Of a stretch of DNA of 64,000 nucleotides, positions 1 through 64,000 are shown one piece after another. Origin of the DNA: Sphingomonas sp. Lineage in GTDB: Bacteria > Pseudomonadota > Alphaproteobacteria > Sphingomonadales > Sphingomonadaceae. Both the position numbers and the translations under genes were made by a program. The DNA lies in the NCBI GenBank assembly GCA_017304655.1, contig JAFKLY010000004.1, positions 1 through 64,000 on the forward strand, read 5' to 3'. The notes beneath the pieces are model-generated. The model did no database searches and was not told the DNA's origin. It saw only the letters and a list, made by a program, of their open reading frames with translations. How positions within the stretch are numbered: position 1 is the stretch's first letter; each line of letters opens with the position of its first letter.

Positions 1-146
1 TGCTGCCCAAGCATCTCGACGAGAAGGTTGCCGCCCTCCACCTCGACAAGCTCGGCGTCAAGCTCACCACCCTCACCCCCAAGCAGGCCGCCTATATCGG
101 CGTCCCACAGCAAGGACCCTTCAAGCCCGATCATTACCGCTATTGA
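1..146 (+). CDS. ahcY: Adenosylhomocysteinase, C-terminal end (partial)
   Basis: This is the 3' end of a gene that starts before the window; 47 codons and the stop at 144-146 are visible. The residues end in [10 protein letters not shown], the conserved C-terminus of S-adenosyl-L-homocysteine hydrolase, preceded by [20 protein letters not shown], also typical of the family. The cytoplasmic, NAD-dependent enzyme splits S-adenosylhomocysteine into adenosine and homocysteine and so removes the inhibitor of methyltransferases. The C-terminal Lys and Tyr seen here belong to the tail that contacts NAD in the neighbouring subunit (family knowledge). A terminator follows directly. Confidence 0.93.
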
Positions 147-170
147 TTGGATTGACAGGACGAGATCGAA

Positions 171-196
171 GGGGCGCAGCAATGCGCCCCTTTTTT
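171..196 (+). terminator. Rho-independent terminator of ahcY
   Basis: Perfect 8-bp stem GGGGCGCA (171-178) and TGCGCCCC (183-190), GCAA tetraloop, then six T (191-196). It lies 25 bp after the ahcY stop and separates it from divL. Confidence 0.92.
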
Positions 197-261
197 CGTC
201 GGGACCGCTGTGAGGGGGAACGTGCCTTGTCTCGCCGGGCATTGGCTTCTAATCCAGCGGC

Positions 262-2613
262 GTGACATCATTTTCGCCGCTCGCCCTTGCCATTGTCGGA
301 GCTGTGCTGGCCCTCTGGCTGGCGCTGTCCACATGGGCACTTGTCTCGGGACTGGCACTGCGTCGGGTCTCGCGGCAGGCCCGCGGGCAGGCGGATCGTC
401 TGGCCGATTTGCTCCAGTCGGCGCCCGCCATTCCCATGCTGGTCCGCGCGGACGGGCGCATTGAGGCGCCCGATCGTCTGGCCAGCTGGCTCGGTCGCGC
501 GGCTGTGCCGGCCTATCTCTCGGAACTCGTAGCAGAGGATGGCGGGCTGGCGCAGGACCATGCCCGTGCTCTTGCCGAGGCGGTGAAAGCCGCGCAACGC
601 GGTAGCAAGGCCTTCGTTCTGCCTGTTCGGGCGGAGGGATCGAGCCGGACGATGCTCGTGCGCGGCGGTCCGGCCGGTCCCGATCTCGCCAGTCCCGGCA
701 CGATCGTGCTGTGGATTTTCGATGCGACGGAAAGCCAGTCGCAGATCGAGGACCTTCGCGATCAGGTCGCGCGATATCGCGATGCGCTGGAGGCGCTCTC
801 CGGCGTGATCGAGGCTGCGCCGATGCCGGTGTGGCATCGCACGCCTGATCAGCGCCTCAGTCTCGTCAACACTGCTTATGTCCGCGCCGTGGATGGGGAA
901 TCGGCCAGTCAGGTGATCGAGCAGGGCACGGAGCTTCTGGAGGCCGTGGATGGCCTGTCACCGGGTGCTTCGGCTGCACTCGCTGCGAACGCCAAGGTGC
1001 CGACGGCCCGGATGGTGCCAGTGACGGTCGATGGCGAGCGCCGGCTGATGCGGATCGTCGACGTGCCTTTGGGGGCTGCCGGCGTGGCGGGCTATGCGAT
1101 CGACATGCAGGAGCTTGAGCAGGCCCGCGCGGAATTGCGTCATCTCGTCCAGGCGAACCGCGACATGCTCGACCGGCTCTCAGCCGGCGTCGTGCAATTC
1201 GGGCCGGATCAGCTTCTGCAATTCTGCAATCAGCCGTTCCTCAGCATCTTCGGTCTCAATGCCGAGATGGCGGCGGTCGAGACGCATTTCGATCGCGTGC
1301 TCGACGCGATGCGCGATGCCGGCCTGGTACCCGAGACACCTGACTTTCCGGCCTGGCGCGCGGAGCGGCGGCAGTGGTTCCAGTCGCCCAATGCGACCGA
1401 GGAAAATTGGCGGCTGCGTGATGGCGTGCATCTGCGCGTCTATGCCCAGCCGCTGCCGGATGGCGGCCTGCTGCTGATCTTCGAGGATCGCACCGAGCAT
1501 GTGCAGCTTTCCAGCGCGCGCGACACGTTGCTGCGGGTGCGCACGGCGACGCTCGACAATCTGTTCGAGGCGATTGCCGTGTTCGCCGCAGATGGCCGGC
1601 TCCACCTGTGGAACAGCCGCTTCCGCCAGATCTGGTCCGTGCCGGAGGCCACGCTGGCGACCCATCCGCGTGTCGATGAACTGATGGCAGCCATGGGTGA
1701 CCGGCTCGCCCGGCCGCAGCAGGCCAGTCTGGTCCAGCAGCTCATCCGCGCGGCGACCGTCGAGCGGCGCCAGCGGGGTGGGCGCATGGCCTTTGCCGAT
1801 GGACGCTATTTCGAGTTCGCCGCCATTCCGCTGCCGGATGGCAATGCATTGTTCGTGATGCTCGATATTTCCGACAGCCGCCGCATCGAGCAGGCGCTGC
1901 GTGATCGCAATGAGGCACTTGAGGACGCGGACCGGGTCAAGACCGCGTTCGTCTCCAACATGAGCTACGAGCTGCGCACGCCGCTCACATCCATCGCCGG
2001 GTTCGCGGAGATGATCCAGTCTGGCTATGCCGGCGAGCTGACCGATCAGACCCGTGACTATGTCGATGCAATCATCACCAGCACCACCCGCCTCGCGCGG
2101 CTGATCGACAATGTGCTGGATCTCACCCAGGGCGCGGCCGGTGGCCTGCCGATGGAGCGCAAGCCGCAGGATGTCGAGGGACTTTTCCGTGCGGCCGCTG
2201 ACCGCTTCAAGACGGTTGCGACGGAGCGCTCGGTCACGATCGCTTTGTCACTGCGCCCAAATCTCGGCATCATCAAGGGTGACGAACGGCGCATCCGCCA
2301 GGCGCTCGACCATGTTATCGACAATGCCGTGCGCTATGTGCAGCTCGGCGGGCGCGTGCTCATCCATGGCGAGGGCAGCCACAAGAGCGTGCGCCTGGTC
2401 GTGTCCGATGACGGGCCGGGGATCGACAGCAAGACGCAGGCGCGCATTTTCGATAGTTTCGCGCGCTTTGGCCGCAATTCGCAGGGCGAGACAACGGGCC
2501 TCGGCCTGCCGCTGGTCCGCCAGTTCGTCGAGGCGCATGGCGGCACCGTCAGCCTGGTGTCCGAGCCGGGGCAGGGGACCATCGTCACCATCGACCTGCC
2601 ACGCGGCGACTGA
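262..2613 (+). CDS. divL: DivL-like cell-cycle sensor pseudo-kinase (Tyr in H-box)
   Basis: 783 aa, GTG start. One N-terminal membrane segment (about residues 5-30) is followed by several PAS-like regions (about 45-540), a dimerisation/H-box region (about 555-620) and a HATPase domain (about 665-783) with DDGPGID and GLGLPLVRQF boxes. The position that carries the phospho-accepting His in ordinary kinases is Tyr569 (NMSYELRTPLTSI; codon TAC at 1966-1968). This is the hallmark of Caulobacter DivL, which has 769 aa and Tyr550, and which works with DivK and CckA to set CtrA activity rather than as a normal His kinase. The next gene, tsaE, begins 4 bp after the stop, as expected for an alphaproteobacterial divL locus. 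The DivL assignment rests on the H-box, architecture, length and synteny; whether it controls CtrA here is inference. Confidence 0.87.
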   Translation: MTSFSPLALAIVGAVLALWLALSTWALVSGLALRRVSRQARGQADRLADLLQSAPAIPMLVRADGRIEAPDRLASWLGRAAVPAYLSELVAEDGGLAQDHARALAEAVKAAQRGSKAFVLPVRAEGSSRTMLVRGGPAGPDLASPGTIVLWIFDATESQSQIEDLRDQVARYRDALEALSGVIEAAPMPVWHRTPDQRLSLVNTAYVRAVDGESASQVIEQGTELLEAVDGLSPGASAALAANAKVPTARMVPVTVDGERRLMRIVDVPLGAAGVAGYAIDMQELEQARAELRHLVQANRDMLDRLSAGVVQFGPDQLLQFCNQPFLSIFGLNAEMAAVETHFDRVLDAMRDAGLVPETPDFPAWRAERRQWFQSPNATEENWRLRDGVHLRVYAQPLPDGGLLLIFEDRTEHVQLSSARDTLLRVRTATLDNLFEAIAVFAADGRLHLWNSRFRQIWSVPEATLATHPRVDELMAAMGDRLARPQQASLVQQLIRAATVERRQRGGRMAFADGRYFEFAAIPLPDGNALFVMLDISDSRRIEQALRDRNEALEDADRVKTAFVSNMSYELRTPLTSIAGFAEMIQSGYAGELTDQTRDYVDAIITSTTRLARLIDNVLDLTQGAAGGLPMERKPQDVEGLFRAAADRFKTVATERSVTIALSLRPNLGIIKGDERRIRQALDHVIDNAVRYVQLGGRVLIHGEGSHKSVRLVVSDDGPGIDSKTQARIFDSFARFGRNSQGETTGLGLPLVRQFVEAHGGTVSLVSEPGQGTIVTIDLPRGD

Positions 2614-2617
2614 GGCG

Positions 2618-3070
2618 ATGGACGCTGCCGAACGCCGGATCGCAACGCCGCAGGACATGGAGGCGTTCGGCCGCGCACTTGGGGCCGCTTTGCGCTCGGG
2701 AGACGTGATCACGCTGGAGGGCGGGCTAGGCGCCGGCAAGACAACGCTGGCCCGCGGTATCCTGCGTGCGCTCGGCTTCGCGGCGGATGTGCCGAGCCCC
2801 ACCTTCGCGATCCTGCAAGGCTACACCCCGCCGGAGACCGACCTGCCTCTCGCTCATGTCGATCTCTACCGGATTGAAGATTCCGGCGAACTCGATGAGC
2901 TGGGGCTGGACGACTGGCTGGATGGCGGCGCGCTGGTGGTCGAATGGCCCGACCGGCTCGCCGGACGCTATGACCGGATTGCCCTCGCGATCCACATTGC
3001 CGATGACGCGGATGGCGGGCGTCTCTTGACAGCGCTGTTGCCCAAGTCTTGGGAGAGCCGATGGCCATGA
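2618..3070 (+). CDS. tsaE: tRNA t6A biosynthesis ATPase TsaE
   Basis: 150 aa, a normal length for TsaE (YjeE). A P-loop GGLGAGKTT is at residues 35-43, followed by the family motif VPSPTFAILQGY and by HVDLYRIED. In bacteria TsaE works with TsaB and TsaD to make N6-threonylcarbamoyladenosine at position 37 of tRNAs reading ANN codons; its ATP hydrolysis is needed for turnover of the complex. The ATG at 2618 is chosen because it begins 4 bp after divL and matches the usual short N-terminus before the P-loop. The 3' end overlaps the start of amgK, so the genes are probably translationally coupled. Confidence 0.93.
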   Translation: MDAAERRIATPQDMEAFGRALGAALRSGDVITLEGGLGAGKTTLARGILRALGFAADVPSPTFAILQGYTPPETDLPLAHVDLYRIEDSGELDELGLDDWLDGGALVVEWPDRLAGRYDRIALAIHIADDADGGRLLTALLPKSWESRWP

Positions 3071-4065
3071 ATATGATCCCGCCCGCCGGTGCCCCTGCCT
3101 TCCTTGCCGATGCGGGCTGGGGCGAGGCGCAAATCCTGCCGCTCGCCGGCGATGCCTCCTTTCGCCGCTATTTCCGCATCGTCGATGGTGCGCGCCGGTC
3201 CATCCTCATGGATGCGCCGCCGCCTCATGAAGATCCCCGCCCGTTCATTTCGGTCGGTGAGTGGCTGTGCGACCATGGCTTTGCCGCGCCGACGATTCTC
3301 GCGCGCGATCTCGATCAGGGGCTGGTCCTGCTGGAGGATTTCGGCGACGAGCGGGTGCGCGAACATCTCGATGCCGCGCCGTCCGAAGAGATGGCGATCT
3401 ATGCCCGCGCGGTCGATTTGCTGGTCGATCTCCACCGCGTGCCGGCGCAGGCTGGTCTCGCGCCTTATGACCGCGCCGTCTATCAGCGCGAGGCGGGGCT
3501 GCTGACCGAATGGTTCGCGCCGGCGGCCGGGCTGGACGTGGATGCGCAGGCCTATGCCGCCGCCTGGGACAAGGTGCTGCCCATCGCCGAGAGAGACGCG
3601 GCGCCTGTCGTCACGGTCCTGCGCGATTATCATGCCGAGAATATCATGCTGCTGCCGGATCTGAGCCGGTCTCAGGGTCTCGGCTTGCTTGATTTTCAGG
3701 ACGCGCTGGCGGGTCATCCGGCCTATGATCTGGTTTCGCTGCTGCAGGACGCGCGGCGAGATGTTTCGCCGGCGGTCGAGCAGGCCATGCTTGCGCATTA
3801 TCAGGCAAACGCACCGGTCTCAGGCGATTTCGAGGCGGCCTATGCCGTGCTCGGCGCCCAGCGCAATGCCAAGATCATCGGTATCTTCATCCGGCTTTGG
3901 AAGCGGGACGGCAAGCCGCGCTACCTCGATTTCCTGCCGCGCATGTGGGGTCTGCTGGAGCGCGATCTCGCTCACCCCGCGCTTGCGCCGGTCGCGGACT
4001 GGTTCGCCGCCAATGTTCCGACGGACGCGCGCGGCCAGCTGATGAGCGATCAGGACATCGCATGA
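3061..4065 (+). CDS. amgK: Anomeric N-acetylmuramate/N-acetylglucosamine kinase AmgK
   Basis: 334 aa of the aminoglycoside-phosphotransferase fold. Seen: N-lobe segment LPLAGDASFRRYFRI, catalytic loop RDYHAENIMLL (about residue 190), metal-binding GLLDFQDALAGHPAYDLVSL. AmgK phosphorylates the anomeric carbon of MurNAc (and GlcNAc) in the MurU recycling route, which bypasses de novo UDP-MurNAc synthesis and confers intrinsic fosfomycin tolerance in Pseudomonas (family knowledge). The next gene encodes the partner MurU and overlaps by ATGA, which strongly supports this role over a generic phosphotransferase. Starts at 3061 and 3067 are both possible; GGGAGA at 3051-3056 fits 3067 slightly better in spacing. 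Confidence 0.88.
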   Translation: MAMNMIPPAGAPAFLADAGWGEAQILPLAGDASFRRYFRIVDGARRSILMDAPPPHEDPRPFISVGEWLCDHGFAAPTILARDLDQGLVLLEDFGDERVREHLDAAPSEEMAIYARAVDLLVDLHRVPAQAGLAPYDRAVYQREAGLLTEWFAPAAGLDVDAQAYAAAWDKVLPIAERDAAPVVTVLRDYHAENIMLLPDLSRSQGLGLLDFQDALAGHPAYDLVSLLQDARRDVSPAVEQAMLAHYQANAPVSGDFEAAYAVLGAQRNAKIIGIFIRLWKRDGKPRYLDFLPRMWGLLERDLAHPALAPVADWFAANVPTDARGQLMSDQDIA

Positions 4066-4787
4066 CGGCTCACCTAGAGACGGCAATGTTGATGGCGGCG
4101 GGCCTCGGCAAGCGGATGCGCCCGCTCACTGCTACCCGGCCCAAGCCGTTGGTGCGCGTGGCGGGACAAGCGCTCCTCGATCACGCGCTTAACCGGATCG
4201 AGGAAGCCGGCATCCGCCGCACCATCGTCAATGTGCATTATCTGCCAGATGCGATCGAAGCGCATTTGCAGGCTCGGGCCCGGAGGACTGGCGCGGACTA
4301 TCCGGTTTCCGACGAGCGATCCAAGCTGCTGGAAACGGGCGGTGGGCTAGTCAAGGCGCTGCCGCTGATCGGTGACAAGCCGTTCCTGTGCGCCAACAGC
4401 GACAATCTCTGGATCAACGGGCCCGTCGATTCGATCGAGGCGCTGGCGGCGCGGTGGGACGATGCAGCCATGGATGCCCTGCTGCTGCTGATCCCGCAGG
4501 CCCGCGCGACCGGCCACAAGGGGCTGGGCGATTTCCACATGGATGCCAATGGGCGCCTGTCCCGCCGCAAGTCAGGCCGGGTCGCGCCATTCGTGTTCAC
4601 CGGCGTGCAGATTCTCTCGCCGCGCCTGATTGTCGATCCGCCGTCGGATGTCTTCTCGACCAATATCTTCTGGGATCGCGCCATTGCGGCGGGCAGGGCC
4701 TATGGCCTCTCCCACGCCGGGCTCTGGTTCGATGTCGGTACGCCACAGGCCATTCCGCTCGTTGAGGCCGGGATCAGCGGTGGCTGA
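4062..4787 (+). CDS. murU: N-acetylmuramate alpha-1-phosphate uridylyltransferase MurU
   Basis: 241 aa nucleotidyltransferase. The N-terminal signature MLMAAGLGKRMRPLTATRPKPL (first 20 residues of the motif region, about 9-30) binds nucleotide, and the loop FLCANSDNLWI contains the metal-binding Asp; KSGRVAPFVFTGVQILSP and LWFDVGTP follow the sugar-nucleotide transferase pattern. MurU converts MurNAc-1-phosphate made by AmgK into UDP-MurNAc for peptidoglycan synthesis. Its start overlaps the amgK stop (ATGA, 4062-4065) and its end overlaps addB by 8 bp. A mannose-1-phosphate guanylyltransferase is the common alternative label, but pairing with amgK and the short length favour MurU. Confidence 0.88.
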   Translation: MTAHLETAMLMAAGLGKRMRPLTATRPKPLVRVAGQALLDHALNRIEEAGIRRTIVNVHYLPDAIEAHLQARARRTGADYPVSDERSKLLETGGGLVKALPLIGDKPFLCANSDNLWINGPVDSIEALAARWDDAAMDALLLLIPQARATGHKGLGDFHMDANGRLSRRKSGRVAPFVFTGVQILSPRLIVDPPSDVFSTNIFWDRAIAAGRAYGLSHAGLWFDVGTPQAIPLVEAGISGG

Positions 4788-7700
4788 CCGGGGCCGCCCC
4801 GTACTCTACACCATTCCCGCGCACCGCGCGTTTGCCGATGCGCTTGCCGCCGGGTTGTTGGCACAGCATGGCCGCGAGGATGGCGGGCTGGCGCTGGCGC
4901 GCGGCATCATCCTCCTGCCGAATAATCGCGCGGTCCGCGCGGTGCGCGATGCCTTTGTGCGCGCGTCCGGCAATGGCCTGCTGTTGCCGCGCCTCGTGCC
5001 GGTGGGCGATATCGACCTGGATGAGACGCTGGGCAATGCGCTGGCGCCGATCGGAGCGGAGGCGGACATTCCCTCCGCTATTGCCCCTGCGGAGCGGCTG
5101 ATGATCCTGACGCGGCTGGTGCGCGAGCAGCGGGCGCGGGCGGGCGAGCGGCTGGAGATTGGTGAGGCCTGGCGGCTGGCGACGGCGCTGGCGCTGGCGC
5201 TCGATCAGCTCACGGTCGAGCGCAAGGGGCCGGGCGATCTCAAGGCGCTCCAGCCCGATGATCAATCCGCGCACTGGCAGAAGGCCTTTGGCGAATTCGA
5301 GGCGCTGGCGGACGCCTGGCAACGCGCACTGGCAGCACGTGGCTGCATAGACATGGCGGAGCGACGCAATCGCCTGCTCGATCATGTCGCGGCGCGCTGG
5401 CGTGAGGCGCCGCCGGGGCGCTTTGTCGTCGCAGCGGGGATCGTCACGAACGCGCCGGCGGTGGCCGGCTTGCTGCGCAGCGTGGCGCGGCTGCCGCGAG
5501 GCATGGTGGTGCTGCCCGATCTCGACCTCAATCTGACGTCCGAGCAATGGGAGGCGATCGGCCCGGTCAAGGCGCCCGAGCCGGGCGCACCCTTGCCCCC
5601 GCCAGCGCAGGAATCGCATCCCCAGTTCGCGCTCAAGCTGTTGCTGGAGCGGATGGACGTGCATCGCGATGAAGTCGCGCTCTGGCGCTGGGGCAGCGAG
5701 CATGATGCCCGCGCCGCGCGGGGCAAGGCGATCAGCAATGCGCTGCTGCCGCCACTGCTCACCGGCATCTGGCCGGACGTGCCGGCGGCGCAACGCTCGC
5801 TCAAGGATGTGCGCGCGATCGAGGCTGCGAACCCCGCCGAGGAAGCGCAGGCCATCGCCATCGCCCTGCGCGAGGCACTAGAGATCGACGGACGCACTGC
5901 GGCGCTGGTCACGCCTGATCGCGCGCTGGCGACGCGTGTCTCCGCTCATCTGCGGCGCTGGGGCGTCGAGGCGGACGATTCCGCCGGTCGCCCGCTCGCG
6001 CAACTCGCGCCGGGCACGCTGCTGCTGGCGCTGGCGCAGGCAGGGGCCGAGCAGTTCGCGCCGATTGCGCTGCTCTCCCTGCTCAAGCATCCTCTGGTGC
6101 GGGCAGGGGAGACGCGTCTGCCCTGGCTGGAGCAGGTGCGCGGCCTCGATCTCGCGCTCCGGGGGCCGCGCCCGCCCGCGGGTCTAGCGGGCATCGCCGC
6201 GTTGCTGGAGGCACCGGAGGGGCGAAACCGGGAGTTGCGGAACGAGTTGCGCCCGTGGTGGCGGGAAGTCGCGGCCCTGCTGGCACCGGTCGAACAGGCT
6301 TTCGCGCAGGATCGGCCGTTGCCGGAGCTCTTCGCTGCCTTGCGTGAGGTGGCGTCGGTCCTCACCAATGAGCGCGTCTGGGCCGGTCATCAGGGTCATG
6401 CCGCGGCACAATGTCTGGGCGAGGCGGAGGCTGCGGCAGTTCACGGCCCGCCCATCGCCGATCCGCCCGGCTTCGTCGGCATGCTGGCGCAGATTCTGGC
6501 GGCGCAGGCCGTGCGTCCGCCGCAGGGTGGGCATCCCCGCCTCCAGATCCTCGGCTTGCTCGAAGCGCGGTTGCAGCAGGCCGATCTCATGATCCTCGCC
6601 GGCCTCAATGAGGGCGTCTGGCCCGGTCTGCCGTCGCCTGATCCCTGGCTCGCGCCCCGCATCCGCCGCGCGCTCGGCTTGCCGGGGCTCGATTATCGTA
6701 TCGGTCTCTCCGCGCATGATTTTGCCAATGGGCTTGGCGCGCCGCAGGTCATCCTCACGCGCGCCCGGCGCGATGCCTCGGCGCCGACGGTCGCGTCCCG
6801 CTTCTGGCTGCGCCTCAAGGCCATGACGGGCGAGCGCTGGGTGCAGGACAGCCGGCTGGTTGCGCTGGCGCAGGCGATCGACCGGCCTGATGCCCCGGCG
6901 CTGGCTTATGCGCCGCCCGCGCCCCGGCCACCAGCAGAGGCGCGCCCCACCCGTATCGCCGTGACGGACGTGGATCGCCTGCGCGCCGACCCTTATGCCT
7001 TCTATGCGAGCAAGGTGCTCCGCCTCTCCGCGCTCGATCCGGTCGATGCCGATCCAGGTCCGGCGTGGCGCGGCACGCGGGCTCATGATGTGCTGCGCCG
7101 CTGGATGGAGGAGGGGAGCCACTATCCCGCGCATCTTGCGGCGCTGGCCCGCGAGATGATCGAGGAAGCTCAGGCTCATCCGTTGCTCAAGGCGCTCTGG
7201 CAGCCCCGGCTGCTCGCCGCGCTGGATTGGGTGGCGGCGGAAGTGGCAGCGCAGCGTGAGACAGGACGGAACATCCTGTTCGGCGAGACACGCGGCGAAA
7301 TCGAGCGGTCGGGCGTGACATTGCACGGCACGCCGGACCGGATCGACCGGCTGGCGGACGGATCGATCGCTATCGTCGACTATAAGAGTGGCGCGACCGC
7401 TACGACCAATCAGGTGCGCGCCGGTTATTCGCTCCAGCTCGGTCTGCTCGGGCTGATCGCGCAGGAGGGCGGGTTCAGTGCCTTCGTCGAGAAAGGCACG
7501 GCGGTCAGCGCCTTTGAATATTGGAAATTGAGCAAGGACGCGCGGACCGGCGATTTCGGCTTCAAGCGGCCGATGACGGACGCGAAAGGCGCCCACAAGC
7601 GCATCGTGACCGACGAGTTCCTGCCGCTCGTCGCCGGCTTCTTCGATGAAGCCGCCGCGCTCTGGCTTACCGGGGACGAACCTTTCTCCGCCCGGCCGCA

Positions 7701-7794
7701 CAGCGATGCGCCGGTGTTCACCGACTATGACCAGCTCATGCGGCTCGACGAGTGGTTCGGGCGCGGCGGCCGGCCGGGCGGTGCGCATGGCTGA
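4780..7794 (+). CDS. addB: Double-strand break repair protein AddB (alphaproteobacterial type)
   Basis: 1004 aa, GTG start overlapping murU. The protein opens RPVLYTIPAHRAFADALAAG and ends in a PD-(D/E)XK nuclease domain with GTPDRIDRLADG and the catalytic VDYKSG (about residue 865). The central part has UvrD-like folds without a good Walker A, as in AddB proteins whose helicase site is inactive. AddB pairs with AddA to resect DNA ends for RecA loading, replacing RecBCD. I see only two Cys in the whole protein, so the four-Cys iron-sulfur cluster of Bacillus AddB cannot be present. It overlaps addA by 8 bp (ATGGCTGA). Confidence 0.92.
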   Translation: MADRGRPVLYTIPAHRAFADALAAGLLAQHGREDGGLALARGIILLPNNRAVRAVRDAFVRASGNGLLLPRLVPVGDIDLDETLGNALAPIGAEADIPSAIAPAERLMILTRLVREQRARAGERLEIGEAWRLATALALALDQLTVERKGPGDLKALQPDDQSAHWQKAFGEFEALADAWQRALAARGCIDMAERRNRLLDHVAARWREAPPGRFVVAAGIVTNAPAVAGLLRSVARLPRGMVVLPDLDLNLTSEQWEAIGPVKAPEPGAPLPPPAQESHPQFALKLLLERMDVHRDEVALWRWGSEHDARAARGKAISNALLPPLLTGIWPDVPAAQRSLKDVRAIEAANPAEEAQAIAIALREALEIDGRTAALVTPDRALATRVSAHLRRWGVEADDSAGRPLAQLAPGTLLLALAQAGAEQFAPIALLSLLKHPLVRAGETRLPWLEQVRGLDLALRGPRPPAGLAGIAALLEAPEGRNRELRNELRPWWREVAALLAPVEQAFAQDRPLPELFAALREVASVLTNERVWAGHQGHAAAQCLGEAEAAAVHGPPIADPPGFVGMLAQILAAQAVRPPQGGHPRLQILGLLEARLQQADLMILAGLNEGVWPGLPSPDPWLAPRIRRALGLPGLDYRIGLSAHDFANGLGAPQVILTRARRDASAPTVASRFWLRLKAMTGERWVQDSRLVALAQAIDRPDAPALAYAPPAPRPPAEARPTRIAVTDVDRLRADPYAFYASKVLRLSALDPVDADPGPAWRGTRAHDVLRRWMEEGSHYPAHLAALAREMIEEAQAHPLLKALWQPRLLAALDWVAAEVAAQRETGRNILFGETRGEIERSGVTLHGTPDRIDRLADGSIAIVDYKSGATATTNQVRAGYSLQLGLLGLIAQEGGFSAFVEKGTAVSAFEYWKLSKDARTGDFGFKRPMTDAKGAHKRIVTDEFLPLVAGFFDEAAALWLTGDEPFSARPHSDAPVFTDYDQLMRLDEWFGRGGRPGGAHG

Positions 7795-10700
7795 GGCCGG
7801 CGCCCTTCATCCGTTGACCGGCCAGCAGGCGCAGGCTTCGCATCCGCGCTCGCACGTGTGGCTGAGCGCGTCCGCGGGCACGGGCAAGACGGCGGTGCTC
7901 TCCGCCCGCGTGCTCCGGCTGCTGCTCAACGACGTGGCGCCCGAGCGGATTCTCTGCCTCACCTTCACCAAGGCTGGCGCCGCTGAAATGGCCGAGCGCG
8001 TCCACAGCCGCCTGGCGCGCTGGGTGCAGGTGGACGACGACGCGCTGTTCAAGGATCTGGAGGCGCTGGGCGAGGAGAGCGGGCCGGACGCACGCAAGCG
8101 GGCGCGCCTGCTTTTCGCCCGCGTGCTCGATGCGACCGGCGGCGGCTTGCGCATCCAGACGATCCACAGTTTCTGTCAGGCGCTGCTTGCGGCGTTCCCG
8201 ATGGAAGCGGGGCTGGTGCCGGGCTTCGAGCCGCTTGACGATCGTGGGCAGGCGGAGCTGTCGCGCCGCGCGCTCATCGCGATGATCGAGACGGCGCAGC
8301 GGGACCGTGACGAGGCCGTGCTGGACGCCATCGAGATGCTGGCGCTGCGGTTGGGCGAGGAAGGCACACAGGCCTATCTCGCAAAATGTGTACTGGCTCT
8401 GCCGGTCCTGGAGCTACCGGCGCTTGCCGATATTCCGGGCTTTCTGCTGTCCTTCCTCGGCCTGCCGGAGGGCGATGTAGAGGAGGAACTGGCGCGCCGC
8501 TGCGCGGACGACCAGTTCCCGGTCCGCGCACTCCGGGCCGTCTCAGCCGCCAATGTCGCCTGGGGCGCTGCCTCGGGCCTGACCTGCGCCGATGCGATCG
8601 CGCGCTGGCTCGCGGGCTCCCCCGCCGAACGCGTGGCGCTGCTGGACGCGTTGCGCGCCGTCCTGCTTACCAAGGATGGCGAGGTCAAGAATCGCAACCG
8701 GGACAAGCTGCTGGCGGCAGAGCCGGACTATGTCGCGCTGGCGAGCGAATGTGGCGCGGCCATCGACGCGGCGCTCGGCCTGCGCAGGCAAGTGGCGTTC
8801 GCGCGCCTCGCCGCGCAGGGGCTGGAGGCGGGCCGCGCTTATGCCCGCGCTTATGCGCAGGCCAAGCGGCTGGCCGGCGCGGTCGATTTCGACGATCTGA
8901 TCGGCCATGCCAGCGCGCTGCTGGCCCAGCCGGGCATGGCGGAGTGGATCCGCTACAAGCTGGACCAGCATGTCGACCATATCCTCGTCGACGAGGCGCA
9001 GGACACCAATCAGGCGCAATGGGATATCGTCTGGTCGATCGTCGAGGAGTTCCTTGAGGTCGAGGATGACGGGCAGAACGCACTGCGCACGCTGTTCGTG
9101 GTGGGCGATACCAAGCAGGCGATCTTCGGCTTTCAGGGCACCAGCCCGGAAGCATTTACGCGCGCGCTGGAGGACTTTCGCGGCGCAGCCGGGCGGGCAG
9201 GCCACCCCTTCGCCGAGCTGCCGCTGGCGCTCAGCTTCCGCTCGATGCCGGCGGTGCTCGATGTGGTCGATGCCGTGCTGGAGGATGTCGGGCATGCCGA
9301 GTTCGGGCTGGTCGTGCCGTCCGCGCCGCATGACAGTGCCCGGCGCCATCCGGGGCAGGTGCTCCTCCTGCCGCCGACATCGCTGGTCGCGCCGGAGAGC
9401 GACGAGGATAGCGAGGCCGCGCCTGCCGAGGATAGCCCCACCGACGGCGAGGAAGACTGGCTTGCCGATCATCAGCGCCGCCATGCCGAGAAGATCGCCC
9501 AGCTCGTCAAGCGCTGGATCGACGAGCGCATGCCGCTCGAAGCGCAGGGTCGGCCGATGCGGCCGGGGGATGTGCTCATCCTGCTGCGCTCGCGCGGGGC
9601 ACTCTCGCGGCTCATCGTCGCGCGGCTTTATGAGGCGGGCGTGCCGGTGGCCGGCGTCGACCGCCTCCGCCTGCAAAATCCGCTGGCGGTGCGCGATCTG
9701 CTGGCCGCGCTGCGCTTTGCCGTGCAGCCGGAGGATGATCTCAATCTCGCCTGTCTGCTCGTCTCGCCGCTGCTCGGCTGGAGTCAGGACGATCTCATGC
9801 GCGGCGCGCTCGGCCGGAAGGGATCGCTGTGGGCGCATCTGCGCGAGACCTTGCCGGAGGACGCGCAGGCGCCGCTGCGGGCGCTGCTCGCCTCGGCGGA
9901 TTTCACCACGCCCTATCGTTATCTCGAAGCGATCCTTTCCGGCCCGATGGACGGCCGGCGCAAGCTCATTGCCCGGCTGGGCGAAGAAGCGCGGGACGCG
10001 ATCGACGAACTGATCAACGCCGCGCTTGGCTTCGAGTCAGACGATCACCCCTCGCTCCAGCGCTTCATCGACTGGTTCGACCGGGGCGATGCGGACATCA
10101 AGCGCGAGCTGGGCGAGGGCGGCGACATGGTCCGCGTGATGACGGTGCACGGTTCGAAAGGGCTGGAAGCACCGGTCGTCATCCTCGCCGATGCCGCATT
10201 CGACCCCGGCCAGCGGCCCCATCCCGATGCGGTCGCCCTGCCGGTGACGGAGACAGCCAGCCTGCCGCTCATCCGCCCTGCGAAGGGCGACGCTGCGGAA
10301 AAGATCGAGGCAGCACAGGCGCAGGCCGAGCAGCTTGAGATGGAGGAGCATTGGCGGCTGCTTTATGTCGCGCTCACCCGCGCGCAGGAGCGGCTGGTGG
10401 TCACCGGTGCGCTCGGCGCCCGCGCGAAAGGCGTGCCACCCGAGCTGAGTTGGTATCAGGCCGTCGACCGCGCCATGCGGCGCCTCGATGCTGGTTCGGC
10501 GCCGGTCAAGGATTGGGGCGAAGGCAAGCAGTGGCTCGGACCACCCGGCCTGAAGCCGGCGAAGGCGAAACCGGCTGTGCCAGCGCGGGCGGCGGCTGAG
10601 AGCGAGGCCCTGCCGGCCTGGTTGCGGGAACCGGCCCCGGCCGAAGCGCGCCCGCCGCGACCGCTCGCGCCATCGGCGGCGATCGAGGATGATGTGCCCA

Positions 10701-11284
10701 ATCCGCCGCCGGACGCGGTGATGCGCCTCGCCGCAGAGCGGGGGCGGCTGCTCCATGCGCTGTTCGAGCGGTTGCCGGATTTGCCCACCGCCGAGCGCGC
10801 GAACGCTGCGGATCGCTGGCTCCAGCGCACCGGCGGACTGGCCGATGCGGCGGCGCGGCAGGCGCTGATCACGCACGCGCTCGCCGTGCTCGACGATCCC
10901 GCTCATGCCGCGCTGTTCGGGCCGGATGCGCTGACCGAAGCGCCGATTGCCGCCGTGGTCGAGGGGCAAGTGATTGCCGGCACGGTCGACCGGCTGCTTG
11001 TTACCGAGCGCGTGGTCCATGTTGTCGATTTCAAGACCGGGCGGCAGGTGCCGGCGGGTGTCGAGGCTCTGCCGCTTGCTCATGTCCGCCAGATGGCGGC
11101 CTATCGCGCCGCGCTGGGCGAGATCTTCCCGGAGCGGGAGATACGGGTGAGCCTGCTCTACACTGCCGGACCGCGCCTCATCGATCTGCCGGAGGCTCTG
11201 CTGGCGACGCACAAGCCGCGCTTGGGGGCAGGTGAGCACATCTTGTCACTCGCCGGCCTTGAGACAGGCGGCCCGGCTGACTAG
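7787..11284 (+). CDS. addA: Double-strand break repair helicase-nuclease AddA
   Basis: 1165 aa UvrD/Rep-family (SF1) helicase with a C-terminal nuclease. Seen in order: Walker A SASAGTGKT (about 25), motif Ia LTFTKAGAAEMAERV, motif II ILVDEAQDTNQAQW (about 405), motif III VVGDTKQAIFGFQG, motif V VMTVHGSKGLEAPVVILAD, motif VI LLYVALTRAQERLVVTG, and near the end the PD-(D/E)XK residues GTVDRLLV and VDFKTGR. It unwinds and cuts broken DNA ends with AddB and probably recognises Chi-like sites. The ATG at 7787 overlaps the addB stop, fixing the start. trxA follows after 29 bp. Confidence 0.95.
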   Translation: MAEAGALHPLTGQQAQASHPRSHVWLSASAGTGKTAVLSARVLRLLLNDVAPERILCLTFTKAGAAEMAERVHSRLARWVQVDDDALFKDLEALGEESGPDARKRARLLFARVLDATGGGLRIQTIHSFCQALLAAFPMEAGLVPGFEPLDDRGQAELSRRALIAMIETAQRDRDEAVLDAIEMLALRLGEEGTQAYLAKCVLALPVLELPALADIPGFLLSFLGLPEGDVEEELARRCADDQFPVRALRAVSAANVAWGAASGLTCADAIARWLAGSPAERVALLDALRAVLLTKDGEVKNRNRDKLLAAEPDYVALASECGAAIDAALGLRRQVAFARLAAQGLEAGRAYARAYAQAKRLAGAVDFDDLIGHASALLAQPGMAEWIRYKLDQHVDHILVDEAQDTNQAQWDIVWSIVEEFLEVEDDGQNALRTLFVVGDTKQAIFGFQGTSPEAFTRALEDFRGAAGRAGHPFAELPLALSFRSMPAVLDVVDAVLEDVGHAEFGLVVPSAPHDSARRHPGQVLLLPPTSLVAPESDEDSEAAPAEDSPTDGEEDWLADHQRRHAEKIAQLVKRWIDERMPLEAQGRPMRPGDVLILLRSRGALSRLIVARLYEAGVPVAGVDRLRLQNPLAVRDLLAALRFAVQPEDDLNLACLLVSPLLGWSQDDLMRGALGRKGSLWAHLRETLPEDAQAPLRALLASADFTTPYRYLEAILSGPMDGRRKLIARLGEEARDAIDELINAALGFESDDHPSLQRFIDWFDRGDADIKRELGEGGDMVRVMTVHGSKGLEAPVVILADAAFDPGQRPHPDAVALPVTETASLPLIRPAKGDAAEKIEAAQAQAEQLEMEEHWRLLYVALTRAQERLVVTGALGARAKGVPPELSWYQAVDRAMRRLDAGSAPVKDWGEGKQWLGPPGLKPAKAKPAVPARAAAESEALPAWLREPAPAEARPPRPLAPSAAIEDDVPNPPPDAVMRLAAERGRLLHALFERLPDLPTAERANAADRWLQRTGGLADAAARQALITHALAVLDDPAHAALFGPDALTEAPIAAVVEGQVIAGTVDRLLVTERVVHVVDFKTGRQVPAGVEALPLAHVRQMAAYRAALGEIFPEREIRVSLLYTAGPRLIDLPEALLATHKPRLGAGEHILSLAGLETGGPAD

Positions 11285-11313
11285 ATTGCGTTTCAACAGG
11301 TGCAAGGAGTTTC

Positions 11314-11640
11314 ATGACCATGGCCACCAAGGCAATTTCCGACGCGAGCTTCCATGACGACGTGATTGCGGCCGACAAGCCGGTGCTCGTCGATTTCTGG
11401 GCGGAGTGGTGCGGCCCGTGCAAGATGATCGGCCCGGCGCTGGAGGAAATCAGCGACGAGCTGGGTGACAAGGTGACGATCGCCAAGATCAATATCGACG
11501 ATCATCCGGATGCGCCGGCGCGTTATGGCGTGCGCGGCATCCCCACGATGATCCTCTTCAAGAACGGTTCGCCTGCCGCGACAAAGGTCGGTGCCGCGCC
11601 CAAGAGTGCGCTCAAGGGCTGGCTCGAAGGCGAACTTTGA
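11314..11640 (+). CDS. trxA: Thioredoxin
   Basis: 108 aa, the normal length of thioredoxin 1. The active site WAEWCGPCK puts the redox Cys at residues 33 and 36, and the cis-Pro motif RGIPTMILFKNG follows. It reduces disulfides in cytoplasmic proteins such as ribonucleotide reductase and is itself reduced by TrxB. AAGGAG at 11304-11309 precedes two in-frame ATGs (11314 and 11320); the second has better spacing, so the mature protein may start MATKAISD. trxA after addBA is a known alphaproteobacterial arrangement. Confidence 0.95.
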   Translation: MTMATKAISDASFHDDVIAADKPVLVDFWAEWCGPCKMIGPALEEISDELGDKVTIAKINIDDHPDAPARYGVRGIPTMILFKNGSPAATKVGAAPKSALKGWLEGEL

Positions 11641-11663
11641 TCGCTGGTCGCTGCTAGCGGCCT

Positions 11664-12461
11664 TTAACCGTACAGGATCGCCGCAGCCTTCTCCCACATG
11701 GCGGGGGAGGCGGCGGCGAGCAGGCCCCGCCCCGGTGTCGCGCCGATGACATAGGCCGATCCATCCGGCCGGGCGACGCGGCCGCCGGCTTCGTTGACGA
11801 ACAGGGCGCCCGGCGCATGATCCCACGGCAGGGTCCGTTGGAATACCGCCAGATCGTTCACGCCCAGCACGACGCGGGGATATTGCTCGGCCGCACAGCG
11901 CGGAATATCCGCCATTTCCAGCTTGCCCGCCGCGCGCGCCTTCACCGCGTCACGCTCCTGCGGATCGACGAACAGCAGGGAAAGGCCGGCAATGGGCAGC
12001 GCGGCGCCGCTTTCGCGCGCCTTGACCGGATCGCCATTGATCGTCGCGCCCTGGCCGAGCGCTGCATGGCACAGACGTCCGCTCAGCGGATCGAGCATCC
12101 AGCTTTCTTGAACGACGCCGCCGTCGAGCAGCGCGATCATCAGGCCGAAGGGCGGCTTGCCGGCCGCGAAATTGGCGGTGCCGTCGATCGGGTCGACGAG
12201 CCATTTGAGGCCAATGCCTGCCTGCTCCGCCAGCGCCGGATCGGCCGCGCAGGCTTCCTCGCCGACGATGCCGGCCTCCGGGAGCAGCGCCGCCAGCCCC
12301 TCGTGCAGCCGTTCCTCGGCTTCGCGGTCGGCGATCGTGACCAGCTCGTCGGCGGCCTTCTCGATCACTTCATGGCTGGCAAGATTGCGATAGCGCGGCA
12401 TGACCACATCCGCCGCGACGGTGCGCAGCAGGGTCTCGACATGATGAGCGAGCGTTTCCAT
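11664..12461 (-). CDS. Inositol monophosphatase family protein
   Basis: 265 aa. Both family signatures are present: GEE (about 75), WLVDPIDGTANF with the metal-binding Asp residues (about 95-106), and PWDHAPGALFVNEAGGRV (about 205-222). The family hydrolyses small phosphorylated substrates (inositol phosphates, 3'-phosphoadenosine 5'-phosphate, histidinol phosphate) with Mg; the substrate cannot be read from sequence. The start at 12461 is chosen because it lies 4 bp after the argJ stop on the same strand; a longer start at 12503 would overlap argJ. It probably forms an operon with argJ, and a HisN-like or SuhB-like role is possible. The gene converges with trxA with only 23 bp between the stops. 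Confidence 0.85.
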   Translation of the reverse strand: METLAHHVETLLRTVAADVVMPRYRNLASHEVIEKAADELVTIADREAEERLHEGLAALLPEAGIVGEEACAADPALAEQAGIGLKWLVDPIDGTANFAAGKPPFGLMIALLDGGVVQESWMLDPLSGRLCHAALGQGATINGDPVKARESGAALPIAGLSLLFVDPQERDAVKARAAGKLEMADIPRCAAEQYPRVVLGVNDLAVFQRTLPWDHAPGALFVNEAGGRVARPDGSAYVIGATPGRGLLAAASPAMWEKAAAILYG

Positions 12462-12465
12462 GAGC

Positions 12466-13689
12466 TTAGCTGCGATAATCGGCGTTGATTGAGATGTAGC
12501 CATGCGTCAGGTCGCAGGTCCACACAGTGGCACGCCCGTCGCCCAGACCCAGGTCCACGCCGAGGCGGATATCCTGCCCCTTGAGATGCGCGGCAACCGG
12601 CGCCTCGTCATAGCTGTCCACGGCGAGGCCCGCCTGCGCGACCCATTTGTCGGCAAAGCGGATCGCAAGCTTGTCTCGGTCGGCCGGTTCGCCAGCCTTG
12701 CCGACAGCCATGACGACGCGGCCCCAGTTGGCGTCCTCGCCGGCGATGGCGGTCTTGACCAGCGGCGAATTGGCGATGGAAAGGCCGATACGCCGGGCGC
12801 TCTCATCGCTTACCGCACCCGTCACTTCGATCTCGATGAATTTCTGCGCGCCTTCGCCATCCCGCACGACGAGATGGGCAAGCCGCGTGCAAATGTCGTC
12901 GAGCGCGGCCTGGAAGGCATCGGCGCCCGCGTCATCCATGCTCGCGAGCAGCGGATTGCCCGCCTTGCCGGTGGCGAAGGCCAGCACGGTGTCGCTGGTC
13001 GAGGTGTCGCTGTCGACGGTGATGCAGGAGAAGCTGCGCTTGTTGGCCGCGCTCAGCATCTGCTGGAGCAGCGCCGGGGTGATCGCCGCATCGGTGAAGA
13101 TGTAGCCGAGCATCGTCGCCATATCCGGCGCGATCATGCCGGAGCCCTTGATGATGGCGGCAAGCTGGACCCTAGTGCCGCCGATGATCGCGCTGGCGCT
13201 GGCACCCTTGGCGAAGGTATCTGTCGTGCCGATCGTCTCGGCGGCCTGCTCCCAGGTGCAGGGCTGCGCGCTCAGCGCGGCGGCGACGCCGGCCTGCGCC
13301 TTGTCGCGCGGCAGCGGCACGCCGATCACGCCGGTCGAGCTGACGAACACCTCAGAGGCCCCGCACCCCAGATGGGCGGCCACCTGATCGCGGATCTGGT
13401 CCACGGCCTCGCGTCCCCGGAAGCCGGTGAAGGCATTGCTGTTGCCGGCATTGACCACAAGCGCCCGGGCGCTGCCGCCCGCCGCGCTCTCGCGCCCCAG
13501 CTCCACTTCGGTCGAACAACAGACATTGCGTGTGAAGACGCCCGCCACGCTCGTCCCCTCGGCCAGCTCGACATAAGTGAGGTCGCAGCGGTCCCACGTC
13601 TTGTACTGAGCACGGGCGACGCGCGGCGTTACTCCGGCAATCTCGGGAAGAGCAGGGAAGGGACGGGCGAGGGGAGAGATGTCAGTCAT
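12466..13689 (-). CDS. argJ: Bifunctional ornithine acetyltransferase / N-acetylglutamate synthase
   Basis: 407 aa, full length. ArgJ transfers acetyl from N-acetylornithine to glutamate and so recycles the acetyl group in arginine synthesis; bifunctional versions also use acetyl-CoA. The self-cleavage and nucleophile motif KGSGMIAPDMATMLGYIFTD is present; cleavage before the Thr of MATM generates the alpha and beta chains and makes Thr the catalytic residue. SSTGVIGVPL and VVNAGNSNAFTG are further family blocks. The strand and the 4-bp gap link it to the downstream phosphatase-family gene. It is divergent from the TonB-like gene with 106 bp between the starts. Confidence 0.95.
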   Translation of the reverse strand: MTDISPLARPFPALPEIAGVTPRVARAQYKTWDRCDLTYVELAEGTSVAGVFTRNVCCSTEVELGRESAAGGSARALVVNAGNSNAFTGFRGREAVDQIRDQVAAHLGCGASEVFVSSTGVIGVPLPRDKAQAGVAAALSAQPCTWEQAAETIGTTDTFAKGASASAIIGGTRVQLAAIIKGSGMIAPDMATMLGYIFTDAAITPALLQQMLSAANKRSFSCITVDSDTSTSDTVLAFATGKAGNPLLASMDDAGADAFQAALDDICTRLAHLVVRDGEGAQKFIEIEVTGAVSDESARRIGLSIANSPLVKTAIAGEDANWGRVVMAVGKAGEPADRDKLAIRFADKWVAQAGLAVDSYDEAPVAAHLKGQDIRLGVDLGLGDGRATVWTCDLTHGYISINADYRS

Positions 13690-13795
13690 GGCGCGCGATT
13701 AGCGCATTGTCGGGCCGGATAAAACAGGCTTTGCTCCGGCCTGTCCGCAATGGCTATTGGTGCCACGAAGACGAGCCTCAACCGGTCGGGGGACC

Positions 13796-14365
13796 ATGGC
13801 AGACAAGAAGACCGACCTTATCCTGGGTGTCGGGATTGTATCCCTGCTCGGCGGTGGACTTGCCCTTTTTGTCGGCCATCTGGGCCTGGCGGACAAGGCG
13901 GCGGAGGCGCGGGGCGCCATTGCGCAACGCGTCGCCGCGATCAGGCAGGACGCTGCAGACGTTATCCGGGAGATCGGCACACAGCCTGACACTCCGGCGG
14001 AGGCGCCCGAGGAAGCGCCGACGCGATCCTATATCACGCCGGGACCGCCGCCGAGCCTGGACCTGCCGCCCGGCGCCGTCCCGGCAAGGGAGGTGGGCAC
14101 AAGCCCTTTGATTACGAGTGATGATTATCCTGAAGAGGCTCTGTACAATGAGGTGCAGGGCACGGTGACGATCGTCTGGACCATCACATCGCTGGGTTTT
14201 GTGGAGCATTGCCATGTGGTGGAGAGCAGTGGTCATGCGCAGTTGGATGAAGCGGCGTGTCGCGCGATCATTCGACGCGCGCGCTATGAGCCTGCCCGGG
14301 ACAGAGAAGGGCGCGCCATCGCCTCCATCGAACGGCGACGAGTGGTCTGGCAGCTGCCCGAATGA
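13796..14365 (+). CDS. TonB C-terminal domain protein (energy-transducer-like)
   Basis: 189 aa. One membrane segment lies near the N-terminus (about residues 8-27, LILGVGIVSLLGGGLALFVG), then a charged/Pro-rich linker (35-95), then a TonB-type C-terminal domain (about 100-189) with DDYPEEALYNEVQGTVTIVW and the pattern LDEAACRAIIRRARYEPARD. This architecture fits a periplasm-facing protein anchored in the inner membrane. No exbB or exbD is adjacent, so it may be a TonB paralogue or a protein using the same fold for another purpose. The start follows GGGGGAC closely (13788-13794). Function is not certain. Confidence 0.75.
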   Translation: MADKKTDLILGVGIVSLLGGGLALFVGHLGLADKAAEARGAIAQRVAAIRQDAADVIREIGTQPDTPAEAPEEAPTRSYITPGPPPSLDLPPGAVPAREVGTSPLITSDDYPEEALYNEVQGTVTIVWTITSLGFVEHCHVVESSGHAQLDEAACRAIIRRARYEPARDREGRAIASIERRRVVWQLPE

Positions 14366-14468
14366 CCGGCGTTCGCGCCTTGTTCATCATGAATGGAATA
14401 GACGAACCGTCCGTCGCATCCTATGGGATGCTCGTTTCACTGGCGAAAGTGGTTCGCGCTTGCAGTTG

Positions 14469-14729
14469 ATGATCCTCTTGTCCGCGCTTCTGGCGTCGCT
14501 GACCGGCATGGTTGCCGGGGAGCGTCCCGTCGAGCGTGCGCAGGTGGAACTGAGCGCCGCCGCCGCGTTCGTGCAGCAGGGCGCTGCCGTTGCCCGAGCG
14601 GCCACACGGCCCGCGCAGCCCGTGCCGTCACAGGCTGTTGCGTATCGCCAGCCAGCCTTCGCCGCCTTCCCGGCTCCCATCCAGGGCAGCCCGACACTCC
14701 TCGATCTGGACCAAAGCCGGCGCGAATGA
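14469..14729 (+). CDS. Small putative secreted protein upstream of secA
   Basis: 86 aa, not recognised. The first ~17 residues (MILLSALLASLTGMVAG) are hydrophobic and followed by a possible cleavage region, but there is no positive charge before the core. The rest is Ala/Pro/Gln-rich and ends ...LDLDQSRRE. The reading frame is open, sits alone between two clear + strand genes and stops 117 bp before secA. Starts at TTG 14460, TTG 14466 and ATG 14469 are possible and the ribosome-binding site is weak. Its position recalls secretion-monitor genes such as secM upstream of secA in gammaproteobacteria, but the SecM arrest residues (RAGP) are not seen. Hypothetical. Confidence 0.45.
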   Translation: MILLSALLASLTGMVAGERPVERAQVELSAAAAFVQQGAAVARAATRPAQPVPSQAVAYRQPAFAAFPAPIQGSPTLLDLDQSRRE

Positions 14730-14846
14730 AGCCGGAGTCGGCCGCACCTGAGCGGTCGCCTTTCCTCGCGCACGCCATGTCCGTGCGCTCGCGGCCGGCC
14801 CTTCCGCTGGCGCCACCCACTCTCTCTATTCTGACAGGAAACGCTC

Positions 14847-17573
14847 ATGTTCGGCGGACTCGCCAAGACCATTTTCGGATCGTCCAACGATCGCTACGTC
14901 AAGTCGCTCAAGAAGACGGTTGACCAGATCGCCGCATTCGAGCCGGCGCTCGAAGCCCTGGTTGATGAGGATCTGGCGGCCCAGACCGTCAAGTTCCGCA
15001 CGCTGCTCGCCGAAGGCGCCACGCTTGACGATCTGCTGCCGGAAGCCTTCGCCACCGTGCGTGAGGCGGCCAAGCGCACGCTCGGCCAGCGCCATTATGA
15101 CGTGCAGATGGTCGGCGGCATCGTGCTCCATCGCGGCGAGATTGCCGAGATGCGCACCGGCGAGGGCAAGACCCTTGTCGCCACGCTCGCGACCTACCTC
15201 AACGCGCTGGAAGGCAAGGGCGTCCACGTCGTCACTGTGAACGACTATCTCGCCAAGCGCGACTGCGAGTGGATGGGGCAGGTCTATCGCTTCCTTGGCC
15301 TGACGACTGGCACGATCGTCCCCAACATGCCCGAGGACGAGCGCCGCGCGGCCTATGAAGCCGACATCACTTATGCGACGAACAACGAGCTCGGCTTCGA
15401 CTATCTGCGCGACAACATGAAATATGAGCGCACACAGATGGTGCAGCGCCCGTTCAATTACGCGATCGTCGACGAGGTGGACTCGATCCTGATCGACGAG
15501 GCCCGCACGCCGCTCATCATTTCCGGCCCGACCGACGACAAGTCCGAGCTGTATATCGCGGTCGACAAGCTCGTGAAGCAGCTCGCGCCCGAGGATTATG
15601 AGAAGGACGAGAAGCAGCGCTCCATCGTCCTGACCGAGGACGGCACCGAGAAGGTCGAGCGCCTGCTGGAAAATGCCGGCCTCCTGCAGGGCAGCAATCT
15701 CTACGATTTCGAGAACACGCAGGTCGTTCACCATGTGAACCAGTCGCTGCGCGCGGTGTTCATGTTCCGCCGGGACATCGACTACATCGTCAAGGACGGC
15801 AAGGTCATCATCATCGATGAGTTCACTGGCCGCATGATGGATGGTCGCCGCTGGTCGGATGGCCTCCACCAGGCCGTGGAAGCCAAGGAAGGCGTCAACA
15901 TCGAGCCGGAGAACCAGACGCTCGCCTCGATCACCTTCCAGAACTATTTCCGCATGTATCCAAAGATCTCCGGCATGACCGGCACGGCGGCGACCGAGGC
16001 GGCGGAATTCTACGACATCTACAAGATGAACGTGGTGACGATCCCCACCAATCTGCCGGTGCAGCGTCAGGATGACGAGGACCTGTTCTACAAGAGCCTT
16101 GAGGACAAGTTCAAAGGCATCGCCAAGACGATCAAGGTTCATCAGGAACAGGGTCAGCCGGTGCTGGTCGGCACCGTCTCCATCGAGAAGTCGGAAATGC
16201 TCTCCGAGTTCCTCAAGCAGGAAAATGTACCGCACAACGTGCTCAACGCCCGCTTCCACGAGAGCGAAGCGCACATCGTGGCGCAGGCCGGGCGGCTTGG
16301 CGCCGTGACGATCGCCACCAACATGGCCGGTCGTGGCACGGACATCAAGCTGGGCGGCAACCTCGAGTTTCGCATCGCGGATGAGCTGCGCGACATGCCG
16401 GAAGGGCCCGAGCGCGATGCCGCGATTGCGCGCATGGCAGCGGAAATCGAGGCGGAACGGCAGCAGGTGCTGGCTGCAGGCGGGCTTTTCGTGCTCGGCA
16501 CGGAGCGCCACGAGAGCCGCCGTATCGACAATCAGCTGCGCGGCCGCTCGGGCCGTCAGGGCGATCCGGGTCTCAGCCGCTTCTATCTCAGCCTCGACGA
16601 TGACCTGCTGCGCATCTTCGGCCCCGACACGCTGTTTGCGCGCATGATGCGCTCCAGCCTCGAGGACGGCGAGGCGCTGCCCCCCTCCAAATGGATGAGC
16701 AAGGCGATCGAAACGGCGCAGAAGAAGGTCGAGCAGCGGAACTACGACATCCGCAAGCAGGTCGTTGAGTATGACGACGTGATGAACGATCAGCGCAAGG
16801 TCATCTACGAGCAGCGCAGCGACATCATGGACGCGGAGACGGTGGGCGATGTCGTTATCGACATGCGACACGAGACCATCAACGCGATCGTCGGCGCGCA
16901 TTGCCCGCATGGCACTTATGCCGAGCAGTGGGACATTCCGGGCCTCAAGGCTGAGCTGGAGCGCGTGCTGGCGCTGACGCCGGATATCGATGCGTGGCTG
17001 CACGAAGATGCAGTCGATCCGGAAATCTTCGTCGAGCGTCTGATCGCAATGTCCGACGAAGCGCTGGCCGCCAAGCTGACCGATCTGAAGCCTGAGACAT
17101 GGGCGCAGATCGAAAAGAGCATCCTCCTCCAGAATCTCGATCATCACTGGAAGGAGCATCTCTCCACGCTCGACGCTCTGCGTCAGGTGGTTCATCTGCG
17201 CGCTTACGCCCAGAAGACGCCGATCAACGAATATAAGCAGGAAGCCTTTGCCCTGTTCGAGCGTATGCTCTCCAGCATCCGCGAGGACGTGACCACCACG
17301 GTCAGCCACGTCCAGTTCCAGCTTCAGGAGCCTGCGGCATTGCCTGATCTGCCGGATTTCCTCACCAGCCATATCGATCCGTTCACCGGTGAGGACGACA
17401 GCGCCGATATCGATGCAGCCTCGCGCGGATTCATCACCACGACTATTCCGCGCCCGGCGCTGGCCCCGGCACTGCCGGAGAGCGAATTTGCCGGCGAGGA
17501 AATCAGCCGCAACGCGCCGTGCCCGTGCGGATCGGGCCAGAAGTACAAGCATTGCCACGGCGCGCTGGCCTGA
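14847..17573 (+). CDS. secA: Preprotein translocase ATPase SecA
   Basis: 908 aa, complete. SecA drives unfolded preproteins through SecYEG at the inner membrane. Seen: Walker A with MRTGEGKT (about 102-109), DEAD-like [20 protein letters not shown] (about 208-227), preprotein cross-linking domain, second ATPase domain with [15 protein letters not shown] and [16 protein letters not shown], helical wing/scaffold [16 protein letters not shown], and the C-terminal Zn-binding tail [14 protein letters not shown] that binds SecB and lipids. The start follows ACAGGAAA (14833-14840). The 5' neighbour is the small putative secreted protein. Confidence 0.98.
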
Positions 17574-17602
17574 CGCGCGCCGCTGCCTGATCCATCGCCG
17601 TC

Positions 17603-17647
17603 TCGGGGTGTCGCTTCTGGGGTTTCAGCCTGCAAGCGACACCCCGA
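17603..17647 (+). terminator. Long hairpin after secA, possible terminator
   Basis: Perfect 14-bp inverted repeat TCGGGGTGTCGCTT (17603-17616) and AAGCGACACCCCGA (17634-17647) with a 17-nt loop, 29 bp after the secA stop. No run of T follows on either strand, so intrinsic termination is uncertain; it may instead stabilise the secA mRNA 3' end. Confidence 0.5.
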
Positions 17648-17744
17648 TGTTCAGCATATTGAGACGGTACGGCACTGCGCCACCCGGGGCGGCGCCCGCT
17701 TTCCTCGTTGGTGGGATGCCCATGCGCCGTTGATCGCCGCTCAG

Positions 17745-18000
17745 CCTCGCACTTTTCTGCTGTCCTACACGCCGCTCGCCATGCCAGCACAGACGGGCGT
17801 CCCGCTCATCGACAAGGGACGGGTGGGGGCAAGCATGGCTCATTCTCAGTGCGGCATCTCAATGGTCGGGCAGCACAGGCTGCGCGGGACATCTGCTGGC
17901 GACTGGCTCGTCGGGCTACCGCAAAAGTTGAGGGAAGCGGAAGTTCACGCCCCCGTGTCGTGAACTTCGTGAACTTCCAGCAATCCCGGCGCTGTTGGAC
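17745..18000 (+). repeat. Dispersed intergenic repeat, copy A
   Basis: This occupies most of the 471-bp gene-free space between secA and the MFS gene. Four blocks recur in the same order in copy B (26932-27146, opposite strand): a block around CTGTCCTACAC and CGCCATG (17759-17783), one around GGCTCATTCTCA (17835-17865), one ending in CCCCCGTGTCGTGAACTTC (17931-17968), and CGCTGTTGG (17990-17998). Copy A has a tandem 9-bp duplication GTGAACTTC at 17960-17977 that copy B lacks. No credible gene is seen in it. It may be a non-autonomous mobile repeat or a structured RNA family. Confidence 0.7.
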
Positions 18001-18044
18001 GGGCGTCGCCGGCGCTGTCGTGGCGCTCGAATCGAGCGCCCTGC

Positions 18045-19331
18045 TCAGTCCCTGGCGAGCCAGACGAGGCCGATGAGGCTGATGAAGCCGGCGGCCGAGA
18101 GATAGAGGCCCACGGCGCCGACGCCATGGCTGCTCACCAGATATTGCGCGGCGATGGGCGCCATCGCGCCGCCCAGGATGCCGCCCACGTTGAAGGCGAA
18201 GGACGAGCCGGTATAGCGCACGCGCGGCGGGAACAGGGCTGTCAGCCATTCTCCGAGCGGGCCATAGGCGAACCCCATGAGTAACAGCGAGATAGCGAGG
18301 ACGACGAACAGCAGCTCGGGTGCCGCCGGATCGAACCCGGCGCCGAAGACGAAGCCGAGCGGGATCGTCGCAGCGCAGCCGGCAATGAGGGCTTTGGAGG
18401 CGGATTGGATATCCGACCACCAGCCGGCGACAATGATGCCGACCGCCAGCATCAGGATGGCCCCAAGCTGAATGCCGAGCACTTCACTGCGCGGCATGCC
18501 GAGATTGACCGTCGCATAGCCGAGTGCGAACGCTGTCGAGATGTAGAACAAGGCGAAGCAGGTGACGACGGCGAGCGTGCCCGCGATCGTCGCGCGGGCG
18601 TGGCGGGTGAACAGCTCGGCGAGCGGAATCGCCGCGGGCGGCTCGGCATCCAGCGCCGCCTTGAACTCAGGCGTCTCACCCAGCTTCAGGCGCACCCACA
18701 GGCCGATGATGACGAGCAGCGAACTGGCGATGAAGGGCAGGCGCCAGCCCCAGGCGATGAAGTCTGCTTCGGAGAGCCACAAGCCAAGCAGCAGGAACAG
18801 GCCATTGGCGGCGATGAAGCCGAGCGGCGCGCCAAGCTGCGGCATCATGCCGAACCGCGCGCGCCAGCCGGGCGGGGCATTCTCAACCGCCAGCAGCGCC
18901 GCGCCGCCCCATTCGCCGCCCAGGCCGAAGCCCTGGCCGAAGCGCAGGATACACAGCAGCAGCGGCGCGACCCAGCCGATCATGGCGTAAGTGGGCAGGA
19001 AGGCGATGAGGAAGGTCGATCCGCCCATCAGCATGAGCGAGGCGACCAGCGTCGATTTGCGGCCGATCCGGTCGCCATAATGGCCGAACACGGCAGCCCC
19101 GAGTGGTCGGGCAAGGAAGGCGAGAGCGAAGCTTGCATAAGCCGCCAGCAGCTGCGCGGCGGGCGATTCCGCCGGGAAGAACAAGGGGCCGAAGACCAGG
19201 CTCGCCGCGGTCGCGTAGATATAGAAATCGTAGAACTCGACTGTGGTGCCGGCGAGGCTGGCGATCAGCACGCGGCGGTGCTTCGTCATTGCGCTCCAGC
19301 CGTCGATTGGCGCAGTCCGCTCTCCCGTCAT
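18045..19331 (-). CDS. MFS transporter, metabolite:H+ symporter (MHS) type
   Basis: 428 aa with about 12 hydrophobic segments. The N-terminus has the MHS-family pattern SLAGTTVEFYDFYIYATAAS, then loop 2-3 motif GHYGDRIGRKS, and LRFGQGFGLGGEWGGAALLA. Members of this family (KgtP, ShiA, ProP, citrate carriers) import organic acids, shikimate or osmolytes with protons; the substrate here cannot be read. The ATG at 19331 overlaps the stop of the rRNA methyltransferase gene by 4 bp (ATGA), so it is the distal gene of the chvI-chvG/PTS run. This is an unusual partner for that operon. Confidence 0.86.
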   Translation of the reverse strand: MTGERTAPIDGWSAMTKHRRVLIASLAGTTVEFYDFYIYATAASLVFGPLFFPAESPAAQLLAAYASFALAFLARPLGAAVFGHYGDRIGRKSTLVASLMLMGGSTFLIAFLPTYAMIGWVAPLLLCILRFGQGFGLGGEWGGAALLAVENAPPGWRARFGMMPQLGAPLGFIAANGLFLLLGLWLSEADFIAWGWRLPFIASSLLVIIGLWVRLKLGETPEFKAALDAEPPAAIPLAELFTRHARATIAGTLAVVTCFALFYISTAFALGYATVNLGMPRSEVLGIQLGAILMLAVGIIVAGWWSDIQSASKALIAGCAATIPLGFVFGAGFDPAAPELLFVVLAISLLLMGFAYGPLGEWLTALFPPRVRYTGSSFAFNVGGILGGAMAPIAAQYLVSSHGVGAVGLYLSAAGFISLIGLVWLARD

Positions 19332-20137
19332 CCATTCCCCCGTCGCATCTGGTTCAGCACCTCATACGCCATCACCGCGCCGGCGACGGAGGCATTGAGG
19401 CTGTCCGCCCGGCCCATCATGGGGATCTTCACCAGCAGATCGCAGGCCGCTTCATAGTCCTCCGGCAGGCCGCGCGCTTCGTTGCCGATCATCAGGAAGG
19501 TCGGCGCGGTATAATGCGGCGCCTGATAATCCTGATCGGTGTTGAGACTGGTGCCGACAAGCTGACCGGGGCCGGTGCGCAGCCAGGCGATGAACTCGCT
19601 CCAGCTCGCCTGCGCGATCGCCTGCGTGAACAGCGCGCCCATCGAGGCCCGCACGGCTTCGACAGAGAAGGGGTCGACGCAATCGTCGACGAGGATCACG
19701 CCGCCCGCACCGACGGCGTCGCCGATGCGCATCAGCGTGCCGAGATTGCCGGGATCGCGCATGGCCTGTGCCACGAACCAGATCGGCGCAGCGGCCCGGT
19801 CCAGCTGCGCCAGCGGTTTCAGCCGGTCACGATAGACGCCGACGATCGCCTGCGCATTGTCTTTGCCGGAGATCTTGGAGAGAATGTCCGGCGTGGTGAG
19901 GATGACCTCGCCGCCGGCCTGCTCGACAGCGTCCGCCAGTTCCTGTGCCAGCGGGTGCGGCCGCGCACCGCTCGCGAGGAAGACCATTTCCGGGAGCACG
20001 CCCTGTTCGCGTGCTTCGGTGAGAATGCGCAGCCCCTCGGCCAGGAACAATCCCTCGCGCTTGCGCAGCTTCTTCTCGCGAAGGCCACGCACCTGCTTGA
20101 CGAGCGGATTGGAAAAGCCGGTGATTTCGCGGGGCAA
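19328..20137 (-). CDS. TrmH/SpoU-family RNA 2'-O-methyltransferase
   Basis: 269 aa from the TTG chosen here. An N-terminal substrate-binding domain (ITGFSNPLVKQVRGLREKKLRKREGLFLAEG) precedes the SPOUT catalytic domain with motifs ANLG-like RDPGNLGTLMRIGDAVGAGG, FLMIGNEARGLPEDY and the C-terminal PMMGRADSLNASVAGAVMAYE that forms the knotted SAM site. Members methylate ribose in 23S rRNA or tRNA. No ATG occurs near the conserved start; the TTG at 20137 gives the usual LPREITGF beginning and lies 16 bp after the HPr stop. An ATG at 20245 would overlap HPr by 92 bp and is unlikely. Confidence 0.88.
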   Translation of the reverse strand: MPREITGFSNPLVKQVRGLREKKLRKREGLFLAEGLRILTEAREQGVLPEMVFLASGARPHPLAQELADAVEQAGGEVILTTPDILSKISGKDNAQAIVGVYRDRLKPLAQLDRAAAPIWFVAQAMRDPGNLGTLMRIGDAVGAGGVILVDDCVDPFSVEAVRASMGALFTQAIAQASWSEFIAWLRTGPGQLVGTSLNTDQDYQAPHYTAPTFLMIGNEARGLPEDYEAACDLLVKIPMMGRADSLNASVAGAVMAYEVLNQMRRGNG

Positions 20138-20153
20138 GGCGGGGGCCTTCGCC

Positions 20154-20438
20154 TTATTCTTCGCCGAAGCGGTCTTCGACCAGCTCGGCCATGGCGGCCA
20201 GCGCCTCGGATGCACCCTCGCCGGCGGCGCTGATGGTGATGTCATCGCCCATTGCCGCGCCCAGCATCATGAGGCCCATGATCGAGGTGCCGACCACTTC
20301 CTGATCCTGCCCCTCCTTGCGGACCATGATCGTTGCCTTGAGACCGCTCGCGAGCGTCACGAACTTGGCGCTGGCCCGCGCGTGCAGCCCGCGCCGGTTG
20401 GTGATGCGGATGGTGCGGCTGATCGGCTCGCCGCTCAT
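20154..20438 (-). CDS. ptsH: HPr-type phosphocarrier protein
   Basis: 94 aa. The active-site His is residue 19 in NRRGLHARASAKF, and the regulatory Ser is residue 52 in VVGTSIMGLMML, the target of HprK. In alphaproteobacteria this HPr works in the nitrogen PTS: it takes phosphate from EI-Ntr and passes it to EIIA proteins that have regulatory rather than transport roles. The ATG overlaps the stop of the EIIA gene upstream (ATGA), and hprK, the kinase that would phosphorylate Ser52, lies two genes further up. Confidence 0.94.
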   Translation of the reverse strand: MSGEPISRTIRITNRRGLHARASAKFVTLASGLKATIMVRKEGQDQEVVGTSIMGLMMLGAAMGDDITISAAGEGASEALAAMAELVEDRFGEE

Positions 20439-20839
20439 GGGGCATCGCCCAGCAATTCGGAGGCGACGCTGATATATTTCTTGCCGGCTTCGCGCGCGGC
20501 AGCGACGGCCTGGGTCACGCTCATCGTCCGGCGGGCGCTCTCCAGGCGAATCAGCATCGGCAGGTTGATGCCGGCGATCACTTCAATCTTGCCCGCGTCG
20601 AGCAGGGAGATAGCGAGGTTGGATGGGGTGCCGCCAAACAGGTCCGTGAGCAGGATGACGCCGGAGCCATCGTTGACGCGCTCCACGGCTGCGGCAATGT
20701 CGGCGCGTCGCGCTTCCATGTCGTCGTCCGGGCCGATGCAGACGGTTTCAATCGCGTCCTGCGGGCCGACGACATGCTCCATGGCAATGCGAAACTCAGT
20801 CGCCAGCCCGCCATGCGTTACGAGCACAAGTCCGATCAT
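20435..20839 (-). CDS. PTS EIIA component, mannose-family type (regulatory)
   Basis: 134 aa. The start IGLVLVTHGGLATEF carries the phosphorylatable His at residue 9, followed by LLTDLFGGTPSNLA and EVIAGINLPMLIRL, all typical of EIIA of the mannose superfamily. No EIIB, EIIC or EIID gene is present, so sugar transport is not indicated; in alphaproteobacteria this protein (often called PtsM or EIIA-Man) receives phosphate from HPr in a regulatory phosphorelay. The gene overlaps rapZ upstream and ptsH downstream by 4 bp each, so all three are likely translated together. Confidence 0.9.
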   Translation of the reverse strand: MIGLVLVTHGGLATEFRIAMEHVVGPQDAIETVCIGPDDDMEARRADIAAAVERVNDGSGVILLTDLFGGTPSNLAISLLDAGKIEVIAGINLPMLIRLESARRTMSVTQAVAAAREAGKKYISVASELLGDAP

Positions 20840-21792
20840 GTTGATGAAGCGCCCCGATCTTCAATTGTTGTGCGTTTGCTTTCGCGCCGATTCTCATAGG
20901 CGTCCAGCTGCGCCGATTCCAGATTGCGGTGCGCGATGGTGGGCGAAAAGCCAGCCGCGCGCAAGCGTCGAGCGATTTCCTCGGTCACGCAAACCGACCT
21001 GTGTCTCCCGCCGGTACAACCGAACGCGACCGTGACATAGGCCTTTCCATCCTCGCTGTAGCGGGGCAGCACGGTCTTGAGCAGCGCCTCGATCTGGCCC
21101 ACTGCGGTCTCGAACAGTGGGTCCGCCATCACATAGGCGCGCACCGCCGGGTCGAGCCCGGTCTGGTCCCGCAGCATGGCATCCCAATAGGGATTCTGGA
21201 GGAAGCGCATGTCGAACATGAGGTCTGCATTCCGCGGCACGCCTCGCGCGAAACCGAATGAGAGCAACGTCAGCGTTGATTCGAAACTGCCGGCGAAGCG
21301 GCGCCGAATCTCCTGCTGGAGGGCGTTACTGGTGAGATCGCTGCTGTCGATCACATGCTCGGCGGCGCGGCGAAGCGGTTCGAGCAATTCACGCTCTCGG
21401 GCGATCCCGTCGGCGGCCGGCCGGTCGAGCGCCAGGGGATGGCGCCGCCGCGTCTCGGCGTAACGACGCTCCAGCACCGATCCCGAGCAATCGAGGAACA
21501 GCATCTCCACCTTGTATTTGCCCCGGTCCCGCAACGAAGCGATCATCGCGAGGATGGTATCGGCGGCGAACCCGCGCGTGCGGCTGTCAATCCCAATGGC
21601 GAGCTGGCGTTCAGCGCCGGCGGCATGACCTTCCGGCGCCGGTGCGGCGAGCAGCCGGTCGAGCAGCATCAGGGGCAGATTATCGACCGTTTCCCAGCCC
21701 GCATCCTCCAGCGTCCTGAGCGTGGTCGACTTGCCGGCACCGGAAAGCCCGGTGACGATCAGGATCGATTTGCGCTGGGCCGTGTCGGGCAT
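20836..21792 (-). CDS. rapZ: RapZ-family nucleotide-binding adapter protein
   Basis: 318 aa. An N-terminal P-loop GLSGAGKST (residues 15-23) is followed by FLDCSGSVLERRYAETRRRHPL, SFGFARGVPRNADLMFDMRFLQNPYW, and the C-terminal GCTGGRHRSVCVTEEIA block. In E. coli RapZ guides RNase E to the sRNA GlmZ and controls glucosamine-6-phosphate synthase; the target in alphaproteobacteria is unknown. Location between hprK and PTS genes is shared widely. The ATG at 21792 shares one base with the hprK stop (TGATG), which fixes the start; an upstream ATG at 21831 lies inside hprK. Confidence 0.93.
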   Translation of the reverse strand: MPDTAQRKSILIVTGLSGAGKSTTLRTLEDAGWETVDNLPLMLLDRLLAAPAPEGHAAGAERQLAIGIDSRTRGFAADTILAMIASLRDRGKYKVEMLFLDCSGSVLERRYAETRRRHPLALDRPAADGIARERELLEPLRRAAEHVIDSSDLTSNALQQEIRRRFAGSFESTLTLLSFGFARGVPRNADLMFDMRFLQNPYWDAMLRDQTGLDPAVRAYVMADPLFETAVGQIEALLKTVLPRYSEDGKAYVTVAFGCTGGRHRSVCVTEEIARRLRAAGFSPTIAHRNLESAQLDAYENRRESKRTTIEDRGASST

Positions 21793-22229
21793 CAGGCGTC
21801 TCCGCTTTTCGCAAGATGGCGCAGCGCCCACTCTACCTTGAGCGGAGCAGAAGGCTCGCGACCGGCTAGAGCGATGAGTGGCAGCATGGTACCTGCCAGG
21901 AGAATGCTTGGAAACGGATCGGGCATGCGCTCGGGTTGTTCTTCCAGTCGGATCAACAGGACGGCGGGGACATTCTCGATATGAGGCATGTCGATAATCC
22001 CCAAGTGCCGGATTTCCATCTTTCCCGCAATATTAGCCGGCGGGCGGAGCAGCAGCCGATCGCCCTCGGCGACCACGGCAGTGTAATCATCGCTGATCAG
22101 CACAGCGCCCCGGTCAATGAGCCGCAGCGCAAGGTCGGACTTACCCGAGCCGCTCGGGCCGGTGATCAGTACACCCCGGCCGCTGATGGCGATGCTGGTG
22201 GCATGGATGGTCTCGGTGACGATCATCAT
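21792..22229 (-). CDS. hprK: Short HPr kinase/phosphorylase
   Basis: 145 aa, about half the size of the Firmicute enzyme: only the catalytic C-terminal domain is present. The P-loop GPSGSGKSDLALRLIDRG spans about 24-41, followed by LISDDYTAV and the EIRHLGIIDM strand. It phosphorylates and dephosphorylates the regulatory Ser of HPr. This truncated form directly after chvG is characteristic of alphaproteobacteria. The gap to chvG is 6 bp. Two adjacent ATG codons at the start (22229 and 22226) are equally possible. Confidence 0.92.
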   Translation of the reverse strand: MMIVTETIHATSIAISGRGVLITGPSGSGKSDLALRLIDRGAVLISDDYTAVVAEGDRLLLRPPANIAGKMEIRHLGIIDMPHIENVPAVLLIRLEEQPERMPDPFPSILLAGTMLPLIALAGREPSAPLKVEWALRHLAKSGDA

Positions 22230-22235
22230 GACTGG

Positions 22236-23840
22236 TCAGCGTTCCGGGACTGCCGAGGCTGGACCATCTGGGGTGGCGCGGGGCAGGGTGAAGACGAAAC
22301 GGGCGCCGGCCTTGCCGTCGGGTCGGTCCTCCACCCAGAGCGCGCCGTGATGGCCATCGAGGACGGTTCGGGCAATGGCGAGGCCAAGCCCGCTGTGCTT
22401 GCCGAAGCCATCGCGCTCGGGTCTTACGCTGTGGAAACGGCGGAAAATCTTGTCCCGCTCGGCTTCCGGCACGCCTGGGCCTTCATCCTCGATGGCGACC
22501 TGGGCCTTGTCGTCCTGCGCCTCGACGAGGATGCGGATGCGTCCGCCCTCTGGCGAGAAGGAGCGGGCATTTCCGATGAGGTTCTCCACAACGCGAGTCA
22601 GCTTTTGCGGATCGCCCATAACGAACAGGCTGGCGCGCGGCGGGCCGGAATAGCTGAACTTGACGACTGGCGCGTCGTCGCGCTGCGGCTGACTGCGCGC
22701 GATCCGCCCCATCATCCGGCCCAGGTCGATCAGCTCGAACGGCGTGCGGGAAAGTTGCGCATCGATGCGGGAAGCCTCGGCGATGTCGGTTACCAGTCGA
22801 TCCAGCCGCCTCACGTCATCCTGGGCAATGTCAAGCAGCCTAGTGCGGAGCGCCGGGTCCTGGATCTGGCCAAGCCCTTCAAGTGCGGAGCGCAGAGAGG
22901 CGATAGGGTTCTTGAGCTCATGGCTCACATCGGCCGCGAACGCATCCGTAGCGTCGATGCGCTGGCGCAGCGCCTGACTCATGTCGGAGATGGCGCGGGC
23001 GAGCATCCCGATTTCATCCCGCCGCTCCGGCAGCCGCGGTACGATCACCTCGCGTGCGCGGCCTAGGCGCACTCGCACGGCGGCGCGGGCGAGACGGCGC
23101 AGCGGCAGGACTATGGTCCGCGCGAGGAACAGGGAGAGAAGCACCGACGTGATAATCGCGGCAGCGAGGACGAGGCTGATGCGCAGTCGCTCGGCTCGGA
23201 CAATGTCGGTTATGTCCCGGGCGTTGATGGTCGCGAGGAGCATTTCGCGCCGATCCGGCAGCGGGCGCGCCAGGCTGAGAAAGGGTGTACGGTCGGGCGC
23301 GAACCGGTAAGCGGCGGTGGGCGCGCCGTTGCTTGCCGCTTCCTGCGCTTCCGTCCAGACGTCGCGCCGGTCCTCGCGCGGCTCACGATAATAAGGCGGC
23401 CGCGTCGCAAACGCGATAGTCTCTACTACGCGGTCGAGTGCGCGCGCGATCTTGATGTGGATAGGGTCGCGGGCCGGATCGCGCAGTTCGTAGGTCGGTC
23501 GGCCCAGCGAAAAGCTGTCGGCGCGTTTTGTTCCGCTCGCATCATAGATGCGCAGCCGCAAGCCGGTTGCCTCGGCGGAACGCACGAGCAGCTGGTTGCG
23601 ATCCTTGGGCAGGGCGCTCTCCATTGCCGTGGCGATCAGCGCTGTCTCCCGGCCGATCGAGACCAGTCGCGCGTCGATGAGTCGCATGCGGTAGCTGTCG
23701 AGATAGAAGAATCCGCCGGCCAGGATCGCGAGCGCAAAGATATTCACCGCAAGGATGCGGCGCGTGAGCGAAATGCGGTGAGTCCACTCCCCACCGCCCG
23801 GGCGCTCGTCATTCCTCGCTGAAACGATATCCGGCGCCAT
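22236..23840 (-). CDS. chvG: ChvG-type sensor histidine kinase
   Basis: 534 aa from the chosen start. Two membrane segments (about 28-46 and 221-241) flank a periplasmic sensor domain of ~170 residues, then HAMP (about 242-295), H-box [18 protein letters not shown] with His307, and a HATPase domain with EDEGPGVP and [11 protein letters not shown]. ChvG (ExoS, BvrS) senses acid or envelope stress and phosphorylates ChvI. The frame has no start codon after the chvI stop, so the ATG at 23840, 32 bp inside chvI, is the best start. Adjacent chvI, hprK and pckA support the name. Confidence 0.9.
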
Positions 23841-24516
23841 AGAGCGTATCGATCGCGTTGAAGTCGCCTGCCACTTCGCGGAACTTGCGGCGCAGGCGCT
23901 TGATGTGACTGTCGATGGTGCGATCATCGACATAGATGTCGTCCTGATACGCAGCGTCCATCAGCTGGTTGCGCGTCTTGACGATGCCGGGGCGCTGGGC
24001 GAGCGCTTCGAGGATCATGAATTCGGTGACGGTAAGAGCTACATCCTTGCCGTCCCACTGCACGCGGTGCCGCGCCGGGTCCATGCTCAACCGCCCGCGC
24101 ACGATGATCTCCGGCAGTGCCTCGCCATCCTCGGCTTCGGGCGCATGGACGAGCGCAGCCCGGCGCAGCAGCGCGCGGATCCGCGCGATGAGCAGGCGCT
24201 GGGAGAAGGGCTTGGCGATATAGTCGTCCGCGCCCATCGCGAAGCCGAGAGCCTCGTCCAGCTCGTCCGTCTTGGAGGTGAGGAAGATGAAAGGCAGGCT
24301 GTTCTTCTCACGCAGGCGACGGAGCAGCTCGATGCCGTCGAGATTGGGCATCTTGATGTCGCAGACGACCAGATCAGGCGGGTTTTCGATCAGCGCCTTG
24401 AGCGCGATCTGACCATCCGGGTAGAGCCGCGTAACGAAACCTTCAGCAATCAGGGCGATGCTGAGGGAGGAGAGGATATTGCGGTCGTCGTCGACCAGAG
24501 CGATCGAAGCGCCCAT
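23809..24516 (-). CDS. chvI: ChvI-type response regulator
   Basis: 235 aa OmpR/PhoB family. The receiver domain has the acidic pair DDD (9-11), phospho-acceptor Asp53 in [11 protein letters not shown], and Lys in KPFSQRLL; a winged-helix DNA-binding domain ends [27 protein letters not shown]. ChvI is the partner of ChvG and controls envelope, succinoglycan or virulence genes in rhizobia and Brucella, and central carbon genes such as pckA in Agrobacterium. The ATG at 24516 gives the normal N-terminus [11 protein letters not shown]. It is the first gene of the minus-strand run and faces pckA. Confidence 0.93.
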
Positions 24517-24779
24517 CAAACCTTGCGCCAGACATGTCGTTGCGTGGACGCCCGAACTAGACGAAGCGACTCTGCTGCGCAACATCGCCGGTAGCGCGAC
24601 CGCAATCCTTCCCATCGCGGTGTCTCGCAAGCGCGTTCTTTTCGCGCGGCAGTGCACAATGGCTGACGTTTGACGCTGGGCGGCCAAAAGCCTATGCGCA
24701 GGTGACTTAGGCCATTTCTTTTCTTCCCCAGTCTCCCGGCCGCCAGCCGGTGGGCGGGTTCACCACTTAGGAGACAGGT
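24517..24779. promoter_or_regulatory. Divergent chvI/pckA control region
   Basis: A 263-bp space between two divergent starts. I see no gene in it. It holds a Shine-Dalgarno-like TAGGAGA at 24768-24774 for pckA and a short inverted repeat GCCTA/TAGGC around 24690-24712. ChvI autoregulation and ChvI control of pckA from this region are plausible from work in other alphaproteobacteria, but no ChvI box can be assigned by eye. Confidence 0.4.
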
Positions 24780-26384
24780 GTGCAGGCTCAATCTTCTTTC
24801 GGCTTGGACAAACAAGGCATTCGGACGTCCGGCGATGTCAAATGGAACCTCCTCACGGCGCCGCTCGTCGAGGAAGCTGTGCGCAATGGCGAGGGCCTGC
24901 TCGCCAAGGATGGCCCGTTCGTTGTCGCGACCGGCAAGCACACCGGCCGTAGCGCCAAGGACAAGTTCATCGTCTGCGACGCCGAGACGGACACGACCGT
25001 CTGGTGGGGGGACGTCAATCGCCCGATGGCGCCCGAGCATTTCGAGGCGCTGAAGGCCGATTTCTTTGCCGCGCTCGCCGAGAAGAAGACGCTGTATGTC
25101 GCCGATCTCTATGGCGGTTCGCAGCCCGAATATCGCGTCAACGTGCGCGTCATCAACGAATATGCCTGGCATAATCTGTTCATCCGCACGCTGCTGGTGC
25201 GCCCGGAAGTGGCGGCGCTGGCGGACTTCGTGCCGGATTACACGATCATCGACCTGCCGAGCTTCAAAGCCGATCCGGTGCGCCATGGCGGCCGCGCGGG
25301 CAGCGAGACCATCATCGCGGTCAACTTCAGCGAGAAGATGATCCTCATCGGCGGCACGGCCTATGCCGGCGAGATGAAGAAGTCGGTCTTCTCCATCCTC
25401 AACTATCTGCTGCCCGAGCGCGGCGTGATGCCGATGCACTGCTCGGCGAACATCGGCCCCAAGGGTGATACGGCCGTGTTCTTCGGCCTCTCCGGCACCG
25501 GCAAGACCACATTGTCGGCCGACAAGAGCCGCACGCTCATCGGCGACGACGAGCATGGCTGGTCGGACACGGCTGTCTTCAATTTCGAGGGCGGCTGCTA
25601 TGCCAAGATGATCCGCCTCTCGGCCGAAGCCGAGCCGGAAATCTTTGCCACCACCAAGCGCTTCGGCACGGTGCTGGAGAATGTGGTGATCGATCCCGCC
25701 ACGCGCGAGATCGACCTGGATGACGACACGCTGGCCGAGAACAGCCGCGGTTCCTATCCGATCGACTTCATTCCCAATGCGTCGGATGACAATCTCGGCC
25801 CGGTCCCGCAGAACATCATCTTCCTGACGGCCGATGCCTATGGCGTGCTGCCGCCGATCGCGCGCCTGTCGCCCGATCAGGCGATGTATCACTTCCTCTC
25901 CGGCTACACCGCGCGCGTCGCGGGTACCGAGATCGGCGTGACCGAGCCGTCCGCGACCTTCTCCACCTGCTTCGGCGCGCCGTTCATGCCGCGTCACCCC
26001 AGCGTCTATGGCAACCTGCTCAAGGAGCGGATCGCCAAGGGCGGCGTGAAGTGCTGGCTGGTCAACACCGGTTGGACCGGCGGCAAATATGGCGTCGGTA
26101 GCCGCATGCCGATCAAGGTGACGCGCGCGCTGCTCAATGCCGCGCTCGACGGCAGCCTCAATTCGGCGCAGTTCCGCATCGATCCGAACTTCGGCTTCGA
26201 GGTTCCGGTGGCGGTCGCCGGGGTCGACAGTGCCATTCTCGATCCGCGCGCGACCTGGGCCGACAAGGCCGCCTATGATGCGACGGCGGCCAATCTGGTG
26301 AAGCAGTTCGCCGAGAACTTCGCTCAGTTCGAGGATCATGTCGACGACGCCGTGCGCGGCGCGATGCTCGTCGCGGCGGAATGA
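24780..26384 (+). CDS. pckA: Phosphoenolpyruvate carboxykinase (ATP)
   Basis: 534 aa, GTG start preceded by TAGGAGA. The enzyme decarboxylates and phosphorylates oxaloacetate to PEP and opens gluconeogenesis. Seen: substrate-binding [27 protein letters not shown] (metal His), kinase-1a P-loop [15 protein letters not shown] (about 236-250), GDDEHGWSD, and the adenine-binding [17 protein letters not shown]. Length matches the ATP-dependent, monomeric family, not the GTP enzyme. Placement opposite chvI is conserved in alphaproteobacteria. Confidence 0.97.
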
Positions 26385-26436
26385 TCTGACTCCACGTCGC
26401 CGCAGGGTGCTGTGGCGTGACGTGAGTTTACTTCAA

Positions 26437-26472
26437 GGCGGCGGTGACCCGTGATAGGGTCGCCGCCGTTCT
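26437..26472 (+). terminator. Terminator-like hairpin after pckA
   Basis: Stem GGCGGCGGTGACCC (26437-26450) pairs with GGGTCGCCGCCG (26457-26468) across a GTGATA loop, with wobble pairs, followed by TTCTTG. It sits about 50 bp after pckA and just before the DUF937-like gene. Confidence 0.6.
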
Positions 26473-26497
26473 TGTTTCCATCCATGAGGAACCCACC

Positions 26498-26818
26498 ATG
26501 GGCATGTTCGATGATCTTCTCGGCAATCTGAACATCGATGATTTCGCGGCCAAGCTCGGCTTGCCGGCGGAGCAGGTGCAGGCTCTGGCGCAGTCGGTGC
26601 AGGGGAAGATGGCCGGCGGTGGCGACCTGATCTCGGCCGTCACGCAGGCGGCGCAGGAGCATGGCATCTCGCTCGAGAGCCTGCAGGGGCTGGTCGGCAA
26701 GGCCGGTGGGGCTGAAGGGCTGCTCGGTCAGGTGACAGGCGCGCTGGACAAGGATGGCGACGGCAATCCGCTCAACGACCTGTCCGGTCTGGCCAAGGGC
26801 CTGTTCGGCAACAACTGA
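26498..26818 (+). CDS. Small DUF937/YidB-like protein
   Basis: 106 aa, start MGMFDDLLGNLNIDDFAAKLGLP after GAGGAA. The repeat-like helices (LGLPAEQVQALAQSVQGK, QAAQEHGISLESLQGLVGK) followed by an Asp/Asn/Gly-rich tail DKDGDGNPLNDLSGLAKG resemble the YidB/DUF937 group, whose function is unknown. The DKDGDGN stretch looks like a Ca-binding EF-hand loop, but one loop alone is weak evidence. No signal peptide. The gene stands alone between pckA and a long non-coding region. Confidence 0.7.
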   Translation: MGMFDDLLGNLNIDDFAAKLGLPAEQVQALAQSVQGKMAGGGDLISAVTQAAQEHGISLESLQGLVGKAGGAEGLLGQVTGALDKDGDGNPLNDLSGLAKGLFGNN

Positions 26819-26931
26819 GACCCCGGCCGGGCACTGGGCCGGCGTTCGAGATCATCCGCACCCGATTCGGCCTGCACAATGGGCAGCGAGCGGGCGTCCG
26901 CGACGACTGGGGCCGTTGCGCGCGAGGGGGC

Positions 26932-27146
26932 GCCCAACAGCGCACGCGGCGCTGGAAGTTCACGACACGGGGGCATGCACTTTCGCTTCCCTGCACTTTC
27001 GCGCCTCGTCGGTGAGGAAGGCGCGGGAGTGCGTCTCGCCAACGCTGCGCCGTCGGGTCCATCAAAATGCCGTCATGAGAATGAGCCGTGTTGCGACTGA
27101 GTTGCCATGGCGGACGGGGTGTAGGACAGGGGAAAACGAAGCCGGA
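26932..27146 (-). repeat. Dispersed intergenic repeat, copy B
   Basis: Inverted relative to copy A (17745-18000). On the minus strand the blocks appear in the same order: 27129-27106 (CTGTCCTACAC, CGCCATGG), 27089-27059 (GGCTCATTCTCA), 26992-26955 (CCCCCGTGTCGTGAACTTC) and 26942-26934 (CGCTGTTGG). Spacing between blocks differs from copy A. It lies in a 938-bp stretch without a clear gene (26819-27756). Confidence 0.7.
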
Positions 27147-27297
27147 AGGGCGCCACTCTCCCGCTCGGTCCGAGCCGACGACGACGAGCCTGTCCGGGTT
27201 GCGTGGCCAAATTCCCGACCGACGGCTTGTCCGTTATCGGGCTGCCCTGATCGCCGGCGTGATGGCGGAATGGGGGGCAACCTCGCCTGTCTGTCCA

Positions 27298-27386
27298 CCG
27301 TCATTCCCGCGCATGCGGGAATCCAGTTCAGCGGTAGGCTATCTGGCGAGGTCTCAGCTGGATTCCCGCGTGCGCGGGAATGACGG
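27298..27386. repeat. Large palindromic (REP/BIME-like) element
   Basis: Two 29-bp arms, 27298-27326 and 27358-27386, are reverse complements with one mismatch and enclose a 31-bp spacer. Each arm is itself palindromic around ATTCCCGCG and GCGGGAAT. ATTCCCGC..GCGGGAAT palindromes are common interspersed repeats in proteobacteria and are often moved by RAYT-type transposases. No transposase is present here. Confidence 0.85.
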
Positions 27387-27608
27387 AGAGGAGATGACTG
27401 AGCGCATGTCGTCGTGTCCGGAATGTCTGCGGTTGAAGGAAAATGCCGGATATCCGCTAACCCGCAGAACCATATAATTTGTCCAGGTCATCTCGGACAT
27501 GCTCTTCAAGGCCTTCGCAAGGCAAGCGAACTATGGCATAGGCGCTGCCGCACGGCGGTGAAACCTTCCGGCTTTCTCATCCGTGCCACCTTCAGGGAGA
27601 TTTTGGTC

Positions 27609-27638
27609 ATGACTTCGCAGCAACAAGGCATCGCCTAG
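27609..27638 (+). CDS. Possible 9-residue leader peptide
   Basis: ATG at 27609 with AGGGAG at 27593-27598 encodes MTSQQQGIA and a TAG stop. Three consecutive Gln codons stand out. It is followed 15 bp later by a hairpin and 119 bp later by the unknown gene at 27757. The case is only circumstantial: such a short frame can occur by chance. Confidence 0.25.
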   Translation: MTSQQQGIA

Positions 27639-27652
27639 GCAAGTCCAGCGGG

Positions 27653-27696
27653 TGAGAGCGGCGCCCGGTGCGGCGCGCCTGTTCGATCCGCTCTCA
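27653..27696 (+). promoter_or_regulatory. Structured leader hairpin upstream of the unknown gene
   Basis: TGAGAGCGG (27653-27661) pairs perfectly with CCGCTCTCA (27688-27696), and inside it GCGCC/GGCGC can form a second short stem. No T-run follows. It may be part of a 5' leader of the gene at 27757. It contains GTTCGATCC like a tRNA T-arm, but no anticodon arm can be built. Confidence 0.4.
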
Positions 27697-27756
27697 TGAC
27701 CTGTCCGGCGCGGCGCATCGTCTGCCCGGACGACATTCCTGAAGAAAGACCATCCT

Positions 27757-28209
27757 ATGACGGACCACCTTGAACCGCGCCTCTTTGCGCGGGCTGACGA
27801 CATTCGCGCGATCGGCGAAGCCATGCTGGCCTGCACCTTGCCCAAGGCCGACTGGACGCACGAAGCGCATCTATCCACCTGCGCCTGGCTGCTGCTGGAG
27901 CGCCCGGACATCGACATCGATGATGAAATCGGCGGCCTTATCCGGCGCTACAATGTGTCGGTCGGCGGCGTGAATGACGATCATCAGGGCTATCATGAGA
28001 CGATCACGCGGGTGTTCGTCGCTGGTGCGCGGGATTTCCTTGCGCGCAGTGGCGGGCTGGACCTGCTGGCGGCGGCCAACGGGCTGCTGGCTGCGCCGGA
28101 GGGACAGCGCGACTACCCGCTGCGCTTCTATGCGCGCGACCGGCTGTTCTCGGTCGAGGCCCGCCGCGATTTCGTTTCGCCGGACCTTGCGCCGCTCCCT
28201 TCAGTCTGA
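27757..28209 (+). CDS. Conserved protein of unknown function (WTHEAHL / YHETIT motifs)
   Basis: 150 aa, soluble, no signal peptide. The sequence has two striking His-rich motifs: ADWTHEAHLSTCAWLLLERPD (first 20 shown in part; about residues 35-55) and YNVSVGGVNDDHQGYHETIT (about 66-86). I recognise this HEAHL...YHETIT pattern as a widespread uncharacterised family; the conserved His/Glu residues could bind a metal, which is inference. The start at 27757 follows GAAAGA weakly. The 3' end overlaps the convergent murA-like gene by 9 bp. Upstream lies a possible leader ORF and hairpin. Confidence 0.7.
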   Translation: MTDHLEPRLFARADDIRAIGEAMLACTLPKADWTHEAHLSTCAWLLLERPDIDIDDEIGGLIRRYNVSVGGVNDDHQGYHETITRVFVAGARDFLARSGGLDLLAAANGLLAAPEGQRDYPLRFYARDRLFSVEARRDFVSPDLAPLPSV

Positions 28210-29502
28210 TTGCCGCGTGCCGACCCATTCGACGTCTGCGCCGAGCGCGCGGAGATTTTCCGCGAAGCGCGGGTGTGCGCGGCGGATCGGGTCGGCATTG
28301 AGGATTGTCGAGCGGCCGGGCACGGCGCAGGCGACCATCAGCAGCGCGATGGCGACACGGATGATGTAGGGGCTTTCCACCTCGGCCGGGCTGAGCGTCA
28401 GGCTGCCGAGCGTGATGAGCCGGTGCGGATCGCACAGCACGGTCTGCACGCCGAACTTGGCCAGCTCCGACGACCAGCCGAGCGCGCCTTCATACACCTT
28501 GTTCCAGTAGAGCATGGAGCCGCTGGTGCAGGCGCCGAGTGCGATGAAGATCGGCAGGAGGTCGGCGGGCACATAGGGCCAGGGCGCGGCTTCCACCTTG
28601 GGCAGCATATGCGCGGTGAAGGGGCGCTGGATCTCCTGCGTTCGCGCTGAGACGCGCGACCAACCGTCCGCATGCTCCACCGTCACGCCGAACTTGGCAA
28701 AGGTCCGGTCGAGCAGCGGGAAATGGTGCGGCACGCCGTTCCTGATCCGCATGTCGCCACCGGTCATGGCCGAGAGGGCAAGGAAGGTCGCGACTTCGTG
28801 GAAATCCTCTTCGAAGCTGTGCGTGGCGGGCGTGAGCGGGATGCCGCCGTCCACGGTGAGCGTGGAAGTGCCTGTGCCGGTGAGGGTCACGCCAAGCGCG
28901 GACAGGAACGTGCATAGCTCCTGCACATGCGGCTCGCAGGCGGCATTGACCAGCCGCGAGCGCCCCTGCGCGGAGAGCGCGCACATGATGAAGTTTTCCG
29001 TCGTGGTGACGGAGGCATAATCGAGCCAGTGACTGATGGCCTGCGCCTCGCGCGGTGCCTCGATGACCACATTGCCGCTGGCGCCGGAGACCGTCGCACC
29101 AAACGCCTTGAACAGCTCGATATGCGGGTCAATCTCGCGCGAGCCGAGGGTGCAGCCCTTGGCGTCCGTCTCCAGCACGGCCCGGCCGAAGCGGTGGAGC
29201 ATGGGCGGGATGAGCATCACCGACGAGCGCATGCCGACCGGCAGTACCGCATTGGGGTTGATGCCCGGTCCGTGGTGCAGTTGCACGTCGCCCGTCTCGA
29301 AATCCGCGGAGACGGCGCTGCCGAGGGCGCGGAAGAAATTCAGGATCGCCCGGACGTCCGTGATGTCCGGCACATTGCGCAGCGTCACCGGCGCTTCGCT
29401 CAGCAGCGTGGCGCAGAGCACCGGCAGCACGGCGTTCTTGTTGGCCGACGGGCTGATCTGGCCATTGAGCGGCCGGCCGCCCTCGACGATGATGTTCGAC
29501 AC
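28201..29502 (-). CDS. Divergent MurA-like enolpyruvyl transferase
   Basis: 433 aa of the EPSP-synthase/MurA fold. Catalytic features of UDP-GlcNAc 1-carboxyvinyltransferase are kept: Lys22-Asn23 in SANKNAVLPVL, nucleophile Cys117 in KGCTLGSREIDPHIELF, and a terminal RAHPRFAENLRALGADVEW in place of the usual FExRF. But several blocks differ from housekeeping MurA: SANKNA replaces SGAKNA, and WPYVPADLLPIF replaces the FPTDLQPQ-type motif. It may be a second, specialised MurA paralogue or the product may act on another sugar nucleotide. It overlaps the convergent unknown gene by 9 bp and is 68 bp from nfeD. Assignment to the superfamily is firm; substrate is open. Confidence 0.75.
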   Translation of the reverse strand: MSNIIVEGGRPLNGQISPSANKNAVLPVLCATLLSEAPVTLRNVPDITDVRAILNFFRALGSAVSADFETGDVQLHHGPGINPNAVLPVGMRSSVMLIPPMLHRFGRAVLETDAKGCTLGSREIDPHIELFKAFGATVSGASGNVVIEAPREAQAISHWLDYASVTTTENFIMCALSAQGRSRLVNAACEPHVQELCTFLSALGVTLTGTGTSTLTVDGGIPLTPATHSFEEDFHEVATFLALSAMTGGDMRIRNGVPHHFPLLDRTFAKFGVTVEHADGWSRVSARTQEIQRPFTAHMLPKVEAAPWPYVPADLLPIFIALGACTSGSMLYWNKVYEGALGWSSELAKFGVQTVLCDPHRLITLGSLTLSPAEVESPYIIRVAIALLMVACAVPGRSTILNADPIRRAHPRFAENLRALGADVEWVGTRQSD

Positions 29503-29570
29503 GGATGTCTCCCGGGGATTTCCTCTCGCGTCGCAGAGTGGCGCGGGAGTCGCAAGGGGGCAGGACCGGC

Positions 29571-30035
29571 TCAGCCCTCGATAGCAGGCAGCGGCGCGAC
29601 GATGAGAGTCGCGCCGGAGATGTCGGTGACGAGCATATGCGCGCCTTCCGGCGTATCCGGTCCGCGGGCCGGCCAGGTGCCGTCGTCAACGCGCACGCGG
29701 CCTTCGCCATGCGTGATCGCCTCGATCACCACCACTTTGCGACCGATCATCCGCGCGGCCCGGTCATTCAGCAGCGGGTCTTCGGGTTCGACCGGGCGGG
29801 CGAGATACCAGAGCCGGCCGCCGAACATGGAGAGCACGCTCAGGATCGAGAAGGCGAGGAGCTGGAATGGCGGGGTTACCGGCAGGAGCAGGGCGACCAC
29901 GGCGGTCAGTCCGGCCGCAAGCGACAGCCAGATCAGGAACACGCCCGGCACGACGATCTCGGCGATTGCCAGTACGATCGCCAGCGCTGCCCACAGGATC
30001 GCCGGATCGACGCCGCCGAACAGCCCCCCCATCAC
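29571..30035 (-). CDS. NfeD-family membrane protein
   Basis: 154 aa. Two or three membrane segments (about 12-31, 37-52, 56-75) and a C-terminal OB-fold-like domain (about 85-150) with [30 protein letters not shown], the NfeD short-form pattern. NfeD proteins pair with SPFH/stomatin proteins and help organise membrane microdomains or protease complexes. The start overlaps the stop of the QmcA-like gene by 4 bp, matching the classical SPFH-NfeD operon. Confidence 0.9.
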
Positions 30036-30994
30036 GGCGTCTTCGTGCGCGGCAGGCCGGTGCCGGGCAGGGGCGGCGGCGCGTCCGTACCGAGCGCCTC
30101 ACGGGCGAGCTGGCCGATACCGCCCAGCGTGCCGATCAGCTGCGTGGCCTCGACCGGGAAGAGGATGGTCTTGGCATTGCTGGAGGTCGCGAATTTCTCG
30201 ACCGCCTCGACATATTTCTGCGCGACGAAATAGTTGATCGCCTGCGCGTTGCCGCTTGCGATTGCCTCGCTGACCAATGTGGTGGCCTTTGCTTCTGCTT
30301 CGGCCGCACGTTCACGCGCCTCGGCCTCGCGGAAAGCGGCTTCGCGCTTGCCCTCGGCTTCCAGGATCTGGGCCTGCTTGGCGCCCTCTGCCCGCAGGAT
30401 CTCGGCGCTCTTGAAGCCCTCCGCTTCGAGGATATTGGCGCGCTTCTCACGCTCGGCCTTCATCTGGCGGCCCATGGCATTCACGATGTCCGTCGGTGGC
30501 CGGATGTCCTTGATCTCGACACGGGTGATCTTGACGCCCCAGGCATTGGTGGCGTGATCGACCACGGAGAGCAGGCGCGCATTGATTTCGTCGCGCTTGG
30601 AGAGAGTCTCGTCGAGGTCCATCGAGCCCATCACCGTGCGCAGGTTAGTCGTGGCGAGCTGGAGGAGCGCGATGTGGAGATTGCTCACTTCATAGGCGGC
30701 CTTCGCGGCATCGAGCACCTGGAAGAAGACGACCCCGTCGACCGAGACCATCGCGTTGTCGCGGGTGATGATCTCCTGCGACGGAACATCGATGACCTGT
30801 TCCATCATGTTGATCTTCTGGCCGACACGATAGAAGAAAGCCGGGTAGAGATTGAAGCCGGGGGCCGCGACCTCCGTGAAGCGGCCGAAGCGCTCGATCG
30901 TGTAGCGATAGCCCTGCCGGACGATCTTCACACTCGCGGCGAGATAGAAGATGACCAGAAAGACGATGAAGACGGCGAGGGTAAACACATCCAT
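30032..30994 (-). CDS. qmcA: SPFH/stomatin-family protein (QmcA-like paraslipin)
   Basis: 320 aa. An N-terminal membrane anchor ([19 protein letters not shown], about 4-22) precedes the SPFH domain (about 25-190; [34 protein letters not shown]) and a long Ala/Glu-rich coiled coil (about 195-260) with repeated EAEG-type units. Such proteins form large inner-membrane rings; QmcA is linked to membrane protein quality control with FtsH. The ATG at 30994 follows AGGAGG on the minus strand. nfeD follows with a 4-bp overlap. Confidence 0.9.
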
Positions 30995-31108
30995 GACCAA
31001 TGGCCTCCTGCTCCAGCTCTCGCTACTATGGCTCGACAGGCCGCCGCCGGGAAGCGGAATCGGTCGCTGGATATGCAAGACGATGGGGCAACGGGAGGGA
31101 TTGAAGGC

Positions 31109-31957
31109 ATGAGGAGAAGTCGGGAGAAAATCCAGCATGGGCTGCCGCTGCGCCTTGTGCGCTCGATGCTGTTCGTGCCGGCCTCGCGCCCGCGCGCTAT
31201 CGAGAAGGCCCGTTCGCTCGACGCCGACTTCATCATTCTCGACCTTGAGGATTCGGTTCTGCCGGAGGATCGCGATCAGGCGCGGCAGGCGGCTGTCGAT
31301 GCGGTCCGCGCCGGTTTTGACGGGCGCCCCTGCGCGATCCGGATCAATGCGGAAGGGCGCGCCGATCATGGGCTGGACATGGTGGCGGTGCGCGCTGCCT
31401 CGCCGCCTTATGTGATCGTGCCCAAGGTGATCGAGGCGCGGCAGGCACATGATGTGCATCTGGTGACGCAGCGCCAGGTGATCGCGATGATCGAAAGCCC
31501 GGCCGGCCTCGTCAATTCCCAGCGCATCGCGCGCGAGCCAGGCGTCGTTGCGCTGCTTGCCGGCACCAATGACATGCGCCGGGGTCTCGGCGTGCCGCCC
31601 GACGCGCCGCGCACCGCGATTTCCTTTGCGCTCCAGTCGATCATCCTTGCTGCCCGCGCGGCGGGCGTGGCGGCTTTCGATGGAGTCTACAATCATCTGG
31701 AAGATCTTGAAGGGCTGGCGCGCGAGTGTGACGAAGGGCGCCAGATGGGGTTCGACGGCAAGTCTGTGATCCATCCCAGCCATGTGGACGTAGCGAACCG
31801 GACTTTCTCGCCGAGCGGCCCCGCCATCGAGCAGGCGCGCGCGCTGGTCGAGGCATTCACCGGCGGTGCCCAGCGCTACGACGGGCGGATGATTGAATCC
31901 ATGCATGTCGAGGAAGCGAAAGCGCTGATCGAACGCGCCGAGCGTCAACGGCGCTAG
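31109..31957 (+). CDS. CitE-like HpcH/HpaI-family lyase
   Basis: 282 aa TIM-barrel protein. Family signatures: [17 protein letters not shown] at the start, [17 protein letters not shown] (metal-binding region), [18 protein letters not shown] (Glu binds Mg), and [13 protein letters not shown]. CitE-like enzymes cleave or form malyl-CoA, citramalyl-CoA or related beta-hydroxyacyl-CoA esters; with no citrate lyase alpha or gamma genes nearby, classic citrate lyase is unlikely. Start at 31109 has GGGAGG 9 bp upstream; an earlier ATG at 31073 is possible. Divergent from qmcA. Confidence 0.85.
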
Positions 31958-32040
31958 GTTTCCTTTCGTCGCTAATCGGGGGCTTTCGGGCGCTTTGATA
32001 TAATTCTGCGACAATCGCAGCGGATCATGTCGGACGAAGG

Positions 32041-33549
32041 ATGTTCGAGATGGATGCAGCGATTGCGTTGAATCGGTTCGGCCTCGGCCGGCGGCCTTCG
32101 GATGATTTACCGGATGATCCGCATGGCTGGCTGGAGAGCCAATTGTCGCGCTACCAGCCCGCCTTGCCGGGCCGGGATGCGATTGCAGGACAGACCGAGA
32201 TCGCACAGGGGCTGGTTGCCTTTGCCGAACAGGCAAGGGCAGCGGGCAAGATGCAGGTCGAGCCGGCCGGCACGGTCCCCGGGCCGGTTCCAGACAGGCC
32301 GGTTTCGCCACAGGAGAAGGTGGAGAGCAGTCCGGCCACGACGCAGGACATGCGAACCGATCGGCAGCAAATCCAGGCCGATTTGCGAGCCTTTGCCAGA
32401 ACGCAATATCTCGCGCAGGTTAGCCTGCGCGTTCGCAATGCCGTGGCGACGGACACACCGTTTGTTGAACGCCTTGTGCATTTCTGGGCGAACCATTTCG
32501 CCGTCTCGGCCGACAAGCCGGAGATGACGGCGCTCGCGGGCTTGCTGGAGTTCGATGCGATCCGGCCCAATCTGCTGGGCCGGTTCGAGGATATGCTTGT
32601 TGCCGTGGAGCGCCACCCGGCCATGCTGATCTACCTCGATCAGGCGCAATCCGTCGGACCCAACAGCCCGTTCGGCGCGCGTGCCCAGGCCAGAGGGCGC
32701 AAGGCGGGCCTCAACGAAAATCTCGGCCGCGAAATTCTGGAGCTGCATACGCTCGGCGTCCGCTCGGGTTACAGCCAGTCGGATGTGACCGAGTTTGCCC
32801 GCGCTTTGACTGGCTGGACCGTCGCCGGCTTTTCACGGGGCGGCGTGGCGCCGCGTCTCATGGATGCGCATGCGCCCGGCGACTTCCTCTTTTTGCCGGC
32901 GGTGCACGAGCCGGGAAGCCGCACTATCGTTTCAAAGGTCTATCGCGAGGAGGGAGAGGGGCAGGCCCGCGCCGTTTTGCGGGATCTGGCGCGTCATCCG
33001 GCGACGGCCCGGCACGTGGCGACGAAGCTGGCGCGCCATTTCGTTGCCGACGATCCTCCTGCGGCACTCGTTGCAAAGCTCGAGTCCGCTTATCGATCGA
33101 GCGACGGCCATCTAGCGACGGTCTATGCGGCGTTGATTGCGGCGCCGGAGGCCTGGCAAAATACATACACCAAGTTTCGTACCCCTTGGCTCTGGGGCGT
33201 CGCCGTGATGCGTTCGCTCGATATGGGGGCGCAGGCATCCGCCTTGCCGGATCGAAATTTCGTTTCGATGTTTGCCGATCTTGGGCAGCCGGTCTGGCGT
33301 CCCGGTTCACCGGCCGGGTTTGACGACATTGCTTCGGCCTGGGCGGCGCCGGACGCGCTTTATCGGCGGGTTGAAATTGCGGGTCGCCTGGCTTCGCGGG
33401 CCGGCGCTGCGGTCGATGCGCGTGACGCTGCGGCCCGGCTGTTCGGGGATCGGATGTCCGACGCGACACGGCGGGCGATCGCGAATGCCGACAGTCCGCG
33501 CGAGGGCGTCGCGCTGATGCTCGTCGCGCCGGAAATGCTGAGGTGCTGA
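32041..33549 (+). CDS. DUF1800 family protein
   Basis: 502 aa. Seen: [11 protein letters not shown] at the start, [72 protein letters not shown], all typical DUF1800 blocks. Function is unknown. No clear signal peptide is seen at this start, although many members are exported. A DUF1501 gene follows 4 bp later; the two families are paired across many bacteria and probably act together. Confidence 0.88.
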
Positions 33550-33553
33550 GCTT

Positions 33554-34699
33554 ATGATAGACCGCAGATCCCTCGTTCGTGGTGGCCTTTCCACCCTTGC
33601 CCTGGCGGGCTTTTGCCCCCGCATTGCCTTCGCGGCTGCACCCACGGCGCGGCGGTTCGTCTTCATCATCCAGCGTGGGGCAGCCGATGGGCTTCATATC
33701 GTGCCGCCGCTCGGTGATCCTGGTTTTGAGGCACTGAGAGGTGGTTTCCTGCCCTCCTTGGCGAACGCGACGAAGCTGGATGACGTCTTTTCGCTGCATC
33801 CCGCGCTGGCCCGAACAGCGCAGTTGTTCGGTGCGCGACAGGCGCTGGCGGTGCATGCGGTGGCCTCATCCTACCGGGATCGCTCTCACTTCGACGGCCA
33901 GAACATTCTCGAAACAGGCGGCTTGCTGCCTTATGCGGAGCGCAGCGGCTGGATGAACCGGCTGATTGCGCTGCTGCCTCCGGATGACAACCGCGCGCTG
34001 GCATACGCGCCGGATGTCCCCATGGCGTTGCGCGGCGGGCAACCGGTCAGCAGTTACGCGCCGTCTCATTTGACGGGCCCGTCCACGGATTTGATGAGCC
34101 GCGTTTCCCAGCTTTATGCAGCCGATCCGCAACTGCACGAACTTTGGGAGAGCTTCGTTGCGACACGTCGCCTGGCTGGCGAAGATGGCGCTGCGGCCCG
34201 TCCCAACGAGGCTGCCGAAACCGGTCGCGTGGCCGCTGCGATGCTCTCTGCGCCGGAGGGCGTCCGCCTGATGATGATCGAAACTGGCGGCTGGGACACC
34301 CATAGCGGCCAGACCGGTCGGCTGGGGGCGCAATTGCGCAATCTCGATCAGATGATCGGCGCCTTGGCGGACGGACTTGGCCCGGTCTGGCGGGAGACGC
34401 TGGTGCTCGTCGCCACGGAGTTTGGCCGCACGGCGGCGATCAACGGAACGCAAGGCACCGACCATGGCACCGGCAGTGTCGCGCTGTTGCTTGGCGGTGG
34501 GCTGAATGGCGGGCATGTCCGCGCGGATTGGCCCGGCCTGGCGCCAGGCAGTTTGTTGGATGGAAGAGACCTGCGTCCGACAGTCTCTCTCGAAGCCATG
34601 ACCTCCGGTGCGGTCGCCCGGCATTTCGGACTGGAACCGGGCGCGACGGCGCGCGCGCTCTATCCGGCGCATGTCGGGCTGGCTCCTGTTTCGGTTTGA
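33554..34699 (+). CDS. DUF1501 family protein with Tat signal
   Basis: 381 aa. The N-terminus MIDRRSLVRGGLSTLALAGFCPRIAFAA has a twin-Arg motif (RRSLVRG), hydrophobic core and AXA-like site (FAA), so it is probably exported folded through Tat. The body belongs to the alkaline-phosphatase/sulfatase-like DUF1501 family: FIIQRGAADGLHIVPP, ETGGWDTHSGQTGRLG, VATEFGRTAAINGTQGTDHG. Function unknown. It begins 4 bp after the DUF1800 gene, so the pair is one transcript. Confidence 0.88.
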   Translation: MIDRRSLVRGGLSTLALAGFCPRIAFAAAPTARRFVFIIQRGAADGLHIVPPLGDPGFEALRGGFLPSLANATKLDDVFSLHPALARTAQLFGARQALAVHAVASSYRDRSHFDGQNILETGGLLPYAERSGWMNRLIALLPPDDNRALAYAPDVPMALRGGQPVSSYAPSHLTGPSTDLMSRVSQLYAADPQLHELWESFVATRRLAGEDGAAARPNEAAETGRVAAAMLSAPEGVRLMMIETGGWDTHSGQTGRLGAQLRNLDQMIGALADGLGPVWRETLVLVATEFGRTAAINGTQGTDHGTGSVALLLGGGLNGGHVRADWPGLAPGSLLDGRDLRPTVSLEAMTSGAVARHFGLEPGATARALYPAHVGLAPVSV

Positions 34700-34836
34700 G
34701 AGCACTACCACCGCACGAGATTGCCGGTTTGGGTCCACTTCGCAGCCATTGAGAAGCGCCCTTGTGGACGCGCGTCCGTATCTTTCGATCCGCCCTAGCG
34801 GTCTGCGGAGGAAATGGTTACATGGGCCGCCACTGA

Positions 34837-36333
<1,497 letters not shown>

Positions 36334-36376
36334 TCGCGCCCGGCGCCTCCCCTGAGCGGGAGGAGGACAGGACCAC

Positions 36377-37561
36377 ATGACGCCCGCCGCACGCGCCCAG
36401 GCCGCTATCGAGCTGCTCGATCTCGTCATCGCCGCGGCGCGCGATGATGGCGCTGCAGCTGACACGCTGATCGCCCGCTATTTCCGGGATCGACGCTATG
36501 CCGGCTCCAAGGACCGGCGCGCGGTGCGCGATCTCGTCTATCGCGCGATCCGGGCCTGGGGCGATCGTCCCTTGAGCGGTCGCGCGGCGCTGGCCGGTCT
36601 GGCCCGGGACGATGCCGATCTCGCAGCCTTGTTCGACGGGTCGGCGCATGGTCCAGAGCCTTTGCGCGCGGACGAACCGGTGCCCGAAGCCGCGCTGCTG
36701 CCGAGCTGGATCGTTCCGGAACTTGCCGGGCTGATCGACGACGCCGAGCAGGCTGCCCTGCTTAACCGGGCGCCGCTGCATATTCGCGCCAATGCACTGG
36801 TTGCGACGCGCGAGGCGCTGCTGCCGCACTGGCCCGACGCGCAGCCGATTGCCACCACGCGCCAGGGCATTGCGCTTCCTGCCGGCACGGATGTCGAGAA
36901 AGACCCTTTGCTGGCCTCCGGAACGGTCGAGATCCAGGATGCGGGCAGCCAGATCATTGCCGAGGCCTGCGAGGTACGGGCCGGCATGACCGTGCTGGAT
37001 CTGTGCGCAGGAGCCGGCGGCAAGACGCTGGCGCTGGCGGCAGACATGGGTGGCGAGGGGCGGCTCATCGCTGCGGACAGTGTGCGCGACCGGCTCGCCC
37101 GTCTCGTGCCGCGGGCCGCGCGGGCGGGCTGCAGCGGCATGATCGAGACGCTTCTGCTCGATCCCGGCCGGGAAGCCCGCTCCCTCGCGCATCTTGAAGG
37201 GCAATGTGACGTCGTGCTGATCGACGCACCGTGCAGCGGTTCGGGGACATGGCGCCGCAATCCCGAGGCGCGCTGGCGGCTGACGCCCGACCGACTTGAC
37301 CGCATCGTGGCCCTGCAGGCGCGGCTGCTGGCCGTCGCGGCGCCGCTCGTGAAGCCGGGTGGGCGGCTTGTTTATGCGGTCTGCTCGCTGATCGACAGGG
37401 AAGGGCGCGATCAGGTTCAGCAATTTGTTAGGTTGGCGCCGCTATGGCAGGCGCGTCGAGCGATCGACGCGGGACGACCCTGGGGTGAGGGAACACTGCT
37501 CACCCCGCGCCATGACGGCACCGACGGGTTTTTCTTCGCGGTCCTCGAGAAACCATGTTAG
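36377..37561 (+). CDS. RsmB/NOP-family RNA (cytosine-5) methyltransferase
   Basis: 394 aa. An N-terminal NusB-like helical part (about 1-90) precedes a Rossmann methyltransferase domain: motif I TVLDLCAGAGGKTLALAADM, motif IV DAPCSGSGTWRRNPEARWR with one catalytic Cys, and motif VI VYAVCSL with the nucleophile Cys. The two-Cys arrangement is diagnostic of m5C RNA methyltransferases; the target (rRNA or tRNA) is not readable. Starts 43 bp after guaB, probably co-transcribed. Confidence 0.9.
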   Translation: MTPAARAQAAIELLDLVIAAARDDGAAADTLIARYFRDRRYAGSKDRRAVRDLVYRAIRAWGDRPLSGRAALAGLARDDADLAALFDGSAHGPEPLRADEPVPEAALLPSWIVPELAGLIDDAEQAALLNRAPLHIRANALVATREALLPHWPDAQPIATTRQGIALPAGTDVEKDPLLASGTVEIQDAGSQIIAEACEVRAGMTVLDLCAGAGGKTLALAADMGGEGRLIAADSVRDRLARLVPRAARAGCSGMIETLLLDPGREARSLAHLEGQCDVVLIDAPCSGSGTWRRNPEARWRLTPDRLDRIVALQARLLAVAAPLVKPGGRLVYAVCSLIDREGRDQVQQFVRLAPLWQARRAIDAGRPWGEGTLLTPRHDGTDGFFFAVLEKPC

Positions 37562-37611
37562 CGTGGACGTTCATGGCGTCAGTTGCACGCGGTCCTTTTT
37601 GGGAGACAGTC

Positions 37612-38112
37612 ATGCGGTTCACTCCCGCGTCCATTTTGTTGGCAAGCGCGCTGGCCTTGTCCGCGAGCAGCGGAATGAGCCAGAAGACGGCCGCGCCAGC
37701 GACCAATTCGCGCGCTGCTCCTTGGGTTGCCAAGGGTGCTCAGGCACTCGCGTCAGGCAATCTGACTGTCGCGCGGGACGCTTATGAGACGGCACTGCTG
37801 CTCTCGCCGCAGGACACGGACATATTTCTGCAGCTCGGCAAGATCGCCCGCGCCCAGAAACTGCCCGGCAAGGCGATCCGCTATTATGGCCGGGTGCTGG
37901 ACCTCGACGAGACCAATCAGGCCGCCCTGCAAGGCGAGGGTCTGGCCATGATGGACAAGGGCGCAACCGAAAGCGCGCGCGAGACGCTCGCCAAGCTGCG
38001 TGCCGTCTGCAAATCGAGCTGCGCGTCTGCTGAGCCGCTGGCGGCGGCCATTGCGGCAGGTGCGCCGAAGGTCGCTGCAGCCGAGACGCCCAAGGCGACC
38101 GAACACCAGTAA
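37612..38112 (+). CDS. Exported TPR-repeat protein
   Basis: 166 aa. The N-terminus MRFTPASILLASALALSASSG is a signal peptide, so the protein is likely periplasmic. Two TPR-like units follow (about 50-85: ALASGNLTVARDAYETALLLSP; 85-118: DIFLQLGKIARAQKLPGKAIRYYGRVL), plus an Ala/Glu-rich tail. TPRs bind partner proteins; the partner is unknown. ATG at 37612 has GGGAGA 5 bp upstream, better than an ATG at 37555 that overlaps the previous gene. Confidence 0.75.
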   Translation: MRFTPASILLASALALSASSGMSQKTAAPATNSRAAPWVAKGAQALASGNLTVARDAYETALLLSPQDTDIFLQLGKIARAQKLPGKAIRYYGRVLDLDETNQAALQGEGLAMMDKGATESARETLAKLRAVCKSSCASAEPLAAAIAAGAPKVAAAETPKATEHQ

Positions 38113-38126
38113 TATTCTCGCGGCGG

Positions 38127-38732
38127 TCAGGCGGCCGGGCCGCCGCCTTTTGCCAGATCGCTCAACAGGGTGTTGATCGCCCAGCGGGATGCGCGCGCCA
38201 TATCCTTGCCGCTAAGCTGCCACTGGTCGCGATATTCGCGCCAGGCAAAGCCGCTGGCGAGCAGTTGCATCGCGGCAATCGCCATGTCTCGCCGATGCGG
38301 GTCGAGGTGCTCTGTCTCCTTCGCAAAGGCCGAGCGATAGGCCGCGACGCGCTGCGGCGTCATCGCATTGCGGATTGCCCGACCTTCCGCGCTCGCCATG
38401 GTGACAGTCATGGCGTCGGCATTGCGGTCGAATCCGACGAACAGCTCTTCGAGCCCATTGACGAGACCGGCGGCGCTTTCCGGCATGCGCACGTTCGGGC
38501 TGGCCGCCGCGCTGAGGCGACGCCAGCCGGCCTGAAGTAGCGCCGTCCGATCCGGGAAATAGCGATAGACCGTCCGCCGCCCGACGCCGGCACGATCGGC
38601 AATCTGGTCATGATTGATGCCGCTGGGATCGCCATCGGCCAGGGTCTCCAGCAGCGCATCCTCGATGCGGGCGCGAATGGCTTCGCGATTGGCGGCGCGC
38701 TTGCCTGCCGGGGCTGGTTCAGGATTGCTCAT
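38127..38732 (-). CDS. TetR-family transcriptional regulator
   Basis: 201 aa. The N-terminal helix-turn-helix reads INHDQIADRAGVGRRTVYRYFPDRTALLQAGW (about 40-70), a standard TetR fold. The ligand domain (about 80-195) has no family marker I can place. It is divergent from a VOC-family gene with only 105 bp between, and two palindromes of the type TGACAC-N5-GTGTCA in that space are the likely operators (38750-38792), so it probably represses itself and the VOC gene. The -10 TATAGA (38741-38746) is so near the ATG that the mRNA may be nearly leaderless. Confidence 0.9.
   Translation of the reverse strand: MSNPEPAPAGKRAANREAIRARIEDALLETLADGDPSGINHDQIADRAGVGRRTVYRYFPDRTALLQAGWRRLSAAASPNVRMPESAAGLVNGLEELFVGFDRNADAMTVTMASAEGRAIRNAMTPQRVAAYRSAFAKETEHLDPHRRDMAIAAMQLLASGFAWREYRDQWQLSGKDMARASRWAINTLLSDLAKGGGPAA
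38131..38152 (+). terminator. Terminator-like hairpin for the TPR gene
   Basis: GGCGGC and GCCGCC (38131-38145) form a tight stem with a CGG loop, followed by GCCTTTTG. It overlaps the 3' end of the convergent tetR and lies about 18 bp after the TPR gene stop. Confidence 0.65.
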
Positions 38733-38749
38733 GATCCCTCTCTATAAAG

Positions 38750-38792
38750 TGACACTTTTCGTGTCAATTTATTATTGACACAAATTGTGCCA
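38750..38792. promoter_or_regulatory. Twin TetR operators in divergent promoter
   Basis: Two palindromes, TGACAC-TTTTC-GTGTCA (38750-38766, perfect) and TGACAC-AAATT-GTGCCA (38776-38792, one mismatch), start 26 bp apart. A plus-strand -35 TTGACA (38775-38780) with CATAAT (38796-38801) and a minus-strand -35 TTGACA (38762-38767) with TATAGA (38741-38746) overlap them; both have a 15-bp spacer. Confidence 0.8.
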
Positions 38793-38837
38793 GTTCATAA
38801 TGGAGGGCATCGAACATGGTTCAGAAAGAGTCGTCCG

Positions 38838-39305
38838 ATGATTTTCCATATTTCTCTTAGTGCCGACGATCCGGGGGCGACCGCTGATTTCTTTGCCCGG
38901 CTCTGGCAGGGACGGGCCTATCCGTTCCCGCCTTTCGGCCAGGGCTCGTGGGTTGCGATGGCCGGGGACGAGCGCAACAGCGCGATCGAAATCTATCCGC
39001 GCGGCACGGAAATGCACTTTGGCGGCGCCGATTCGAGCGATGTGCGGGAGGGGCTGGGAGCGCCGGTGCGCGAACAGGCCTGTCACGCCGCCATTGCTTC
39101 TCCCCTGGCGGTCGAGGCAGTGCTCGCGCTTGCGGCAGAGGCGGGCTATCCTGCGCGGGTATGTGATCGCGGGCCGTTTCATCTCATCGAGGTCTGGATC
39201 GACGGATGCTTCATGATTGAAGTGCTGACCCCGGAGATGCAGGCCGAATATCTCGGCTCCATGACGCTGGAAGGCTGGGAAGGCTTCCTCGCGGCCGCCG
39301 CCTAA
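38838..39305 (+). CDS. VOC-superfamily (glyoxalase-like) protein
   Basis: 155 aa, a single glyoxalase/dioxygenase-type fold: starts [23 protein letters not shown], with a bounded domain structure ending [14 protein letters not shown]. Metal-binding residues of the superfamily (His at the start, Glu near the end: IEVLTP) appear present. VOC members include glyoxalases, extradiol dioxygenases and resistance proteins; no subfamily can be named. It is divergent from a TetR gene and likely induced when that repressor releases the twin operators. Stops overlap with rsmA at 39302-39305. Confidence 0.75.
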
Positions 39306-40126
39306 GCGCTGCCGAGCAGGCGGGCGATCGTCACATAGTCTGCAACGCTCAACGTCTCGGCCCGGCGGCTCTCGTCGATCCCGGCCTGCGTCAGAGCGTC
39401 GAGAGCACCCGCGACGCTCTTGAGGCTCTGTCGCAGCATCTTGCGGCGCTGGCCGAAGGCAGCGGCGGTGATGCGGGCCAGCGTGCGGACATCGACACCA
39501 TCGGGCGCGGACGCAGGCACGATATGGACAATGGCAGACATGACCTTGGGCGGCGGGGTGAAGGCGGAGCGGTGTACGCGCATCGCGATTTTGGCCTCAC
39601 AGCGCCATTGGGCAAGCACAGCGAGGCGCCCATAGGCATCGCTATCCGGCTTGGCCACGATCCGCTCGGCGACTTCTGCCTGGAACATGAGGGTCGCTGA
39701 TTTCCACCAGGGTGGCCAGGCGTCGCTTTCCAGCCAGTCGACCAGCAAGGCCGTGCCGACATTGTAGGGCAGATTGGCGACGATGTGAGCCGGGCCTCCG
39801 CATGCCTCGACGGGATCGACCTTCAGGGCGTCACCCTCGATCACGCGCAACTGGCCGGGGAAGGCATCGGCCAGCTCGGCGAGCGCCGGGAGGCAGCGCG
39901 CATCGCGCTCCACCGCCGTGACATTGGCGCCGGCCCTTAGCAGGGCGCGAGTGAGGCCGCCGGGACCGGGGCCGACTTCGAAAACGCGTTCGCCTGCAAG
40001 CGGGCCGGGCACTGCGGCGATGCGATCGAGCAATTGCTCGTCCAGCAGGAAGTTCTGGCCCAGCGCCTTGCTGGCGCGCAGGCCGTGCGCGGCAATGACG
40101 TCGCGCAGGGGCGGCAGGTTCGACAT
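39302..40126 (-). CDS. rsmA: 16S rRNA (adenine1518/1519-N6)-dimethyltransferase
   Basis: 274 aa. RsmA (KsgA) dimethylates A1518 and A1519 of 16S rRNA late in 30S assembly. Seen: [17 protein letters not shown], motif [17 protein letters not shown], motif [17 protein letters not shown], and [18 protein letters not shown]. The ATG at 40126 gives [16 protein letters not shown] and lies 5 bp after the pdxA stop; an upstream ATG at 40162 would overlap pdxA. It is the last gene of the lptD-surA-pdxA-rsmA run, also found together in many proteobacteria. Confidence 0.95.
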
Positions 40127-40131
40127 GGCTC

Positions 40132-41139
40132 TTATCCGGCGTCGGCCCAGGCGCGGCGGCACAACTCCGCTTCGCGCGCCATGCGGATGGCGGCGATCAT
40201 CGCGCCGGGGTGGGCATGGTTGCGACCGGCGATTGCGAAGGCCGTGCCATGATCGGGCGACGTCCGCACGATCGGCAGGCCCAGCGTGATGTTGACGCCA
40301 TCGTCGAAATGGAGTGCCTTGATCGGGATCAGCGCCTGATCATGATAGCAGCAGAGCGCTGCGTCATAGGTTTCGCGCGCGCGCGGCGTGAACAGCGCAT
40401 CGCCGGCGTGCGGCCCGGAAATCTCCACGCCTTCCTCGCGAAGCTGATCCAGCACCGGTTCGATGATCGTCTTTTCCTCGGCGCCGAGCAGCCCGTCTTC
40501 GCCGGCGTGAGGATTGAGCCCGGCCATGGCGAGACGCGGATTCTCGATGCCGAACAGGCGGCGCAGGCCGCGCAGCGTAGCGAGCGCCCGGCTGCGGATG
40601 AGCTGGGGCGTCAGAGCCTGCGGCACATCCTTGAGCGGCATGTGAATGGTGAGCGGGACGACCCGCAGGCCGGGGCCGGCAAGCATCATCGCGATATTGT
40701 CGCGTCCCACGCCACAGCGCTCCGCGACGAATTCGGTCTGGCCGGGATGGGTGAAGCCGACAAGCGCAAGCTGGGCCTTGGAGATGGGGGCTGTCACCAG
40801 CGCCGAGGCACTTTCCGCCCGTACGAGACCCGTCGCGGCCTCCAGGGCCTGGAAGGCGCAGCGGGCGCCATCGAGCGACGGACTGCCCGGCACGATCTCG
40901 CCGGCCTCCGCGACTTGCAGGCAGGGCAGGGCATGGGGGAACACGCCGCACGCCTCGACGGGATCGTCGATCCGCTGGATCGGACCTTGCCAGACGGCCG
41001 AGATGGCGGCCGCGTCACCTACCACGAAGAAGCTCGGAAGCCGCTCCGCCTCGCGCAAGTCCCAGGCCTTGGCAATGATCTCCGGCCCGATGCCAGCCGG
41101 ATCGCCCAGCGAAACGGCAATCGGCTGCATTGCCGTCAC
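40132..41139 (-). CDS. pdxA: 4-Hydroxythreonine-4-phosphate dehydrogenase
   Basis: 335 aa. PdxA oxidises 4-phosphohydroxy-L-threonine in pyridoxal 5'-phosphate synthesis. Family blocks: [45 protein letters not shown] with the metal-binding His, [36 protein letters not shown] and [19 protein letters not shown]. It follows surA by 25 bp and precedes rsmA by 5 bp. Confidence 0.96.
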
Positions 41140-41164
41140 TACGCGCAGATCGGGGAATACGCGA

Positions 41165-42538
41165 TCAGTTATAATCGATCACCGCGTCGCGTCGCAGGTC
41201 GCGCAAATATGTGCGTGCCCGCTTGTTGACGCGCTCCTCTTCCATCTGGGACATGATCTGGTCGAATGATGGGGCCGCCGCATCCTTTGGATCATCGCGG
41301 CCGCACAGGATCAGTGCCCGCACGCCCTCGGCCGCGGAACCGAATGGCGGCGTCGCTTCGCCCACCTGCATTGCAAGCAGGATGGACTGGAGCTGCGGTG
41401 GCAGGTTGCGGGCCTGAATGTCGTTCTCGACGACCGTCGCGCCGAGACGCGCGGCCAGATCGGAGACGGCGCCGCAGCCGTTCAGCGACTTGAGCGCTTC
41501 GCCAAAGGCATTGGCGCGCTTCTGGGCGTCGGCCGGCGTGGTTCCTGCCGGGAAGTCGATGGCGAGCTGCTTGAGGCTCAGCACGGCGTCGCGGGGATCG
41601 GCCGTGAGGACCTGACGCTTGTCGGATAGGAACAGGATGGAGAAGCCACCCGGCACGGCGATCGGGCCGACGATCTGCCCAACCTGCAACTGTTGGGCAG
41701 CGGACCCCAGCTCCTCAGGCAATTGCGCCAGACGTACCCAGCCAAGATCGCCGCCCACGGCTGCGGTCGAGGCTTCCGAATATTGGCGGGCATAAGCCTG
41801 GAACGATCCGCCCTGGCGGATCTGGCTCATGATCTGTTCGCCATTCTTGTGGACCTGCTCCATCGTCTCCGGCGTGGCCGAGAGATAGATTTCGCCGATC
41901 TTATATTCTTCCGTGCCCTTGGCCGCCTTCAGGCGATCCACCACGGCGCGAACTTCCTCTTCGGAAACGTTGACGAAGGGCTGGACCTCGCGGCGCAGCA
42001 GCCGGTTCCAGGCCACTTCGCCTTCGATCTGGCGCTTGATGCTCTTGTCCGACGAGCCCTGTGCGGCGAGATACTTGGCGAAATTCTCGGGCGTGTAGCG
42101 GAAATTAGCCGCCACGCGGGCGAAGTTCTCGTCCAGCTCCGGCTTCGAGATCTTGATATCCTTGGAAGCTGCCGCCTGAATCTGCAGCGTCTCGTCGATG
42201 AGATTGCGCAGAACCTGCAGCTTGAGCCGGTCGCGTTCCTCGTCGCTCACCTTGCCGCCATTGGCGAGCACGACCAGCGCCAGGCGCTGATCGACGTCCG
42301 TTTCGGTGATCACCTCGCCGTTCACCAGCGCGGTCGCCTTGCGGACATTGGGATCGCGCTTGCCGAAGAGTGTGAAGGAATCCGGGATGTTGAGCGCGGA
42401 CGAAGACGCGTTGGGATCTTCATTGCCCCCCGTCTGCGCCGGCGCGGCCTGGATCATCAGGCAGGCGGCAGCACTCGCAAGCATCAGGGACGGAACCCGC
42501 GCTGACATCCTCTTCACGTCGATCAAATTGCTCTCCAT
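41165..42538 (-). CDS. surA: Periplasmic peptidyl-prolyl isomerase SurA
   Basis: 457 aa. The region MSARVPSLMLASAAACLMIQAAPAQ (after a short N-terminal extension) is a signal peptide. A SurA N-terminal chaperone domain (VNGEVITETDVDQRLALVV, QVLRNLIDETLQIQAA) is followed by a parvulin PPIase domain (KIGEIYLSATPE ... FQAYARQYSEASTAAVGGDLGWV). SurA chaperones outer-membrane proteins, in particular LptD, whose gene lies 123 bp upstream. A start at 42508 is possible but lacks Shine-Dalgarno spacing. Confidence 0.93.
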   Translation of the reverse strand: MESNLIDVKRMSARVPSLMLASAAACLMIQAAPAQTGGNEDPNASSSALNIPDSFTLFGKRDPNVRKATALVNGEVITETDVDQRLALVVLANGGKVSDEERDRLKLQVLRNLIDETLQIQAAASKDIKISKPELDENFARVAANFRYTPENFAKYLAAQGSSDKSIKRQIEGEVAWNRLLRREVQPFVNVSEEEVRAVVDRLKAAKGTEEYKIGEIYLSATPETMEQVHKNGEQIMSQIRQGGSFQAYARQYSEASTAAVGGDLGWVRLAQLPEELGSAAQQLQVGQIVGPIAVPGGFSILFLSDKRQVLTADPRDAVLSLKQLAIDFPAGTTPADAQKRANAFGEALKSLNGCGAVSDLAARLGATVVENDIQARNLPPQLQSILLAMQVGEATPPFGSAAEGVRALILCGRDDPKDAAAPSFDQIMSQMEEERVNKRARTYLRDLRRDAVIDYN

Positions 42539-42661
42539 TCAGAAGCCGCCCCAGGGCCGGGAAACCCGGCGGGGCTGCCTCGCTGCTTGCCCTGCCGCAG
42601 CTGAACCACGGCTGAGCGATCTGCGCCCGGCCGGGCGGCAGAGCATCGCGAAGGCTCGTCT

Positions 42662-44986
42662 TTACAGACCCAGATTCTTAAATACCAGCCGCAGCTGAAA
42701 GGAATTGCCCGAGCGGGCGTCGCCGACCGTCTGATAATCACGGCGCCAGGTGAAGCCAACCTCGAGGCAGTCGTCCTCATAAGCCACGCCGACACGGTGG
42801 CGGACCGGCTCGAAGCCGGAGAGCACGCTGTTGGGATCGTCACTGAAGCCGGTAAGGTCGATGTTGGTAGAGCCGAACACGGACCAGTAACGGGCGAAGG
42901 ACGCGCGCGCGCCGACACGGATTTCCTCGACGTCGCGCAGATCCTCGACACCGGCGGTCACATTGCGATTGAGGCGGAGATAGCCGACCTCGACATAGGT
43001 CTTGCGCGAACCGATCGTCGCCTCGATCTCGTTGCGGCGCACGGCCAGATTTTCCTTGTCGAGACGGAAGCGGTGCGTGATCTGAACGAAGTCCTTGTAG
43101 CGCAATTGCGACCGACCGACGATGTCCGACAAGCGATCCGAAAGGCCGGTGCCGTTTGGCAGCACGGTCTGACGCTGGCTCAGGCGATAGCTCTGGCCGA
43201 TCGTCGCATCGAAGGTGAAGTTGGGCCGGTCGAGCCGGTAATCGAGGCCATAAGTGATGCGGCTCGAATCCTCGAAACGGTCATAGCCGGGGAAACGGTT
43301 GAGCGCGAAGAGGTTGGAATCCTCCAGGTCGATGGCGCGGGCGTCTTCATTCGGCACGTTGAGATTGGACAGGCGCGGGGCGACGACGAGCTGAACGCGC
43401 GGAACGATCCGCTGGGTGCCGCCCAGCGCCTTGCCGATGAACGGCCAGCGCATGTCGAGCGCCAGCGCCGCGATCCCGCGCGTCTGCCAGCCCGGCTCGC
43501 CGCGATAGATGACCGTGGGGCTGAGACTGTTCTCCGCGCTGTGATAGACATCGCCGCGCGCATAGCCGGTCAGCGTCAGTTCCTGGCCAAGTCCGGTCAG
43601 GCGCGTGGTGCTCCAGGTGACGCCAGCGAACGCGCGCTGCGTGTCCTGCCCTTCGGTGCGCAGAATGGCGAGGCTATTCGCCTGGATCTGGACCGTCCCG
43701 CCCAGCAGCGGATCGGCCAGGCGCAGGCGATAATCGATCGCCGGAATGGCAACGGGGACCTGTCCTGAGGCGGCGTTGGAGCGCAGCGACTGGAAGTCCC
43801 AACCGGCAATCGAGAGGTAGCTGCGCACGCCGATGCGCTCGAGGTTCAGGGTCGAGCGCAGCCGGTCCTCGCGGCTCAGATCGTAGCGATTGAGGAAAGT
43901 GTTGTCGCTGACATAGCGCAGTGATCCGGTGAGCGACCACAGCGGATCGAACTGGAATTTTCCGCTCGCCTGGAAATAGCCGCGCAAGCGCTGGTCGCTG
44001 GTCGCGGTGGACGCTCCGCCATTGACCGAGGTCACGCCGCTGACCGTGGCGTAACCGCCGATCTGATAGGCGCCGTTCGAGAGCAGCGCCCGGTAGTTCG
44101 CGCCGAGCATCGGCAACACCGCGCTGTAGAAGTGCGGGGTGACGGTGAGATCGCGATTGGCGTCGAGCCGCCAGTAATAGGGGATCTTCGCTTCGAAGCC
44201 GTTGCGACGGTCATAGCCGATGTCCGGGACCAGCAATCCGTCGCCGCCTTCGTCGCCGATGCTGTGGCGCAGGCCGGGCAGCGGGATCAGCGGCATGCCG
44301 AGCAGCTTCACCCGGGCATTGGTATAACGGACCCGCTCACGCGCATTGTCCAGCACCACCTTGTCGGCCTGGATCTGCCAGGTCGGTTCCTTCGGGCAGC
44401 CGGCGTCGGTCTCCACGCGGCAAGGCGTGTAGGCGGCATGCTCCAGCACATAGATGTCGCCGGTCCGCTGGCCCTTGTCGGCCGCAAGACGATTGGCATT
44501 CTTGGTGACGATGAGCAGATTGTCGATGACGCCGTCGCGCAGACTTTCGGTGACGTCCATCTCGTCGGCATAGGCCTTGTCGCCCTGTGCGCTGAACAGG
44601 GCGACGTCGCCGCGCGCGATCACCGTGCCGGCCTTGCGGTCCCACACCACTTGATCGGCGACGAGTCGCGAGCCGTCGCGGGCGACATGGACATTGCCCG
44701 AGGCTGTGACCACGTCGTTCTCATAGTCATAGTCGATGCGGTTCGCTTCGAAGCCGATTTCCTCGGCGGAGATGGGCTGGCCGGGCGGCGCGACGTCGGC
44801 CTTGCGCGAGGGCGGTTCGCGAAAATCCGGGCCATTTTCAGCCGAATTCTGAGCTTTTGCCGGCCCGGCCATGCAGGCGAGCAGAAGAAGCGCAGCCACC
44901 AGCGCCGGCGCGGCGAAGCCGAGTCGGTTGCTTTCCTGCCTGTCTTCTTCGCGGCGCATCTCGCTCGCCAAGCTTGTCGTCTCCAT
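42662..44986 (-). CDS. lptD: LPS-assembly outer membrane protein LptD
   Basis: 774 aa. N-terminal signal (LGFAAPALVAALLLLACMAGPAKAQ, about 22-46), an OstA/LptA-like domain (about 70-190; DYDYENDVVTASGNVHVARDG), then a large LptD beta-barrel (about 270-774) ending in Leu-Gly-Leu. LptD with LptE inserts LPS into the outer leaflet. Cys residues in TPCRVETDAGCPKEP and DDCLEVGF could form the disulfides known in LptD. In sphingomonads lipid A is partly replaced by glycosphingolipid, so the cargo could include those (inference). Divergent from pepA with 194 bp between. Confidence 0.94.
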   Translation of the reverse strand: METTSLASEMRREEDRQESNRLGFAAPALVAALLLLACMAGPAKAQNSAENGPDFREPPSRKADVAPPGQPISAEEIGFEANRIDYDYENDVVTASGNVHVARDGSRLVADQVVWDRKAGTVIARGDVALFSAQGDKAYADEMDVTESLRDGVIDNLLIVTKNANRLAADKGQRTGDIYVLEHAAYTPCRVETDAGCPKEPTWQIQADKVVLDNARERVRYTNARVKLLGMPLIPLPGLRHSIGDEGGDGLLVPDIGYDRRNGFEAKIPYYWRLDANRDLTVTPHFYSAVLPMLGANYRALLSNGAYQIGGYATVSGVTSVNGGASTATSDQRLRGYFQASGKFQFDPLWSLTGSLRYVSDNTFLNRYDLSREDRLRSTLNLERIGVRSYLSIAGWDFQSLRSNAASGQVPVAIPAIDYRLRLADPLLGGTVQIQANSLAILRTEGQDTQRAFAGVTWSTTRLTGLGQELTLTGYARGDVYHSAENSLSPTVIYRGEPGWQTRGIAALALDMRWPFIGKALGGTQRIVPRVQLVVAPRLSNLNVPNEDARAIDLEDSNLFALNRFPGYDRFEDSSRITYGLDYRLDRPNFTFDATIGQSYRLSQRQTVLPNGTGLSDRLSDIVGRSQLRYKDFVQITHRFRLDKENLAVRRNEIEATIGSRKTYVEVGYLRLNRNVTAGVEDLRDVEEIRVGARASFARYWSVFGSTNIDLTGFSDDPNSVLSGFEPVRHRVGVAYEDDCLEVGFTWRRDYQTVGDARSGNSFQLRLVFKNLGL

Positions 44987-45180
44987 CCAGCGGCTTGAGC
45001 CCGAGCCATCGCCATTCGACGCCGCCTATTGCACCCCGGCGCCGCGACCGCAATTGTCTCAGCAAGCATGAAATCGCGGTTAAGTTTCCGTTTGCCGTGG
45101 CAAGGATCGGGTCGAGGCGCTATTTCCTTGTTATCCAGGTGCCAGTCCGGCGCAACTTTTCCCTTCCAGGAGCTTGTTTC

Positions 45181-46635
45181 ATGCAGATCGCCCTCAGCGC
45201 TTCCCGTCCTTCGGACGCGAGCACGCTTATCTTCCCGATTGCCAAGGGCAGCGCCATCGCTCCGGCAATCGAGGCGCACGCGCTCGCGGCCGAGGCGGCC
45301 GGTGCATCGCGCTTTGGCGGGGAGGCCGGCGCGCTCGTTGAACTGTTCGTGAGCGAAGCCGGCAAGACACTGCGCGTGGTGCTCGTGGGCACGGGAGAGG
45401 GCAATGCCGCCGATTTCGAAAAGGCCGGCGCCGCGATCACGGCGCGCCTGCTCACTTCCGGCGTCACGCAGGCTTGCGTCGACGGGGCGGGCATTGCCGC
45501 ATCCTCGCTCGCGCATCTGGGCCTCGGTGCGCTGCTGCGCGCGTGGCGGATCGATACCTACCGCACCAAGCTGGCGGAAAAAGCCAAGCCCACGCTGGAG
45601 ACGCTGACGCTGGTCAGCGATGCGGCGGACCTTGCAACGCTCTGGGCTGAGCAGGAAGCGCTCGCGGCTGGCGTCGCTTTCACACGTGAGCTGGTCGCCG
45701 AGCCGGGCAATATCATCTATCCCGAGACCTTCGTGGAACGCTGCCGTCCTCTGGCCGATCTCGGCATCGAGGTGAGCGTGCTCGACGAGGCGGACATGGA
45801 AAAGCTCGGCATGGGCGCGCTGCTGGGCGTGGCGCAGGGCTCGATTCGCAAGCCCCGCCTGCTCGCGCTGCGCTGGGACGGGACCGGCGGCGCGCAGGCC
45901 ACGCCGCTCGTGCTCGTCGGCAAGGGCGTGACCTTCGATACCGGCGGCATTTCCCTCAAGCCCGGGCCGGGCATGGAGGATATGAAGTGGGACATGGGTG
46001 GCGCCGGCGCGGTCGTCGGCACGATGAAGGCGCTCGCGCTGCGCAAGGCCAATGCCCATGTCGTCGGCATTTGCGGCCTGGTTGAGAATATGCCGGATGG
46101 TGGCGCGCAGCGCCCCGGCGACATTGTCACGACCATGTCGGGCCAGACCGTCGAGGTGCTGAACACCGATGCCGAGGGGCGTCTGGTGCTCTGTGACGCC
46201 ATCACCTGGGCACAGAACACCTACAAGCCCGAGGTGCTCATCGACCTTGCGACGCTCACCGGCGCGATGATTATCTCGCTTGGCCACGAGCATGGCGGCC
46301 TCTTTTCCAATGACGAGGGGCTCGCCAACCAGCTTCTTACGGCGGGCCTGGAAAGCGGCGACAAGCTGTGGCGCTTCCCGCTCTCGGACGCTTATGACAA
46401 GCTGCTCGACAGCCCGATCGCCGACATCAAGAATATCGGCCCCCGTTATGCCGGCTCGATCACGGCAGCACAGTTCATCAAGCGCTTCGTGAACGAAGGC
46501 GTGAAGTGGGCGCATCTCGATATCGCCGGCATGGTCTGGGCGGACAAGCCGGGTGCGACCTGGGACAAGGGCGCGACGGGCTTTGGCGTGCGCCTGCTCG
46601 ATCAGCTCGTGCGCGATCATTATTCGGCGAGTTGA
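45181..46635 (+). CDS. pepA: Leucyl aminopeptidase (M17)
   Basis: 484 aa. A variable N-terminal domain (1-165) precedes the M17 catalytic domain with VGKGVTFDTGGISLKPG (metal Lys/Asp), WDMGGAGAVVGTMKALA, and NTDAEGRLVLCDAITWA (the M17 signature), then IDLATLTGAMIISLG. It removes N-terminal residues from peptides using two metals; PepA of E. coli also binds DNA. GAG-type Shine-Dalgarno CAGGAGC is at 45168-45174. holC follows after 34 bp, as in many proteobacteria. Confidence 0.95.
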   Translation: MQIALSASRPSDASTLIFPIAKGSAIAPAIEAHALAAEAAGASRFGGEAGALVELFVSEAGKTLRVVLVGTGEGNAADFEKAGAAITARLLTSGVTQACVDGAGIAASSLAHLGLGALLRAWRIDTYRTKLAEKAKPTLETLTLVSDAADLATLWAEQEALAAGVAFTRELVAEPGNIIYPETFVERCRPLADLGIEVSVLDEADMEKLGMGALLGVAQGSIRKPRLLALRWDGTGGAQATPLVLVGKGVTFDTGGISLKPGPGMEDMKWDMGGAGAVVGTMKALALRKANAHVVGICGLVENMPDGGAQRPGDIVTTMSGQTVEVLNTDAEGRLVLCDAITWAQNTYKPEVLIDLATLTGAMIISLGHEHGGLFSNDEGLANQLLTAGLESGDKLWRFPLSDAYDKLLDSPIADIKNIGPRYAGSITAAQFIKRFVNEGVKWAHLDIAGMVWADKPGATWDKGATGFGVRLLDQLVRDHYSAS

Positions 46636-46669
46636 GACGGAAACTGAACAAGGAGCTGAAATTAGCTGA

Positions 46670-47107
46670 ATGCAGGTCGATTTCTATCAGCTCAGTCGTG
46701 ATCCTGCCGAAGGCGTGATCCCCGGCATCGCGCGCCGCATCCTGGAGGATGGCGGGCGATTGCTGGTGGTCTCGCAAGAGCGTGTCCAGCTCGATCGCAT
46801 CTCGCAGGCGCTCTGGAGCGCCGGGCCGGAAACCTATCTGGCCCATGATCATGATGACGCCCTGCAGCCGGAGGTTCAGCCGATCCTGCTCTCGGCCAGT
46901 TGCCTCGCGACGAACGAGGCGCGTCACGTCGCGCTGGCGGATGGCCAATGGCGGGACGAAGCCCTGGCCTTCGATCGCGCCTTCTACTTCTTCGACGAGG
47001 CAACCATCGCCCAGGCTCGCACCGCCTGGCGCCAGTTGAGCAAGGCCGAAGGCGTCAATCCGCGGTTCTGGAAGCAGGACGGCGGCAAATGGCGGCAGGG
47101 GCCTTAG
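46670..47107 (+). CDS. holC: DNA polymerase III chi subunit
   Basis: 145 aa. The start MQVDFYQLSRDPAEGVIPGIARRILEDGGRLLVVS and the middle LWSAGPETYLAHDHD ... QPILLSA match HolC, which links the clamp loader to SSB. Alphaproteobacterial chi is usually about this length. ATG at 46670 follows a pepA stop by 34 bp, and the pair probably forms an operon. Confidence 0.9.
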   Translation: MQVDFYQLSRDPAEGVIPGIARRILEDGGRLLVVSQERVQLDRISQALWSAGPETYLAHDHDDALQPEVQPILLSASCLATNEARHVALADGQWRDEALAFDRAFYFFDEATIAQARTAWRQLSKAEGVNPRFWKQDGGKWRQGP

Positions 47108-47225
47108 GTCCTGCAGAGCGGGTGGCCGCCGCGATTGTGGTCCGCCTCGCGCCCCTTGATCCGGTCTCACTTCGCGGCTAGAGGGCGCGCGTCTTTCTTT
47201 TTAGCCAGAATTCGGAGCATTTCCC

Positions 47226-47648
<423 letters not shown>

Positions 47649-47697
47649 ATCACGCCGTGACACGCCCCGCGACATGCCGGGGTGACAGAATCAGGGG

Positions 47698-47730
47698 AGG
47701 CCGCCGGATTGATCTGGCGGCCTTTTCCTT
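47698..47730 (+). terminator. Rho-independent terminator of ndk
   Basis: GGCCGCC (47699-47705) pairs with GGCGGCC (47716-47722) across a 10-nt loop, followed by TTTTCCTT. It ends about 75 bp after the ndk stop. Confidence 0.85.
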
Positions 47731-47787
47731 GTTTGAGCGTTGCCGCATGAGCCTTGCCGCTCCGGCCGGGCTTGGTGGGAGTGTGGT

Positions 47788-49314
47788 GTGAAGAGGTTGG
47801 GTGTCTTTCTTGCAGGGCTGCTTTGTGCCTCTATGGCCAGCGCTACGACCTGGCATGTGAACTCGCAGACGGGAGACGATGCCAGCAGTGGTCTCGCGCC
47901 TGATCAGGCCTGGCGCACGCTCGGTGCGCTGCTGCGCGCGGGCCTTCAGCCTGGCGACACCGTGCTGCTCGCGGCCGGATCGGTATGGCGCGAGCCGCTG
48001 CTCCTTGTCCATTCCGGCGCGGCCGGCGCGCCCATCACGGTTACGCGCGGAGGCGATGGTCCGCGCCCGCGCATCGAGGCGGGCGACGTGGCCGAGAATG
48101 CGGTGGAAATCCGCAATGCCGACAATGTGATCCTGAGCGGACTTGAGATTACCAACACTGGCAAGGGCAATGCGGCACGGCGTGGCGTATTCGTGAGTGC
48201 CGTCGATTTCGGCGTCGCGAACAATATCGTCCTGCGCGATCTCTATATTCATGACGTCAACGGCACCAATGCGCGCAAGGACAATGGCGGCATCGTCTTC
48301 TCCGCGCTCGGCCCCACCGTGCCGACCCGGTTCGAGGGGGTGACGATCGAGCGGAACCTGCTCTGGAAGGTCGATCGCTCGGGCATCGCCGGGATCAGCG
48401 ATCAGGTTAGTGTCGCCCGCTGGTTTCCCAGCCGCTTCGTCGTCATTCGCGACAATGTGCTGGAGGATATCGGCGGCGACGGCATCGTGCCGCGCGGCAC
48501 GGACGGAACGCTGATCGAGCACAACATCGTGCGCCGGGCGGCCGCGCGTGTTGACGAACACACCGTCGCCATCTGGCAATGGAGCACGGATAATACGCTC
48601 ATCCAGCTCAATGAGGCTGCGTTCACCCAGGGGCTGCTGGACGGGCAGGGCTTCGATTCCGATTTCAACTCCCGCCGCACCACCATCCAGTATAATTTCA
48701 GCCACGACAATGCCGGCGGCTTCTTGCTCGTCTGCACGCCCGTGGTGCGCGACCCGGCCGAAAATCTCGGCAACACCGGCACGCTGGCCCGCTATAATGT
48801 GAGCTATCACGATCATGAGCGCATCTTCCAGATCGCCGGCGCATCCGATGCCGTGATCGAGAAGAACGTGATCCACGCCGCGCCGGACGAGGACGTCCAG
48901 ATGGTCGTCGCGACATGGTGGAATGGCTGGTCGACCGGCATCACCCTGCGTGACAACTGGCTGGGGACGAGCGGCACGGCGCGCTATGGCTATGAGACCG
49001 GCCGGTCAGGCGGGCGCTACATCGCCAGCCCGGGCTTCCCGCCGCCGCTCACGCTCAGTTTTGCGGGCAATGTCTATGCCGGCAATCATGTCGATCGGCC
49101 AGCCGACGAGACCGGCAGCCAGCGTGCGGAGAAAGTGGCGCCACCCGAGGCCTGGGACGTGCCGGTGCTTGATCCGGCCCGTCCGGATGATTTGCCGGCT
49201 TTCCTGGAGCGTCACCGCGCCTGGATGCTGGCCATGCTGGCGCGGGAACTGGGTACACGCCCGGTGCTGGAACAGCCCAAGCTGATGATGCCGGAGGAAT
49301 TCAGGCGGCGCTGA
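47788..49314 (+). CDS. Exported right-handed beta-helix protein
   Basis: 508 aa, GTG start preceded by GGTGGGA. The N-terminus [19 protein letters not shown]-type sequence is a signal peptide. The body carries repeats of parallel beta-helix coils ([82 protein letters not shown]), each turn about 20-25 residues, as in polysaccharide lyases and DUF1565 proteins. That fold suggests binding or cleavage of a polysaccharide; no catalytic residues can be assigned. Not in an obvious operon. Confidence 0.8.
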
Positions 49315-49448
49315 GGATTGGCTGGTCTCCGCTTCGGTTCGTCGCGGATGTAAAATCTTCGGCGGGAAAGCTGCCTCTCAGCAAATTTAACCCTGTCTTC
49401 ACCCCGCTGGCCGCACCGCCACTATTCCTGATTTGCTCGGAGAAGACG

Positions 49449-50129
49449 GTGGGGTCTTTCGATCAGCATGATTCAGTCTGGGCGGCCTTGTGCCTGTCTC
49501 AGGCAGTCATCGAATTCGCGCCTGATGGGACGATCCTGTGGGCCAATGATCTGTTCCTGGAGATTTTCGGCTACGATCTGCCTGATGTCGTCGGGCGTCA
49601 TCACCGCATGTTCTGCACGGATGACGAGGCCGCGAGCGAGGGCTATCGGCGCTTTTGGGCCAAGCTGGCGCACGGGGCGTTCGACGCCGGCGTCTACAAG
49701 CGACGGGCCAGCAGCGGCGCTGATGTCTGGCTGCAGGCGAGTTACAATCCGCTTCTTGGTGCCGACGGGCATCCGCGCAAGATTCTGAAGATCGCGAGCG
49801 ATGTGACGCGGCAGGTGCAGCTTGAGCGGGAAGTGCAGGAGCGACTGGACGAAGGGCTTCGCTTCCAGCGCGAGCTGGAGACGCAGAAGCGCGAGTTGGA
49901 GGCGACGATGGCGCAACTGGCCGACATCGTCTCGACCATCGGCGATATTGCCAGCCAGACCAATTTGCTGGCGCTCAATGCGTCGATTGAAGCGGCCCGG
50001 GCGGGCGAGGCCGGGCGCGGCTTCTCCGTGGTGGCCCAGGAAGTGAAGAAGCTCGCCAACGATACGCGCGCCGCCACGCAGAAGGCCGGCGCGATGATGA
50101 CCGCCAAAATCCATTCCGGCCAGCGCTGA
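49449..50129 (+). CDS. Small soluble PAS/chemoreceptor-signalling protein
   Basis: 226 aa, GTG start. One PAS domain (about 15-120; [22 protein letters not shown], the FAD/haem-type PAS of Aer-like proteins) is joined by a helix (122-160) to a very short methyl-accepting signalling hairpin (about 160-212) with the canonical tip [31 protein letters not shown]. There is no membrane segment or HAMP. With fewer than 60 residues after the tip start, the coiled coil is far shorter than in a normal chemoreceptor, so it may form an unusual array partner, bind CheW, or act outside chemotaxis. No che gene is near. Confidence 0.82.
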
Positions 50130-50144
50130 TCCACCGAAAGCCCG

Positions 50145-51209
50145 CTAGAACAGGCGACCCTGGTCGCTGGGTGGTACGAACAGGTCGTTGCGCAGCGCGA
50201 TACGGCCGATGTCGAGGCCATGGCGTGCGCGTGCCTTCTCGAACCGGGTTCGGATGAGGTCGGCATAGGCGCCTTGCCCGCGCATCCGGCTGCCGAACGC
50301 CGGATCATTGTCGCGCCCGCCGCGCATGTCGCGGATCTGGTTCATCACCTTGTCGGCCCTGTCCGGATGATGCGTGGCCAGCCAGTCGCGGAACAAGGGC
50401 GCAACCTCGAAGGGAAGGCGCACTGGAATGTAGGAGACCGAACGCGCGCCCGCGTCCGCCGCGGCCGCGACCAGCGCCTCGATCTCATGATCGTTGATGG
50501 CCGGGATGATTGGCGAGAGACAGGCATTCACCGGCACCCCCGCCTCGGCCAGTGCCCGAACGGCGGCGAGGCGCTTGCGCGGATGCGGCGCGCGCGGCTC
50601 CAGCGTGCGGGAGAGCGCGGCATCGAGACTGGTGATCGAAAGGCCGACAGCGACCAGGCCTTGCGCGGCCATGGGCGCGAGCAGGTCGATGTCATGCGTC
50701 ACCCGGTCCGACTTGGTCGTGATCATCAGTGGATGGAGGCAATCGGCGAGCACCTCGACGCATGCGCGCGTGATCCGGTAGCGTCCCTCGATCGGCTGAT
50801 AGGGGTCCGTGTTCGTCCCCATCGCGATCGTCTCGACCCGATAGCCGCGCTTGCCAAGCTCGGCGCGCAACAGCCGAGCCGCATCCGGCTTCACGAACAG
50901 CCGGCTCTCGAAATCCAGGCCCGGCGAGAGATCGAGCCGGGCATGGCTGGGCCGGGCAAAGCAATAGATGCAGCCATGCTCGCAGCCCGAAAACACGTTC
51001 ACAGACTGGGAAAATCCCACATCTGGTGAGTCGTTTTGTGTGATGATGGTTCGTGCTTTGAGCGGCGTTACCGATGTCCGAAGTCGCGGAATTCCTCCAT
51101 CAATGTCGTTAATTTCGTCAAGCCAATCGCCATCGGCCTCTCGTTCCGGCAGATTGAACCGGCGGCTGGTCCGACTGTGCGTTGCGCCTCGTCCACGTTC
51201 GATAGGCAT
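50145..51209 (-). CDS. PA0069-family radical SAM protein, chimeric 5' end
   Basis: 354 aa. Radical SAM Cys motif CEHGCIYC (about 78-85) in FSGCEHGCIYCFARPSHA is present. Other blocks are GTNTDPYQPIEGRYRITRACVEVL, LMITTKSDRVTHDIDLL and NACLSPIIPAINDHEIEALV. Family function is unknown; members resemble spore photoproduct lyase-type enzymes (SplB). A LexA-like box lies 11 bp before its ATG (51220-51234). About the first 75 codons (50989-51209) have GC near 54%, below the rest of the gene, and a second, decayed version of that same segment lies at 52123-52360. This suggests the N-terminus was replaced by an incoming element. Full-length and intact. Confidence 0.85.
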   Translation of the reverse strand: MPIERGRGATHSRTSRRFNLPEREADGDWLDEINDIDGGIPRLRTSVTPLKARTIITQNDSPDVGFSQSVNVFSGCEHGCIYCFARPSHARLDLSPGLDFESRLFVKPDAARLLRAELGKRGYRVETIAMGTNTDPYQPIEGRYRITRACVEVLADCLHPLMITTKSDRVTHDIDLLAPMAAQGLVAVGLSITSLDAALSRTLEPRAPHPRKRLAAVRALAEAGVPVNACLSPIIPAINDHEIEALVAAAADAGARSVSYIPVRLPFEVAPLFRDWLATHHPDRADKVMNQIRDMRGGRDNDPAFGSRMRGQGAYADLIRTRFEKARARHGLDIGRIALRNDLFVPPSDQGRLF

Positions 51210-51219
51210 TACTTAATAA

Positions 51220-51234
51220 GAACATAAAGTGAAC
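51220..51234 (-). promoter_or_regulatory. LexA-type (SOS) box of the radical SAM gene
   Basis: GAAC-ATAAAGT-GAAC, i.e. GTTC-N7-GTTC read on the minus strand, the established LexA site of alphaproteobacteria. It ends 11 bp before the ATG at 51209 and lies 60 bp before the divergent DUF4145 start, so it may control both. Confidence 0.8.
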
Positions 51235-51294
51235 ATATTGTCAAGGACTATCATATCGGCTAGGGGGTGCATTCATTCGCAAAGGTCAGAAGCT

Positions 51295-52080
51295 ATGCCA
51301 GCATTTAATTGGACTTGCCCGCATTGTGGTCGTGACCAGTCAGTTGTTGACCAGAAGTATCACGATATCGCTGTTCCAATAAATGTCGGCGGCTCGGCGG
51401 AAGGGAATGTTAGTGCTTGTGCATTGGCGATTGGCTGCGCAAATCCGGATTGCAAAAAGACAAGTGTTTGGTTCTCAGTAAGAAGAAATAGAGGATTCAA
51501 TTCGAATTACGCTGTGAATAATGATGCTGATCCACTCTATCATCGCCGTGCTATTCCAACAAGTTCTGCGAAGAATCAACCGTCGTTTGTTCCGGAGCCT
51601 TTGGTAGAGGATTACACTGAGGCATGTCTAATTCGCGACGACAGCCCAAAGGCTTCAGCTACTCTTGCACGCCGGTGCATTCAGGGAATGATCCGTGATT
51701 TTTGCGGAATCAAGAAGGCGACGCTCGCAAAGGAAATTGAAGCTTTGCGAGCGTTGGTTGATGAGGGGCAGGCTCCAGCGGGAGTGACACATGAAACAGT
51801 CGACGCAATCGACCACGTGCGCTCAATCGGCAATATCGGCGCGCATATGGAAAAGGAGATTGACCTCATAATTCCAGTTGATCCTGATGAGGCTCAGGTC
51901 CTGATTGAGTTGATCGAGATGTTATTTGAGGAATGGTACGTGGCGCGAGACACGAGGCAGAGGAAGCTGGCCGCAATCAGTAAAATCGGGGCAGATAAGA
52001 AACAACTCATTGCAGACGGACGAGCCGTGTCAAATGCGTTGATTCCTCCAGGGAATAATGACGGCCAAGCTGGCGTGTAG
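51295..52080 (+). CDS. DUF4145 protein with N-terminal zinc ribbon
   Basis: 261 aa. The N-terminal 60 residues have a zinc-ribbon pattern (CPHC at 8-11, C48-x4-C53). The C-terminal part (about 105-215) matches DUF4145, with SPKASATLARRCIQGMIRDFC and VRSIGNIGAHMEKEIDLIIP. DUF4145 is a HEPN-related domain found in restriction and other phage-defence loci (family knowledge); no RNase motif is clear. GC about 47%, far below the neighbours, indicates transfer. ATG at 51295 has AAAGG about 9 bp upstream; a GTG at 51229 would place the start in the SOS box and is less likely. It is the only cargo between two direct repeats. Confidence 0.8.
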   Translation: MPAFNWTCPHCGRDQSVVDQKYHDIAVPINVGGSAEGNVSACALAIGCANPDCKKTSVWFSVRRNRGFNSNYAVNNDADPLYHRRAIPTSSAKNQPSFVPEPLVEDYTEACLIRDDSPKASATLARRCIQGMIRDFCGIKKATLAKEIEALRALVDEGQAPAGVTHETVDAIDHVRSIGNIGAHMEKEIDLIIPVDPDEAQVLIELIEMLFEEWYVARDTRQRKLAAISKIGADKKQLIADGRAVSNALIPPGNNDGQAGV

Positions 52081-52122
52081 CTCATAAAGTATTGAAATCA
52101 TTCGTTTACAACCGTGTAATGC

Positions 52123-52360
52123 TGCTCGCAGCCCCTGAACGCATTGATCGACTGACTGAAGCCGAAGTCAGGCGAGTTGTTCCGCGAGATGATCGTGTCC
52201 GCGTCCGTTCTTCCGTAACCAGTGTGCGCAGAGGCGGAAGGGCGTCTTCCTCGACCGTGAGCGTCCGGTCGATCCAGTCGCCGTCCGTCTCTCGTCCGGG
52301 CAGTGAAAACCGGTTCGATTCGACGTTGGATGGGGCGCCACGGCCCTTGATCGCAGGCAT
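52123..52360 (-). pseudogene. Displaced 5' fragment of the radical SAM gene
   Basis: This encodes a homologue of only the first ~79 codons of the gene at 51209: it starts MPAIKGRGAPSN... with FSLPGRETDGDWID, then, after a 1-nt frameshift near 52195-52205, continues TIISRNNSPDFGFSQSINAF and stops matching right after RGCEQ, at the repeat TGCTCGCAGCCC. GC is about 60%, closer to the chromosome than the corresponding part of the intact gene. Its own LexA-like box lies 11 bp upstream. It is best read as the native 5' end, cut off by the inserted cassette. Confidence 0.75.
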
Positions 52361-52370
52361 GGATGAATGA

Positions 52371-52385
52371 GAACATAAAAAGAAC
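52371..52385 (-). promoter_or_regulatory. Second LexA-type (SOS) box, before the fragment
   Basis: GAAC-ATAAAAA-GAAC, 11 bp before the ATG of the fragment (52360), the same layout as at 51220-51234. It probably marks the native, now displaced promoter. Confidence 0.75.
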
Positions 52386-52436
52386 ATATGTGCAATGCAA
52401 AGCCCGTAGGGATCGGGCCGTCGCTTTTACGGGCCT

Positions 52437-52796
52437 CTATTCCCGCCGCGCCTGGCGCACCATGGAACGCAGGATCTGTCCCTTGCTCAATGTCCGCTCC
52501 GGGCCAAGGTCGAGCAGTTCCTGCGGATTGGCCGTCATCACAAGTTGTTCGGCGAAGCGGAAGCCGCTTGCCCATTGGTCGCTCTCGCGCATGAACATGT
52601 CGGGCGATGCGGTTTCCAGCGTGCGAACAATGTTGGATTGCGCGCGTTCGGCGGCCCAACTCGTCAGATCCTGTCGGTGCTGAGCGAAATGCCGTGCCGC
52701 GCGGTCGATCTGTTCGTCCGTGACATCCAGGCCCAGCGCCGCGAGCAGCTTGGTCGCAGCCAGTTTATCGACAGTCCAGAGGCTTGTGTGATCCAT
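52437..52796 (-). CDS. Hypothetical small soluble protein
   Basis: 119 aa, no signal or membrane segment. I do not recognise the family. The sequence is predicted helical: DKLAATKLLAALGLDVTDEQIDRAARHFAQHRQDL, then WAAERAQSNIVRTLE, and a Arg-rich C-terminus MVRQARRE. ATG at 52796 has AGGGGG about 9 bp upstream; an upstream extension to 53042 would overlap the divergent YbjN gene and has no support. Located just upstream of the accessory locus on the far side. Confidence 0.55.
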   Translation of the reverse strand: MDHTSLWTVDKLAATKLLAALGLDVTDEQIDRAARHFAQHRQDLTSWAAERAQSNIVRTLETASPDMFMRESDQWASGFRFAEQLVMTANPQELLDLGPERTLSKGQILRSMVRQARRE

Positions 52797-52935
52797 GTTC
52801 CGATCCCCCTGCGACATGGGGCAATGCCGCGCGCCATTCGTCAAGCGCCAACTTTGCAGTCTTGCTGGAAAGTCGTTTGCGCCCGGTTTCGCGCGTCCTA
52901 AAAGCGGCGCGGGATCAAAAGTGGGAGTGTGGCAG

Positions 52936-53451
52936 ATGCATGGAATGAAAGAGGCGATCGGACTCGCGATTGTGGGCCTGAGCGCGGGCACGGCACAAGC
53001 AGCCGACACGACCGCCTGTGTCGCCGGGCTGGTCTGCGCCAACGCACCGCAGACGGTCGTCTCCGCTCTGCAGGCGGCGGGCTACAAGGCGGTGCTTTCC
53101 AAGAGCAAGACCACCGGCAACCCGATGATCGAGAGCGCGGCAAGCGGGTACAATTTCCGCATTTATTTCTACGAGTGCGAGGCGAACAAGGATTGCGCCT
53201 CGCTCCAGTTCAACACGGCGTTCAACAATGATGACGGCGCCAACACCGTCGAGCTCGCCAATCTGTGGAACAAGGACAAGCGCTTCAGCCAGATGTCCTT
53301 CGATCCCGAGGACAAGTCGCTGAGCTTCGCGTATGACGTGACGACGCTGGGCGGCCTCAATCAGCGGAATTTCGCCGATGTGGTGGACTGGTGGGCGACG
53401 ATGCTGGGGCAGCTCAACGCGTTCTTCAAGGCGCATCCCGCCCAGAAGTGA
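52936..53451 (+). CDS. YbjN-domain exported protein
   Basis: 171 aa. Starts MHGMKEAIGLAIVGLSAGTAQAAD, a signal peptide with AQA-type cleavage. The rest (about 35-165) resembles the YbjN/T3SS-chaperone fold: PQTVVSALQAAGYKAVLSK, NFRIYFYECEANKDCASLQF, NLWNKDKRFSQMSFDPEDKSLSFAYDV and a final LNAFFKAHPA. Two Cys pairs (CVAGLVC, CEANKDC) could form disulfides in the periplasm. Function unknown. Starts at 52936 and 52945 are possible; GGGAG at 52923-52927 fits 52936. Confidence 0.75.
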   Translation: MHGMKEAIGLAIVGLSAGTAQAADTTACVAGLVCANAPQTVVSALQAAGYKAVLSKSKTTGNPMIESAASGYNFRIYFYECEANKDCASLQFNTAFNNDDGANTVELANLWNKDKRFSQMSFDPEDKSLSFAYDVTTLGGLNQRNFADVVDWWATMLGQLNAFFKAHPAQK

Positions 53452-53760
53452 TCGACGCGCCGGCGCGCTTGCCATGGCGCGCTGGCTAATATTTGATCTT
53501 CGCGTGTGACTTTCCTCTTTCAATGTTCCCCATTTGGTCTATCATTTCGATGTGCAGATTAAGGAGGCGCCTATTCGATAAGTAACGCCAGAAACCCGGG
53601 ACATTCGACGTCTAGCGAGAGTGCGGACACGAAGCAGTTTGATTTTCGGACGGAAGCAGAAGGCGGCCATTGGCCAGATCTGTGAATGCCGCATATAGAT
53701 TGCTTTTCACGACCTGCCGATCGCTTGGCATTGCCAACCTTCATTATGAAGGAGATCGTC
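53452..53760. other. 309-bp gene-free stretch
   Basis: Lower GC than the flanks. I see no credible gene, repeat or RNA. AAGGAGAT at 53746-53753 belongs to the small gene that follows. Confidence 0.5.
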
Positions 53761-53937
53761 ATGAAGTCTTCCAGTCCTCAGATCAAGATGGAGCAAGACG
53801 GCCGGTGGCGTTGGTATTTTGCTGACTACTTCGGCAATGCTCTTTTCTTTTCTGCCTGCTCCTATCGCTCGCGCGACGAAGCAGAGCGTGACTTTGACCT
53901 CATGCTTCCGGTGATCGCAAAGAATTTCACCGGCTAA
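53761..53937 (+). CDS. Small DUF1508/YegP-like protein
   Basis: 58 aa. The start is set by a strong ribosome-binding site AAGGAGAT 7 bp upstream. DGRWRWYFADYFGNALFFSACSYRSRDEAERDFDLM resembles the beta-hairpin unit of DUF1508 (YegP), a small domain of unknown function in which a substrate-like loop N-G is replaced here by F-G-N-A. The match is my judgement by eye. A perfect terminator-like hairpin follows (53954-53975), so it is probably expressed alone. Confidence 0.65.
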   Translation: MKSSSPQIKMEQDGRWRWYFADYFGNALFFSACSYRSRDEAERDFDLMLPVIAKNFTG

Positions 53938-53953
53938 TAGCATTCAGTTGGGA

Positions 53954-53975
53954 ACGGGCGGAGTATTCCGCCCGT
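53954..53975 (+). terminator. Hairpin between the small gene and rmuC
   Basis: Perfect 9-bp stem ACGGGCGGA (53954-53962) and TCCGCCCGT (53967-53975), GTAT loop, then ATCTCTT. It ends only 18 bp before the rmuC ATG, so it could also act as an attenuator of rmuC. Confidence 0.65.
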
Positions 53976-53993
53976 ATCTCTTGGGGACTTAAA

Positions 53994-55442
53994 ATGTCTT
54001 ATTTTGAGATACTTGTCTTGATTGCCGCGCTTGCCGGCCTCGCTGCCGGCTGGCTGCTCCGTGCGCGCGCTGCCGCGCCGATCGAGGCTGAGCGCAAGGC
54101 GCTGACTGAGCGGGCGGCGACGCTGGAGGCGATGCGCGCCGAAGCCCTGCGGGAAATGGCGGTCTTCAAGGAGCGCGCCGATCAGGCAGAGGCGCTGCGC
54201 GCGAAGCTGGAGGCGACGGACGCAGCGCGGGATCAGGCCGAGCGCACGCTGGCGGCGATCCGGGCCGATCATGCCGCGCGGACCGAAGGGTTTGAGGCAC
54301 AGATCAAGGCGCTGAGCGAAGCGCGCGAGCAATTGTCGGCGCAGTTCAGCGAAACCGCTGGCAAGTTGCTCGGCGAGGCGCAGCGGCAATTCATCGAGCG
54401 CGCCGACCAGCGCTTCCATCAGGCGCATGAGAAGAGTGAGGCGAGCCTCAAGGCGCTGCTCCAGCCGATCGACACCACCCTCAAGCGCTATGAGGAAGGG
54501 CTGGGCAAGGTCGAGAAGGAGCGGGTGGATAGCTATGCGGCCCTTCGCGAATCCATCGAGCTGGTGCGGGCGGGGCAGGGGCAGGTGCGGGACGAGACGC
54601 AGCGGCTGGTGAATGCGCTGCGCTCCAGCCCCAAGGCGCGCGGGCGCTGGGGCGAACAATCGCTCTACAATCTGCTGGAGCAGGCGGGTCTTTCCGAGCA
54701 CGTCGATTATCTGCGCGAAGTCTCGGTCGATACCGAGGACGGGCGGCTGCGGCCGGACGTCATCATTCGCTTGCCCGGCGGGCGCGAGCTGATCGTCGAT
54801 GCGAAATGCTCGCTGAATGCCTATCAGGACGCGAGCGAGGCGGCGGACGAGACGGCGCGGCTCGCCTATCTGCGTCAGCATGCCGCGTCGATCCGCCTGC
54901 ATGCCCAGCAGCTCGGCGCGAAGGACTACTGGACCCGCTTCGGCAAGGCGGCGGACTATGTGGTGATGTTCATCCCCGGCGAGCATTTCCTCTCCGCCGC
55001 GCTCGAACAGGACGCGACCTTGTGGGAATGGGCCTTCGAGCGGCGGGTGCTGCTGGCGACGCCGACCAATCTGATCGCCATCACCCGCACCGTGGCGAGC
55101 GTGTGGCGGCAGGAGACGCTGGCGCAGGAAGCGCAGCAGGTCGGCGCGCTCGGCAAGGAAATGTATGAGCGCCTGTCGGTCGCGGCGGGCCATCTCGCCT
55201 CGCTCGGTCGCAGTCTCAATGGCTCGGTCAGCCATTACAACAAGTTCGTCTCCAGCTTCGAGAATCGGGTGCTGGTAACTGGTCGCCGGTTCAAGGAGTT
55301 GAGCGTGGAGACGGGATCGCGCGAGATCGAGGCGATCGAGCCGGTCGAGACGCTGGCGCGCCTGCCCGATCCGGTGAGCGTGGACACCACCGATGGCGCA
55401 GAGGCGACGGCGCTACCCGGCCCCGCCGAGGCCGCCGAATAG
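53994..55442 (+). CDS. rmuC: DNA recombination protein RmuC
   Basis: 482 aa. N-terminal membrane anchor (about 5-22), long coiled coil (about 30-150, Glu/Arg/Ala heptads), then a PD-(D/E)XK-like domain: RSSPKARGRWGEQSLYNLLEQAGL, LRPDVIIRLPGGRELIVDAKCSLNAY, VVMFIPGEHFLSAAL. RmuC limits recombination between inverted repeats and may act as a nuclease near the membrane. Start follows GGGGA (53982-53987). Confidence 0.94.
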   Translation: MSYFEILVLIAALAGLAAGWLLRARAAAPIEAERKALTERAATLEAMRAEALREMAVFKERADQAEALRAKLEATDAARDQAERTLAAIRADHAARTEGFEAQIKALSEAREQLSAQFSETAGKLLGEAQRQFIERADQRFHQAHEKSEASLKALLQPIDTTLKRYEEGLGKVEKERVDSYAALRESIELVRAGQGQVRDETQRLVNALRSSPKARGRWGEQSLYNLLEQAGLSEHVDYLREVSVDTEDGRLRPDVIIRLPGGRELIVDAKCSLNAYQDASEAADETARLAYLRQHAASIRLHAQQLGAKDYWTRFGKAADYVVMFIPGEHFLSAALEQDATLWEWAFERRVLLATPTNLIAITRTVASVWRQETLAQEAQQVGALGKEMYERLSVAAGHLASLGRSLNGSVSHYNKFVSSFENRVLVTGRRFKELSVETGSREIEAIEPVETLARLPDPVSVDTTDGAEATALPGPAEAAE

Positions 55443-55545
55443 GGTTCCGCGCCGCTGGGCAGCACCTGACGGGCCTGCGATCCCAAGTCTCTTCCGCCCA
55501 CGCGAAAAACGCTTATGCTCGCTCGTTCAATGGGGGAGTAGAGAC

Positions 55546-56898
55546 ATGAAGCGAGCAAGGGCGGCGCGTTTCGTCTGTCTCATCGGAGGCATTTTGATGG
55601 CGGCGAGCGGAGCGGGATCAGCGCAGGCAGCGGAGCAGGTCCGGCAGTCGGTCGATGCGCGGATCGATGCGGCCCTGCCTGATTTGCTGGCGGTCTATCG
55701 CGATCTCCACGCCAATCCTGAACTGAGCTTTCAGGAAGTGCAGACAGCCGCCAAGCTGGCGGCGCGTGCAAGAAAGCTCGGCTTCACCGTCACGGAAAAG
55801 GTCGGGCAGACCGGCGTGGTCGCGGTGCTGAAGAACGGCCCCGGTCCCACGTTGATGATCCGCGCGGACATGGACGCGCTGCCGCTCGCCGAGAAGACCG
55901 GCCTGCCTTATGCCTCAAAGGTGGTGGCCACCACGCGCGACGGGATCGAAAGTCCGGTCATGCACGCCTGCGGTCATGATACGCACATGTCCGCCTGGCT
56001 CGGCACGGCGCAGGCGCTGGCGGGGATGAAGGACGCGTGGTCGGGCACGCTCGTCATGATCCTCCAGCCGGCTGAGGAAATCGGCCTCGGTGCCAAGGCG
56101 ATGATCGCGGATGGGCTCTACACGCGCTTTCCCAAGCCGGACTATGTGATCGCCTTCCATGATTCCGCCGAGCTGCCGGCTGGCACCATCGGCATCCCCG
56201 CCGATTGGGCGCTCGCCAATGTCGACAGTGTCGACCTGACGGTGCGCGGCGTGGGCGGGCACGGCGCCTATCCGCACCTGACAAAGGACCCGATCGTCCT
56301 TGCGAGCCGCATCGTCACCAGCCTGCAGACGTTGGTCAGCCGCGAGCGGGATCCCAAGGAGGCGGCAGTCGTGACCGTCGGCAGCTTCATCGCGGGCGCC
56401 AAGCACAATGTCATTCCGGATGAGGCAAAGCTGCTCATCACCGTGCGCAGCTATTCGGATGAAACGCGCGCGGCCCTTCTCGCCGGGATCGAGCGGATTG
56501 CGCGTGGCGAAGCGATTGCCGCCGGACTGCCGGAAGATCGCATGCCGATCATGACGGTCGAGGCGAATTATACGCCGTCCACCTTCAACACGCCCGTCGT
56601 GACGGGCCGTCTCCGTGCGACGCTTGCCGGCCATTTCGGTGCGGAGCGCGTAAAGACCGTGCCGCCAGTGATGGCAGGCGAGGATTTCAGCCAGTTCCAC
56701 AGAACGGACAAGGCGGTGGAGAGCGTCATTTTCTGGGTCGGCGGGGTCGATCCGGCCAAGGTGGAGCGCGCCCGCAAGGGCGAAATCAGCCTGCCGGGCC
56801 TGCACAGTCCGCTCTGGGCGCCTGAACCCGAGGCCGTGATCGGCACGGCGAGCAAGGCGCTGACGGTCGCCGCGCTGGACCTTTTGGGCAAGAAATAG
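55546..56898 (+). CDS. Exported M20-family amidohydrolase/peptidase
   Basis: 450 aa. N-terminal signal peptide (FVCLIGGILMAASGAGSAQAAE, about 9-30). The catalytic domain has ADMDALPLAEKTGLPYAS, HACGHDTHMSAWLG (metal His/Asp), PAEEIGLGAKAMIADGL and the C-terminal MAGEDFSQF, the hallmarks of the M20D amidohydrolase subgroup (hippurate, N-acyl-amino-acid hydrolases). Two metal ions and a dimerisation insert (about 210-330) are expected. Substrate unknown; a periplasmic place suggests scavenging of N-acylated amino acids. Confidence 0.9.
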   Translation: MKRARAARFVCLIGGILMAASGAGSAQAAEQVRQSVDARIDAALPDLLAVYRDLHANPELSFQEVQTAAKLAARARKLGFTVTEKVGQTGVVAVLKNGPGPTLMIRADMDALPLAEKTGLPYASKVVATTRDGIESPVMHACGHDTHMSAWLGTAQALAGMKDAWSGTLVMILQPAEEIGLGAKAMIADGLYTRFPKPDYVIAFHDSAELPAGTIGIPADWALANVDSVDLTVRGVGGHGAYPHLTKDPIVLASRIVTSLQTLVSRERDPKEAAVVTVGSFIAGAKHNVIPDEAKLLITVRSYSDETRAALLAGIERIARGEAIAAGLPEDRMPIMTVEANYTPSTFNTPVVTGRLRATLAGHFGAERVKTVPPVMAGEDFSQFHRTDKAVESVIFWVGGVDPAKVERARKGEISLPGLHSPLWAPEPEAVIGTASKALTVAALDLLGKK

Positions 56899-56922
56899 TG
56901 CCGACGTGCAGCCGGCGCTGAA

Positions 56923-57348
56923 TCAGCGTCGTTCCCAGTCCGGCTTGGATGGCGGCGGCGGCAGCGCAGGTGTCGGTCCGCTCGGCGGACCTGAGCCGGG
57001 CGCGGGTGGCGCGGCAGACCCTTGCGCGATCTGAGGTGGCGCTGGTGGGCGTGGCGGAGGTGGAGGTTCATCGCCGCCGACAGTCATTGCACCGGAAACG
57101 ACACCCTGAGCGTCGAGGGAGGGCGCCGTGTCGGCAACAGGGTCGCTTGAGGCTGGCTCAGCAGTCTGCATCATCGCTGGCGGTGTCGCACTCGGCGGTG
57201 GAGCGGGCTGCGGTGCGTCGGGCTGTGCCTGGCCCGCGGTGGCGACGGCCTGTTCCGCGTTGGGCAGCGTGCCGCTGATGACATTCACGACAAGCGGGGC
57301 GCCAACCAATATGGCGCCGGCAACGACCAAGTAAACGCGCATCGACAT
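56923..57348 (-). CDS. Proline-rich single-span membrane protein
   Basis: 141 aa. One hydrophobic segment (MRVYLVVAGAILVGAPLVVNV, about 3-23) is followed by a low-complexity region rich in Pro, Ala, Gln and Ser that makes up the rest. It could be an inner-membrane protein with a periplasmic linker. I recognise no domain and no partner; the next gene on the same strand is absent and the M20 gene converges with it. Confidence 0.5.
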   Translation of the reverse strand: MSMRVYLVVAGAILVGAPLVVNVISGTLPNAEQAVATAGQAQPDAPQPAPPPSATPPAMMQTAEPASSDPVADTAPSLDAQGVVSGAMTVGGDEPPPPPRPPAPPQIAQGSAAPPAPGSGPPSGPTPALPPPPSKPDWERR

Positions 57349-57752
57349 GCCGGGTCAGTAGCTCCGTCTCGTCCGTGGACGGAAAGGCTAAAGGAACAGG
57401 CTTAGCAATTGGTAAACGCATGTGAGGTACGGCGGCGATAGGCTGCAATTGCTTACCATGCTGGCGGCTGATTGATGCGGCGTTCAACATATCTTTGCCA
57501 TTTACGCTGTATCGGCGGACCATGCCGGAGAGACCGGCGATATGATATTCGGCAAGCGGCGTGAATCCTCGGGAAGCCGCAGCGCTCAAAGGTGAATTGG
57601 CGGCATGATCCGATTGTTCAGGTATGATATCCGGCATGCGGCGCCGACGAACGGGCTGGCCGCGTCTGTCCTACGATGGGTGCCGGCTATCCCGCAGACC
57701 TGGCGGACGCGTCTGCGGCCGGAGGGTGCGCGCTAGGCGCCGCTGACAGGGC
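57349..57752. promoter_or_regulatory. 404-bp region before prsK
   Basis: Gene-free between a minus-strand gene and prsK. It contains imperfect repeats of GCAATTG (about 57402 and 57447) and several short AT-rich stretches. PrsR acts with sigma-54, but I could not find a convincing -24/-12 promoter by eye. Confidence 0.35.
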
Positions 57753-59870
57753 ATGGGACCGACGCCTTCTTTCTGGATTGTCGCAGGCAATGCCGGCCAC
57801 GCGCTCGCCGCCGTGCTGCTCGCCAGCCTGGCGATCCTCACGTCCCGCCGATCCGGAGGCACCCGCGAGGGGCAAGCGCTTGTTGTCGCGCTGGCGCTGA
57901 CTGCGCTCTGGTCGCTGCGTCATGCTCTGGCTGGTATACTCAGCATGGACAGGTTGTCGGATGGCGTGGCTGAAACGGTCCGAAATGGCGCTTGGCTGGC
58001 CGTGCTCGCGCTGCATGTGCGCCGCGTGGATGGCGCCTTTAGTCTGAAGCGAGGCCGCCCGGCCGTCCTTGTCGCGCTTGGTCTTCTGCTCGTCGCGCAA
58101 CTCGGATTTGATCTTCTGGTGGGCGAAGGCGCGCCCCTCAATGCCGGTGTCCTGCCCGTCTTCCGATCAAGCTGGCTCACCCGCTGCATTTTCGCGCTTG
58201 GGGGCCTCATTGCGTTGCACGGCCTCTCCGGCCGTCGCGATCATCCGGCCAAGGCTCGACAGGAGGCGTGGCTCGGCGCGGCACTGGCCTTCATGTGGGC
58301 CTATGATTTCAACCACTATATGTTTGCCTGGCTGACGGGCGACCATGCCAGCTCGATCGGCCCGATGCGTGGCTTTGTCATGACGCTGGTCGCTGTGATG
58401 ATCGCGCTTGGCCTGCGGACGGATGGCATGCGCCGCGTGGCCCTCTCTCGCGCCGCGACGATGCGGCTGATCTCGGCCGGCATCATCGCGATTTACCTGC
58501 TGGTCGTGGCGCTGCTGGCCATGGCGTCGAGCGATTTGAGTGCGCCGTTCGGGCGTGTCGCGCAATTCTCGGTGCTGTTCGCGCTTGCCGTGTCCGTGCT
58601 GGCTCTGCTCCCGTCCGCTTCATTGCGGTCCTGGCTGCGCGTGGAGGTTTCCAAGCATCTCTTCGCACATCGCTATGATTATCGTGCGCTTTGGTTGCGC
58701 TTCGCCGCGACGGTCGACGAATCCATGCATGCCGACATCCCGCTCAACCAGCGCGTGACTCGCGCCATTGCCGAGGCGATCGAGGCGCCGGGCGCGGTGC
58801 TGTATCTGCGCGACGAGCAGGGCGGGCTTGCCGGAACCTGTGACTGGCACTGGCCGGATCCGGACGAGGCAGGAGCGCGGCTCGACCCGCGCCTCGCGCA
58901 ACGCCTCGAGCAGGCAAGCTGGATCATCGATTTGCGCCGGGACTGGGCCGATTATGGTTCGCTGCTTCCGGCCTGGATGCAGCGCAGCCCCCATGCCTGG
59001 GCCATCGCCCCGCTGCTCCATCGTGAGCAGCTTATCGGCGTCATCCTGCTGGCGTCGCCAGCCGCCCGGCCCCGGCTGGACTGGGAGGATCTGGACGTGC
59101 TGCGCGTGGTCTGCGGCGAGGCCGCCGCGCGGATCAGCGAGGCGCGTGGCCGTGCGGCGTTGGCCGAGGCGCAGCGCTTTGACGAATTCAACCGCCGCTT
59201 TGCTTTCATCCTCCATGACATCAAGAACCTGGTCAGCCAGATGTCCCTGCTGGCCAGCAACGCCCAACGCCATGCGGACAATCCTGCCTTTCGCGAAGAC
59301 ATGGTGCTCACTTTGCGTGAGACGGCAAGCCGGATGACCGAGTTGCTCCAGCGTCTTGGCCGGCCAGAGCCGGTGGGCGACGCCGCGCCGGGAACGCTCC
59401 TGCTCGGGCCCTGGGCGCGCGAACTGGCGCCGGGGTGGTCTGCGGGGCTCGGACTCGTGCAGGTGGAGGGCGATGTGGCGCAGCCCGTGCGGGCCGACGC
59501 GGACGGCTTGTCCCGTGCACTGGGCCATCTGGTGCGCAACGCGATCGAGGCGAGCCCAGCCGGCCGGCTGGTGCGCATACGGCTCAAGCCCGAGGGTAGT
59601 GAGGCGGCTATTCAGGTGATCGACGGGGGCAGCGGCATGACGCCGGATTTCGTGCGCGATCAGCTGTTCCGCCCGTTCAGTTCCAGCAAGAGAAATGGCT
59701 TCGGACTGGGCGCGCATGAGGCGCAGCTGCTGGTGCAGGGTATGGGCGGCAAGCTGGATGTACAAAGCGCGCCAGGTGAGGGCACGTGCTTTACCATCCG
59801 GTTGCCTTTTGCAGATAGAGTCGCCAGCGCGCCGGACTATTCCATCAAGACGATACGGAACACAGGCTGA
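57753..59870 (+). CDS. prsK: PEP-CTERM/XrtA system histidine kinase PrsK
   Basis: 705 aa. Roughly eight N-terminal membrane segments (about 5-280), then a GAF-like domain (about 300-460), H-box FAFILHDIKNLVSQMSLLAS (His about 489) and HATPase domain (DGGSGMTPDFV, NGFGLGAHEAQLL). The multi-span N-terminus plus GAF and the HDIKN H-box match PrsK, linked with exosortase/PEP-CTERM export and exopolysaccharide control. It shares 1 bp with prsR, which starts at its stop. No exosortase or EPS gene is in the window. Confidence 0.88.
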   Translation: MGPTPSFWIVAGNAGHALAAVLLASLAILTSRRSGGTREGQALVVALALTALWSLRHALAGILSMDRLSDGVAETVRNGAWLAVLALHVRRVDGAFSLKRGRPAVLVALGLLLVAQLGFDLLVGEGAPLNAGVLPVFRSSWLTRCIFALGGLIALHGLSGRRDHPAKARQEAWLGAALAFMWAYDFNHYMFAWLTGDHASSIGPMRGFVMTLVAVMIALGLRTDGMRRVALSRAATMRLISAGIIAIYLLVVALLAMASSDLSAPFGRVAQFSVLFALAVSVLALLPSASLRSWLRVEVSKHLFAHRYDYRALWLRFAATVDESMHADIPLNQRVTRAIAEAIEAPGAVLYLRDEQGGLAGTCDWHWPDPDEAGARLDPRLAQRLEQASWIIDLRRDWADYGSLLPAWMQRSPHAWAIAPLLHREQLIGVILLASPAARPRLDWEDLDVLRVVCGEAAARISEARGRAALAEAQRFDEFNRRFAFILHDIKNLVSQMSLLASNAQRHADNPAFREDMVLTLRETASRMTELLQRLGRPEPVGDAAPGTLLLGPWARELAPGWSAGLGLVQVEGDVAQPVRADADGLSRALGHLVRNAIEASPAGRLVRIRLKPEGSEAAIQVIDGGSGMTPDFVRDQLFRPFSSSKRNGFGLGAHEAQLLVQGMGGKLDVQSAPGEGTCFTIRLPFADRVASAPDYSIKTIRNTG

Positions 59871-61231
59871 TGCCCGACACCCGACCCAAATTGCTGATCG
59901 TCGAGGATGACCTCGGGCTCCAGCGCCAGTTGCGCTGGGCTTATGACGATTATCAGCTTCTGATCGCGGGGGATCGGGACGAAGCGCTTGAAATTCTGCG
60001 GCGGGAAGAGCCGCCGGTGGTGACGCTCGATCTCGGCCTGCCGCCCGATCCGGACGGGATCAGCGAAGGCATGGCCGTGCTTGCGCAGATCCTAGCCGAG
60101 CGGCCGGGTACGAAAGTGATCGTCGCGTCAGGTCATGGCGATCGCGCCAGTGCACGGCGTGCCATCGCCGAAGGGGCATGGGATTTCTACCAGAAGCCCA
60201 TCGACATCGACTCGCTCGGCCATATCGTCGGGCGCGCTTTCCACGTTCATGCACTGGAGACCGAGAACCGGCGCCTCGCCGAGGCGGCGCCCGAGGACAA
60301 GCGCGTTCTCGGTCAGATGATCACCGCCGCGCCCGAGATGCTCAAGGTTGCGCGCATGATCGAGCGCGTTGCCAATGCCAATGTGACCGTGATGCTGCTG
60401 GGCGCCAGCGGCACCGGCAAGGAACTGCTGGCGCGCGGCCTGCATGAGGCGAGCGATCGGGCATCCGGTCCCTTCGTCGCGATCAATTGCGCCGCGATCC
60501 CCGAGACGTTGCTGGAAAGCGAGCTGTTCGGCCACGAGAAGGGGGCCTTCACCGGGGCGGTGAAGACCACGCCTGGCAAGATTGAGCTGGCCGAGGGCGG
60601 TACCTTGTTCCTCGATGAGGTAGGCGACATTCCGCTGCCGCTCCAGGTGAAGCTGTTGCGCTTCCTGCAGGAGCGGGTGGTCGAGCGGATCGGTGGGCGT
60701 GTCGCCATTCCCGTCGACACGCGCATCGTCTGCGCCACGCACCAAAATCTGGAAGAGATGATCGCGCAAGGCCGCTTTCGTGAGGATCTCTATTATCGGC
60801 TGGCCGAAATCGTCGTGCGCATTCCCGGCCTTGCCGAGCGACCGGGCGATGCCGTGTTGCTCGCTCGCCATTTCGTCTCCCGCTTCGCGCGCGAACTCAA
60901 CCCGCAAGTGAAGGGCCTTGCCGGTGATGCCCTGGCCGCCATCGATGCCTGGCCGTGGCCGGGCAATGTGCGCGAGCTGGAGAACCGGGTGAAGCGCGCG
61001 GTCATCCTCGCTGACGGCAAGCTGGTGAGCGCCGCCGACCTCGACCTCGATGGACGGGAGTCCGACGAAGGCGGCGTGGTGAGTTTGCGCGCGGTGCGTG
61101 AAGCGGCCGACCAGTTGGCGATCCGTCGCGCAATGGCGCGGGCCGACGGCAATATTTCCGGCGCGGCGCGTTTGCTCGGCGTGAGCCGACCGACCCTCTA
61201 CGATCTCATGAAGAGCTATAATCTGGGCTGA
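59870..61231 (+). CDS. prsR: PEP-CTERM-box response regulator PrsR (sigma-54 activator)
   Basis: 453 aa. Receiver domain (acidic DD at 13-14; phospho-Asp54 in VTLDLGLPPDPDG), AAA+ sigma-54 domain with Walker A LLGASGTGKE and the loop EKGAFTGA that contacts sigma-54, Walker B GGTLFLDEVGDIP, and a Fis-type HTH (ISGAARLLGVSRPTLYDLMKSY) at the end. It is the partner of PrsK; in other bacteria PrsR activates PEP-CTERM and polysaccharide genes. The start overlaps prsK by one base (ATGA/TGATG), consistent with coupling. Confidence 0.93.
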   Translation: MPDTRPKLLIVEDDLGLQRQLRWAYDDYQLLIAGDRDEALEILRREEPPVVTLDLGLPPDPDGISEGMAVLAQILAERPGTKVIVASGHGDRASARRAIAEGAWDFYQKPIDIDSLGHIVGRAFHVHALETENRRLAEAAPEDKRVLGQMITAAPEMLKVARMIERVANANVTVMLLGASGTGKELLARGLHEASDRASGPFVAINCAAIPETLLESELFGHEKGAFTGAVKTTPGKIELAEGGTLFLDEVGDIPLPLQVKLLRFLQERVVERIGGRVAIPVDTRIVCATHQNLEEMIAQGRFREDLYYRLAEIVVRIPGLAERPGDAVLLARHFVSRFARELNPQVKGLAGDALAAIDAWPWPGNVRELENRVKRAVILADGKLVSAADLDLDGRESDEGGVVSLRAVREAADQLAIRRAMARADGNISGAARLLGVSRPTLYDLMKSYNLG

Positions 61232-61294
61232 GAGCGCCGAAGCTTGCGGGTGCCTATTGGTATCCCGGTCTCGTCCATCCGGGCGAGGATGGCC

Positions 61295-61642
61295 TTAAAT
61301 CCGGGTCTTGTCCTCGAGCTCATCCATCGTGATGCCGATGCGGCGCATCTGCTCCGCGACAGGGGGCCAGACCGCGCCGAAGAACCGATCGCGCTCCATC
61401 GCGCGCAGCCTGCGTGAGGCGCCGGGCGCGACGAACATGCCGACGCCGCGCTTGACCTGGACAAGACCGTCGTCCTGAAAGCTCTGATAGGCCTTGGCGA
61501 CCGTGAGCGGATTGGCGCCCTGCTGCGCGGCAAAGGCACGGACGGAGGGGAGCATGTCCCCGTCGCCGAATTTTCCATCCAGAATAGCTGCGGCAATGAT
61601 GTCGCGCAGGCGCAGATAGACCGGGCGGCTGTCATCGATCAT
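61295..61642 (-). CDS. GntR-family regulator, YtrA type
   Basis: 115 aa. A winged-helix GntR domain (about 8-72) with LRDIIAAAILDGKFGDGDMLPSVRAFAAQQGANPLTVAKAYQ in part (first 20 residues shown by position) and a short C-terminal helix region (about 80-115). The lack of a large effector domain is typical of the YtrA subfamily, which often controls ABC transporters; none is nearby. It is convergent with prsR (63 bp from its stop). Confidence 0.9.
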   Translation of the reverse strand: MIDDSRPVYLRLRDIIAAAILDGKFGDGDMLPSVRAFAAQQGANPLTVAKAYQSFQDDGLVQVKRGVGMFVAPGASRRLRAMERDRFFGAVWPPVAEQMRRIGITMDELEDKTRI

Positions 61643-61700
61643 GCTGCATCACTGACATAATACAGCCAATCGGTCAACCGCTTCTATAAGCCGACGAGCG

Positions 61701-62279
61701 TCAGGCGCCGGGCCAGATAGAGAGGATGTCGGCCAGCTCGGGGCGGGGCCGCTCCTCCAGCTCCCGGCTCGGCGTGCCGATAAAGACGAAGCCGGCGATC
61801 CGTTCGTTAGCGTTACCGAACGCGTTGCGCACTTCATCGTTGAAGGCAGGCCATGCGGTGAGCCAGCCGCCGGCAAAGCCCATGGCATGTGCGGCGTGCA
61901 GCAAGTTCATGGCTGCCGCGCCCACGGACAGTTCCTGCTCCCAGAGCGGGATCTTGCTGCTCTTGGGCGAGGACAGGACGACGACCAGCGCCGGCGCCTG
62001 GGTGGCGAACTGCACATGCGCCTCAAGTTCCAATCGCCCGGCATCGGGTTTCTCGCGCAAATAGGCCGTGGTAATGAGATCGGCGAGCGCCTGCCGCTTG
62101 TCGTCAGGCACGATGACGAAGCGCCATGGCGCCAGCTTGCCGTGATCGGGCGTGCGAGCGGCGATGCCCACCATGTCCCGGAGCTGGTCAAGGCTCGGGC
62201 CGGGCAGGCCGAGATCGCGCGGTTTGCCTGAACGGCGCGTGGAGAGATGGGCGAGGAGAGAAGAGCGATCGTTCAGCAT
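61701..62279 (-). CDS. Nitroreductase-family oxidoreductase
   Basis: 192 aa. Starts MLNDRSSLLAHLSTRRSGKP; the LDQLRDMVGIAARTPDHGKLAPWRFVIV block matches YdjA-type nitroreductases (FMN-dependent, dimeric). AAAMNLLHAAHAMGFAGGWLT and GFVFIGTPSRELEERPRPEL complete the fold. It reduces nitro groups or quinones using NAD(P)H; physiological substrate unknown. It shares orientation with gntR, 58 bp apart, and diverges from the POT gene. Confidence 0.9.
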   Translation of the reverse strand: MLNDRSSLLAHLSTRRSGKPRDLGLPGPSLDQLRDMVGIAARTPDHGKLAPWRFVIVPDDKRQALADLITTAYLREKPDAGRLELEAHVQFATQAPALVVVLSSPKSSKIPLWEQELSVGAAAMNLLHAAHAMGFAGGWLTAWPAFNDEVRNAFGNANERIAGFVFIGTPSRELEERPRPELADILSIWPGA

Positions 62280-62446
62280 GCCGTAGCGCTAGACAAATCC
62301 CCACGGCCCGCCAAGCGGCTTCGCGATCCGTCCGCAACAAAGGCCGCGAAAAATCGCGCTTCACAGCGGCAGGATTATCTCTAGTTTCGGTCGATCAACT
62401 TCGCGCGGCCGGGCGACAAGACCCGGCGCACGAAACAGGAGACGTT

Positions 62447-64000
62447 ATGGCAACCATTCCCGCCATTGCCCTTGGCGCATTGCTGGTCCTTCTGATCGGC
62501 GGCGCTGCGGGGCTTTCGGGCCGAAAGGCCGAGTTCCTTGGGCATCCCAAGGGGCTCTACATTCTCTTCTTCGCCGAAATGTGGGAGCGCTTTTCCTACT
62601 ACGGCATGCGCGCCCTGCTCATTTTCTACCTGACCAAGCATTGGCTGTTCGCGGACGGGCAGGCCAATCTCATTTATGGCGCCTATACCAGCCTGGTTTA
62701 CGTCACCCCCGTCCTCGGCGGTTATCTGGCCGACCGTTATCTTGGCCAGCGCAAGGCCGTGCTGTTCGGCGCGCTGATCCTTACCGCGGGTCATTGCCTC
62801 ATGGCGTTCGAAGGGACAGGCGGACAGGGCGATCCCACGATCAATGTCTTCTGGCTCGCGCTCAGTTGCATCGTCGTTGGCTCGGGCTTCCTCAAGGCGA
62901 ATATCTCGGTGATCGTCGGTCAGCTTTACGGCCTCACCGATCCTCGCCGGGACGGCGCCTATACGATCTTCTATGTCGGCGTGAATGTGGGCGCCGCGAT
63001 CGGCACGATCATGGCCGGCTGGCTCGGCGAAACCTATGGCTGGAAATACGGCTTTGGTGCAGCGGGCGTCGGCATGTTGCTGGGCGCAGCGGTGTTCGTC
63101 CTCGGCAAGCCCTTTCTCATGGGGCGGGGAGAGCCGCCAAAGCCGCTGACCTTCCGGGCAGAATGGCTGCTCTACGGCATCGGCATCGCCTCGATTGGCG
63201 TCATCTGGTTCCTCGTGCAGTTTCAGGACATCATCCAGAACCTGCTGATCGTGGCAGGCGTGACGCTGCTGGGCTATGTGATGGTGACGGCGGCGTTCAC
63301 CCTCCCATACCGGTCTCTGTCCCTGGCGCCGCGCGGCAAGGTCATCGGGATGATTGCCGGTTTGGCGCTCCTGCTCGTCGGCATGCTGCTGTGGTCCAAT
63401 GCGGTGACGGACGAAGGCGGTCGGATCGGATCGATCGGCACAGCCGTCGGCGCGGCGATCATATTCAGCATCGCCATCATGGACTCGCTCGCGATCAAGC
63501 ATGACGGTCGAGATCGCCTCTACGCCATTCTCTTCCTCGTCGCGCTCAATCCGGTGTTCTGGGGCCTGTTCGAGCAAGCGGGCGGCAGCCTCAATCTCTA
63601 CACCGATCGCTACGTGGACCGTGGCGGGTTTCAGACAACCTTCTTCCAGTCGCTCAATCCCATCTACATCGTCCTGCTGGGGCCGGTCTTCGCCTGGCTT
63701 TGGCTTTGGCTCGGCAAGCGGGGCTGGGAGCCGTCCGCACCTGCCAAATTCGGTCTGGCGCTGGCGCAGGTCGGCTTTTCCTTCCTTGTCTTCGTCTGGG
63801 GCGCGCAGTCGGTGGGCATGGCGGCGTTGACGCCGGTGCTGTTCGTCTTTCTGGTCTATCTGTTCCAGACGACTGGCGAGCTGTGCCTTTCCCCCGTTGG
63901 GCTCTCGGCAATGAACCGGCTTGCTCCCCGCCATCTGGCCAGTCTCATCATGGGCGCATGGTTCTACATGTCGGCGGTCGGCAATTTCGTCGCCGGCAAG
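62447..64000 (+). CDS. POT-family peptide transporter (truncated by window end)
   Basis: 518 codons are visible; the gene runs past the window. POT signature EMWERFSYYGMR (44-55), FYVGVNVGAAIG in place of the second POT motif, DRYLGQRKAVLFGALIL, FWGLFEQAGGSLNLY, and about 13 membrane segments so far. These carriers import di- and tripeptides with protons; the ExxERF motif (Glu44, Glu47, Arg48) handles protons. ATG at 62447 follows CAGGAGACG. A GC hairpin GCCGGG/CCCGGC at 62408-62425 sits in the leader. Confidence 0.92.
   Translation, partial: MATIPAIALGALLVLLIGGAAGLSGRKAEFLGHPKGLYILFFAEMWERFSYYGMRALLIFYLTKHWLFADGQANLIYGAYTSLVYVTPVLGGYLADRYLGQRKAVLFGALILTAGHCLMAFEGTGGQGDPTINVFWLALSCIVVGSGFLKANISVIVGQLYGLTDPRRDGAYTIFYVGVNVGAAIGTIMAGWLGETYGWKYGFGAAGVGMLLGAAVFVLGKPFLMGRGEPPKPLTFRAEWLLYGIGIASIGVIWFLVQFQDIIQNLLIVAGVTLLGYVMVTAAFTLPYRSLSLAPRGKVIGMIAGLALLLVGMLLWSNAVTDEGGRIGSIGTAVGAAIIFSIAIMDSLAIKHDGRDRLYAILFLVALNPVFWGLFEQAGGSLNLYTDRYVDRGGFQTTFFQSLNPIYIVLLGPVFAWLWLWLGKRGWEPSAPAKFGLALAQVGFSFLVFVWGAQSVGMAALTPVLFVFLVYLFQTTGELCLSPVGLSAMNRLAPRHLASLIMGAWFYMSAVGNFVAGK

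Follow-up and report, generated by a model that had tools for sequence, protein, structure and literature searches.

In the stretch of Sphingomonas sp. DNA analysed here, called the window (64,000 nt; GCA_017304655.1, contig JAFKLY010000004.1, positions 1-64,000, forward strand), an intact radical SAM (rSAM) gene and a second, truncated rSAM 5' end flank an unrelated low-GC gene. How did one gene come to have two beginnings, and what placed another gene between them? The earlier note, made from the sequence alone, read the arrangement as an insertion in which the incoming DNA rebuilt the host gene by supplying a new promoter and about 75 codons. We compared the locus with uninterrupted genes of relatives, with similar loci in other genomes and with viral contigs.

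Architecture of the locus

The features of the locus are listed in Table 1. The intact rSAM gene and the low-GC DUF4145 gene between the flanks, both described in the earlier note, were recognised by family models (PF13643 with 1.2e-10 for the DUF4145 protein), and the GC content was 0.49 in the insert versus 0.67 in the host 3' part. The 12-mer TGCTCGCAGCCC, noticed before at both junctions, indeed has only two copies within the window, at 50977 and 52123, with a spacing of 1,146 bp. The cut 5' copy of the same description is real and native but requires a correction: it is a frameshifted pseudogene, in which the rSAM match is broken across two frames (residues 1-69 and 48-78). A LexA-type box (GTTC-N7-GTTC) is present at both rSAM 5' ends of the window, the incoming and the displaced.

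Table 1. Features of the rSAM locus, in window positions
Feature	Position	Strand	Evidence or remark
Restored radical SAM gene, PA0069 family	50145-51209	-	NF033668 6.6e-136
Host 3' part of the restored rSAM gene	50145-50976	-	
Incoming 5' part of the restored rSAM gene	50977-51209	-	
Core repeat TGCTCGCAGCCC, right junction (putative attR), codons of the first cluster Cys	50977-50988		
Incoming first ~75 rSAM codons	50989-51209	-	GC 0.55 vs 0.67 in the 3' part
LexA-type box GTTC-N7-GTTC, incoming promoter, between the divergent rSAM and DUF4145 genes	51220-51234	-	
DUF4145 ORF	51229-52080	+	likely ATG at 51295
Cargo gene, Zn-ribbon and DUF4145 (HEPN clan), PD-T7-4-like	51295-52080	+	PF13643, PDLC04109, alignment with phage-borne homologues
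Cassette left end (putative attP half-site) GCATTACACGGTTGTAAACGAA	52101-52122	-	left-end motif common to cassettes; match to right half of phage attP
Core repeat TGCTCGCAGCCC, left junction (putative attL)	52123-52134		
Displaced native rSAM 5' end, frameshifted pseudogene	52123-52360	-	
LexA-type box, displaced native promoter	52371-52385	-	

The cargo protein also matched the PADLOC PD-T7-4 model PDLC04109 (4.4e-13), and its alignment with phage-borne homologues showed conserved C-x2-C pairs (the Zn-ribbon cysteines) and a GNxGAH motif. The DUF4145 family has been assigned to the HEPN superfamily (PMC3710099). Close relatives of the protein (45-54% identity) were found in 15 IMG/VR viral contigs (L109-L123). 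From these similarities, the cargo may act against phage.

Origin of the two 5' ends

When the flanks were joined at the 12-mer, leaving out one 12-mer and the intervening DNA (1,146 bp in all), they aligned as a single HSP of 1.09 to 1.11 kb (74-78%) with the uninterrupted gene of four relatives (G090, G072, G061 and G027), as opposed to two HSPs for the unmodified window; the repeat arrangement is thus not a product of chance. The restored gene was colinear with these empty sites only up to a conserved block ending at 51056, and upstream synteny continued from the truncated copy (53.0-53.4 and 54.0-55.3 kb). The single HSP and the upstream synteny together identify the truncated copy as the native 5' end. 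By this comparison, the truncated copy is the ancestral 5' end, and the first ~75 codons of the intact gene arrived with the insert.

The N-terminal sequences agree with this assignment. NAY[R/A/H]GC was the native ending of the N-terminal part in all of the 25 empty-site genes examined, and the restored genes lacked it. In a tree of the N-terminal parts (76 columns, with many forks unresolved and the new N-termini not forming one clade), displaced copies grouped with native N-termini, that of the window among those of same-genus genes with support of 100/95. The new N-termini stood apart from the native ones, with 4 label changes compared to a shuffled mean of 10 (0 of 500 shuffles as low), and that of the window paired with that of G050 (support 96/81). 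The correlation between N-terminal and C-terminal distances was tried as a class marker and rejected, as it did not separate the classes (0.60 for displaced copies, 0.55 for new ends).

The main proposals of the earlier note held here. The rebuilding of the host gene is borne out by the colinearity of the joined flanks with four relatives and by the LexA-type box at both 5' ends, and the expected empty sites, with an uninterrupted gene whose 5' end resembles the displaced copy, appeared both in the four end-to-end alignments and in the 100/95 clade. Two findings had been named that would speak against an insertion. One was an ancestral N-terminus in the intact gene, which the NAY[R/A/H]GC ending argues against. 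The other was a truncated copy in relatives without the cargo; one such copy, in G159, precedes a gene deletion (residues 79-163) and not an intact gene. In this genome (L074, C120:120553-121337), the rSAM 5' part stops at the insertion codons and continues directly with residue 164; a deletion that starts at the insertion point is perhaps the scar of a lost element. A separate observation concerns the upstream region, where the window gene at 53.0-53.45 kb matched two adjacent places in G031 (L064, about 783-1756) with 68% and 81%, which suggests a local duplication upstream of the rSAM locus.

Recurrence and anatomy of the cassettes

We surveyed 94 genomes of the genus, 398 of the family, 385 of the class and 141 of another genus with the rSAM protein; these sets overlap. 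At least 12 further loci cut at the same codons were found in Sphingomonadaceae. A second rSAM copy, comprising the N-terminal part only, lay immediately upstream of the downstream part in each of them: G031, G050, G055, G059, G161, G187, G195, G200, G221, G442, G925 and G937. The family search scored five candidates per genome, so the locus counts are lower bounds. Beyond the family, the class survey (385 genomes) revealed no cassettes: in G656 a normal gene seems to span a contig break, and G544 holds a decayed gene. An exact motif scan of genome contigs recovered the G161 locus only, its pattern being too strict.

The 13 loci have a common anatomy. Displaced copies stop at TGCGAGCA, where the first cluster Cys is encoded, with slight differences from locus to locus. 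The inserts measure 0.63 to 1.37 kb and contain one main ORF each, in varying orientation (start codons were assigned mechanically); their GC content is 0.49-0.58 compared to 0.61-0.72 in the host 3' parts. The left end is common over ~25-30 bp, with a likeness of 0.43 versus 0.25 (z = 14), and the right end (220-270 bp) consists of a new rSAM 5' end, in most cases accompanied by a LexA-type box. Nearly every native or displaced 5' end is preceded by such a box, as are most new ones. Cassettes of different genera agree over both ends while their cargo is unrelated: it is a DUF2199 gene in G055 and a protein matching PADLOC PDC-S60 (4e-31) in G937; other cassette cargo had no Pfam match. No recombinase was matched by the main ORFs of these inserts (0.6-1.4 kb).

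The other predictions of the earlier note can be read from these loci: duplicated, truncated rSAM 5' ends do occur elsewhere, different cargo occupies the same codons, and the inserts lack a recombinase match, as the proposed lack of an integrase implied. The picture of a single insertion with gene restoration has to be widened. Restoration stands for the window, but the window is one of a family, and the insert of G937 does not restore the rSAM 5' end, so restoration is usual and not universal.

Highly conserved rSAM codons could anchor one side of a homology-assisted illegitimate recombination with foreign DNA, and a local duplication followed by divergence would likewise give two 5' ends. 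The other junction lies at the same codons in all loci, beside the common left-end motif, and a fixed second junction contradicts such recombination; in addition, the new 5' ends fall in another group than the displaced copies, with differences of 28-49% between the two. Either origin is therefore highly improbable. The sequences themselves show a site-specific insertion that restored its target gene. We consider it likely that what inserted was a mobile cassette, which entered the first-cluster-Cys codons of an rSAM gene whose promoter is of LexA type.

A phage serine integrase as the candidate recombinase

In two IMG/VR contigs, phage genes lead into an rSAM gene whose 5' end is different again, and the stretch read contained no LexA-type box. 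These two phage contigs gave no match to PF00589; the recombinase turned out to be a serine recombinase. In IMGVR_UViG_3300031134_000334 (L126), CTCACTCAAAGTGACACGCTACCCGCCCCTGCGACCACGCATACACGGTTGTGTAGTG lies just before a serine-recombinase ORF (PF00239 6.4e-13, and PF07508). The G937 insert has the right half of CTCACTCAAAGTGACACGCTACCCGCCCCTGCGACCACGCATACACGGTTGTGTAGTG as its left end (29/29) and the left half as its right end (28/31). By these matches CTCACTCAAAGTGACACGCTACCCGCCCCTGCGACCACGCATACACGGTTGTGTAGTG is a putative attP, its halves corresponding to both G937 ends as expected of one. The left end of the window scored 24 against the right half of the phage attP, compared to a maximum of 18 in 4,000 random draws. 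Common att sites thus extend to both ends in G937 and to the left end in the window; the match is weak for the left ends of G031, G200 and G221 (p about 0.05 only) and absent for that of G050.

In this contig the recombinase ORF is cut and continues into a prohead-protease-like fragment, and the record could therefore be defective or chimeric. Apart from an att junction, the contig has genes of ParA, capsid and tail type and an rSAM gene at its end; it may represent two elements in tandem, or be chimeric. Its att junction is tandem-like, to be read with this possible chimerism in mind. A serine integrase was not seen together with a 5'-restoring small cassette, and the best att match, G937, is unrestored. 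Looser motif scans of viral contigs gave 35 matches in varied contexts, without a serine-recombinase or rSAM match, which were treated as chance, as was a match inside a helicase-like ORF (L128). Xer/dif and integron attC sites were inspected only by eye and then set aside. The enzyme that moves the cassettes is probably a phage-type serine integrase, an assignment that the att comparisons support well for some cassettes and weakly for others.

Proposed mechanism and known integrative elements

In the proposed mechanism, a cassette would start on the left with a ~25-bp attP half-site, followed by one cargo gene (DUF4145 in the window), and would close on the right with a LexA-type promoter and the ~75 initial codons of an rSAM gene. 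On integration, the rSAM 5' end of the host would be displaced and then decay, while that of the cassette would be joined in frame to the host 3' part and keep the rSAM gene whole; the restored protein presumably works. Since the cassette has no recombinase gene, it would be moved by another element, the best candidate being a phage-type serine integrase whose attP belongs to the family of the cassette half-site. This integrase would perform the recombination, and the cassettes would be mobilised in trans and move as units.

Alternatively, the inserts could be scars, left when larger prophages or islands with a restoring 5' end decayed to two ends and one gene, with no movement of single genes. 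Integrated elements are known to decay to att-flanked CIMEs (PMC5704250), a new rSAM 5' end is present in phage contigs, and DUF4145 relatives are common in IMG/VR contigs; yet all 13 inserts keep to the narrow size range with one main ORF, the surveys revealed no intermediate sizes but only two islands of another type, and both ends are common between genera while the cargo is unrelated. Uniform size and common ends with unrelated cargo favour units over scars, and decay seems to us unlikely. More tentatively, movement as units may be part of a phage-dependent cassette system of sphingomonads, for which we put the chances somewhat short of even. Integrase-less one-gene cassettes, some of them defence-like, would rely on the serine integrases of temperate phages for entry into one codon block of an rSAM gene under LexA-type control, and would carry a working replacement 5' end, so that N-terminus and promoter would be exchanged between genera at each insertion.

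Large elements that bring their own integrase are known to restore the gene they enter, in tRNA genes and in a few coding genes. At the present loci, such restoration occurs in a minimal, recombinase-free, single-gene cassette that recurs with differing cargo. Restoration of the 5' end of the target has been reported for dusA-targeting prophages and islands and for SXT at prfC (PMC4482086; IMEVchUSA3, PMC8409611). With these elements the cassettes appear to share a replacement 5' end and promoter, in frame inside a coding gene. However, dusA and SXT elements are large and encode a tyrosine integrase, whereas the cassettes are 0.6-1.4 kb long with one main gene and encode no integrase of their own; the target here is an rSAM gene with a LexA-type box, and the att family would be that of a serine recombinase. 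CIMEs are integrase-less att-flanked elements (PMC5704250), and the cassettes resemble them in having attL and attR flanks without integration or transfer genes. They differ in being single-gene and uniformly small, with common ends and 5' restoration, and accretion with a functional element was not seen for them in a cellular genome. Integron gene cassettes likewise hold one ORF, varied and mostly of unknown function; in contrast, the cargo here lies in either orientation at a fixed coding-gene target, and the ends do not fit attC core sites on inspection. We found no description of this rSAM site or of single-gene restoring cassettes in the open-licence literature. Relative to the large integrase-encoding precedents, single-gene, integrase-less, target-restoring cassettes appear to be new. 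The duplicated, truncated rSAM 5' end is a simple marker for finding them and small unknown genes, including possible defence genes. Whether phages and small passenger elements have an attachment site in common, within a gene under a DNA-damage-type promoter, also becomes testable here.

Tyrosine-recombinase islands at the same codons

Two large islands, in G473 and G253, occupy the same rSAM codons. They contain four-gene sets encoding 431/624/729/158 and 436/664/819/165 aa, respectively, and the first protein of the G473 set is a tyrosine recombinase. The four-gene recombinase layout resembles that of GInts (ginABCD, PMC5385486) and SEs (core genes, PMC10214605); the small cassettes have other ends and none of these genes. 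A quartet of this kind might have moved the cassettes, as its target codons are identical and its first recombinase occurs in just two of 398 genomes, each time at the rSAM site. But the left and right ends of the islands differ from those of the cassettes, which match a serine-recombinase attP instead, and the gene is not restored at the islands' own junction. ginABCD is absent from the cassettes, and the first recombinase was not found in the window's genome at E 1e-20. GinA relatives were found neither in viral contigs nor in other members of the G473 and G253 genera. Movement by the quartet is accordingly improbable, and a phage-type serine integrase remains the preferred candidate.

In G473, 45 kb separate the two rSAM parts (C1:92794-138637, L059-L061), and a separate, intact low-GC rSAM gene lies between them, together with a Cas9-type protein (1,054 aa), an MmeI-type restriction-modification protein and the recombinase quartet. 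A relative of this quartet, its first protein 45% identical, is found on plasmid pSES189 of Sphingobium yanoikuyae (79695-98933, L098), with TIR-domain and abortive-infection genes close by.
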